Source: Nitrososphaerota archaeon
Lineage (GTDB): Archaea; Thermoproteota; Nitrososphaeria; Nitrososphaerales; Nitrosopumilaceae
Reading direction: 5' to 3'
Length of the DNA stretch: 34,807 nt
NCBI GenBank assembly: GCA_022564515.1
Contig: JADFLH010000011.1
Span: 1-34,807 of the forward strand
Position numbers and translations under genes: made by a program. The stretch's first letter is position 1, and every line of letters begins with the position of its first letter. Below are positions 1 through 34,807 of the stretch, one piece after another. Below the pieces are notes generated by a model. That model saw only the letters and a list, made by a program, of their open reading frames with translations, was not told the origin of the DNA and did no database searches.

Positions 1-760
1 GGATGCAATTTTTGCAGCGGTTTTTGAAGCTAGCAGTCCATGGGCAATGCCAATCTTCATCATTGCAGTTCTAACTGCAGTAATCACTGCATTTTACACA
101 ACTAGAATGATTGGAATGGTCTTCTTTGGACCAAAGAGCAAACATATTGAAAAGATGGAAAAAGAAGGACATCACATCCATGAAGCTCCTCGTTCGATGT
201 GGATACCTTATGGAATCTTGGCAACTCTTACAATTGGAATTGGTATAATTGGATTTTCTGCAGAAGAGGGAATACGTGAACTGTTTACTGAATATCTTGA
301 TAATTCATTTGGAATTCATACAGTTCGTGTTGCTGTAGAATCTTCTGGATTGCCAGGTGTTTTGGCCGGTCTTAATCCAATCGCCCTAGGTGCATCTTTA
401 GCTGCATTTGCAATTGGGTTTGGACTTGGTTACATATTCTATATTGGTAGGTGGGTTAATCCAACCAAGTTTGTAAATTCTAATATTTTCTTCTATGCAA
501 TTCACAAATTTCTTCTCAACAGATGGTACCTCGATTCATTAATCTATTGGGTCTTTGTCATTGCGCCTTTATGGCTTGCTAGAGGGGTATCAAGATACTT
601 TGAACGAACGGTAATTGACCTTGGAATGAACCTCGGACTAGAAAAAACAGTAAGATGGAGTGCAAAAGTCATCCAGGGAACAGAGACAGGCGTTGCACAA
701 TCATACCTATTCGTATTCGGAGCAGGAATTCTCTTTGTGGTATTGATGTTGTTGGTATAA
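1..760 (+). CDS. nuoL: NADH-quinone oxidoreductase subunit L, C-terminal part
   Basis: The reading frame is open from the first bases of the window (codons in frame from position 2), so this is the 3' part of a longer gene. The visible product is hydrophobic, with several membrane segments and a Phe-Phe-Gly-Pro stretch followed by a His-rich loop, as in the C-terminal region of the antiporter-like subunit L of complex I. It ends with a long amphipathic region and a last membrane helix, also typical of NuoL. nuoN follows 12 bases later on the same strand, so both belong to the end of a nuo operon. The role is proton pumping in the membrane arm. In ammonia-oxidising archaea complex I lacks the NADH module and is thought to run with another donor or in reverse. 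The identification is firm; the true start lies outside the window. Confidence 0.93.
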   Translation, partial: DAIFAAVFEASSPWAMPIFIIAVLTAVITAFYTTRMIGMVFFGPKSKHIEKMEKEGHHIHEAPRSMWIPYGILATLTIGIGIIGFSAEEGIRELFTEYLDNSFGIHTVRVAVESSGLPGVLAGLNPIALGASLAAFAIGFGLGYIFYIGRWVNPTKFVNSNIFFYAIHKFLLNRWYLDSLIYWVFVIAPLWLARGVSRYFERTVIDLGMNLGLEKTVRWSAKVIQGTETGVAQSYLFVFGAGILFVVLMLLV

Positions 761-772
761 GGTGATGAAAAA

Positions 773-2257
773 ATGATAGACTTTACATCGACTCCAATGG
801 TTATAGTTGCAATACTAGGTACGGTTGGAATTGTACTGCCACTAATCAGCATAGCAAAAAAAGAAAAAGGCTCAAATTCATTTTATGCTACAATAGCACT
901 GGCTGCCTTAATTGTTTCAATTGGATATGTTATCTATCAGATTGTGAGTGATCACGTTTTACCGTCTGCACTATTTTCAGAAGACGTTCTTGTTGATGAT
1001 ACATTTGGTGGATTCTTTGCAATTGCAATGTTAATTGTTGCAATCTTCACAACGGTTGGCTCATACAATTACATGAGAAACAAGAATCATCTAGCTGTCT
1101 ACTACTCTTTAATTCTGTTAGCATCACTTGGTATGGTACTCATTGCCTATGCAACAGATCTTGTGATGCTTATAGTTGCATGGGAATTGATGAGTATTCC
1201 AACTTATATCCTAGTTGGATTTATGAAAAAAGACCCAAGTTCAAACGAAGCGGCACTCAAGTATTTTTTGTTCGGAGCACTGGCATCCGCAATCATAATT
1301 TATGGCATATCAATTGCTTATGGTCTAACAGGCTCAACCAACATTGGTGAAGTCATTAACGGATTTGCAACACTTGATTCTACTATGGTGCCATTGGCAT
1401 TATTGTCAGTTGGTATGTTTATTGCAGGGTTTGGATTCAAGATGGGGCTTGTTCCTTTTCACATGTGGCTTCCAGATACCTACGAGGGAGCCCCTCCAAC
1501 AATTGCAGCACTTTTAGCTGCGGGAACAAAAAAAGCTGGATTTGCAGCAGCAATTAGAGTAATTGTTGTTGGGGCTGTTGCCCTCAACTTGGATTGGACA
1601 TTTGCGCTTGGAGTAATTGCTGTAATGACAATGACTGTGGGAAATGTTGCGGCAATTATGCAAAAGAATCTCGCAAGAATGCTTGCCTATTCTAGCATAG
1701 GACATGCTGGATACATTTTGATTGGTCTTTCAATTGCACCATTTTCAGAGATTGGTCTTCAAGCATCATTATTCCATATCATGAATCATGCAGTCATGAA
1801 GGGTTCTGCCTTCATTATTGTAGTGGCACTTGTCACAACCTTGGCTTCATCCCATATCGATAAGCTTAAGGGACTAGGTAGAAAGATGCCTATAACTGCT
1901 TTAGGATTAACAATCTCACTTCTTGCATTGGCAGGTATCCCACCACTAAATGGATTTTGGAGTAAATTGATGTTATTTGGTAGTGCAATAGACGCAGGAC
2001 CAATAGTACCATGGGCTCCTTGGCTTGCTATAGCTGGTGTTCTAAATAGTGCTTTGTCATTAGCTTACTACGGTTGGATTATTCGAAAGATGTACTTTGA
2101 AGGAGAAACAGAAAAAAGAATTGCAGAACCAAAATCTGTATTAGTAGTAGTAATTTTTTCAATAATTTTCATAGTGGGAATAGGCATTTATCCAGATCCA
2201 ATGATACAGTTTGCAGAAATCGCTGCACCCACACTAACGTTAAGCGCTTCCCCTTAA
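773..2257 (+). CDS. nuoN: NADH-quinone oxidoreductase subunit N
   Basis: A 494-residue protein with about 13-14 predicted membrane helices, close to the usual length of NuoN. The central region carries the antiporter-family signature: a Trp-Glu-Leu motif near residue 137 with the conserved membrane glutamate, then a Glu-Ala-Ala-Leu-Lys-Tyr-Phe motif typical of subunit N, then a Lys/His-containing stretch (MGLVPFHMWLPDTYEGAP). It starts 12 bases after nuoL and is probably co-transcribed as the last gene of the operon. Its 3' end overlaps the convergent prenyl synthase gene by 18 bases. The paralogue NuoM is the main alternative, but the EAALKYF motif and the position after nuoL favour NuoN. 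Confidence 0.9.
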   Translation: MIDFTSTPMVIVAILGTVGIVLPLISIAKKEKGSNSFYATIALAALIVSIGYVIYQIVSDHVLPSALFSEDVLVDDTFGGFFAIAMLIVAIFTTVGSYNYMRNKNHLAVYYSLILLASLGMVLIAYATDLVMLIVAWELMSIPTYILVGFMKKDPSSNEAALKYFLFGALASAIIIYGISIAYGLTGSTNIGEVINGFATLDSTMVPLALLSVGMFIAGFGFKMGLVPFHMWLPDTYEGAPPTIAALLAAGTKKAGFAAAIRVIVVGAVALNLDWTFALGVIAVMTMTVGNVAAIMQKNLARMLAYSSIGHAGYILIGLSIAPFSEIGLQASLFHIMNHAVMKGSAFIIVVALVTTLASSHIDKLKGLGRKMPITALGLTISLLALAGIPPLNGFWSKLMLFGSAIDAGPIVPWAPWLAIAGVLNSALSLAYYGWIIRKMYFEGETEKRIAEPKSVLVVVIFSIIFIVGIGIYPDPMIQFAEIAAPTLTLSASP

Positions 2258-3097
2258 TACAGTAAATTTAATCAATTCTTCTAGATGCAGTTTTGCATCA
2301 TTCTCTTGAATTTTTCTCAAACCTATTTTAGCTCTTTCAGAAAAGTCTTTTAACAATTCTTCCATTTTGTCAAAAACAACTCTAGGATCATTACTCTTTT
2401 TGATTAAGAGATTGAATAATTTGTCCTCATTTTTCCAATCCCAAAGATCATCTTTAATCTGATAGGCAATTCCAATATTTTTTCCGTACTCTGTTAAGGC
2501 TTCAATTTGCTTTTCTGTTCCACCACCCATTACGGCTCCAAGTCTTGCAGCTACCTCAAAAGCAGTAGAGGTTTTGTATTCTATGACTCTGAGATAGTCA
2601 TCAAAGGTAACGTCCTCACTTGTTCCAAGCCTTCCTTCAATAATTTCACCTTCGCTCATTAACATTGCAGTAGTCGCCAAGTCTTTTGTAATTCTTGGAT
2701 TGTTTAATCGGGACGATATGTTAAGAATTAATCCTAAAACAAAATCTCCTGTAAGAATTGCTGTATTGTAACCATACTTTATGTGAAAAGGATCCTTTCG
2801 TCGTCTGAAAATCTCTTCATCAATAATATCATCATGTATTACAGATTCTGTGTGCAAAAACTCAACTGCACAAGCTGCAGAATAGGTGTTCTCATCAACC
2901 TTGCCAACACTTTCAGCAGAAAGAAGCAAAATTATGGGTCTAATTCTTTTCCCGCCTTCAAGCGCATATTTGAGGGGTTCTATAAACTCAGAATCATTGA
3001 AAAGTCCAAGTTCTGCCTCGAGAGCCTGATTAATTTTTGTGATATACTTGCCATACGTCTTTAGCAGCGGATTTATCTCAATGTTTTTCCCTTCCAA
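2240..3097 (-). CDS. Polyprenyl (geranylgeranyl) diphosphate synthase
   Basis: Trans-prenyltransferase that would condense isopentenyl diphosphate onto allylic diphosphates to make the C20 (or longer) precursor of archaeal ether lipids. Family motifs are visible in order: GGKRIRP (residues 48-54), the first Asp-rich motif DDIID (89-93), KTS/TAFE near 175-181, and the second Asp-rich motif DDLWD (216-220). At 285 residues it is shorter than the usual 320-340, and the segment after the second Asp-rich motif lacks the usual Gly-Lys-x-Thr-x-Pro signature, so the C-terminal lid is reduced. It overlaps the convergent nuoN by 18 bases. Product chain length cannot be read directly. GGPP is the expected product in an archaeon, but a longer chain for menaquinone side chains is possible. 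Confidence 0.88.
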   Translation of the reverse strand: MEGKNIEINPLLKTYGKYITKINQALEAELGLFNDSEFIEPLKYALEGGKRIRPIILLLSAESVGKVDENTYSAACAVEFLHTESVIHDDIIDEEIFRRRKDPFHIKYGYNTAILTGDFVLGLILNISSRLNNPRITKDLATTAMLMSEGEIIEGRLGTSEDVTFDDYLRVIEYKTSTAFEVAARLGAVMGGGTEKQIEALTEYGKNIGIAYQIKDDLWDWKNEDKLFNLLIKKSNDPRVVFDKMEELLKDFSERAKIGLRKIQENDAKLHLEELIKFTVLRGSA

Positions 3098-3141
3098 AAC
3101 TGCCTCGTGAAAACTCTTTAAGATTAGTAATTAAATCTTGA

Positions 3142-3234
3142 TGCTCCAGCCGGGAATTTCATCTTTTGAGAATTTGAACCCGGGATCACCGCCTTGAAAG
3201 GGCGGTATGCTTGACCGGTCTACACCACTGGAGC
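3142..3234 (-). tRNA. tRNA-Glu (UUC) with a 17-nt intron in the T loop
   Basis: Read on the minus strand the cloverleaf is complete: a 7-bp acceptor stem (GCTCCAG with CTGGAGC), D arm GTGT/GCAT, a 5-bp anticodon stem CCGCC/GGCGG enclosing CTTTCAA (anticodon TTC, Glu), and T stem CCGGG/CCCGG, with discriminator A at 3142. The T arm is interrupted. After T-loop residues TTCAAA a 17-nt segment (3156-3172) precedes the last loop T. Removing it leaves a standard 7-nt loop TTCAAAT and a 76-nt tRNA. The intron lies between positions 59 and 60, a non-canonical site. CCA is not encoded. Confidence 0.93.
3156..3172 (-). other. Non-canonical tRNA intron (position 59/60) with bulge-helix-bulge motif
   Basis: The precursor folds into a textbook bulge-helix-bulge. 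The outer helix is the T stem CCGGG/CCCGG, the central 4-bp helix is TTCA/TGAA, the 3-nt bulges are AAT and ATT, and the inner helix TCT/AGA closes on a CAAA loop. Cutting after the second base of each bulge, as archaeal splicing endonuclease does, frees exactly 17 nt and restores the 7-base T loop. The geometry is seen in the sequence; processing is inferred from the known enzyme. Confidence 0.88.
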
Positions 3235-3314
3235 CTTTCTGCATCGGGTTATTTTGTCCTTAAAATCGTTTTGAACGATAAAGATTTTTTTATTAGCTCA
3301 AATGGATTAGACAC

Positions 3315-3950
3315 ATGAATTACTTGATTAAGAGAATTGATGAAATGATCGAAGAAAGAAGTTTGTTAAAACACAAATTTTATCAAATGTGGTCTGATGG
3401 GAAATTATCATTAGAATCACTATCTGGATATTCAAAAGAATATTTTCAACTTGTAAAAGCTGTTCCATCATTCATGTCACCAATAATTCAAAAAGCTCCC
3501 GAATCTTTTGTAAATGAGATTGTATCAAATCAACAAGAAGAATCTTCCCACATTAAGCTATGGATGAAATTTGCAGAGGCACTCGGAATACCGGAAGCAG
3601 AATTAGAAAAATATCAAGGTCTTGAAAAAACTAGGTCAGCTGTTTCACAACTTTCCTCCCTGATGAATACATTTGAGGGTGGTGTGTGTGCCATGTATGC
3701 ATTTGAAAAGGAAATTCCAAAGATTAGCCAAGTAAAATTAGATGGATTAGCAGAATTTTATGGAATTTCCAGTGAAGAGGCAACAGAATATTTCAAACTA
3801 CATACAGAAGCTGACATAAGACATGCAGCAGCTTGGAAAAACATATTGGAAAAATCAAAAACTAATTCTGAAAAGCTAATTCACGTTGCCGATTCATCAA
3901 TTTCTGCACAAAACTTGTTACTTGATAGTTGTCTAGAAGCTTATTGTTAA
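3315..3950 (+). CDS. TenA/PqqC/CADD-like heme-oxygenase-fold protein
   Basis: A 211-residue all-helical protein of the TenA/PqqC/CADD superfamily. Candidate metal ligands are visible: Glu75/76 and His79 in a QQEESSH stretch, Glu131 in YAFEKE, and His163-x3-Asp167-x2-His170. The HxxxDxxH pattern and the 32-residue spacing from Glu131 to His163 match the di-metal ligands reported for Chlamydia CADD (Glu142, His174, Asp178, His181). CADD-type proteins make p-aminobenzoate independently of PabABC, so a role in the pABA moiety of C1 carriers is possible. PqqC-like or other oxidase roles are alternatives. It stands alone between two tRNA genes on opposite strands. An AT-rich stretch before the start (about 3285-3296) could hold the promoter. 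Family assignment is firm; function is inferred. Confidence 0.75.
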   Translation: MNYLIKRIDEMIEERSLLKHKFYQMWSDGKLSLESLSGYSKEYFQLVKAVPSFMSPIIQKAPESFVNEIVSNQQEESSHIKLWMKFAEALGIPEAELEKYQGLEKTRSAVSQLSSLMNTFEGGVCAMYAFEKEIPKISQVKLDGLAEFYGISSEEATEYFKLHTEADIRHAAAWKNILEKSKTNSEKLIHVADSSISAQNLLLDSCLEAYC

Positions 3951-3992
3951 TCTCTATAACATTTTATACTTAGGACATAACCTTTTTTCGTG

Positions 3993-4066
3993 GGGCCCGT
4001 AACTCAGCTTGGTAGAGTAACCGGCTCATAACCGGTGAGCCAAGGGATCGAAGCCCTTCGGGCCCA
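3993..4066 (+). tRNA. tRNA with CAU anticodon (elongator Met, or Ile2)
   Basis: A 74-nt cloverleaf with acceptor stem GGGCCCG/CGGGCCC, discriminator A, and anticodon stem ACCGG/CCGGT enclosing CTCATAA (anticodon CAT). The T arm is AAGGG/CCCTT with loop ATCGAAG, a loop also seen in archaeal elongator Met tRNAs. The three consecutive G-C pairs diagnostic of initiator tRNA are absent from the anticodon stem, and the first pair is G-C, so it is not the initiator. An Ile-accepting tRNA whose C34 is modified to agmatidine cannot be excluded. No intron. A probable C/D guide RNA starts about 50 nt downstream on the same strand. Confidence 0.93.
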
Positions 4067-4110
4067 CTGGATTTCAATTAGTTTTAAAGTAAGTAATGAG
4101 AAAGTTTTGC

Positions 4111-4170
4111 TGGCTGCAATGAAGAATCAGAGTTATATCTGAAAAATGATGTAAAGGCATTTGTCTGAGC
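4111..4170 (+). ncRNA. Probable C/D box guide sRNA
   Basis: Four boxes occur in the right order and spacing in a non-coding gap: C-like AATGAAGA (4118-4125), D' CTGA (4139-4142), C' ATGATGT (4146-4152) and D CTGA (4165-4168). The two guides are 13 nt (4126-4138) and 12 nt (4153-4164), the lengths usual for archaeal 2'-O-methylation guides. The flanks GGCTG (about 4112-4116) and CTGCC (4170-4174) can form a short terminal stem. C and C' each deviate by one base from RUGAUGA. It lies just downstream of the CAU tRNA and may share its transcript. Targets were not identified. Confidence 0.6.
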
Positions 4171-4179
4171 TGCCAAAAC

Positions 4180-4782
4180 TTAACTGATCTGATTTTTGAC
4201 GTTCTCTAAAACGTCATTAGAAATCAAATTTTGGTCGTAAAGCGAGTTGGTAATTTCCAAAATATCAGTTAAATTATGTATTTTGACTCCTTCAGCTTCT
4301 AAAGCTTCAGATGCACATTCCATTCTGTTAATAATTACAAATGCATCCGATATGACAATTCCAGCTTCTTTGAGTGATTTTATTGCATTAACAACAGAAC
4401 CACCAGTTGTTGCCACATCATCAATCATCAAGGCTTTTTTTCCTTGTTCAAAACTCCCTTCAATTAATTTTGATGTTCCATAATCTTTTGGTTTGTTTCT
4501 TACGTAAATTAGAGGTTTTACTGTTTCAGTGGCTAATGCCGATGCAATTACAAGACCGCTAGTAGGAACTGAGACTAGATAATCAAAATTTTCAAGACCA
4601 ATCTTTTCAGAAATAATGTTTTGTAACTGTTTTATCATCTTTCTAAATTGGTGGGGAAAACTGGGAACTATTCTTAAATCAACATAGTAAGAGCTCTTCT
4701 TTCCACTTGTAAGAGTAAAATCACCAAATTTGATTGCCCCTTTTTCATGCAAAAAGGTTGCAAACTCTTTTACAAACTCCAT
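4180..4782 (-). CDS. pyrE: Orotate phosphoribosyltransferase
   Basis: Catalyses transfer of phosphoribose from PRPP to orotate in UMP synthesis. The PRPP-binding motif IDDVATTGGS is clear, and the N-terminal GDFTLTSGKKSSYYVD stretch is the orotate/dimer-loop signature of PyrE. I place the start at the ATG at 4782 (product about 200 residues, the normal family length). An extension to a TTG at 4830 would add 16 Asn-rich residues that do not look conserved and would reach the start region of the divergent gene. The divergent neighbour begins about 50 bases away, so the two share a promoter region. No fusion to OMP decarboxylase is seen. Confidence 0.93.
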   Translation of the reverse strand: MEFVKEFATFLHEKGAIKFGDFTLTSGKKSSYYVDLRIVPSFPHQFRKMIKQLQNIISEKIGLENFDYLVSVPTSGLVIASALATETVKPLIYVRNKPKDYGTSKLIEGSFEQGKKALMIDDVATTGGSVVNAIKSLKEAGIVISDAFVIINRMECASEALEAEGVKIHNLTDILEITNSLYDQNLISNDVLENVKNQIS

Positions 4783-4832
4783 ACCAAAATTTACCACACT
4801 GGATTTATTTTGGTTTGTATTGTGGTTCAACT

Positions 4833-5915
4833 GTGCCAGAAATATGGTTGAATTATGGAATAACTGACGTTGTACTTGATATTCATGCCGAAAATCTAGA
4901 CCAAAACATCGATTCAGAAGGCAAAATACTGGAGGATTCTACAATTCAAGAAAAACTTGATCCCATAGTTACTTCAAAACCAAACGAGATTGTTGTATTG
5001 CATGATTCAAGGGCAAACCGAAAGGTTCTTTCTACATTGTTTTTGATGTGCGAACAAAAGTCAAAACCATTTCCACAAATTTTGGCAGACAAACACATTA
5101 TCAATATACTAAAACAAGGACTTCCAGAGGGAAGTAGTATTTCAGAATTTGGAGATTCTGATCTTTCTAATCCAAATCTTGTCTTTATTGGAGAAATGGA
5201 GTTTGATGGCTTGTTTGGATTTGAAACAATCGCCACCAGACTAATCAAAAAATTTGGTAAAGATCAAATGTTATCTGCCTACTCAAAAAGAAAGGAAAAC
5301 ATTCCATCGCCAGGTCATATAGGAGAAACAATACAGGAAGCAAAAAAATTTGCAGATAATTTTGAAATTCAAGGAATTGAGATAGTAGCAAATTCTAAAG
5401 GTGTTGTGGATTTGGAGGTAGGTCACCCAGCATCTACCATTTCTATTTCAAAGTCCTTTGAGGGATTTGCCATAAAAGAGGTTGGTCAGCACAAAACCAT
5501 GGTTATTAGCACTGGCAAAAATGCTAGTAATAATTCACTTGGAAAATCACTGTCGTCTTTGTGGAACTGTAGTTCGGCGATAAAAAATGATGGCCTTGCA
5601 GTTTTGCTTGCAGAATGTAAAAATGGTACTGGATCACAAGCACTTCAAAATTTTATTGAAGGACGGTTCAGTTTAGAACGACTAAAAAATCCAACCAAAT
5701 ATGTTGATGGAATGGAAGATCTTTTGTTCTTGACTGAAATCCAAAAGAAATTTCAGATTGCACTTGTTTCCATTCTTCCAGAATTTTATACAAAAAAACT
5801 AAACATGATTTCATTGGATAGTGCAAAACGCGTAATGGATTACATTCTCAAAACCCAAGGTCCAAGGCAAAAGGTACTAGTTGTTTCAGATGGTGCCCGT
5901 TTATTACTAAAATAA
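4833..5915 (+). CDS. LarA-like (DUF2088) protein, catalytic residues not evident
   Basis: About 360 residues from a GTG at 4833. A longer frame reaching back to 4734 runs antisense through pyrE and is rejected. The start (WLNYGITDVVLDIHAENL), the HDSRANRKV stretch near residues 57-65 and the late AVLLAECKNGTGSQAL stretch match the overall pattern of nickel-dependent lactate racemase LarA and its DUF2088 relatives. The His-rich catalytic and NPN-cofactor motifs of true LarA (such as His-Gly-Thr-His) are not visible, and the protein is shorter than LarA (about 425). No larB, larC or larE is next to it. It is therefore more likely a divergent paralogue of unknown function than a racemase. It converges with the S2P gene, overlapping by 9 bases. 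Confidence 0.6.
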   Translation: MPEIWLNYGITDVVLDIHAENLDQNIDSEGKILEDSTIQEKLDPIVTSKPNEIVVLHDSRANRKVLSTLFLMCEQKSKPFPQILADKHIINILKQGLPEGSSISEFGDSDLSNPNLVFIGEMEFDGLFGFETIATRLIKKFGKDQMLSAYSKRKENIPSPGHIGETIQEAKKFADNFEIQGIEIVANSKGVVDLEVGHPASTISISKSFEGFAIKEVGQHKTMVISTGKNASNNSLGKSLSSLWNCSSAIKNDGLAVLLAECKNGTGSQALQNFIEGRFSLERLKNPTKYVDGMEDLLFLTEIQKKFQIALVSILPEFYTKKLNMISLDSAKRVMDYILKTQGPRQKVLVVSDGARLLLK

Positions 5916-7001
5916 TCCCATTGGAGAAATTGGTGCACATAAGATTGCGAGAACAATAACAAGAATGTAAAGAAGTTTTCTGTTTTTTGATAATGGTGAA
6001 TAATCGTCAAGAGGTTGTGCACCTGGGCTACGAGAGCTTAACAATAAGATTAGCATTGCCATAAGCCAATATCCAAGCAATACAAGTATAGCCATACTTG
6101 CATAAGTTGCATATTTGTGCCATTTTTTTCCAAACAGGGTTCTTGCCATATGCCCGCCATCTAGTTGCCAAGCTGGAAGTAAATTCAAAAACGTAATTAA
6201 AAATCCAAGCCATGCAGCAAACAAAAGTGGAGTCATTAATACTTCTTGACCATCTCCTCCTTTTCCAAACATTAACAGAGTCATTGTCATCAAAAGTGGT
6301 TCTCCTCTCTCCCATTCAATCAACCTAACATTTTCAGAGAGTCCCTCGATAATTTCACTATCAATTACAGGTGCAGTATATGCACCATACATAGAGACAA
6401 TAACAGTTATTATCAAGCCAGCAATTGGACCAGCTATTGCAACGTCATACAAAATTTCTCGATTGATTGTAAGTCCTTTTGCCTGGATAAACGCACCAAA
6501 TGTTGGAATTCCGAAATATGGAATGCCAGGAATAAAATACGGCCAAGTGGTTTTTAGCTTGTGAAATTTTGCAGCAACTAGGTGACCTGATTCATGCACT
6601 CCCAAAATTCCTAAAAGTGATAATGTATAGATGCCCGCCATTTCAAGCGGATCTCCAATGTTAATAACTGTGTTAGAATCGACTGTTCTGAAATAACCAT
6701 CTATCATTACAAAACCAATAACCACCAAAAACAAAATTCGTGGCGTCCACGAAGAGCCTTTCCACCAGCTTTTTTTCTTGGGAGGAAATTTCCAAACTCG
6801 AACGTATAACCCATCAGGTATCTGTTCAAGTCTGCAAACCAGTTCAAGACTTTCCAGTTTTTGTGCTAACTGAACAAACTTTGATTTGAATTGCTCGTCT
6901 TCTATTTTGAAGTGGAGGGAATCAAGGGTTAGGTCCATTGTACTTACGTCAAAAATTGAAGAAACAATGGAGATTACTTCCTCTTGTGTTGGCTCACTCA
7001 C
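5907..7001 (-). CDS. Site-2 protease family membrane metallopeptidase (M50)
   Basis: A 364-residue intramembrane zinc protease. The catalytic HESGH is at residues 136-140 in a membrane segment, and the second signature LLPAWQLDGGH (275-284) supplies the third zinc ligand (Asp281), as in S2P/EGY-type peptidases. A soluble N-terminal domain of about 85 residues precedes the first helix. About seven membrane segments follow. The start is GTG at 7001. It probably cleaves membrane-anchored regulators or damaged proteins; the substrate is unknown. Its start is about 80 bases from the divergent acetyltransferase start, and its 3' end overlaps the LarA-like gene. Confidence 0.88.
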   Translation of the reverse strand: MSEPTQEEVISIVSSIFDVSTMDLTLDSLHFKIEDEQFKSKFVQLAQKLESLELVCRLEQIPDGLYVRVWKFPPKKKSWWKGSSWTPRILFLVVIGFVMIDGYFRTVDSNTVINIGDPLEMAGIYTLSLLGILGVHESGHLVAAKFHKLKTTWPYFIPGIPYFGIPTFGAFIQAKGLTINREILYDVAIAGPIAGLIITVIVSMYGAYTAPVIDSEIIEGLSENVRLIEWERGEPLLMTMTLLMFGKGGDGQEVLMTPLLFAAWLGFLITFLNLLPAWQLDGGHMARTLFGKKWHKYATYASMAILVLLGYWLMAMLILLLSSRSPGAQPLDDYSPLSKNRKLLYILVIVLAILCAPISPMGLF

Positions 7002-7049
7002 GGTAAATGATACAAAAGTTTCTCCATTTATTGATTTTACGGTTTAACA

Positions 7050-7058
7050 TTAAATATT
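7050..7058 (+). promoter_or_regulatory. TATA-like box of the RimI-type gene
   Basis: TTAAATATT centred about 25 nt upstream of the GTG at 7079, the distance expected for a leaderless archaeal transcript. It supports 7079 rather than 7007 as the start. Confidence 0.5.
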
Positions 7059-7078
7059 CATCAGCGTCACTTCATATT

Positions 7079-7579
7079 GTGCAGGTAATCCTTAGACAGA
7101 TTGGAGAATGTATAGTAAGAAGGGCAGAGACAGCTGATCTTATTCCAATAATGGAGATTAATTTGAAAACATTACCAGAACATTACTCTGATTACTTTTA
7201 CGAGAGTTTACTGGCAGAATTACCAGAGGCATTTCTTGTTGCTGAAATTGGCGGAAAACTCATAGGGTACATTATGTGCAAAACCGAACATGGATTTTCA
7301 AATTTTAAAAAATTAGGCTTTGTTAAAAAGGGACACGTTGTGTCAGTAGCAGTTCTAAATGAACAAAGAAGAAAAGGAATTGGTAGAGGCTTAGTTGAGG
7401 AAGTACTTATCGGTGTAAAATCAAGGAAATGTGAAGAGCTACATCTTGAAGTTAGATGTAGCAATACCGATGCTGTTAGATTGTATGAGGAGATGGGATT
7501 TATTATTATACAAAGGCTGAATGTATACTATCGTGATGGTGAAGATGCCTATCTTATGGCGATTGAATTTAATAATTAG
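7079..7579 (+). CDS. rimI: GNAT acetyltransferase, RimI/Ard1-like
   Basis: A GNAT-fold N-acetyltransferase of about 166 residues. The acetyl-CoA loop RRKGIGRGL (R/QxxGxG) follows the VVSVAVLNEQ strand, and the C-terminal Asn-x-Ala-x-x-Leu-Tyr-x-x-x-Gly-Phe pattern (NTDAVRLYEEMGF) is typical of RimI/Ard1. In archaea this family acetylates protein N-termini. The open frame extends back to 7007, but the extra 24 residues show no domain, and a TATA-like box sits about 25 nt before the GTG at 7079, so I use that start. It is divergent from the site-2 protease. Specificity cannot be read from the sequence. Confidence 0.82.
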   Translation: MQVILRQIGECIVRRAETADLIPIMEINLKTLPEHYSDYFYESLLAELPEAFLVAEIGGKLIGYIMCKTEHGFSNFKKLGFVKKGHVVSVAVLNEQRRKGIGRGLVEEVLIGVKSRKCEELHLEVRCSNTDAVRLYEEMGFIIIQRLNVYYRDGEDAYLMAIEFNN

Positions 7580-7618
7580 TTCAAAAAGATAAATAACTCA
7601 CCTCAAACTTGTAGCGCA

Positions 7619-7846
7619 ATGGATAAACGCAGTGGAATAGGAATATCAATTTTCATTTTATGCTTAGGCGCATTTTTTGTCTATGCCTATCTCCTAATGT
7701 TATCTGAATGGAGTGGTGTTGTTTTACAATTGTCTGTTTTGGTAATAATTGGTGGAGTACTAGGAATGGTATCTTGGATTGGCTATACTATGGCAACATC
7801 CAAAGCTTCACCATCTTCCATCATTACAGATGATGATGAGAAATAA
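7619..7846 (+). CDS. Small membrane protein, two helices
   Basis: A 75-residue protein with a short basic N-terminus, two hydrophobic helices (about residues 8-30 and 34-58) and an acidic C-terminal tail ending DDDEK. A TATA-like box (GATAAATAA, 7588-7596) lies 23-30 nt before the ATG, so the transcript is probably leaderless. It is convergent with the Trm5-like gene, three bases apart. I do not recognise a family beyond the small lineage-specific membrane proteins common in these archaea. A membrane location is the only function-related statement supported. Confidence 0.7.
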   Translation: MDKRSGIGISIFILCLGAFFVYAYLLMLSEWSGVVLQLSVLVIIGGVLGMVSWIGYTMATSKASPSSIITDDDEK

Positions 7847-7849
7847 TTC

Positions 7850-8677
7850 TTATTTTGTAATTTTTACATCAACCACTGTTTGATAATATCTAGGCCCAAC
7901 AGCCCTTACAATTTTTGAATTAAGAATTTCTGATTTCACCTTTGTCAATTCAAGATAGTGTTGTTCTGAAAGTTTAGGCGCATCTTGTTTTTTGTCTGCA
8001 TGGATGTGAGAATAATAATGAATAATTCCATTATTTCTGGTAGCTAAGATAGCTGACTCTAAAAACTCATCCGATCTCTCTGGAAGAAGCATTAGAGTCC
8101 TATCACCTTTGTTTTCTAGTCTCTCTTTTATTATTTTAGCTGCATCACCGTTGATACAAACCACTTCTCCAACAAGTTTGTTTAGATTGATGTTTTTTTC
8201 ACACAATTTTGAGGCAATTGCATTAATGTCTATATTATATACTGTACATTTTTTGTTTTTTGCAATCAGAATTGAGAACATTCCAACACCTCCAAACATG
8301 TTAACAACAATCTCTCCATCTTGTACAAGATTGGCAATTCTTTCGCGCTCCGTAGACAATCTAGGTGAGAAAAAGACTTTTTCAACATCCACAGCAAAAC
8401 GACAACCATATTCTTTGTACTCTGTTTCTGTTCTGTCCATTCCTGCCACAAGTTCTAAGGAACGAGTTCGAAAATCTCCTTCTACATCAGATGACTGATA
8501 AAAAACCGATTTTGCGGTACTTACTCGTTCCAGAATCGTCTCTCCAATAATTTTTTTCTTTGATAAAAGCGAGTCTGGAATTCTAATCACAATAATATCT
8601 CCAACTTGATCAAATGCTGAGAACAATTCTTCACTTTCTTTTTCAGAGAGTATTCCTTCAAGTGCCTTCTTTAGCAT
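7850..8677 (-). CDS. trm5: tRNA (guanine-37-N1) methyltransferase, Trm5-like
   Basis: Class I SAM-dependent methyltransferase of the Trm5/COG2520 family, which methylates G37 next to the tRNA anticodon and limits frameshifting. The Trm5 signature VFFSPRLSTERERI precedes motif I, here NMFGGVGMFSI. Then come the acidic residue of motif II (YNIDIN) and a Leu-Leu-Pro-Glu-Arg-Ser stretch where Trm5 has its Asn-(Leu/Pro)-Pro motif. The ATG at 8677 is preferred. A TTG three codons upstream (8686) would add only Met-Thr-Arg. Length (about 275) is that of the shorter archaeal forms without the D1 domain. The related wybutosine enzyme Taw2 is an alternative, since both share this core. Confidence 0.78.
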   Translation of the reverse strand: MLKKALEGILSEKESEELFSAFDQVGDIIVIRIPDSLLSKKKIIGETILERVSTAKSVFYQSSDVEGDFRTRSLELVAGMDRTETEYKEYGCRFAVDVEKVFFSPRLSTERERIANLVQDGEIVVNMFGGVGMFSILIAKNKKCTVYNIDINAIASKLCEKNINLNKLVGEVVCINGDAAKIIKERLENKGDRTLMLLPERSDEFLESAILATRNNGIIHYYSHIHADKKQDAPKLSEQHYLELTKVKSEILNSKIVRAVGPRYYQTVVDVKITK

Positions 8678-8714
8678 TCGTGTCAATTCTTGTAATAGAA
8701 TTTCACATGGATAT

Positions 8715-9110
8715 TTAAGATGATTTGTAATTACCTGATAGAATTATGCATACAAAAATTCCGCGTCCAGATATTACTTTGGCCTTATGTTTAATTCCTT
8801 TTGGAATGAATATTGTAGATGGCGAAGATACTTTGTAAATTTCATCATCAAGTTGTATTTCATATTTTAATTTTCCATCCTCAGAGAGTATAAGATTAAT
8901 TTCGTCGTGGTTGTGTTTATGCAACAAGCTATATTCAGCAAATTTTTTTTGATTTGAATTAATAAGATGGACAGCTATATGCGTATTGGATTCTGGAATT
9001 AGTTTTTTGCTTAACATGGATAAGCGTTTGATAGGCGCCTTTGTGTGAAATGGAACTTTAGAGATAGGTTCATTTACTCCTTTTTTGATAAATTTCCTAT
9101 AACGATTCAT
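8715..9110 (-). CDS. Single-domain cupin protein
   Basis: A 131-residue protein whose second half is a cupin barrel. Motif 1 is HKHNHDE (His64, His66, His68, Glu70) and motif 2 is PKGIKH (His108), which together form a usual 3-His/1-Glu type metal site. The N-terminal 45 residues are basic and not part of the barrel. Reaction and ligand are unknown; cupins include dioxygenases, isomerases and small-molecule sensors. It lies on the same strand as the Trm5-like gene, about 40 bases upstream of it, and is divergent from the UbiA-like gene. Confidence 0.72.
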   Translation of the reverse strand: MNRYRKFIKKGVNEPISKVPFHTKAPIKRLSMLSKKLIPESNTHIAVHLINSNQKKFAEYSLLHKHNHDEINLILSEDGKLKYEIQLDDEIYKVSSPSTIFIPKGIKHKAKVISGRGIFVCIILSGNYKSS

Positions 9111-9172
9111 GAGCTAAACTCCTTTTTTTACTATAAAATAATCTAGTTTTTGACATATACACAACTGGATAT

Positions 9173-9180
9173 CATATAAG
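9173..9180 (+). promoter_or_regulatory. TATA-like box of the UbiA-like gene
   Basis: CATATAAG ends 22 nt before the GTG at 9203, fitting a leaderless start and supporting that codon. Confidence 0.45.
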
Positions 9181-9202
9181 TGATAATGCCAAATAAATTA
9201 TT

Positions 9203-9892
9203 GTGGAAAGGGATAGAACTTCTGAATGGTTCGTTCCAAAATTTGGTCCACGAAACTTTAGGATTAGTATAGGAATTCTATTTCTACCATATACTGGTGT
9301 AGTCACATCTTTTGCTGCATGGGGTTCGCTTTCCGGCAGCTTTGAATTAGATCGACTGGCGGTAATCTGTTTAATTTATTTTTTATCAATCGGAGTGGCG
9401 GCTCATTGCCTTGATGCAGTTGGAGGAAAAACTAAACCTTGGGGAAATTTACCGAAAAAAAAACTTTGGACCATTTCAATGATTTCCTTAGGGATAGCAT
9501 TTACAATAGGTTTGTACTATGCATTTTTGGACTCGCCTCTTTTATTTCCAATTGGAATTGCTGGAGGATTTTTTCTTTTTGCATATAACTTAGAATTGTT
9601 TGGAGGCAAGTTTCACAATAATATATCAACAATATTTTCATGGGGAGTATTACCTGTTTTTGCAGGCTCTGCAATCCAGACAAACTCCATATCCATAGAA
9701 GCTTTAATCCTTTCTATAGCATCGGCACTAATTACTTACTCTTTAATAATTACCTCAAGAAAATATAAAGAACTTAAGAGAAGTTTTGGAATTATTAGTC
9801 AAATAAATAAAAAAGAGAATACACTGAAAATGATTACCTTTGGAGTAATTTGCGGAACTGTGATTTTTTTTATTTTAAGATTTTACAATTGA
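9203..9892 (+). CDS. Polytopic membrane protein, possibly UbiA-like prenyltransferase
   Basis: A 229-residue protein with about six to seven hydrophobic helices, starting with GTG at 9203. After the second helix pair there is a polar loop AHCLDAVGGKTKPWGNLPKKKL. Its position and Lys-Pro-x-Gly pattern resemble the first Asp-rich loop and following basic stretch of UbiA-type prenyltransferases, but the canonical NDxxDxxxD is not present. A second Asp-rich motif is also not evident; SRKYKELKR occupies that region. It may be a remote UbiA homologue or an unrelated membrane protein. It faces a UbiE-like methyltransferase convergently, which would fit quinone or lipid tailoring, but that is inference only. 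Confidence 0.45.
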   Translation: MERDRTSEWFVPKFGPRNFRISIGILFLPYTGVVTSFAAWGSLSGSFELDRLAVICLIYFLSIGVAAHCLDAVGGKTKPWGNLPKKKLWTISMISLGIAFTIGLYYAFLDSPLLFPIGIAGGFFLFAYNLELFGGKFHNNISTIFSWGVLPVFAGSAIQTNSISIEALILSIASALITYSLIITSRKYKELKRSFGIISQINKKENTLKMITFGVICGTVIFFILRFYN

Positions 9893-9912
9893 ATTTTTAA
9901 TTTGAAAAAACA

Positions 9913-10599
9913 CTAGTAATTTTTGGTCCCTATCAAAATAGCAGATGAGTCCAATGTAAGTGACTGTTCCCTCACTTGAAGACCGTTTCTTTTCATTGTG
10001 TTAGCGTAATCACTCACCCAAGTAGAGGTTCTTATTAATTTAGGAAGTTCGGAAAAAGCTTTTCTCCAACTGGGTATAAAATAGCCTACACAATTAAGCA
10101 AAATAAAATAAACATTCCATAGCATTCGCACAAGAATATTTTTTGGATAGGTAAAATCATGAAAGATAATTTTTCCTCCTGAGTTAAGATGAGCGACACA
10201 GTTTTTTACAAGAACCTCTGGATTGCAGTATTTTGGAATGTATGATGAGGTAATACAATCAAATTTCAAGCCAAGATTTAGGGCTTCTGCGTCTTGATGT
10301 ACAAACGAGATGTTTGGAAACAATTTTGAATTTCTCTTTGCCATCTTTAGATAACTTGATGTAATATCGATCCCTACTATCTTTGCGTTTGGGAATTTTT
10401 TTGAAATTTTTCTTGTTAAAATTCCTGTCCCACAGGCTAGATCTAAGACCAACCTTCCTTTAGGAATTTGTTTTAGAATTTCTTTTTTCCAATATCGATC
10501 CTTGCCAAATGTTGACCATAAAACAACCTTGTCATATGTAACTGCTGTTTTATCAAAAAATTCTGGAACAAGATTTTTGACCGATTCTGTAGACAACAT
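9913..10599 (-). CDS. UbiE/MenG-like SAM-dependent methyltransferase
   Basis: A 228-residue class I methyltransferase. Motif I is LDLACGTG (52-59), motif II contains IVGIDIT, and the post-I region FVHQDAEALNL and FDCITSSY matches the UbiE/Coq5 order. A hydrophobic segment near residues 155-175 could contact a membrane substrate. It starts with ATG at 10599. The fold is certain and the substrate is not. Methylation of a menaquinone precursor is one option, since these archaea contain menaquinones and a UbiA-like gene converges on this one. Confidence 0.7.
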   Translation of the reverse strand: MLSTESVKNLVPEFFDKTAVTYDKVVLWSTFGKDRYWKKEILKQIPKGRLVLDLACGTGILTRKISKKFPNAKIVGIDITSSYLKMAKRNSKLFPNISFVHQDAEALNLGLKFDCITSSYIPKYCNPEVLVKNCVAHLNSGGKIIFHDFTYPKNILVRMLWNVYFILLNCVGYFIPSWRKAFSELPKLIRTSTWVSDYANTMKRNGLQVREQSLTLDSSAILIGTKNY

Positions 10600-10679
10600 A
10601 ATATGTGACTTTCAAAGTCATTTAAAGAGAACTCTTTTCACTTTATTTTTTCAAATTCTGATTCCTCAAAATATTAAAA

Positions 10680-10893
10680 TCAAGAATATTCAAACATTTC
10701 AATCATTACTGAAAACACTGCATAATATCCAACATAACTTACAAACAAAATGATTCCCAACCACAAACAATTATTTGTTTTTGATGGATCATCATATCGA
10801 AGCACAAAAAAGTGATCAATCCGCCAAAATGCTGAGAAATATAGGTAAGACATACCAAATATTACTACTTCCTCTAACTTGGTCTTCAGACAT
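10680..10893 (-). pseudogene. Small membrane protein gene broken by apparent frameshifts
   Basis: An ATG at 10893 (minus) opens MSEDQVRGSSNIWYVLPIFLSI, the start of a small membrane protein type that I recall as common in these archaea, and then meets a stop. The continuation is found in the other frames: a Gly-Gly-Leu-Ile-Thr-Phe piece, then VLRYDDPSKTNNCLWLGIIL and a second membrane helix to a stop at 10680. Adding one base in each of two A-runs (10826-10829 and 10806-10811) gives a continuous 71-residue protein with two helices; 214 + 2 bases is exactly 72 codons. A single one-base insertion elsewhere would also join the ends but loses the Gly-Gly-Leu-Ile piece. Sequencing error and true decay cannot be told apart here. 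The rest of the 10600-10917 gap shows nothing else. Confidence 0.65.
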
Positions 10894-10917
10894 CAAATTA
10901 ATCTAGACGTATCAATT

Positions 10918-12699
10918 TTATTTGTAGTAGAAATTTCCAGTCTCCTTTTGCTGTTTATCTAACCTGCTGTCAAGCTTGTTGATTCTGGGCCTGAGGCTCT
11001 TTTCATCTCGTCTAAATGTGATATCAAGTGATCTCAAAAATCTATTCATGGCATCCGATTTTGAAAGCGGTGATGTTGCGTGTCCTTCAATTCCCGATAT
11101 TCCTTCGAACATAATCATGGTATCTGAAATTAAATCCATTAGTTGTAAATCATGATCAATTACAATTGCAGATTTGCCATATGAGCGTACAAATTTTTGA
11201 AGAAATTTTGCTACTGCAATTCTATCTTCTACATCTAAAAATGCTGATGGTTCATCAAGAGCATAAAGATCAACCTTTTGTAATAGACAAGAAACTATTG
11301 CAACCTTTTGCAATTCCCCTCCAGAGAGATTCTTTATCGATTTGTTGTAGAGTTTTTTTATTTTAAGTGGCTGTACAATTTGTTCTTCTTCTTGACTCCC
11401 CTCAATTGGATTCTCGTTTGCTTCATCTAATACAGAAACTACTTCGACCTCCGCCTCATTTTGAAGATATTGCGGTTTGTATGCAATCTTCACCTTCTTG
11501 TCTATATTGCCAGAATCAGGTTTTTCAACTCCAGCAATCATTTTCATCATAGTTGTTTTTCCCAACGCGTTTGCTCCCATAATTCCAACAACTTCGCCTT
11601 TTCTAACTCTGCCTGCTTCTATTGTAACAGAAAATGATGGATATTTTTTCTCAAGAGCTGGATATGTTATTACTTCATTTTCCTCTTGAAATTCATCTGT
11701 GGATGCAGAAGCATCAAATGTAAATTTTTTATCTCGAAATCTAACATTTTCACTTGGCAAGTATCCATCCAAAAACACGTTTATTCCTACCTTGGTTGAC
11801 ATCACACTAGAAACAATACCATAAGCTATTGCCTCACCATACAATACCTCAATGTAGTCACTTAGAAAATCAAGAAATGTCAAGTCATGTTCAACGACCA
11901 TTACCGTTTTTCCAATTTTAGAGAGATTTTGAATAGTTCTGGCTACTTTAATTCTTTGAAAAACATCGTTGTATGAAGACGGTTCATCAAAAAAGTAAAA
12001 ATCAGCATCCTTTGATACTGCAACAGCAACTGCTAGTCTTTGAAGTTCTCCTCCACTAAGCTCCTTTAATCCCCGGTCAACAGAGTTTTCAAGTCCCAAT
12101 TCTTTGATTAGTTGGTTTGAAACTCCTCTTTCATCAAATTTTTCCAACAATTCTTTCCCAGTTCCATCAAATGCCTGAGCAACTTGGGATACCTGCTGTG
12201 GTTTTATTGATGTTTTAATTTGATTATCTTTTATTTGTTCAAAATGAGATTTTAATTCTGTCCCAGAATAGAATTTTAAAATTTCATCCCAGTCTGGCGG
12301 GTTATCATATTTTCCTAGATTTGGTTTAATATTTCCAGATAGAATATTGATAACAGTGCTTTTCCCTATGCCGTTTCTTCCAAGGAGGCCAACAACTTCT
12401 CCTTTTTTTGGGGTCGGCAGTCTATAGAGTCTAAATGAATTTAGACCATATTGATGAATCTTTTCTGCCCCAAGTTCAGTGGCAAGATTAACAATTGTAA
12501 TTGCATCAAAAGGACACACCTTAACACAAATTCCGCATCCGTTGCAAATATCCTCATCAATCTGGGCCTTTTTTATCTGCTCATTTAGAATTATGCAATC
12601 TGCACCAGACTTGTTCACTGGACAGTATTTGATACACTCCAAACCACATTTTTTTGGCTGACAAAGTTCCTTGTCAAGCACTGCAACACGATGTGTCAT
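10918..12699 (-). CDS. abcE1: ABCE1/RLI ribosome-recycling ATPase
   Basis: A 593-residue protein with the full ABCE1 layout. The N-terminal region holds two [4Fe-4S] motifs (Cys13, 18, 22, 26 and 35; Cys52, 55, 58 and 62). It is followed by two ABC ATPase domains. Domain one has Walker A GRNGIGKST (107-115) and signature LSGGELQR (214-221); domain two has GANALGKTT and a second LSGGELQK. The Tyr-Arg-Leu-Pro start of domain one is also family-typical. It splits post-termination ribosomes into subunits together with aRF1/aPelota and acts in initiation. It begins with ATG at 12699 and stands alone, divergent from the 5S rRNA gene. Confidence 0.97.
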   Translation of the reverse strand: MTHRVAVLDKELCQPKKCGLECIKYCPVNKSGADCIILNEQIKKAQIDEDICNGCGICVKVCPFDAITIVNLATELGAEKIHQYGLNSFRLYRLPTPKKGEVVGLLGRNGIGKSTVINILSGNIKPNLGKYDNPPDWDEILKFYSGTELKSHFEQIKDNQIKTSIKPQQVSQVAQAFDGTGKELLEKFDERGVSNQLIKELGLENSVDRGLKELSGGELQRLAVAVAVSKDADFYFFDEPSSYNDVFQRIKVARTIQNLSKIGKTVMVVEHDLTFLDFLSDYIEVLYGEAIAYGIVSSVMSTKVGINVFLDGYLPSENVRFRDKKFTFDASASTDEFQEENEVITYPALEKKYPSFSVTIEAGRVRKGEVVGIMGANALGKTTMMKMIAGVEKPDSGNIDKKVKIAYKPQYLQNEAEVEVVSVLDEANENPIEGSQEEEQIVQPLKIKKLYNKSIKNLSGGELQKVAIVSCLLQKVDLYALDEPSAFLDVEDRIAVAKFLQKFVRSYGKSAIVIDHDLQLMDLISDTMIMFEGISGIEGHATSPLSKSDAMNRFLRSLDITFRRDEKSLRPRINKLDSRLDKQQKETGNFYYK

Positions 12700-12796
12700 G
12701 ATGATACACGGTTTATCTATGCTTTATACCTCTTTGGGCAAAATTGAAGACCAAATTGAGTTAGGTTAATAGATAACATCAACAAAATAATGTTCA

Positions 12797-12912
12797 AGCC
12801 GGTCATAGCGTTAGGGTGCGACCCAATCCCATTCCGAACTTGGAAGTCAAACCTGACGTCGCTGTTGTGTTACTAAGGTGCGAGAGCTCTTGGGAAGCTT
12901 CAGTGCTGGCAT
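12797..12912 (+). rRNA. rrf: 5S ribosomal RNA
   Basis: About 116 nt with 5S features: terminal helix GCCGG/CTGGC closing the ends, the internal CCCAATCCCATTCCGAACTTGGAAGT block (helix III/loop B, near 12822-12847), and the GGTGCGAGAGCTCTTGGGAAG region. It stands apart from any 16S/23S genes, as is usual in this lineage. The exact ends are uncertain by one or two bases. A T-run follows. Confidence 0.93.
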
Positions 12913-12918
12913 TTTTAA
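12911..12918 (+). terminator. T-run terminator after 5S rRNA
   Basis: ATTTTTAA directly follows the closing helix of 5S, the usual archaeal oligo-T stop signal. Confidence 0.5.
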
Positions 12919-12953
12919 TCAAAATAAAATTTTAAAAAACAAATCATCGGATT

Positions 12954-13088
12954 ATGAGTATGTCTAGGTGTACTATTTGTGGTGAACAATTTGAAAATGA
13001 TAATAGATTCTTAAACCACATGATGGAAAAACATGGATTTAGAAATCCGAATGTGGACAAACCAGACAGAAACAGTAGAGGATACTAG
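12954..13088 (+). CDS. 44-residue C2H2 zinc-finger protein
   Basis: A short open frame from ATG at 12954. The sequence has Cys6-x2-Cys9-x12-His22-x4-His27, a classical C2H2 zinc finger with the hydrophobic Phe and Leu at their normal places between the pairs, followed by a basic/polar tail ending RNSRGY. Small single-finger proteins of this sort are frequent in Nitrosopumilales. It lies about 40 bases after 5S rRNA on the same strand. Nucleic-acid binding is plausible and not demonstrated. Confidence 0.72.
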   Translation: MSMSRCTICGEQFENDNRFLNHMMEKHGFRNPNVDKPDRNSRGY

Positions 13089-13143
13089 ATTTTGACTTTT
13101 CAATTCAGTAAAGGGTATGTATTAGAAATAACTACAACGAATT

Positions 13144-13248
13144 ATGAAACCATGTTCCTGCCTATGTGGTTGTAATAGTAGCTCTGTAGAAGATACTTGC
13201 CCCGATTGTAAAAAAGGAGATTGTTTGGGCATAAATTCAAAAAATTAA
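13144..13248 (+). CDS. 34-residue Cys-rich peptide
   Basis: An open frame from ATG at 13144 with seven cysteines in 34 residues: Cys4, 6, 8 and 10 as a CxCxCxC run, then Cys19-x2-Cys22 and Cys27. The spacing suggests zinc or iron-sulfur coordination. The stop overlaps the convergent zinc-ribbon gene by four bases. It sits in a row with two other tiny Cys proteins. No family is recognised. Coding is supported only by the cysteine pattern. Confidence 0.5.
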   Translation: MKPCSCLCGCNSSSVEDTCPDCKKGDCLGINSKN

Positions 13249-13427
13249 AGTTTCAAATTTTGCAGACGTAATTTTGATTTACGTTTTGTTCTAAGTTGAG
13301 TTCCACAACAAGGACAGCTTATCTCTTGACATTGTAGATACATATCACAGAAACTACATCGTTTAATTCCTATCTGATATCTATTTTTTTCTGCCCTGTA
13401 TCTTTCACAAATTCCCCTACAAGTCAT
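13245..13427 (-). CDS. Small zinc-ribbon protein
   Basis: About 60 residues from ATG at 13427 (residue 19 of a longer frame that opens at 13481). It contains Cys-x3-Cys near the start, then Cys-x2-Cys (RCSFCDMY) and CPCCGTQLRTK, a zinc-ribbon ending shared by many short Nitrosopumilales proteins. A TATA-like stretch (TATATATAA, about 13456-13466) lies roughly 30 nt before 13427, and the longer N-terminus would overlap it, so the shorter start is preferred. The role is unknown; the ribbon suggests nucleic-acid or protein binding. Confidence 0.68.
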   Translation of the reverse strand: MTCRGICERYRAEKNRYQIGIKRCSFCDMYLQCQEISCPCCGTQLRTKRKSKLRLQNLKL

Positions 13428-13528
13428 TTGTACAAAGATCTTATATTTCTTAGTTTTTATATATAGATCTGATTTTATCATGCTAGAATAAACATCAGCT
13501 ACTGTTTCAAGAGTTTACAACTTTCAAA

Positions 13529-14503
13529 TTAATTAAAAAACTTTGGAATAGTTAACTTGTTGACAGTTTGCAAACCAGGTTTTAATTGTAAAACAATTGG
13601 AATGTAGTTTGTTAACAACCCTATGGTGGATTGATCACCATTAACACCTTTTGTTTTCAAATGAACTGGAGGAATCCCTTTGATATCAATTAGGTCGTAT
13701 TCTTTTGCTCCAACATACATGAAAAGTTTCATTTTTAAAAATTCAAAGTTTTTTGTTTTTCCAACTAAAACCTGTCTTATTCCAGAAACTCTTCCACGTT
13801 TGACAACTATACCATTTGAATGAATAGTACTTTTTGCTATAAACGGTTTAATTGTACTGGAGAAATTCAGCTTTAAGTTCAAGGAATCTGTTATCATTCT
13901 TGCTGATTCTTCAAGTCCAATATGGCCTACTTTATTTCGAATTTTCTTAAATTCAGAATAGGTTTTTCCAACACACATCTTATTTTGTAACGCCCTTCTT
14001 CTTTTTCCTAGATTTACAATACGAGAAACTGAAATTTTGTCTATTTGGTTACAAAGACTAGATAACATCAGAACCATTGAATCCATCAAGAATCCTGGGT
14101 TTACTCCTACACCTAAAATTACAATCTGATATTTTTTTGCAAGACGATCAAATTTCTCTGCAAATTTTTTGTGTTTTCTATATGGATAAACTAGTTCCTC
14201 ACAAGTGGAAATTACTGAAACTCTTTTTTTAGCAATCTCAGAAATCTGATTGTATGCTTGCTCAATTTTCGAAGTTGTGACATGAATTACAATATCTGGT
14301 TTTGATTTTATCTCGTTTATTTTCCGTACAATCCTGTGTCCACTTTTTGTTTTCTTTGTTAAAATTCCACAATCTTTGCCTATCTTGGTCTTGTCAGAAT
14401 CAACCACTCCTATAATTTTGAATTTTTTATTTTTTCTTAGAATTTTAAAAATTTCAATTCCCAAACTTCCAAAACCTATCTGAATGACTCTTATGGGTTT
14501 CAA
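13529..14503 (-). CDS. NAD(P)-dependent dehydrogenase, DapB/diaminopentanoate-dehydrogenase-like
   Basis: A 324-residue protein with an N-terminal Rossmann fold (GFGSLG at 10-15, acidic residue after strand 2 in GVVDSD) and the GVGVNPGFLMD stretch near residue 150. That stretch is characteristic of 2,4-diaminopentanoate dehydrogenase (Ord) and other dihydrodipicolinate-reductase-like proteins of this type. The true DapB substrate motifs are not seen. Other amino-acid degradation genes of the ornithine pathway are absent nearby, so the substrate is open. It is unusually rich in Lys and basic overall. Confidence 0.65.
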   Translation of the reverse strand: MKPIRVIQIGFGSLGIEIFKILRKNKKFKIIGVVDSDKTKIGKDCGILTKKTKSGHRIVRKINEIKSKPDIVIHVTTSKIEQAYNQISEIAKKRVSVISTCEELVYPYRKHKKFAEKFDRLAKKYQIVILGVGVNPGFLMDSMVLMLSSLCNQIDKISVSRIVNLGKRRRALQNKMCVGKTYSEFKKIRNKVGHIGLEESARMITDSLNLKLNFSSTIKPFIAKSTIHSNGIVVKRGRVSGIRQVLVGKTKNFEFLKMKLFMYVGAKEYDLIDIKGIPPVHLKTKGVNGDQSTIGLLTNYIPIVLQLKPGLQTVNKLTIPKFFN

Positions 14504-14546
14504 TACTAATCATATTTAATTAGTTTCTAATATTTACGGAAATGCA

Positions 14547-14930
14547 CTATGAATATAACTTGATCTTCTTACTGTTTGTGAGTAAACTTGCAGAGCGTAT
14601 AAACACTGCCTTTGCTGTCTTGCATCCAACATCACAGGTTTCTACCACCGGCGTTGTCCCTTTCTTCCTTCCTTTAGAAGATAAGATGGTTTTGAACAAT
14701 GGTACTAGTGCCGCTCTTCCTCCATAAGCTGTCTTTCCGTCAACAAACCAAAACATTTCAAGAGCACTTGAATCTAAAATTTCAGATCTTAGTTTTTCTC
14801 CAAACAGCGAATAATGACCAACAAGTGAAAGTTTTCTTCTTGCAAGAAAGTTTACAATTTTTGCAAATTTTATGCAAAGATAACACTGGTCATCATACAA
14901 GACAAGTGGTACTATTCCTTGCAAATCCAT
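14547..14930 (-). CDS. DCC-family (DUF393) thiol-disulfide oxidoreductase-like protein
   Basis: A 127-residue protein with the Asp-x-x-Cys-x-x-Cys signature (YDDQCYLC, near residues 12-19) that names the DCC/DUF393 family, followed by the usual FWFVDGKTAYGGRAAL stretch. It starts with ATG at 14930. These proteins are thioredoxin-like and probably redox active; partners are unknown. It is divergent from the pentose phosphate operon, about 75 bases away. Confidence 0.8.
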   Translation of the reverse strand: MDLQGIVPLVLYDDQCYLCIKFAKIVNFLARRKLSLVGHYSLFGEKLRSEILDSSALEMFWFVDGKTAYGGRAALVPLFKTILSSKGRKKGTTPVVETCDVGCKTAKAVFIRSASLLTNSKKIKLYS

Positions 14931-15006
14931 ACTTTAGGTAGTCTCCGATCAGATTAAAATTTTCAGAAGTAGATTTTTATTAATTCTTCAAGGAAAAGAT
15001 GATAAG

Positions 15007-16674
15007 ATGGGTCTGAATTATTACCAAATAAAAAAGCACGTACGCAAGACTCGAAAATTAGTTATCAGAGGCATCACGATCGCGAGGTCTGGCCATCCCG
15101 GCGGTTCATTTTCTATGGCTGAGATAATGGGAGTTTTGTTTAACAATTTTTTGCATTATGATCCAAAAAATCCACTATGGGAAGATCGTGATAGACTTGT
15201 TTTATCTAAAGGACATGCATCCCCCGGTCTTTTTTCTAACTTAGCAGTGGCTGGTTTTATTGAGGAATCCGAAATTGAAACCTTAAGAAAGTTTGGAAGT
15301 AGATTACAAGGTCATCCAGATTTGAGATGTCCTGGCGTAGAATTCTGTGGTGGATCTTTGGGAATAGGCTTATCATTTTCTGTAGGACTAGCGTTGGCGG
15401 CAAAAATTGATAACAAAAACCATCATATCTATACAATTATCGGAGATGGTGAATTAGATGAAGGTCAAGTTTGGGAAGCAGCAATGACAGCAGCAAAATA
15501 CAAAATTGATAACCTTACTGCAATCCTAGATAGAAATTTCATTCAACAAGATTCTTACACAGAAAAAATAATGCCACTTGATGAAGAGCTAATTGGTGAT
15601 GATCTTTCTGAGATGTGGAGGGATGCTTCACGATGGAAGACAGGTGACAAGTGGCGTTCATTTGGTTGGAATGTAATTGAGATTGACGGTCATAGAATTG
15701 AACAACTCAATGACGCTTTCTCAAAAGCAACCTCAACTAAAGGCTTGCCTTCCATTATCATCGCAAGAACGATCAAAGGAAAAGGCGTTGAACACATGGA
15801 GGATAATCCAAAATGGCATGGACTGGCTCCTGATCCTGATATCGCACCAATAATAGATCTAGAACTTGACAGCCAGTTCATGATCGCGCCATCTATTATC
15901 GCAGGTGATATGACAAATTTAGAAAACGAGGTAAAACGATGTGTTCATGGACGAGCCGATTACATACATCTTGACGTGATGGATGGTCAATTCGTGCCAA
16001 ACACAACATTTGATCATAATAAAATCAAAGAGCTAAGGCCACTTACAGTTATCCCTTTTGATGCTCATTTAATGATTAACGAACCAGTAATACACATACA
16101 AGATTACTTGGATGCTGGAAGTGACATTATTACAGTTCATACTGAGGTCTGTGATGAGTCAAGCTTTGGGGAAATTCATGACAAACTAAAACAAAACCAA
16201 GTTGGTATTGGTCTTGCAATTAATCCTGATACAGAACTTCCAGAATGGTCATTCAAGTTCTTACAAACGATTGATCAGTTAATTGTTATGTCAGTCATTC
16301 CAGGAAAATCAGGTCAAAAATACATTGAGTCTACACACGAGAAAATGGCAAGAGTTGTTAAGATCTTAAATGAACATAAATTCAAAGGCTATATCGAGGC
16401 TGACGGTGGTGTAGTATTGGATAATGTAGGGACCTGTTACAATGATGGGGCGCGAGCTTTTGTTGGCGGAAGTGCAATAATTGGTCAGAATGATGTTAGA
16501 GGTGTGATTAGACAATTTCGACTAGTTATTTTACAAGAAAGAAGACGAGCTCTTCTGCAAAAAGCTTATGAGCTTGGTGGAATTGAGCTTGTCAACAAAT
16601 GGATTGATTTGCATTTAGTTGGTGACAAAAAGAATCAACTAATTAGAATGGCAAAGGAGACACGATACATTTGA
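15007..16674 (+). CDS. Fusion: transketolase N-terminal domain + ribulose-phosphate 3-epimerase
   Basis: One uninterrupted 555-residue frame holds two enzymes. Residues 1-285 are the thiamine-diphosphate domain of split transketolase: SGHPGGS (28-34), SKGHASP (67-73), GDGELDEG (146-153) and Asn177 of the ThDP motif. Residues 292-507 are a full ribulose-phosphate 3-epimerase barrel: MIAPSII start, HLDVMDG (His321, Asp323), DAHLM (His354), VIPGKSGQK (431-438) and EADGG (Asp466), so its metal and catalytic residues are kept. A basic helical tail (508-555) follows. The transketolase C-half is the next gene, overlapping by three bases. Together they would interconvert Xu5P, R5P and Ru5P. The ATG at 15007 is the start, with an AT-rich stretch before it. 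Confidence 0.92.
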   Translation: MGLNYYQIKKHVRKTRKLVIRGITIARSGHPGGSFSMAEIMGVLFNNFLHYDPKNPLWEDRDRLVLSKGHASPGLFSNLAVAGFIEESEIETLRKFGSRLQGHPDLRCPGVEFCGGSLGIGLSFSVGLALAAKIDNKNHHIYTIIGDGELDEGQVWEAAMTAAKYKIDNLTAILDRNFIQQDSYTEKIMPLDEELIGDDLSEMWRDASRWKTGDKWRSFGWNVIEIDGHRIEQLNDAFSKATSTKGLPSIIIARTIKGKGVEHMEDNPKWHGLAPDPDIAPIIDLELDSQFMIAPSIIAGDMTNLENEVKRCVHGRADYIHLDVMDGQFVPNTTFDHNKIKELRPLTVIPFDAHLMINEPVIHIQDYLDAGSDIITVHTEVCDESSFGEIHDKLKQNQVGIGLAINPDTELPEWSFKFLQTIDQLIVMSVIPGKSGQKYIESTHEKMARVVKILNEHKFKGYIEADGGVVLDNVGTCYNDGARAFVGGSAIIGQNDVRGVIRQFRLVILQERRRALLQKAYELGGIELVNKWIDLHLVGDKKNQLIRMAKETRYI

Positions 16675-17648
16675 CAACCGTAGAGCAAAAACTAACCGAT
16701 ATGAGAACAGAATACGGAAAAACCCTCATTGAAATTGGAAAAGAAAATCCAAATGTTGTTGTTTTAGGAGCAGACACTACCGATTCACTAAAAACGGCGG
16801 CATTTGGAAAAGAATTTCCTAATAGATTCTTTAATGTTGGAATCGCAGAAGCTGATCTGGTCTCAGTAGCTGCAGGACTCGCAATAGAGGGAAAAGTCGC
16901 ATTTGCAAGCACATATGCAATTTTTGTCCCAGGCAGAGTTGTAGATCAGATAAGAAACGCAATTGCATATCCCTCTAGAGGTGACAAAATGGGACTAAAT
17001 GTAAAACTCGTGGTGTCCCATGGGGGATTAACTGTTGGTGCAGATGGAGGATCACACCAACAAATTGAAGATATTGCAATAATACGTGCAATTCCAAACA
17101 TGAAAGTTTTGATTCCAGCTGACACAGTGACGGTAAATAATCTTACGTGGATCATTTCACAAAAGTATGGCCCATTCTATATGAGGATGGCTCGCAGTAA
17201 GACACCAATCGTTCATGAAGATTCACAAGAGTTTGAAATTGGAAAAGGAATTACACTAGTAGACGGTTCTGATTGTACAATTGCATCCTGTGGAATAACA
17301 GTAAATATGGCATTAGAGGCAGCTGAATCATTAAAGCAGGAAGGAATCTCTTGCAGAGTAATTGATATATTTTCAATAAAACCAATTGATATAGACCTAC
17401 TTGAAAAGGCTGCTCGGGAAACTGGCGCAATCATAACATGTGAAGAACACAACATTATGGGTGGAATGGGTTCTGCAGTTGCCGAAGTCGTTTCAGAACA
17501 CTACCCTGTTCCAATCAAGAGGATTGGAGTACAGGACATGTTTGGAGAATCATGCAGAGACAAAGAAATTCCGCTTTTGCTTGAAAAGCATGGAATATCA
17601 TCTATTAATATAGCAAAGAGTGTGAAAGCGATAAGGAGTAAAAAGTAA
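16671..17648 (+). CDS. Transketolase, C-terminal subunit
   Basis: A 325-residue protein with the pyrimidine-binding and C-terminal domains of transketolase. NVGIAE (55-60) carries the conserved catalytic glutamate. The loop [23 protein letters not shown] and the C-terminal [15 protein letters not shown] complete the pattern. The TTG start at 16671 overlaps the upstream stop (TTGA), typical of translational coupling. The ATG at codon 11 is an alternative. It must pair with the N-terminal domain of the preceding fusion protein to form the active site. It is followed with a one-base overlap by the transaldolase gene. Confidence 0.93.
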
Positions 17649-18313
17649 TGAAAATATTCCTAGACACTGCTAATCTTGAATCAATCAGGATGTATAATGA
17701 TATGGGATTACTTGATGGTATTACAACAAATCCTACTCTTCTATCTAAAGAAGGGGGTGATCCGCACAAAACAATGAAAGAGATTGTTAGTATAATCAAT
17801 GGTGATGTTAGTCTTGAAGTTGTGGCTACGGAATATGATGTAATGCTAGAAGAAGGTCGTAGACTTCACAAGTATGGGGACAATGTAGTTGTAAAATACC
17901 CAATGACTGCTGATGGTCTTAAAGCATGTAAAGCTTTGACAGCTGAGGGAATTCCAGTTAATGTTACGCTTGTTTTCTCACCAAATCAAGCAATTTTGGC
18001 AGCAAAGGCTGGCGCGAAATATCTTAGTCCGTTTATTGGCAGACTAGATGACATTGGTGAAGATGGACTACACTTGATTCGAGAAATTAAACAAATCCTT
18101 TCTAATTACAATTTTGGAACTCAGATTCTTGTTGCAAGTGTTAGACATCCAGTGCATGTAGTTGAAGCTGCAAAGATTGGTGCAGACGTGGTAACATTAC
18201 CACCATCTGTTTTAGGAAAGATGCTAAAACATCCACTCACTGACATTGGTCTGAAAAATTTCTTGGCAGATTGGAAAAAACTAAAGACAGAAAATCCAAA
18301 CATTAGAATTTAA
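17648..18313 (+). CDS. Transaldolase / fructose-6-phosphate aldolase-like (TalC/MipB)
   Basis: A 221-residue small-type transaldolase. Asp6 and Asn28 (TTNPT) are at the conserved places, the Schiff-base lysine is Lys83 in VVKYPMT, and [10 protein letters not shown] is the following strand. The short length separates it from the large bacterial transaldolases. Its start codon overlaps the stop of the transketolase gene (TAATG), making it the third gene of the operon, so transfer of dihydroxyacetone units between sugar phosphates is the likely job. Direct F6P aldolase activity is the alternative in this subfamily. Confidence 0.92.
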
Positions 18314-18314
18314 T

Positions 18315-18629
18315 CTAAACTCCAAGACTTTCAGCTTTTGTAAGCTCCAAAAAGACTTTGTCTCCAACTGAAAGATTCATTTGTTTGTATTCATGCATAT
18401 CAAGCTTTATAGCTGTAACGCCACCCGCCATACCGCCCATACCTCCAAACATTTTGTTTAGATCTTTCATCATATCGTTCATGTTCGTAAAACCCATTAC
18501 TTTAGGATTAAAAGGAGATTGTGGGCTGATACCCTCCTTCACCTCTTTTGTAGATGATAATGATACTACGACGTAGGGTGAACCATCAGGTGAAGCATCA
18601 ATACTTCGTATTACATACTCCTTTTTCAT
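18315..18629 (-). CDS. Conserved hypothetical protein, Met/Gly-rich middle
   Basis: About 104 residues from ATG at 18629. A GTG five codons upstream is possible but adds only MIIYC. The N-terminal half is beta-rich (EYVIRSIDASPDGSPYVVVSL). The centre has a Met/Gly-rich stretch (NKMFGGMGGMAGG), and the C-terminal end (SVGDKVFLEL) looks like a small beta-barrel edge. No family is recognised. It converges on the pentose phosphate operon, one base from the transaldolase stop. Confidence 0.68.
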   Translation of the reverse strand: MKKEYVIRSIDASPDGSPYVVVSLSSTKEVKEGISPQSPFNPKVMGFTNMNDMMKDLNKMFGGMGGMAGGVTAIKLDMHEYKQMNLSVGDKVFLELTKAESLGV

Positions 18630-19007
18630 ACAGTAAATTATCACAATCCACCTATATTTTTATTTCAAAAATGAGCTAATGACCAATCACTAAAGTTTAA
18701 CCCGATAGGCTATGTATTGCCAAATCTCAGTTTAGTTCAACTATAATTCCATTTTTTGATTTGCTGTAAAAATCTCTATTAATAGAGTATCCATCTAACC
18801 TGATCATGAAATCACAAGAAGGCGAATGAGCAACTCTCTTAGCAGAGGTTTTTGAAAAAGATTGACCACCAAAAACGCATCAATTAGCTATGATTTTGAC
18901 AATGTTACTTTTGAGGCAGATAGAGCAGACTCTAATGGAAAATATTTTCCAACAGGACGAATAAAGGTTAATGGAAAAATAACAATAACCGCAGGATAAC
19001 AAGTCTC
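18630..19007. other. Gene-poor gap with two doubtful small frames
   Basis: No clear gene. On the minus strand an ATG at 18807 opens a 26-residue frame to 18727 (MIRLDGYSINRDFY...). On the plus strand a stop-bounded frame of 45 residues (18862-18999) is listed separately. An AT-rich stretch near 18650-18662 may hold the promoter of the minus-strand neighbour. Confidence 0.4.
18862..18999 (+). CDS. Possible 45-residue protein or gene remnant
   Basis: The frame from a TTG at 18862 to a stop at 18999 reads like genuine protein, with alternating polar and hydrophobic residues (ISYDFDNVTFEAD, then TGRIKVNGKITITAG). This suggests a beta-sheet piece of a secreted or surface domain. There is no ATG and a stop lies shortly upstream, so it may be the tail of a decayed larger gene. 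It ends eight bases before the next gene. Not recognised. Confidence 0.3.
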   Translation: MTTKNASISYDFDNVTFEADRADSNGKYFPTGRIKVNGKITITAG

Positions 19008-19379
19008 ATGGACACAAAGTTACCTGTTAAACTGTTAAAGTGTATCAAAAACGGATCTATGGAGATAAAAGAAGATGGAAAAAAATCTGCACGCTTAATT
19101 GCAAAAGACAATAAAATAACCATTAACCTCATTGATCCCTCATTTAATATCCCAACTTCTATGGGAATTCTAAAAAAACTAAGTGAAGCAAGAAACCTTG
19201 CAAAAAACCTAAAAGATGAGAATTTAATACTTTGTATTTCTAGCAATAATAAACTAGTGATGAAACTAGGAAAAGAAGCAAAACCAAAACTATCAAAAAT
19301 GGTTACACGAAGTAATGCAGTTGAGATAACCGATCTTCGTGAATTAAGACGACTAGATAAACGTCTACGTCTAAAGTAG
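19008..19379 (+). CDS. Hypothetical basic protein
   Basis: A 123-residue, Lys-rich protein from ATG at 19008. The pattern is mixed alpha/beta: a beta-rich first half (SMEIKEDGKKSARLIAKDNKITINLI) and two amphipathic helices, the first covering KKLSEARNLAKNL. It ends in a strongly basic tail (RELRRLDKRLRLK). No membrane segment, no cysteine-rich site beyond two isolated Cys, and no known motif. The composition suggests interaction with nucleic acid, which is inference. It is followed by three further lineage-specific genes on the same strand. Confidence 0.65.
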   Translation: MDTKLPVKLLKCIKNGSMEIKEDGKKSARLIAKDNKITINLIDPSFNIPTSMGILKKLSEARNLAKNLKDENLILCISSNNKLVMKLGKEAKPKLSKMVTRSNAVEITDLRELRRLDKRLRLK

Positions 19380-19443
19380 TTCCATTTGATAAGGTTATAT
19401 CATTATACTGCTTCTTTTTTAATACAATTTTCAAAACTCAAAC

Positions 19444-19620
19444 ATGAAGAGTGATGAGAAAAGATCACACAGACTAAATTGTCTTTTACGGTTTTATTTG
19501 AAAAATCATACGGAGCACGACTTATACAAGCGAGCCAAACAGATGGGAGTTTCAGATTCAACAGCTAGAGACTATCTTAGAACTGTAATAATTCAGGCTA
19601 GGAAGATTCAGTCAAGTTAA
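19444..19620 (+). CDS. 58-residue helix-turn-helix-like protein
   Basis: Open frame from ATG at 19444. It is helical and basic. The pattern LYKRAKQMGVSDSTARDYLRTV reads as a helix-turn-helix (Ala at the first helix, Gly at the turn, Ser-Thr-Ala-Arg at the start of the recognition helix). It could be a small DNA-binding regulator. No family name can be given. It is on the same strand as the genes before and after, with about 60 and 40 bases of spacing. It fills the 19380-19656 gap. Confidence 0.6.
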   Translation: MKSDEKRSHRLNCLLRFYLKNHTEHDLYKRAKQMGVSDSTARDYLRTVIIQARKIQSS

Positions 19621-19656
19621 AACTATTTACAATCCTTAAAATTAGTTAATCTGGAT

Positions 19657-20019
19657 TTGGATATTTCAATCGAAATATGGAAAAAACTTGTTATTCACGA
19701 AATAATCGAATACAAGTTTGATGACTGGGTTAAGCAGATTGCTTTTTCAAGTAGAACTTCTGGTGGGGCAATACCTACTATGCAATGGGCAAACGGCGTA
19801 GCCTTTTCACCAGTTAATTTTCCCACTACAAACATCGTGATGGAGGAACAACTTAAAGGCGTTCTTCATTGGTCATCAGTATCTTTTGCCATTAAAGAAA
19901 AGTTTGAGAATCAAATTGTCAGGGAAAACTCAACCATAAATCTGGTTGATGTGAGCGTGAATGAGATTTTTCACAAATTAGCAATAGAGCTTAAAAAGCA
20001 ATCCAAGTATTCTGACTAG
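19657..20019 (+). CDS. Hypothetical protein
   Basis: A 120-residue soluble protein; the frame begins at a TTG at 19657. It has an amphipathic helix at the start (EIWKKLVIHEIIEYKFDDWVKQIAF), a Gly/Ala/Pro-rich centre containing MQWANGVAFSP, and a helical end. There are no cysteines or membrane segments. The next gene starts one base after its stop, so the two are probably translationally linked. Not recognised. Confidence 0.6.
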   Translation: MDISIEIWKKLVIHEIIEYKFDDWVKQIAFSSRTSGGAIPTMQWANGVAFSPVNFPTTNIVMEEQLKGVLHWSSVSFAIKEKFENQIVRENSTINLVDVSVNEIFHKLAIELKKQSKYSD

Positions 20020-20020
20020 T

Positions 20021-20722
20021 ATGCCTGACAATATAATAGACGATGTAAAGAAGCTCCTAGATGCTGAGATTGGAGAAAAAAGAATTCTTCAGCAGATTAA
20101 AAGAGCAGCAGAAAACAATGAAGTAATTTCAAACTATGAGAGAAATTATGTGGCAAAACTCGTGGAACAATATCTAAAACCGCCTGAGCCAGAACCTGAG
20201 CTTGAGCGCCCTCTCGAACCAACACAAGAAGAAACTTCTGTTGAGAAAGAACGGATGGAAAAAATTGAACAAGAAACTACAACACAAACAATTTTAGAAT
20301 TAAAACCAACAGGTTACAAAAATAAAAAGCTCCTGATTGGTGGAGGTGTAGCTGTCCTTGCATTAATTATTGTTGTAGCAATTGGCGCAAGTGGAATTAT
20401 AGATTTAGGACCAGGTATTTCAACACCAACACAAACCATCACGGGATTAACTCTGGATACTGATCAATCATCATATGACCAAGGTGACATTATTTCAATT
20501 TTAGGAACATCAAAAACAACTTTTGGTAATACTATAAGCCTGTCCATTGAAAATGTTGGTGGTGAGCTGATTTGGGATGAAGACTTGAAAATCAAAGCCA
20601 GTGGAGTATTTTCTACTTTGCTCATAGCTGGAGGCCCTGGATGGGAAAACAGTGGAACTTATACTTTAAAAGCAGAACACGGTAGCGAAGATAACACGGT
20701 CAGATTTAGTTTTAAAAAATAA
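20021..20722 (+). CDS. Single-pass membrane protein with extracellular beta domain
   Basis: A 233-residue protein in three parts. A soluble helical N-terminal region (1-55) is followed by an acidic Pro/Glu-rich linker (55-95). After KNKK comes one membrane helix (about 104-127). The C-terminal domain (about 143-233) is beta-rich (TLDTDQSSYDQGDIISILG...) and resembles the Ig-like repeats of archaeal surface proteins, so N-in/C-out topology is likely. It follows the 120-residue gene by one base. It may link a cytoplasmic event to the cell surface, but the role is unknown. Confidence 0.66.
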   Translation: MPDNIIDDVKKLLDAEIGEKRILQQIKRAAENNEVISNYERNYVAKLVEQYLKPPEPEPELERPLEPTQEETSVEKERMEKIEQETTTQTILELKPTGYKNKKLLIGGGVAVLALIIVVAIGASGIIDLGPGISTPTQTITGLTLDTDQSSYDQGDIISILGTSKTTFGNTISLSIENVGGELIWDEDLKIKASGVFSTLLIAGGPGWENSGTYTLKAEHGSEDNTVRFSFKK

Positions 20723-20908
20723 TGGTAATAACTTCATAAATCTTTAGATTATAAAATTGCCTTTAATTTGAATGAGAAATGTTGTGATTCTAACATCCTT
20801 TGTTACCTGAAAAAACTCTCAGAGATTTATTGATTAAACCGAGATTTAGAGGGAAGCGACGTTTTTAAAGAAAAATCTTCTTAATCAGAAATTAAAAAAA
20901 CTTTGAAT

Positions 20909-21472
20909 CTAATTATTGTACATCATAAGGTCCTTTTCTTCTAAAAGTGAGTGAAGATTATGAACAGAACGGTAAACATCTGATTCTTTTTTTGCTCCAG
21001 TACAAACAAGTTTTCCTGACGCAAAAATCAAGATCACGGTTTTTGGATCAAGCATTCTATGGATTAGCCCTGGAAATTGTTCAGGCTCATACATACTTCT
21101 TGGCAAAGTTCTTGCAGCCTTCTCAAGATGAATCTTTCCTCCAAGGTTTATGGCAGCTACGATATTTTGAACAGTGATAACCGCATCTTTTTTAATTTTG
21201 ATTCCACCTTTTCGAAGTTTTTGCACAACAGTTCTAACTGCTTTAATTGCCATCTCTTCTGATTTTGCTCCAGTGCAAACCATCTTACCTGTCCTAAAAA
21301 CTAGGGTCGCCGTTCTTGGGGTCTTTAATCGAAATACCAGTCCAGGAAACTGTTCTGGGTGGTATTCAGTGTCTGGAAACTTTTTGGTTATATCAATAAG
21401 ATTTATTTCTTGATCAACTGAGGCTGACGCCACAACGTTTTCAATACTAACTAGGGGCTTTGTTTTAGGCAT
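20909..21472 (-). CDS. tbp: TATA-box-binding protein
   Basis: A 187-residue TBP made of two imperfect direct repeats of about 90 residues. Each repeat carries the pattern E/PEQFPGLxxRxxxP followed by a strand ending in GKxVCTGAK (first repeat: YHPEQFPGLVFRL and FRTGKMVCTGAK; second: YEPEQFPGLIHRM and FASGKLVCTGAK). It recruits TFB and RNA polymerase to the TATA boxes seen before many genes here. It starts with ATG at 21472; TTTATATATA just upstream (about 21491-21500) looks like its own TATA box. No acidic tail is present. Confidence 0.97.
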   Translation of the reverse strand: MPKTKPLVSIENVVASASVDQEINLIDITKKFPDTEYHPEQFPGLVFRLKTPRTATLVFRTGKMVCTGAKSEEMAIKAVRTVVQKLRKGGIKIKKDAVITVQNIVAAINLGGKIHLEKAARTLPRSMYEPEQFPGLIHRMLDPKTVILIFASGKLVCTGAKKESDVYRSVHNLHSLLEEKDLMMYNN

Positions 21473-21538
21473 TTCGAGGTCTTTATAAAGCCACTTTATA
21501 TATACTAGTAAATTTTTTCCAAGTCTGATACTTGAAAG

Positions 21539-21994
21539 TTAATGGCGTCCAATCCATTGATATCGATACTCTTCATCCATGATGTCAATCCTTAGTTCAC
21601 TTTTTTTGATCTTATTTTTTGGCAATTTGACATCAAAAAAACCAGGTTTTCCTTTGTAAGGAATTGGTATTCTAAATGACTTGGTGTTTTTCAACAAAAA
21701 ACCGTACCTTATATCAAAAAACTCCTTTGAAGCTAGATGTTTTTTGTAATCGATTTTGATTTCTAATTTCGAATTGTATTTTTTAACATCATAAATCTCG
21801 GCTTTACCAATAATTGCTCCAGTCGCAAGTTTTTTTGAAATTTTTAATCTTTTGTAATCATTTAATCTAACCTTGAGTGGTGAATGAATCAAAAATTCCC
21901 CCCGAAAATTTGTGTTCCAGGATCTTAGCTCAATTGTTTTCATTCCAGACACGATCAGATTTGCAAAGGGTTGTGAAATAGAAAGGCACTTCAT
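21539..21994 (-). CDS. ASCH-domain protein
   Basis: A 151-residue protein beginning MKCLSISQPFANLIVSG and continuing TIELRSW, the typical opening of ASCH (PUA-like beta-barrel) proteins with the conserved Lys/Glu-x-Arg. GEFLIHSP and GAIIGKAEI are the next family strands. ASCH domains bind RNA or modified nucleosides; some are cytidine-derivative hydrolases. The target here is unknown. It is a single gene upstream of TBP on the same strand, with its own promoter region. Confidence 0.82.
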   Translation of the reverse strand: MKCLSISQPFANLIVSGMKTIELRSWNTNFRGEFLIHSPLKVRLNDYKRLKISKKLATGAIIGKAEIYDVKKYNSKLEIKIDYKKHLASKEFFDIRYGFLLKNTKSFRIPIPYKGKPGFFDVKLPKNKIKKSELRIDIMDEEYRYQWIGRH

Positions 21995-22340
21995 GGATTA
22001 GATAAAATCAATCCCTCAGCATTAATTATTTCTTCTATTATTACAATATATTTTCCAATCTTATACTAGGTTAAAATGAATTTTGAATAATTAAACTGAT
22101 CAGATTTTTTTGTAAAAGTTTAGGATGTTTTAATACTACGGTGATTTGGACCCATCTCAAGGTCTGGAATCATTTCTGCTCGTAAGGGAATGGTTCCTTT
22201 GCTCACTTTGATTATCATTGAAAAGTTCTTCAGAATTAATTGTAATACTTGTCATATTTCCATCTCATTTTTTGCTTAATTTAGAACTTTCTTATAAATT
22301 CACCATCAACATTATAGGTATTAATCATAATAGTATTTTA
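21995..22340. other. Intergenic region with one possible micro-gene
   Basis: No long frame. Apart from the 32-codon minus-strand frame listed separately (22120-22218), I see only AT-rich sequence, probably holding the promoters of the ASCH gene (minus) and the small zinc protein (plus). Confidence 0.4.
22120..22218 (-). CDS. Possible 32-residue protein
   Basis: An ATG at 22218 opens a frame to a stop at 22120 (MIIKVSKGTIPLRAEMIPDLEMG...). The composition is unlike a random AT-rich frame: Pro, Arg, Gly and acidic residues use GC-rich codons in an otherwise AT-rich gap. No family is recognised. Confidence 0.35.
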   Translation of the reverse strand: MIIKVSKGTIPLRAEMIPDLEMGPNHRSIKTS

Positions 22341-22436
22341 TTGGGAAGATTCTTTGCCTGTGAGATCTGTGGAAAAGTTGTTGATAGACGGAAAAAATCA
22401 GAACACAAATGCACACTGAAAATCAACCATACCTGA
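22341..22436 (+). CDS. Small zinc-finger-like protein
   Basis: The last 31 residues of a frame that opens at 22218 contain CEICGKVVDRRKKSEHKC, a Cys-x2-Cys...His-x-Cys finger typical of small Nitrosopumilales proteins. The upstream part of the frame is hydrophobic, AT-driven and non-descript. A TTG at 22341, just before the finger and preceded by AT-rich sequence, is therefore the likely start. The start remains uncertain. Confidence 0.5.
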   Translation: MGRFFACEICGKVVDRRKKSEHKCTLKINHT

Positions 22437-22496
22437 TGCAGCTAATTTCTTGTATCAACGTTGAATTGTAATTGTAATCTATTTTACAAACAAGTC

Positions 22497-23960
22497 TTAG
22501 TTTTCAAAGAAAAGAAACTTGGCATTAGACTCATCTAATACCTTGTGCAACTGTTTACGCCAGTCGTAAAATCCATCAGGAGTTTCAGGATAATTATAAT
22601 AATGTTCTGTTAACCATTTGTTTTGTTGAGCAGTAAATCTGAGACCTTCAGCGAGTTTTTTGTTAAGAGCCCCTCTAATGATCATTCCTATCTTTCCAAG
22701 ACCACTAAACTCAGGATGCTCCCCTCTTGATATTGCTTCAACATCAAGATTTCCCAAAAAATGTTTTATTCCATAATCGATCTGATCATTTGAAAGTGTT
22801 TGAATTAACCTTCTGAAAACTTCAAGACCTGCGGTTTTGTATCCATATTCGTTAATGAATTCTTTATTGTATTTCCACAACCCTTTTTCTGTTACGTCTC
22901 CTGATTGTATCGCCTCAACTGCACATTTTCCAATTATTGTTCCAGCAATTAGAGCAGGACCAATTCCTCCAGCATCAAGCGGTTTTGGCATCCATGCAGA
23001 ATCGCCAACTAACATGAAGCCATTTGCTACCATACAATCATTTTGTCTTCTAACAGAAACTTGGAAATTACCAGTTACATTGTATTTGTCCTCCTGATCC
23101 ATTGAAAGTCTTGGATTTTTTATTGCCCTATTTCTTTTAACATATTCATTGATTAATGAAGAAACATTATCGTTTTTACCAAGTCTTTTGTTTCTTTTTT
23201 CTAAACTAGTTTTTTCAACACCTAATCCAATGTTTACTTTGTTATCCCCTTTTGGAAAAACCCAAGCATAGCCACCAGGAGCAATATCCTGATCTAAATG
23301 AATAATACAATAATCAGGATCAAATTCGGACAAATCATCTTCCCCTTTTTCAAAATACATAATGTGTCTTCCAGTCGATTCAACATCTTTCCGATCTATC
23401 TTTCTCTCAATTTTATCTGTGTTTTTGATTTGATTTCTTAACATTGAGGTAACGCCAGTTGCGTCAATTACAAGCTTGGCTGTTTTTTTGTAGGGCTGCT
23501 TATTTTTGTTATCAATTCCTTGAATTCCAATTACTTGACCATCATCATAAAGAAGACCAGTTAGATTCACTTCAAAATCAAAATCAACTCCCATTTTTCT
23601 TGCTCGTTCATTTTGATACTCGGGAAGTTTTTGTCTATTAAGCATGTAGCCATCACCATCAAAAGGAATTGAAGTTTCTCTATTGGGTGAAAATGCCATT
23701 ACTCCCTTAACTTTGTGTTCAATTTCTGGTTCAGTCCATGGAACTTTGATGTGTTCTGTCATATAATCAACAGCTTCTTTACTTACCGCATCGCCACATA
23801 TCCATCCTGAGATATTTTTTCGACCTGGCAAATGGCTGGGACTACGATCAATTACCAGAATTGAAAGCACCTGATTTGAATAATATGCAACAGATTGAGC
23901 CACAACAGTTCCTGCTAGTCCTCCACCTGCTACAATAACATCGTAATCTGGCACAATCAA
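22497..23960 (-). CDS. Geranylgeranyl reductase-family flavoprotein
   Basis: A 487-residue FAD-dependent reductase. The N-terminal dinucleotide motif GGGLAG (12-17) is followed by an acidic residue at the end of strand 2 (LVIDRSPSHLPGRKN) and the GWICGDAVS stretch of geranylgeranyl reductases. The second FAD motif GFMLVGDSAWMPKPLDAGGIGPAL is intact. It would saturate the isoprenoid chains of ether lipids (digeranylgeranylglycerophospholipid reductase) or of menaquinone, and both saturated lipids and partly saturated quinones occur in this group. It begins with ATG at 23960 and has a TTTAAATATC-like box about 25 nt before the start. Several paralogues are usual in these genomes, so the exact substrate is open. 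Confidence 0.85.
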   Translation of the reverse strand: MIVPDYDVIVAGGGLAGTVVAQSVAYYSNQVLSILVIDRSPSHLPGRKNISGWICGDAVSKEAVDYMTEHIKVPWTEPEIEHKVKGVMAFSPNRETSIPFDGDGYMLNRQKLPEYQNERARKMGVDFDFEVNLTGLLYDDGQVIGIQGIDNKNKQPYKKTAKLVIDATGVTSMLRNQIKNTDKIERKIDRKDVESTGRHIMYFEKGEDDLSEFDPDYCIIHLDQDIAPGGYAWVFPKGDNKVNIGLGVEKTSLEKRNKRLGKNDNVSSLINEYVKRNRAIKNPRLSMDQEDKYNVTGNFQVSVRRQNDCMVANGFMLVGDSAWMPKPLDAGGIGPALIAGTIIGKCAVEAIQSGDVTEKGLWKYNKEFINEYGYKTAGLEVFRRLIQTLSNDQIDYGIKHFLGNLDVEAISRGEHPEFSGLGKIGMIIRGALNKKLAEGLRFTAQQNKWLTEHYYNYPETPDGFYDWRKQLHKVLDESNAKFLFFEN

Positions 23961-24111
23961 ACCCCCAACAATTGATATTTAAAATCATCCTGTAATTTGG
24001 GTCAAAAATTTTGGTCCTGATCTTCTCTGCGTCTTAAAACCATTTATACAGGCTGGAGATGCTTTAATCTCCTTATTCCCAATTAGCAATTATCTCCATT
24101 TCTAATACAAT

Positions 24112-24540
24112 TTAGTTGGCTAATTTCAAAAGTGTGGAGTAAATTTTTGTAGAATCTGTTTTTTTATAAATCGGCGTGAAGATTTTCACTTTAACAGGAT
24201 CTTTCTCTCCCAATTCAAGTTGCCGAAGAATTAGTTTTTGTTTATTTAATCTTAAATGAAAGGTAGAATTATGAATTCGCTCCTCTAAACTTTGAAGCAG
24301 TTCTTGGCGTTGTTCATTTGTCAAATTAGAGACAAGATCATCTACAAATTTTTTTGCATCCTTTTTTGTTAGTTTTACTTGAAGAATAGTTATTGCGTTA
24401 TCAAAATGACCTTTAAGATTTTGAATAAAAAATTCTTCTCGTTTAATTTCAAATAATTCATCAAAAATATTGAAAAATTTTGTAACATCTTCAGTTGCGT
24501 GAACTATCACATCAATAATCACTTGAATTTTGTCTTCCAT
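24112..24540 (-). CDS. COG1325-type RNA-binding protein (exosome-associated)
   Basis: About 142 residues from ATG at 24540; a TTG two codons upstream is less likely. Pattern: an N-terminal strand with VIVHATEDVTKFFNIFDELF, a middle containing GHFDNAITILQVKLTKKDA, and a helical end with LHLRLNKQKLILRQLELGE-like basic segments. These match the short archaeal COG1325 family, predicted to act with the exosome or in RNA binding. It is the last gene of the operon that starts with uS15, which fits a role in translation or RNA metabolism. Function is inferred from family and position. Confidence 0.72.
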   Translation of the reverse strand: MEDKIQVIIDVIVHATEDVTKFFNIFDELFEIKREEFFIQNLKGHFDNAITILQVKLTKKDAKKFVDDLVSNLTNEQRQELLQSLEERIHNSTFHLRLNKQKLILRQLELGEKDPVKVKIFTPIYKKTDSTKIYSTLLKLAN

Positions 24541-24572
24541 GAGCAATATAATAAAGAAGTTCTGAAATTTAT

Positions 24573-25184
24573 TTATGCTTGAAGAAGGGCAATCTCTTTT
24601 TCTGCAGTTCTGATAAGTTTAACCTTTTCAAATCCCACATGTCTAATCCTAATCAGTTTTTTAGTAGCTGCCATTATATCGGAATTTATCTTTCCGTAAC
24701 AGGTAGCCTGAACAAACTGGTCAATGGTCATTTGTGGAATGGTCTTATCGATAATGTCTCTTGCTATAAGTCTAAGAGCATGTTTCCTCGATGTATTAAG
24801 TTGTCTATGAGTTAGTATAATTAACTTTAATCGGAAAATGAAACCATCTTTTGTTTTTGCCTCTACTATGAAATTGATCTTGGATGAACCACGTCTAACA
24901 ATACTCCTCAAAAACTCTTTTGCGTATTCATATTTTTTGAAAATTGTAGTCGCACTATCACCTTGAATTTTATTTATTTGGAAGAAGATCTTGTATTGAT
25001 GTTGTGATTGATCGCCCTTGAGAATATCATAGAGAGTGACTTCAATAACTCTACCAACTGCATTTTCATCATCCGTAATTGGTATGTATGCTAATGGAAC
25101 GTTGTTAAACGAGTCTGGAGCAAGAACAGTAATCCATCTCTTTTCTCTCCACTTATCCTTGACTCTTGTTTTTCTCCGTGCCAA
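24573..25184 (-). CDS. rps3ae: Ribosomal protein eS1 (S3Ae)
   Basis: A 203-residue basic protein starting MARRKTRVKDKWREKRW, with the LAPDSFNNVPLAYIPITDD stretch and the later QYKIFFQI and RKHALRLIARDIID segments of archaeal/eukaryotic eS1. It is part of the small subunit near the mRNA exit. It lies in the uS15-RecJ-Pcc1-SerS-eS1 series on the minus strand, 40 bases after SerS. Length is normal for archaea. Confidence 0.95.
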   Translation of the reverse strand: MARRKTRVKDKWREKRWITVLAPDSFNNVPLAYIPITDDENAVGRVIEVTLYDILKGDQSQHQYKIFFQINKIQGDSATTIFKKYEYAKEFLRSIVRRGSSKINFIVEAKTKDGFIFRLKLIILTHRQLNTSRKHALRLIARDIIDKTIPQMTIDQFVQATCYGKINSDIMAATKKLIRIRHVGFEKVKLIRTAEKEIALLQA

Positions 25185-25224
25185 TTAATAACGACCTTTG
25201 AATCCAAAATATAAGAGTATGTGA

Positions 25225-26487
25225 TTAGATTATGGATTTTCCAGTATAGCTTTGCAACACTTTTGGAATATCAATGTGCCCATCCTTAGTTTGAAAATTT
25301 TCCATTATCGAAACTAAAACTCTGGAGGTAGCAACGAGAGTACTATTAAGGGTGTGAAGATATTGTGTTTCTTCATTTGTTTTATCTCTAAATCTGATTT
25401 TGAGTCTTCGTGCTTGATAATCAAGGCAGTTAGAACAAGACACAATTTCTCGATATGCGTTCTGGCCTGTCATCCAAGCTTCAACATCATAGGTTTTTGC
25501 TGAAATCTTTCCCATATCCTCACTAGAAAGAAGGATGACTTTGTATGGAATTTCGAGTTTTTGATAAAACTCTTCAACTATTTGGATCATTTTTTCATGC
25601 TCGTTCCAAGACTCTTCAGGTCTGGAAAAAACAAATAGTTCAACTTTTTCAAACTGATGAACTCTAAAGATTCCTTTTTGATCCTTTCCGTGTGCTCCAG
25701 CTTCTTTTCTAAAACAAGGACTCACACCCGCGTATTTCATTGGTAAATGTTTTCCTTCAATAATTTCATCAGTATGCATTGCTGCTATTGCATGTTCTGA
25801 TGTTCCAATGAGATAGAGGTCCTTATCTTGAATTTTGTAAATCATATCTTCAAAATCTTCAGCAATAATTGCGCCTTCCATGGATTTTCTTTTGATTAGA
25901 AATGGTGGTTGTACAAGGGAATAATTTTTTTCAGCAAGAAAATCCAATGCGAAATTTATCAATGCTTGATTTAATCTAACTAATTCATTTTTCAGATAGT
26001 AGAATCGTGCACCCGAAACCTTTGCGGCACGTTCCAAATCCACTAAATCCAAATTCTCTACAATGTCTATGTGATCTTGAATTTTAAAATCAAATTGAGG
26101 AATTTTCCCCCATCTCCTAATTTCTTTATTTTCAGTTTTACTATCCCCAATTGGAACAGATTTATGAATGAGATTTGGAATTGTGTAAGCAAGTCTGACA
26201 TAATCTTTTTCAATCTCATCTCGATCCGCTTCTAACTCGATCAACTTATGACCATCACTTTTTATTTCAGCTACTAAATCTTCAACATTTTCTTTTTCTT
26301 TTATTCTGCGTGATATTTCAATTGATATATCATTTCTTTTCTTTCTAAGTTGATCAGTTTCAATAATCAACTCTCTTCGCTTTTTGTCTAATCTAATTAA
26401 TTTATCAAGGTCGAACTCAACAGCCCTGTCTTTTAACATCATTCGAATTTTCTCTGGATTTTCCCTGAGAATTTTTGGATCTAACAT
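25225..26487 (-). CDS. serS: Seryl-tRNA synthetase
   Basis: A 420-residue class II synthetase of the common (not methanogen-type) form. The N-terminal long coiled coil (about 25-105, Lys/Glu/Arg heptads) binds the tRNA-Ser long arm. Motif 2 reads CFRKEAGAHGKDQKGIFRVHQF, and motif 3 is near the end (LNSTLVATSRVLVSIMENFQ). The start ATG overlaps the end of the Pcc1 gene by seven bases, indicating coupled expression. Confidence 0.96.
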   Translation of the reverse strand: MLDPKILRENPEKIRMMLKDRAVEFDLDKLIRLDKKRRELIIETDQLRKKRNDISIEISRRIKEKENVEDLVAEIKSDGHKLIELEADRDEIEKDYVRLAYTIPNLIHKSVPIGDSKTENKEIRRWGKIPQFDFKIQDHIDIVENLDLVDLERAAKVSGARFYYLKNELVRLNQALINFALDFLAEKNYSLVQPPFLIKRKSMEGAIIAEDFEDMIYKIQDKDLYLIGTSEHAIAAMHTDEIIEGKHLPMKYAGVSPCFRKEAGAHGKDQKGIFRVHQFEKVELFVFSRPEESWNEHEKMIQIVEEFYQKLEIPYKVILLSSEDMGKISAKTYDVEAWMTGQNAYREIVSCSNCLDYQARRLKIRFRDKTNEETQYLHTLNSTLVATSRVLVSIMENFQTKDGHIDIPKVLQSYTGKSII

Positions 26488-26729
26488 CCGTCAATCACTT
26501 TTAAAGCAACCTGTACATGTTCTAAAACCTCATCAACCGTAGCAATCAATTTTTTCATATCTCCCTGACTCTGAAAATTAAAAACAACCTTGTTATCAAA
26601 ATTTTCTAGTTCTAAAGTCAAGTTTTCTGGAAAATTAACATTGTCTGGTTCAAGAGCTTTTCTTAATGTTTCTGCCTTTTTCTTTGAAATGTTGTCAAGA
26701 GTTACTTGAACTTTGCATGTTAATGACAT
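26481..26729 (-). CDS. pcc1: KEOPS complex subunit Pcc1
   Basis: An 82-residue protein with the small alpha/beta Pcc1 fold: a start strand (CKVQVTLDN), a helix with Lys/Ala-rich KKKAETLRKALEPDN, paired strands (LTLELENFDNKVVFNF) and a final helix (LIATVDEVLEHVQVALKVI). KEOPS makes t6A37 on ANN-decoding tRNAs, and Pcc1 dimerises and contacts Kae1. It overlaps RecJ by 35 bases and SerS by seven. The location between these genes is conserved in archaea and supports the call. Confidence 0.85.
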   Translation of the reverse strand: MSLTCKVQVTLDNISKKKAETLRKALEPDNVNFPENLTLELENFDNKVVFNFQSQGDMKKLIATVDEVLEHVQVALKVIDGC

Positions 26730-28116
26730 TGTCTTCTAAATAGTCCAAGAACTCATCCAATTTGTCTTTAGTTATTCTAGCACCAGCAGCAGCATTATGT
26801 CCTCCACCAACCCCATCAAATTTTTCTGCCCCTCGTCTCATCAGTTCACTTAAATTCACATCAGAGTTGCATCCTGCTGATTTTCTTGATGAAAACTTTA
26901 TAGTTCCCTCGTCACCATTTGTTCTCAATATAACAATTTTTCCAGAATTTTTGGGCGAACCTGCAATGAGAGAAGAAATCGTTCCTGTCATAGTTTCTGG
27001 GATCACTCCTTCTCCATTTACCATAACACAATTTTTTCTATCTGAAATTCTCCATCTCTCATTTCCTAAAATGTTCATGTACTCTCTGATCATTTTTCTA
27101 TATTTTGAAAGAATATTTTCTCCTTCTTGAAGCATTTTATTTCTGTCTCCCATACAAATTCCAATTCCAACCCCTGCTTTACCAATCCGTCCACAAGAGT
27201 TTAGCAAAGTGGCAAAATCACGCCCATCTCGCAAAAAACTCCTTTTATCCTCTCTTGGAAATGAATATGTGTATCCAATCAACTCCTGCATTATTTCTGT
27301 GGAATTTTTTCCCGATGTGTACCTTGCTAGTGCTTCAATGAGGATACGTTTTTCATCTTCACTCAGTTCGGCTGGAACTCTCCATCTCCCCCCATCCTTC
27401 AGTTTAATGCCAGCCGAATTTATCAACGAAAGGCAGGCATCTCTATTCCAAGTAAGTCCTTCAATGAATGGTTGTGAGGTAAATGCAAGAGAATCTGGAA
27501 TTGGTCTTGTCTCACGTCCTACAACCAGTAAATCTAAATCCATTTCAAGTAATCCTTCTTTTTTTGCTGTTTTTGCAATTTCATAATTTTTTCCTGTAAA
27601 GGATTTTTTTTCACCCTGATCCTGTCTGTCACCAAGTGCCGAAACTACAGCTATTGATGAAAGGTCTACGTTTTTATCATCAAGAGAAATTGCGGCCAAA
27701 TAAGCCATTCCCCCTGCACAAATTTCTCTACCTCCATCAAATCCATACTTCCATGCATTAATCACCTGTTCATTATCATGTTCTTCTTCTGAAATTTCAT
27801 GATGATCTAATACAAACCAGTTATCGCCAAGGTTATCATCTAAAGTTTTTGCAAATCCTCCCCCAAGATCGGTTATGATGTTTAAGTCTCTAGCATTTTT
27901 TTGAAGATTGGAAATTACAGATCTGTTCAGTTCTATTACTGTTCTTACTGTGCATTTTGCACCTGCTCTAATTAGGGCTTTAGTAATAATGCTGCCAGAG
28001 CTTAAACCATCACAATCAATATGAGTTAGAACAAAAATAGATTTGTTTGATTTTATACAATCAAAAATTTTATCATGAAAATAGGAAAGTGATTGATCTA
28101 GATTCTTTTCCATCAC
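26695..28116 (-). CDS. recJ: Archaeal RecJ/DHH single-strand exonuclease (GAN-like)
   Basis: A 473-residue DHH-superfamily phosphoesterase. Motif I is HIDCDG (Asp34, Asp36), motif II includes DLGGG (Asp83), motif III is DHH (104-106), and the C-terminal DHHA1 domain ends with GGGHNAAAGA. Archaeal relatives (GAN) associate with GINS and the CMG helicase or act in RNA/DNA trimming. The start is either GTG at 28116 or the ATG at 28113, which overlaps the uS15 stop by one base (TGATG). It lies between uS15 and Pcc1 in the operon. Confidence 0.9.
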   Translation of the reverse strand: MMEKNLDQSLSYFHDKIFDCIKSNKSIFVLTHIDCDGLSSGSIITKALIRAGAKCTVRTVIELNRSVISNLQKNARDLNIITDLGGGFAKTLDDNLGDNWFVLDHHEISEEEHDNEQVINAWKYGFDGGREICAGGMAYLAAISLDDKNVDLSSIAVVSALGDRQDQGEKKSFTGKNYEIAKTAKKEGLLEMDLDLLVVGRETRPIPDSLAFTSQPFIEGLTWNRDACLSLINSAGIKLKDGGRWRVPAELSEDEKRILIEALARYTSGKNSTEIMQELIGYTYSFPREDKRSFLRDGRDFATLLNSCGRIGKAGVGIGICMGDRNKMLQEGENILSKYRKMIREYMNILGNERWRISDRKNCVMVNGEGVIPETMTGTISSLIAGSPKNSGKIVILRTNGDEGTIKFSSRKSAGCNSDVNLSELMRRGAEKFDGVGGGHNAAAGARITKDKLDEFLDYLEDNVINMQSSSNS

Positions 28117-28559
28117 TCTAGTTTAGCGACAACGGATTTATATTTCCAGTTTTTGTCGAGTTGGCCCGTTTTTTTGTAATATACATCCAGTCTGTGAACT
28201 TTGGCTTCTATAAGCTCAAGAGATCTGACATTTCGGTAATCCTTCTTGTTGGCTTTTAGATGTTTTTGTAAACGAATAGCCTCTTTTACAATGTTGTCTA
28301 AATCTTCGGGAATTTCTGGTTTTAGATTGTTTTCCTCTAAAATCTGAATGATTGTCTTTTTTATAATTGGCTTTACAAGTGGAATTGCATGTTGATCGCG
28401 AAGCTTAATTCCGATCAGACTTGGGGGGATTTCCTCTTTTGCATATTTTACTACAAGCTCTTCGATTTGCTTTGGATTTTGGGAAATCCATGGTGCACTT
28501 GTAGTAACAGGTCTTGTTGAATGAGATTTTCCATGTCTATGGCTATGTATACGTCCCAT
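28113..28559 (-). CDS. rps15: Ribosomal protein uS15
   Basis: A 148-residue archaeal-type uS15. The N-terminal extension MGRIHSHRHGKSHSTRPV is rich in His and basic residues, then the helical bundle with HRLDVYYKKTG near the end, the conserved rRNA-binding region (here lacking the bacterial HxxDxxxRxxL form, as usual in archaea). First gene of a six-gene minus-strand operon. Its promoter is likely the GTTTAATTTCG stretch about 28575-28590. Confidence 0.96.
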   Translation of the reverse strand: MGRIHSHRHGKSHSTRPVTTSAPWISQNPKQIEELVVKYAKEEIPPSLIGIKLRDQHAIPLVKPIIKKTIIQILEENNLKPEIPEDLDNIVKEAIRLQKHLKANKKDYRNVRSLELIEAKVHRLDVYYKKTGQLDKNWKYKSVVAKLE

Positions 28560-28631
28560 GTTCTGTGTGGCTTGAGAACGAAATTAAACGTTACTTGATC
28601 CTACGGAAAATCAAATTTGGAAAAAAAGAAA

Positions 28632-28641
28632 AGTTAAATAT
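28632..28641 (+). promoter_or_regulatory. TATA-like box of the 105-residue membrane protein
   Basis: GTTAAATATC lies about 30-40 nt before the ATG at 28672. Confidence 0.45.
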
Positions 28642-28671
28642 CTTCGGGAGATTCATTTGAGCAGGTAAACA

Positions 28672-28989
28672 ATGAATAAAACAATACTTTTGGCAAGTCT
28701 GTTCGCGATATATATAATCGGTTACTATGGAATGACAGGAATTGCATTTGCCCAATATGTTGGGGGAACAACTAGTGAACCTCTATCACTTGAACAAACC
28801 CTTGAACTTGCAAGAATTAGAGTAGAAATTGCTAACGAATTCCCCGGAACCGGGTCAGGCACACCATATCTTGATGCAACTGGTATAATTGGTTCCACGG
28901 CAATTGCTGCAGCAGTCTTTGGTGGTATTGCTGGGGCCTTGTTCCTTAAAGGAAGGTCAGGCAAATACGCTGCGCAGGGAAGAGGCTAA
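28672..28989 (+). CDS. Small secreted/membrane protein, candidate AMO accessory subunit (AmoY or AmoZ)
   Basis: A 105-residue protein with a signal-like first helix (1-28, ending AFA-Q, a likely signal peptidase site), an exposed segment with an amphipathic helix (LEQTLELARIRVEIANEF), and one C-terminal membrane helix (about 73-93) followed by a basic Gly-rich cytoplasmic tail. The expected topology places the middle outside the membrane. It has a TATA-like box and sits upstream of the amo genes. Two archaea-specific AMO subunits, AmoY and AmoZ, are known from Nitrososphaera viennensis as small membrane proteins supported by synteny. This gene and the next are the obvious candidates, but I cannot decide which is which from memory. 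Confidence 0.6.
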   Translation: MNKTILLASLFAIYIIGYYGMTGIAFAQYVGGTTSEPLSLEQTLELARIRVEIANEFPGTGSGTPYLDATGIIGSTAIAAAVFGGIAGALFLKGRSGKYAAQGRG

Positions 28990-29065
28990 GCTAAAGACCA
29001 CACGCTTATTTTATTAGGATTATCTACATAGCCTAATCTCACCATTTTTTAGAATTGCAGAAATG

Positions 29066-29072
29066 TATATAT
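29066..29072 (+). promoter_or_regulatory. TATA box of the 89-residue membrane protein
   Basis: TATATAT ends 25 nt before the ATG at 29098, an excellent match in sequence and position for a leaderless promoter. Confidence 0.6.
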
Positions 29073-29097
29073 CGCACAAACATCGTTTTCATAAACA

Positions 29098-29367
29098 ATG
29101 ATTCCCATCTTGGGCATATTCCTCAACATCCTCACATCTGTAACAGGTCAGCTAGGGCCAAACTATGACCCATTATTTTACGATGTAATGACATACATCT
29201 TTGGCACTATGATGTTTGCCATTTTCCTATTGGCACTTATCTCTTTTTGGCTACGTGTTCATGGATGGTCATACAAAGACACTCGTGAGAAATGGGTTGA
29301 TGAATTAGACCGACACTTTGAGAAAGAAGGCATTGGTCTAATCCCAGATAACGGAAAATACTGGTAA
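29098..29367 (+). CDS. Small single-pass membrane protein, candidate AMO accessory subunit (AmoY or AmoZ)
   Basis: An 89-residue protein. It has a short hydrophobic start (MIPILGIFLNILTSVTG), possibly a signal anchor, a short polar loop with PNYDPLFYD, one clear membrane helix (about 31-52), and an aromatic/charged cytoplasmic tail of 35 residues (HGWSYKDTREKWVDELDRH...). It has the best TATA box of the region and its own transcription unit. Position next to amoB and the small, well-ordered membrane design make it a candidate extra subunit of archaeal ammonia monooxygenase. No enzymatic motif is present. The call rests on context and on knowledge that AmoY/AmoZ exist. Confidence 0.6.
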   Translation: MIPILGIFLNILTSVTGQLGPNYDPLFYDVMTYIFGTMMFAIFLLALISFWLRVHGWSYKDTREKWVDELDRHFEKEGIGLIPDNGKYW

Positions 29368-29430
29368 ACCCTTTCTTTTCATTATTTTCTATATCACTTA
29401 GATAACACTATTTTTCAAAGTTCAAAAACA

Positions 29431-29970
29431 CTAAACATCGGGTGGCAAAAAATCTGTGTCCTTTGATTCGTCATAGGCCTTTGAAATAAATTCTGCCTTG
29501 TAATGGTATCCATCTATCAAGGGAGCATTTATGAAGAGTGGAGATTCTTTTCCATTAACGAAAATTTTTGACTTGCCCTGATCCATCTCCCTCATTGGAA
29601 AACCGTCATCAACATAGGTAGTCCATGTCCAGAAAAAGTGTCCTATCTCAAATTGGTATTCTTCATCCCATTCAGCATATATTATTCCGTCACTGGACAA
29701 AGTGTAAAGAGAGTGTGTGCACCCTTCGACAATTCCTATATTGGCTGGGATTTCAACCTTTTGACTATTTACGTACAATTCTAAAGTAGCTGAAATTTTG
29801 TAAGGGGTTTCCCTGTCATCAATACAGACTCTAAGAGGATTATCTCTGTTAAGATATTGTTGAACTCCCAAACTTGTAAAACCAACTGAAATTCCAATAA
29901 TTGCAGTAATGACTAGAAATCTCAAAGTCTTTCTACGTTTTGTAGGATCACCCATTCCAGGCCAAAACAT
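29431..29970 (-). CDS. Membrane-anchored extracytoplasmic protein
   Basis: A 179-residue protein. A basic N-terminus (DPTKRRKTLR) is followed by a single membrane helix (about 18-37). The rest is a beta-rich extracytoplasmic domain with two cysteines (Cys49 and Cys84) that could form a disulfide, many aromatic residues (HFFWTWTTYVDDG) and an acidic C-terminus (FLPPDV). It starts with ATG at 29970. I do not recognise a family with a known function. It lies between the candidate AMO subunits and amoB, so a role in the same process is possible but not shown. Confidence 0.7.
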   Translation of the reverse strand: MFWPGMGDPTKRRKTLRFLVITAIIGISVGFTSLGVQQYLNRDNPLRVCIDDRETPYKISATLELYVNSQKVEIPANIGIVEGCTHSLYTLSSDGIIYAEWDEEYQFEIGHFFWTWTTYVDDGFPMREMDQGKSKIFVNGKESPLFINAPLIDGYHYKAEFISKAYDESKDTDFLPPDV

Positions 29971-30011
29971 GATATCCCTCGATTAGAATTCCATAAAGCC
30001 CTTTCTATAAT

Positions 30012-30164
30012 CTATTTATCAGTTATTTCAAGAGTATCAAACTGATCTTGATGATCAGCTATAAAGTATGTTATTTCATCTGAGTCAATTTCTACCCATT
30101 CAGATTCATCTTGGTAGAGAAGACAGTCTTCAGCGAAAATGTCTCCGTCCCGTAAATCTGACAA
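30012..30164 (-). CDS. 50-residue acidic protein
   Basis: An open frame from TTG at 30164 to TAG at 30012. The product (MSDLRDGDIFAEDCLLYQDE...) is strongly acidic, with one Cys and aromatic residues in a regular pattern, unlike a random frame. If one T in the eight-T run at 30173-30180 is removed, the upstream gene would end at a TGA directly before this TTG, the arrangement expected for a two-gene unit. No family is recognised. Confidence 0.55.
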   Translation of the reverse strand: MSDLRDGDIFAEDCLLYQDESEWVEIDSDEITYFIADHQDQFDTLEITDK

Positions 30165-30333
30165 TCATACGCTTTTTTTTGGGCGAAAACCCATACGGAA
30201 GTTTTAGGACTTTGTCCCTTCTTTCATTTTGTACATTAATCTTGCATTCTTCATTGCCAAATTTGACTCTTCCAAAAAAGTAGCTCTGATTGATGTCCAA
30301 ACTAAGAATCTTGAAACTAATAACCATGTACAT
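30130..30333 (-). CDS. Small basic protein, 3' end possibly frame-shifted
   Basis: A 67-residue frame from ATG at 30333 (or ATG at 30327). The first 50 residues look coding (FKILSLDINQSYFFGRVKFG, then NVQNERRDKVLKLPYGFSPKK). The last 14 (RMIVRFTGRRHFR) come after an eight-base homopolymer (30173-30180) and overlap the next gene out of frame. With seven bases the protein would end ...SPKKSV, immediately before the next start. I therefore suspect a one-base indel in the run. Function unknown. Confidence 0.5.
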   Translation of the reverse strand: MYMVISFKILSLDINQSYFFGRVKFGNEECKINVQNERRDKVLKLPYGFSPKKKRMIVRFTGRRHFR

Positions 30334-30362
30334 TAAGTTAGTTTTCTTACCACATAAAATTT

Positions 30363-30385
30363 TGATTCTTAAAATATGAGAATCA
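30363..30385. other. Short inverted repeat downstream of amoB
   Basis: TGATTCT (30363-30369) and AGAATCA (30379-30385) are perfect complements around a 9-nt loop. It lies in the gap between amoB and the next minus-strand gene, so it could mark the amoB transcript end or be a binding site. Such 7-bp repeats also arise by chance in AT-rich DNA. Confidence 0.35.
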
Positions 30386-30440
30386 TAAACTAATGTGACT
30401 TATACTGGGAATTCCGAAAATGAAAAGGAAGGTTGGAAAT

Positions 30441-31010
30441 TTAAATTACTTGCCAGGGTCTAGTCGCAAAGGTGATTACGTATCCGACACCAATTATGAT
30501 TGATTGGTATGCGATATTTGTATATGGGATTGGTTTGAGAATGAAGTCGCCATCAACAACAACTGTTTGACCTGGTCCAAGTCCTGGACCAACATTAGCA
30601 ATATTAAGCTGAGTATGTACATGATATACTCCTGGCTCTAGCGCCTTCGCAGAGATTGAATAAGATAATACACTATTGCCTGGGATATCAATAACATTTC
30701 CTGGCGGGTCTCTAGATTGAATCTCCCATCTGTTACCTGCATTGGTTGATTCTGAGAAGATAGAAATCCACCCTCTCATATCGCTCTCTATAAGACTGAC
30801 CAATTTTCCCTGCACGGTAAGAATTTCACCTGTTTGTAGAGATTGCCTGTTGAATGTTTCATCCTCAATTCTTATGAAACGACTCTGTAGTTGTGCTTGA
30901 ACACCGTGTGCCTCTGCAGTTGGAAGTATTACCTCTACCCAATTGAATCCAAGTGTTCCAATTGCTAAAACGACACCTAATCCGATTACCATAAGTTTTT
31001 TATCGACCAT
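30441..31010 (-). CDS. amoB: Ammonia monooxygenase subunit B
   Basis: A 189-residue archaeal AmoB. An N-terminal helix acts as signal/anchor and ends before AEAHGVQ, where cleavage would expose His35 as the new N-terminal residue region. His130-Val-His132 supplies the other two ligands of the CuB site, matching His33/His137/His139 of particulate methane monooxygenase. A cupredoxin-like domain follows, then one C-terminal membrane helix (about 163-182). The long insert of the bacterial protein is missing, as usual in archaea. It is divergent from amoC, with 259 bases between. Start ATG at 31010. Confidence 0.97.
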   Translation of the reverse strand: MVDKKLMVIGLGVVLAIGTLGFNWVEVILPTAEAHGVQAQLQSRFIRIEDETFNRQSLQTGEILTVQGKLVSLIESDMRGWISIFSESTNAGNRWEIQSRDPPGNVIDIPGNSVLSYSISAKALEPGVYHVHTQLNIANVGPGLGPGQTVVVDGDFILKPIPYTNIAYQSIIIGVGYVITFATRPWQVI

Positions 31011-31048
31011 TATTTTCCCTTTAATTAAACAAAAAGGTGATATCCATC

Positions 31049-31058
31049 GTTATATGTT
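31049..31058 (-). promoter_or_regulatory. TATA-like box of amoB
   Basis: On the minus strand AACATATAAC lies about 39-48 nt before the amoB ATG, giving a predicted short 5' leader. Confidence 0.45.
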
Positions 31059-31239
31059 TTACTTTACCGCCTAGTAAGTAATTTAATCTCATTGATTAAC
31101 ATTGATGATTAACAATGAGACACCATTTTAGAATGATTAATTTTATAATTATTTTCAAAGCATTTTATGAAAAAATACTCAATTAAAGATTAAAATTTTA
31201 TAAAATTTGTAGTAAATCCAACATTCTTTAAACTCTTAC

Positions 31240-31247
31240 TTTATATT
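31240..31247 (+). promoter_or_regulatory. TATA box of amoC
   Basis: TTTATATT lies 23-30 nt before the amoC ATG (31270), consistent with a leaderless strong promoter. The rest of the amoB-amoC gap is very AT-rich without other clear signals. Confidence 0.55.
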
Positions 31248-31269
31248 CGAAAAAACAAACAATATAACT

Positions 31270-31833
31270 ATGGCACAGATGCCCGCATTAGTACCAAAAG
31301 AAGTCGAGATTCAACGACTAAAGAAAATCTGGCTTATCATTATTGCTATGGGATCCGTTGCAGCATCAGTCGAAGTAGACAACTTCGTCGATGGTTCTCT
31401 GCATCAAACATCTATCAGAGATAGTGCATTTACACCAGCACACTGGTGGCTGTACAGTCACTTTGTGGCTCTGCCATTGGGCTGGGGTATGGTCGCAATC
31501 TATGATAGGAGGGTACCAATTCTTAGAGGTCCAAACAACTCGATGAACACCGGCTTGAAGATGACCATCCTAGGTTACCTTGCTACAATGTTCACAATTG
31601 GAATCAATGAGATGTGGCACTTCTGGTTTGTAGAGGAAATCTTTGCAGTACCAAACCATTGGATGTTCAACATGGGTGTAGTTGTAGCCTTTATAGGCGC
31701 TCTAGCATATGTCGTAAGAGTATATGCAAGACTGATTGAACTTGGCGCAGAAACACCAGGTGAGAACCCCTACATCGCTGAAATGTACAAGATGGCCTTA
31801 GAAGGCAAATTGTACAGTAGATCCATTCCATAG
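31270..31833 (+). CDS. amoC: Ammonia monooxygenase subunit C
   Basis: A 187-residue membrane protein with about five to six helices. Asp41-x3-His45-x12-His58 reproduces exactly the spacing of the CuC ligands of pMMO (Asp156, His160, His173), so the metal site now favoured as catalytic in this superfamily is intact. The motif lies in VDNFVDGSLHQ and FTPAHWW. The start ATG is preceded by a TATA box, and the gene is first on the plus strand of the amo cluster, followed by amoX and amoA in separate, closely spaced units. Confidence 0.97.
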   Translation: MAQMPALVPKEVEIQRLKKIWLIIIAMGSVAASVEVDNFVDGSLHQTSIRDSAFTPAHWWLYSHFVALPLGWGMVAIYDRRVPILRGPNNSMNTGLKMTILGYLATMFTIGINEMWHFWFVEEIFAVPNHWMFNMGVVVAFIGALAYVVRVYARLIELGAETPGENPYIAEMYKMALEGKLYSRSIP

Positions 31834-31850
31834 GCAAAAGTGTACAAGCA

Positions 31851-31867
31851 CTTTTTTTCTTTTTTTA
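31851..31867 (+). terminator. Poly-T terminator after amoC
   Basis: A nearly uninterrupted run of T (seven, then C, then seven) 18 bases past the amoC stop, the usual archaeal termination signal. It suggests that amoC can end separately from amoX. Confidence 0.6.
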
Positions 31868-31941
31868 TACAAAAAATATAGTTCGTGCTAGGCCATTCAG
31901 ATAAGAAAGATTTTTAAAGATTCTGACGTGTATTAACGCGG

Positions 31942-32304
31942 ATGACTCTCCCGAGAGGATTTGGTACTGGCGGAGCCAGCGGAGAAGGTAGTGCTGATGT
32001 TGAAAGAATGATTGGCCGTCGTGTAGAACACATGGGGGGTCTTATTACGTTATCATACATTGCGGCATGGCTTGCTACTTTTGGCGGTACAGCAGCAGGA
32101 TATTTCTATTATCCATGGGCTTATCCAACCAATAGCGGTCACTTTGCCTTTATTGTACTGACGATTATAGAGTCAATTGGATACCTATTTTGTATGAAAG
32201 TAACGCAGGAAGGCTCTAGAGTTAGTACTAATGGTCTAATTGCTGGAACTATGGGGATTATTGCGATATTAACCGTCCTGATATCCACATTCGTAGGGTT
32301 CTAG
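31942..32304 (+). CDS. amoX: Ammonia monooxygenase subunit X
   Basis: A 120-residue protein specific to ammonia-oxidising archaea, encoded between amoC and amoA as in other group I.1a genomes. A polar N-terminus of about 30 residues (GTGGASGEGSADVERMIGRR) precedes three membrane helices (about 37-58, 66-84 and 96-118). AmoX is an integral part of the archaeal AMO complex. TTTTTAAAGATT just before the gene (31911-31922) can serve as its TATA region. Confidence 0.92.
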   Translation: MTLPRGFGTGGASGEGSADVERMIGRRVEHMGGLITLSYIAAWLATFGGTAAGYFYYPWAYPTNSGHFAFIVLTIIESIGYLFCMKVTQEGSRVSTNGLIAGTMGIIAILTVLISTFVGF

Positions 32305-32385
32305 AAGAAAACCCCTTTTGGTATTTTTTAAATTTTTCATTTTAGACGCAAAAATATAATATTCGAACAGGATATTTCACTAAAA

Positions 32386-32394
32386 TTATAAATA
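32386..32394 (+). promoter_or_regulatory. TATA box of amoA
   Basis: TTATAAATA lies 24-32 nt before the TTG start of amoA (32418), placing transcription start close to or at the start codon and supporting that codon. Confidence 0.6.
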
Positions 32395-32417
32395 CTGACC
32401 ACATATTCTACACATCA

Positions 32418-33068
32418 TTGGTCTGGCTTAGACGAAGTACTCACTACTTGTTCATTATAGTAGTTGCGGTAAACGGAACTCTGCTTACAATTAATGCAGG
32501 TGACTATATTTTCTACACGGACTGGGCTTGGACTTCGTTTGTAGTATTTTCAATATCACAAACATTGATGCTTACGGTAGGCGCAGTGTATTATCTGACA
32601 TTTACTGGCGTTCCAGGAACAGCAACGTATTATGCATTAATCATTACAGTGTATACATGGGTTGCAAAAGGTGCATGGTTTGCACTCGGATATCCATATG
32701 ACTTTATCGTTGTACCAATATGGTTACCATCAGCAATGTTGCTTGATCTGGCATATTGGGCTACAAAGAGAAACAAGCACTCACTAATTCTGTTTGGCGG
32801 AGTATTGGTAGGTCTGTCGTTACCATTGTTTAACATGGTAAATCTGTTAACAATTGCAGACCCGCTAGAAACGGCATTCAAATATCCACGGCCAACATTG
32901 CCACCATACATGACGCCAATAGAACCGCAAGTTGGAAAATTCTATAATAGCCCGGTTGCGCTGGGTGCTGGTGCTGGTGCAGTATTGGCCGTTACGATGG
33001 CAGCGCTAGGATGTAAGCTAACAACGTGGACGTATAGATGGATGGCCGCTTGGTCAAAGTGGGACTAA
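32418..33068 (+). CDS. amoA: Ammonia monooxygenase subunit A
   Basis: A 216-residue archaeal AmoA, the standard length, with about six membrane helices and the well-known start VWLRRSTHYLFI. It is the marker gene of ammonia-oxidising archaea. The first codon here is TTG, where nearly all archaeal amoA genes have ATG (context CATTGGTC instead of AATGGTC). No in-frame ATG lies near, and a TATA box about 25 nt upstream fits the TTG. The C-terminal conserved stretch with WMAAWSKWD is intact. Last gene of the amo cluster. T-poor sequence follows, so its terminator is not clear. Confidence 0.98.
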   Translation: MVWLRRSTHYLFIIVVAVNGTLLTINAGDYIFYTDWAWTSFVVFSISQTLMLTVGAVYYLTFTGVPGTATYYALIITVYTWVAKGAWFALGYPYDFIVVPIWLPSAMLLDLAYWATKRNKHSLILFGGVLVGLSLPLFNMVNLLTIADPLETAFKYPRPTLPPYMTPIEPQVGKFYNSPVALGAGAGAVLAVTMAALGCKLTTWTYRWMAAWSKWD

Positions 33069-33250
33069 AACCCCAAACCTTTCCCTTTCATTTTATTCAA
33101 ATCTCTTCGTATACCATTTTCTAATCGAAAAATCATTGTTACGAAATTTGTATTTAAGCAAGCTAGACTGAATGTAGATTAAAAAATATTGTACACGTTG
33201 TAATCTTTTACAACTTCATTCCTGAATAAATTATACCAGAATTATGACTG

Positions 33251-34180
33251 GTGAAACAACAATATCATCAGGTAAAATCCTTACAACCAAAACCATTTGT
33301 AAAATGGGCTGGTGGAAAAAGGCAATTAATTCCAATTCTAAATCAGCATCTTCCTGAAACCTTTGATACCTTTTTTGAGCCATTTTTAGGAGGAGGCGCA
33401 ATGTTGTTTCATATTCTCACTAAAAACTCAAAACAAAATTGTATTGTTTCAGATTTAAACTCTGATTTGATTTTGACATATGTTACAATTAGAGATAGGG
33501 TTGAAGAACTAATATCCTCACTCAAAACCCATTCAAAAAATTATTTCAAAAATTCTAAATCCTATTATTATTATTCAGTAAGAGATAGCGTTCCAAAGAA
33601 TCAGATAGAAAAGACATCTAGACTCATTTTTCTAAATAAAACATGCTTCAATGGATTGTACCGAGTAAATAGCAAAGGAAAATTCAATGTACCGCTTGGT
33701 CGTTATACCAATCCAAATATTGTAAATGAGGAAAATCTCAGATCGGTAAGTAGGGTGATGAAATCTAGAAAGATCCTGATGACTTGTAGGGATTTCTCAG
33801 CGACTTTGGATGATGCTGGAAGGGATGATTTTGTATATTTTGACCCACCATATCACCCAGTAAGCTCTACTGCAAATTTCACAAGTTATACAAATCGTGA
33901 TTTCACTTACGAAGATCTTAAACGTCTTTCAGAGACTTGCACAAAATTAGATTCAAAAGGTTGTAAATTTATGCTATCTAATTCCAACTCCCAAAAGGTA
34001 TTGGAATGTTTTTCAAAAAATTCTTGGAAAATTTATGAGATAGAAGCTAACAGGACAATCAATTCTGATTCTAGAAAACGAACTGGTTACTCTGAACTTT
34101 TAATAAAAAATTACTATGGGCGGGATGGTCTTGTAAAGATAAAAATTATGGGTTTAACCAAATATATTACTCTCCTTTAA
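33251..34180 (+). CDS. Dam-type DNA adenine N6-methyltransferase (D12 class)
   Basis: A 309-residue methyltransferase of the alpha group. KWAGGK (18-23) and FEPFLGGGA (42-50) form the SAM-binding motif, the LNKTCFNGLYRVNSKGKFNVPLG region (128-150) is typical of Dam/DpnM enzymes, and catalytic DPPY is at 198-201. It starts at GTG 33251, as an in-frame stop lies just before. No restriction enzyme gene is adjacent, so it looks like an orphan or phage-type methylase. Target specificity cannot be read. It opens a segment whose content differs from the neighbouring housekeeping genes and may be horizontally acquired. Confidence 0.93.
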   Translation: MKQQYHQVKSLQPKPFVKWAGGKRQLIPILNQHLPETFDTFFEPFLGGGAMLFHILTKNSKQNCIVSDLNSDLILTYVTIRDRVEELISSLKTHSKNYFKNSKSYYYYSVRDSVPKNQIEKTSRLIFLNKTCFNGLYRVNSKGKFNVPLGRYTNPNIVNEENLRSVSRVMKSRKILMTCRDFSATLDDAGRDDFVYFDPPYHPVSSTANFTSYTNRDFTYEDLKRLSETCTKLDSKGCKFMLSNSNSQKVLECFSKNSWKIYEIEANRTINSDSRKRTGYSELLIKNYYGRDGLVKIKIMGLTKYITLL

Positions 34181-34203
34181 AGAGTCTTTTTAGAAACTTA
34201 ATC

Positions 34204-34737
34204 ATGTTTGATCCTCAAGAAATAATCTACAAAGAAAGTAGAGAAATAATGAATAAGAAATTTTTAGAGTTAGTTAAAAAAGAAAGGCCCGACTTTATTT
34301 TTCTATATCTTGTATACGAAGAGTTTGATTTAGAAACTATCGTAAAAATAAAAATAATCGACCCAAAAATAAAAATAATTAATTTTTCCGGAGAAGAAAA
34401 TGACATATTTGATAACATGTCGATACATCGTTTACCTTTTATCGATTACTTTTTCATAATACAGGATTCTTACATTAAAGATTATAAAAATCCAGCTATT
34501 GAGTATAGACCATATACTGCTGGATTTGATTCTTGTGACGAATTTAAAAATGCTGATTTAAGAGTATGTGTAAGGTGTAAAGGTGCGGGTAGATCACAAA
34601 TACGCAAAAAAATATTCACATTAGAAGATCCATATTATTTTAAATGTGAACTTTGTAATGGAGGAGGGTTTGTTTGTTGTTGGTGTAAAGGTCATAAAGC
34701 TATATGCAATTGTGAAGAAATAGAAATAAATGATTAG
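34204..34737 (+). CDS. Rossmann-like fragment joined to DnaJ-type zinc finger
   Basis: A 177-residue protein with two parts. Residues 20-108 (RPDFIFLYLV, IKIINFSGE, DYFFIIQDSYIKDYK, then RPYTAGFD) resemble the N-terminal Rossmann half of CgeB/DUF3880-like glycosyltransferases, with no second half. Residues 120-171 hold CVRCKGAG, CELCNGGG, CCWCKGH and CNC, i.e. nine cysteines in Cys-x2-Cys-x-Gly-x-Gly units like the central zinc domain of DnaJ. It begins 23 bases after the methyltransferase gene on the same strand. The combination is unfamiliar to me. Function unknown; a host-modifying or viral adaptor role is only a guess. Confidence 0.62.
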   Translation: MFDPQEIIYKESREIMNKKFLELVKKERPDFIFLYLVYEEFDLETIVKIKIIDPKIKIINFSGEENDIFDNMSIHRLPFIDYFFIIQDSYIKDYKNPAIEYRPYTAGFDSCDEFKNADLRVCVRCKGAGRSQIRKKIFTLEDPYYFKCELCNGGGFVCCWCKGHKAICNCEEIEIND

Positions 34738-34807
34738 AAATACAAGCATCGATGCTTATATGGCTCTGAAAAATTCTGGCGCATTGAGTAAATTGCGTTG
34801 GGAATCA
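34730..34807 (+). CDS. Start of a phage-like winged-helix-type protein (runs off the window)
   Basis: An ATG at 34730 overlaps the previous stop by eight bases, and its frame stays open to the window end. The 26 visible residues (MIRNTSIDAYMALKNSG..., then LSKLRWES) match the opening of short phage-associated proteins in which Asn-Thr-Ser-x-x-Ala-Tyr-x-x-x-x-x-Ser-Gly-x-Leu-Ser is followed by a winged-helix DNA-binding domain. That domain itself is outside the window, so the call is provisional. Confidence 0.5.
   Translation, partial: MIRNTSIDAYMALKNSGALSKLRWES

Follow-up and report, generated by a model that had tools for sequence, protein, structure and literature searches.

Does the interrupted tRNA-like sequence on the minus strand at positions 3142–3234 of the window (the whole stretch of DNA analyzed, 34,807 nt) represent a functional tRNA-Glu(UUC) gene with an intron spliced out of its T loop, a pseudogene, or a gene whose mature product keeps the additional nucleotides? 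We addressed this question through the layout of the gene, the geometry of the insert, the splicing genes of the genome, and the orthologous loci of related archaea.

Layout and detection of the tRNA-Glu(UUC) gene

Reading of the sequence and an ARAGORN call on the joined exons placed a 93-nt tRNA-Glu(UUC) precursor gene at 3142–3234. On the minus strand, GCTCCAG...CCGGG TTCAAA is followed by the intron TTCTCAAAAGATGAAAT and then by TCCCGG CTGGAGCA. The anticodon loop CTTTCAA is intact, and the insert lies elsewhere, at 59/60. The features are as follows, with their basis in brackets.

3142–3234, minus strand: tRNA-Glu(UUC) gene, 93-nt precursor, no encoded CCA (sequence, sensitive tRNA search, exon joining)
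3173–3234, minus strand: 5′ exon, 62 nt, from the acceptor to position 59, with the 3′ end ...GGGTTCAAA (sequence, exon joining)
3156–3172, minus strand: intron, 17 nt, site 59/60 (sequence, exon joining, intronless orthologues)
3142–3155, minus strand: 3′ exon, 14 nt, TCCCGGCTGGAGCA (sequence, exon joining)
3175–3178, minus strand: 5′ strand of the central helix, TTCA, exon positions 54–57 (sequence, comparison of loci)
3158–3161, minus strand: 3′ strand of the central helix, TGAA, within the intron (sequence, comparison of loci)
3172–3174, minus strand: 5′ bulge AAT, with cleavage expected at 3173/3172 (geometry; cut predicted from the archaeal bulge-helix-bulge [BHB] rule)
3155–3157, minus strand: 3′ bulge ATT, with cleavage expected at 3156/3155 (geometry; cut predicted from the same rule)
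3162–3171, minus strand: inner hairpin of the intron, TCT-CAAA-AGA (sequence, fold, comparison of loci)

ARAGORN made no call on the unspliced gene, whether or not introns were allowed; with introns allowed, it misses a gene interrupted in the T loop because it models anticodon-loop introns only. When the 17 nt were excised, the same program called a perfect 76-nt tRNA-Glu(ttc) with a complete cloverleaf and all stems intact. Over the whole window, ARAGORN reported a tRNA-Met alone, and Rfam at the gathering cut-off reported that tRNA-Met and a 5S rRNA alone. In a sensitive whole-genome search with the tRNA model, the precursor scored 17.5 bits against a cut-off of 29 bits. The first-pass annotation had given the coordinates, strand, anticodon UUC, intron length of 17 nt, and site 59/60, all of which agree with the sequence and with ARAGORN after excision. 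It had also held that the gene is unreadable as a standard tRNA until the 17 nt are removed and that standard scans can miss it, and the searches bear out both statements. In practical annotation terms, neither ARAGORN nor Rfam at its cut-off detects this essential tRNA of the genome.

The assembly comprises 1.51 Mb in 80 contigs and is approximately 95% complete. Its tRNA inventory was compiled from Rfam tRNA matches and ARAGORN, and may be incomplete for tRNAs with several introns. The whole-genome search found one other tRNA-Glu gene, an intronless CUC gene (G000:C29:3720-3795). The possibility of another intact tRNA-Glu(UUC) gene had been raised in the first-pass annotation; none was found in the whole-genome search, although a second copy could be missing because the assembly is approximately 95% complete and in 80 contigs.

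Elsewhere in the window, translations read by eye showed three membrane-protein frames at 31270–33068 (plus strand) that resemble ammonia monooxygenase subunits, and because of these frames the organism is called an ammonia oxidizer. A 555-aa ORF at 15007–16674 (plus strand) apparently joins the N-terminal half of a transketolase to a ribulose-phosphate 3-epimerase-like domain, and the C-terminal half of the transketolase appears to follow at 16671–17648.

Splice motif and splicing machinery

The precursor reads CCGGG-TTCA-AAT-TCT-CAAA-AGA-TGAA-ATT-CCCGG, which is a complete hBHBh′ motif. Its outer helix CCGGG/CCCGG is the T stem, its central helix TTCA/TGAA has 4 bp, and its inner helix TCT/AGA is closed by the loop CAAA; the two 3-nt bulges, AAT and ATT, lie on opposite strands on either side of the central helix. 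In archaeal splicing, each bulge of a BHB motif is cut after its second base. Applied to both bulges, this rule gives a junction at exactly 59/60.

In the proposed splicing pathway, the outer helix would be supplied by the T stem, and the central helix would form when exon bases 54–57 of the T loop (UUCA) pair with UGAA of the intron. The tRNA-splicing endonuclease, probably of the alpha2-beta2 type, would be expected to cleave after the second base of each 3-nt bulge. Ligation of the two exons by RtcB would then yield the 76-nt tRNA, and RtcB might also circularize the 17-nt intron.

The BHB motif in the insert is more than chance. Among shuffled inserts, 1.3% had a 4-bp central helix and 0.06% had the whole motif; the corresponding values for random 17-mers from the window were 1.9% and 0.11%. 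In the minimum-energy fold of the precursor computed by RNAfold, the central helix is open and the T arm forms a stable extended structure. The case for the central helix is therefore made by its geometry and by covariation rather than by computed stability.

Two genes of the EndA family, encoding proteins of 181 and 194 aa, and a gene for the RtcB ligase are present in the genome. The best matches of the 181-aa protein are splicing endonuclease chains from Crenarchaeota (2cv8, E 2e-42; 3p1z chain B, E 1e-40), and the conserved region with FAVY, HAPYLV, and K is retained in the alignment; the 194-aa protein is homologous and is without the HAPYLV motif. Two such genes fit an endonuclease of the alpha2-beta2 type, which has been reported for Thaumarchaeota (PMC4090602), and into which the two subunits may assemble.

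Conservation of the intron and alternative readings

We searched 151 genomes of the same family (Nitrosopumilaceae) with the query, of which 145 matched, and read representative loci. tRNA-Glu(UUC) carries a T-loop intron of 14–22 nt at the same site in 19 of the 22 sampled genera. The intron is absent from the sampled members of genera g4 and g19 and from some members of g11 and g17, and no tRNA-Glu(UUC) gene was recovered for g13 in the family genome search. In g11 and g17, closely related orthologues with and without the intron form a small natural series in which the gain or loss of a T-loop intron can be studied. In the intronless relatives, the T loop of tRNA-Glu(UUC) is exactly the predicted spliced form.

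All four central pairs were kept in 37 of 38 distinct intron-bearing T-arm precursors, a count to be read with the fact that loci L136–L251 were chosen by a pattern requiring TGRAA before the T stem, which makes their central helix partly a matter of construction, and that the independent covariation evidence comes from the BLAST-selected loci up to L110 only. The sole exception (L289) belongs to another family, and the central helix was kept in every intron-bearing locus of Nitrosopumilaceae examined. Across the 38 precursors, 99% of the central-helix cells were paired, compared with 20–54% when the partner strand was slid by 1–3 nt. In five precursors, the change of the exon TTCA to TCCA was coupled to a compensatory change of the intron TGAA to TGGA. 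The inner helices vary as well (e.g., TCT/AGA to GCC/GGC).

On account of the covariation, the precise absence of the intron in relatives, and the splicing genes in the genome, we read the insert as a 59/60 BHB intron of tRNA-Glu. The locus is almost certainly a functional tRNA-Glu(UUC) gene with a short protein-spliced intron, carried by a Nitrosopumilaceae-like ammonia oxidizer; its expression, cleavage, and ligation are predicted from sequence. The same three lines of evidence support the first-pass reading of a tRNA-Glu T-loop intron with a complete BHB; its full splicing geometry matches the precursor in every element.

A tRNA-Glu pseudogene with an unspliced T-loop insertion would agree with the failure of ARAGORN to find a gene and with the raw score of 17.5 bits, below the model cut-off. 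However, this is the sole UUC gene found in the assembly, every stem is intact after excision, and most of the family carries the insert at the same position, with compensatory changes, so that we regard a pseudogene as extremely improbable. The stable extended T arm of the minimum-energy fold would suit a mature RNA that retains the insert and has an enlarged T loop. Such a loop should not, by established tRNA structure, make the normal D-loop/T-loop contact; moreover, what is conserved is precisely the motif of a splice substrate, and the T loop is normal in relatives that lack the insert. To retention we assign a negligible probability. Conservation and covariation led us to reject both alternatives in favor of the spliced intron.

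The comparison was extended by scanning named genomes for the pattern of a T-loop intron; among the matches listed, the re-joined exons read as tRNAs in many records. Those matches include tRNA-Glu(UUC) introns of Nitrosopumilus, Nitrosarchaeum, Nitrosotalea, and Cenarchaeum, which share gene, position, and motif with the present one, are 14–16 nt long, and differ in the sequence of the inner helix and loop. Also among the matches listed, the 59/60 design occurs in other isotypes, including Gly, Arg, Ala, Asp, His, Ile, Leu, and more, in Micrarchaeota, Woesearchaeota, Nanoarchaeota, Marsarchaeota, Thermoplasmatota, and others. In other families of the same order, tRNA-Glu T-loop introns were found at L289, L294, and L295, while most other sampled members of the order or class lack one (L284–L288, L290–L293, and L296). 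The inserts at L289, L295 (G188), and L294 (G206), in tRNA-Glu(UUC) or (CUC), differ in sequence, and some of their central helices are less regular.

Relation to known introns and observations on other tRNA genes

Site 59/60 is among the listed noncanonical positions of archaeal tRNA introns, and the introns reported there agree with ours in position, BHB, and expected excision by EndA, differing in isotype and species alone (PMC4090602). For Thaumarchaeota, tRNAscan-SE 2.0 has a dedicated intron model, and 107 noncanonical introns, from the same phylum as ours and of the same intron class, were counted in the genomes studied, apparently with no separate mention of tRNA-Glu(UUC) (PMC8450103). 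The tRNA-Glu of Sulfolobus tokodaii likewise hosts noncanonical BHB-like introns, which EndA cleaves in vitro, but these lie in the D arm rather than the T loop (PMC4307357). T-arm introns have also been reported in Caldiarchaeum (PMC3293823). We found no paper naming the exact tRNA-Glu(UUC) 59/60 intron in the open-access literature, and one may still have been published. The intron is real and well supported but ordinary, and adds one more case, conserved in its family, to a class already known. Site 59/60 is already listed, most of the sampled genera of the family carry the intron, and tRNAscan-SE models such introns for Thaumarchaeota. Its interest lies in the presence of the same intron throughout most of an abundant archaeal family; knowledge of tRNA splicing is unchanged.

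In genera with a genomic C at T-loop position 55, the matching G of the intron is kept, and part of one genus has C55 without the intron. It is very unlikely that removal of the intron from the apparently sole UUC gene is regulated and that the mature tRNA itself was shaped by pairing of its T-loop bases 54–57 with the intron.

Position 55 of the T loop is normally a near-universal U. C55 was seen in the tRNA-Glu(UUC) of g2, g17, and g22, both with the intron (L079, L080, L083, L107, and L108) and without it (L097, L098, L100, and L102). A TCC T loop also occurs in tRNA-Lys(UUU) of the genome under study (L004), in tRNA-Lys and tRNA-Thr of G017, and in the apparent tRNA-Gly(GCC) of G001 and G024. 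Further tRNA genes of the genome under study (L039, L040, L041, and L029) look interrupted at noncanonical sites; among them are Gln(TTG)-like and Arg(CCT)-like genes with D-arm inserts, a gene that seems to carry two introns, and a Val(CAC) gene containing additional nucleotides.
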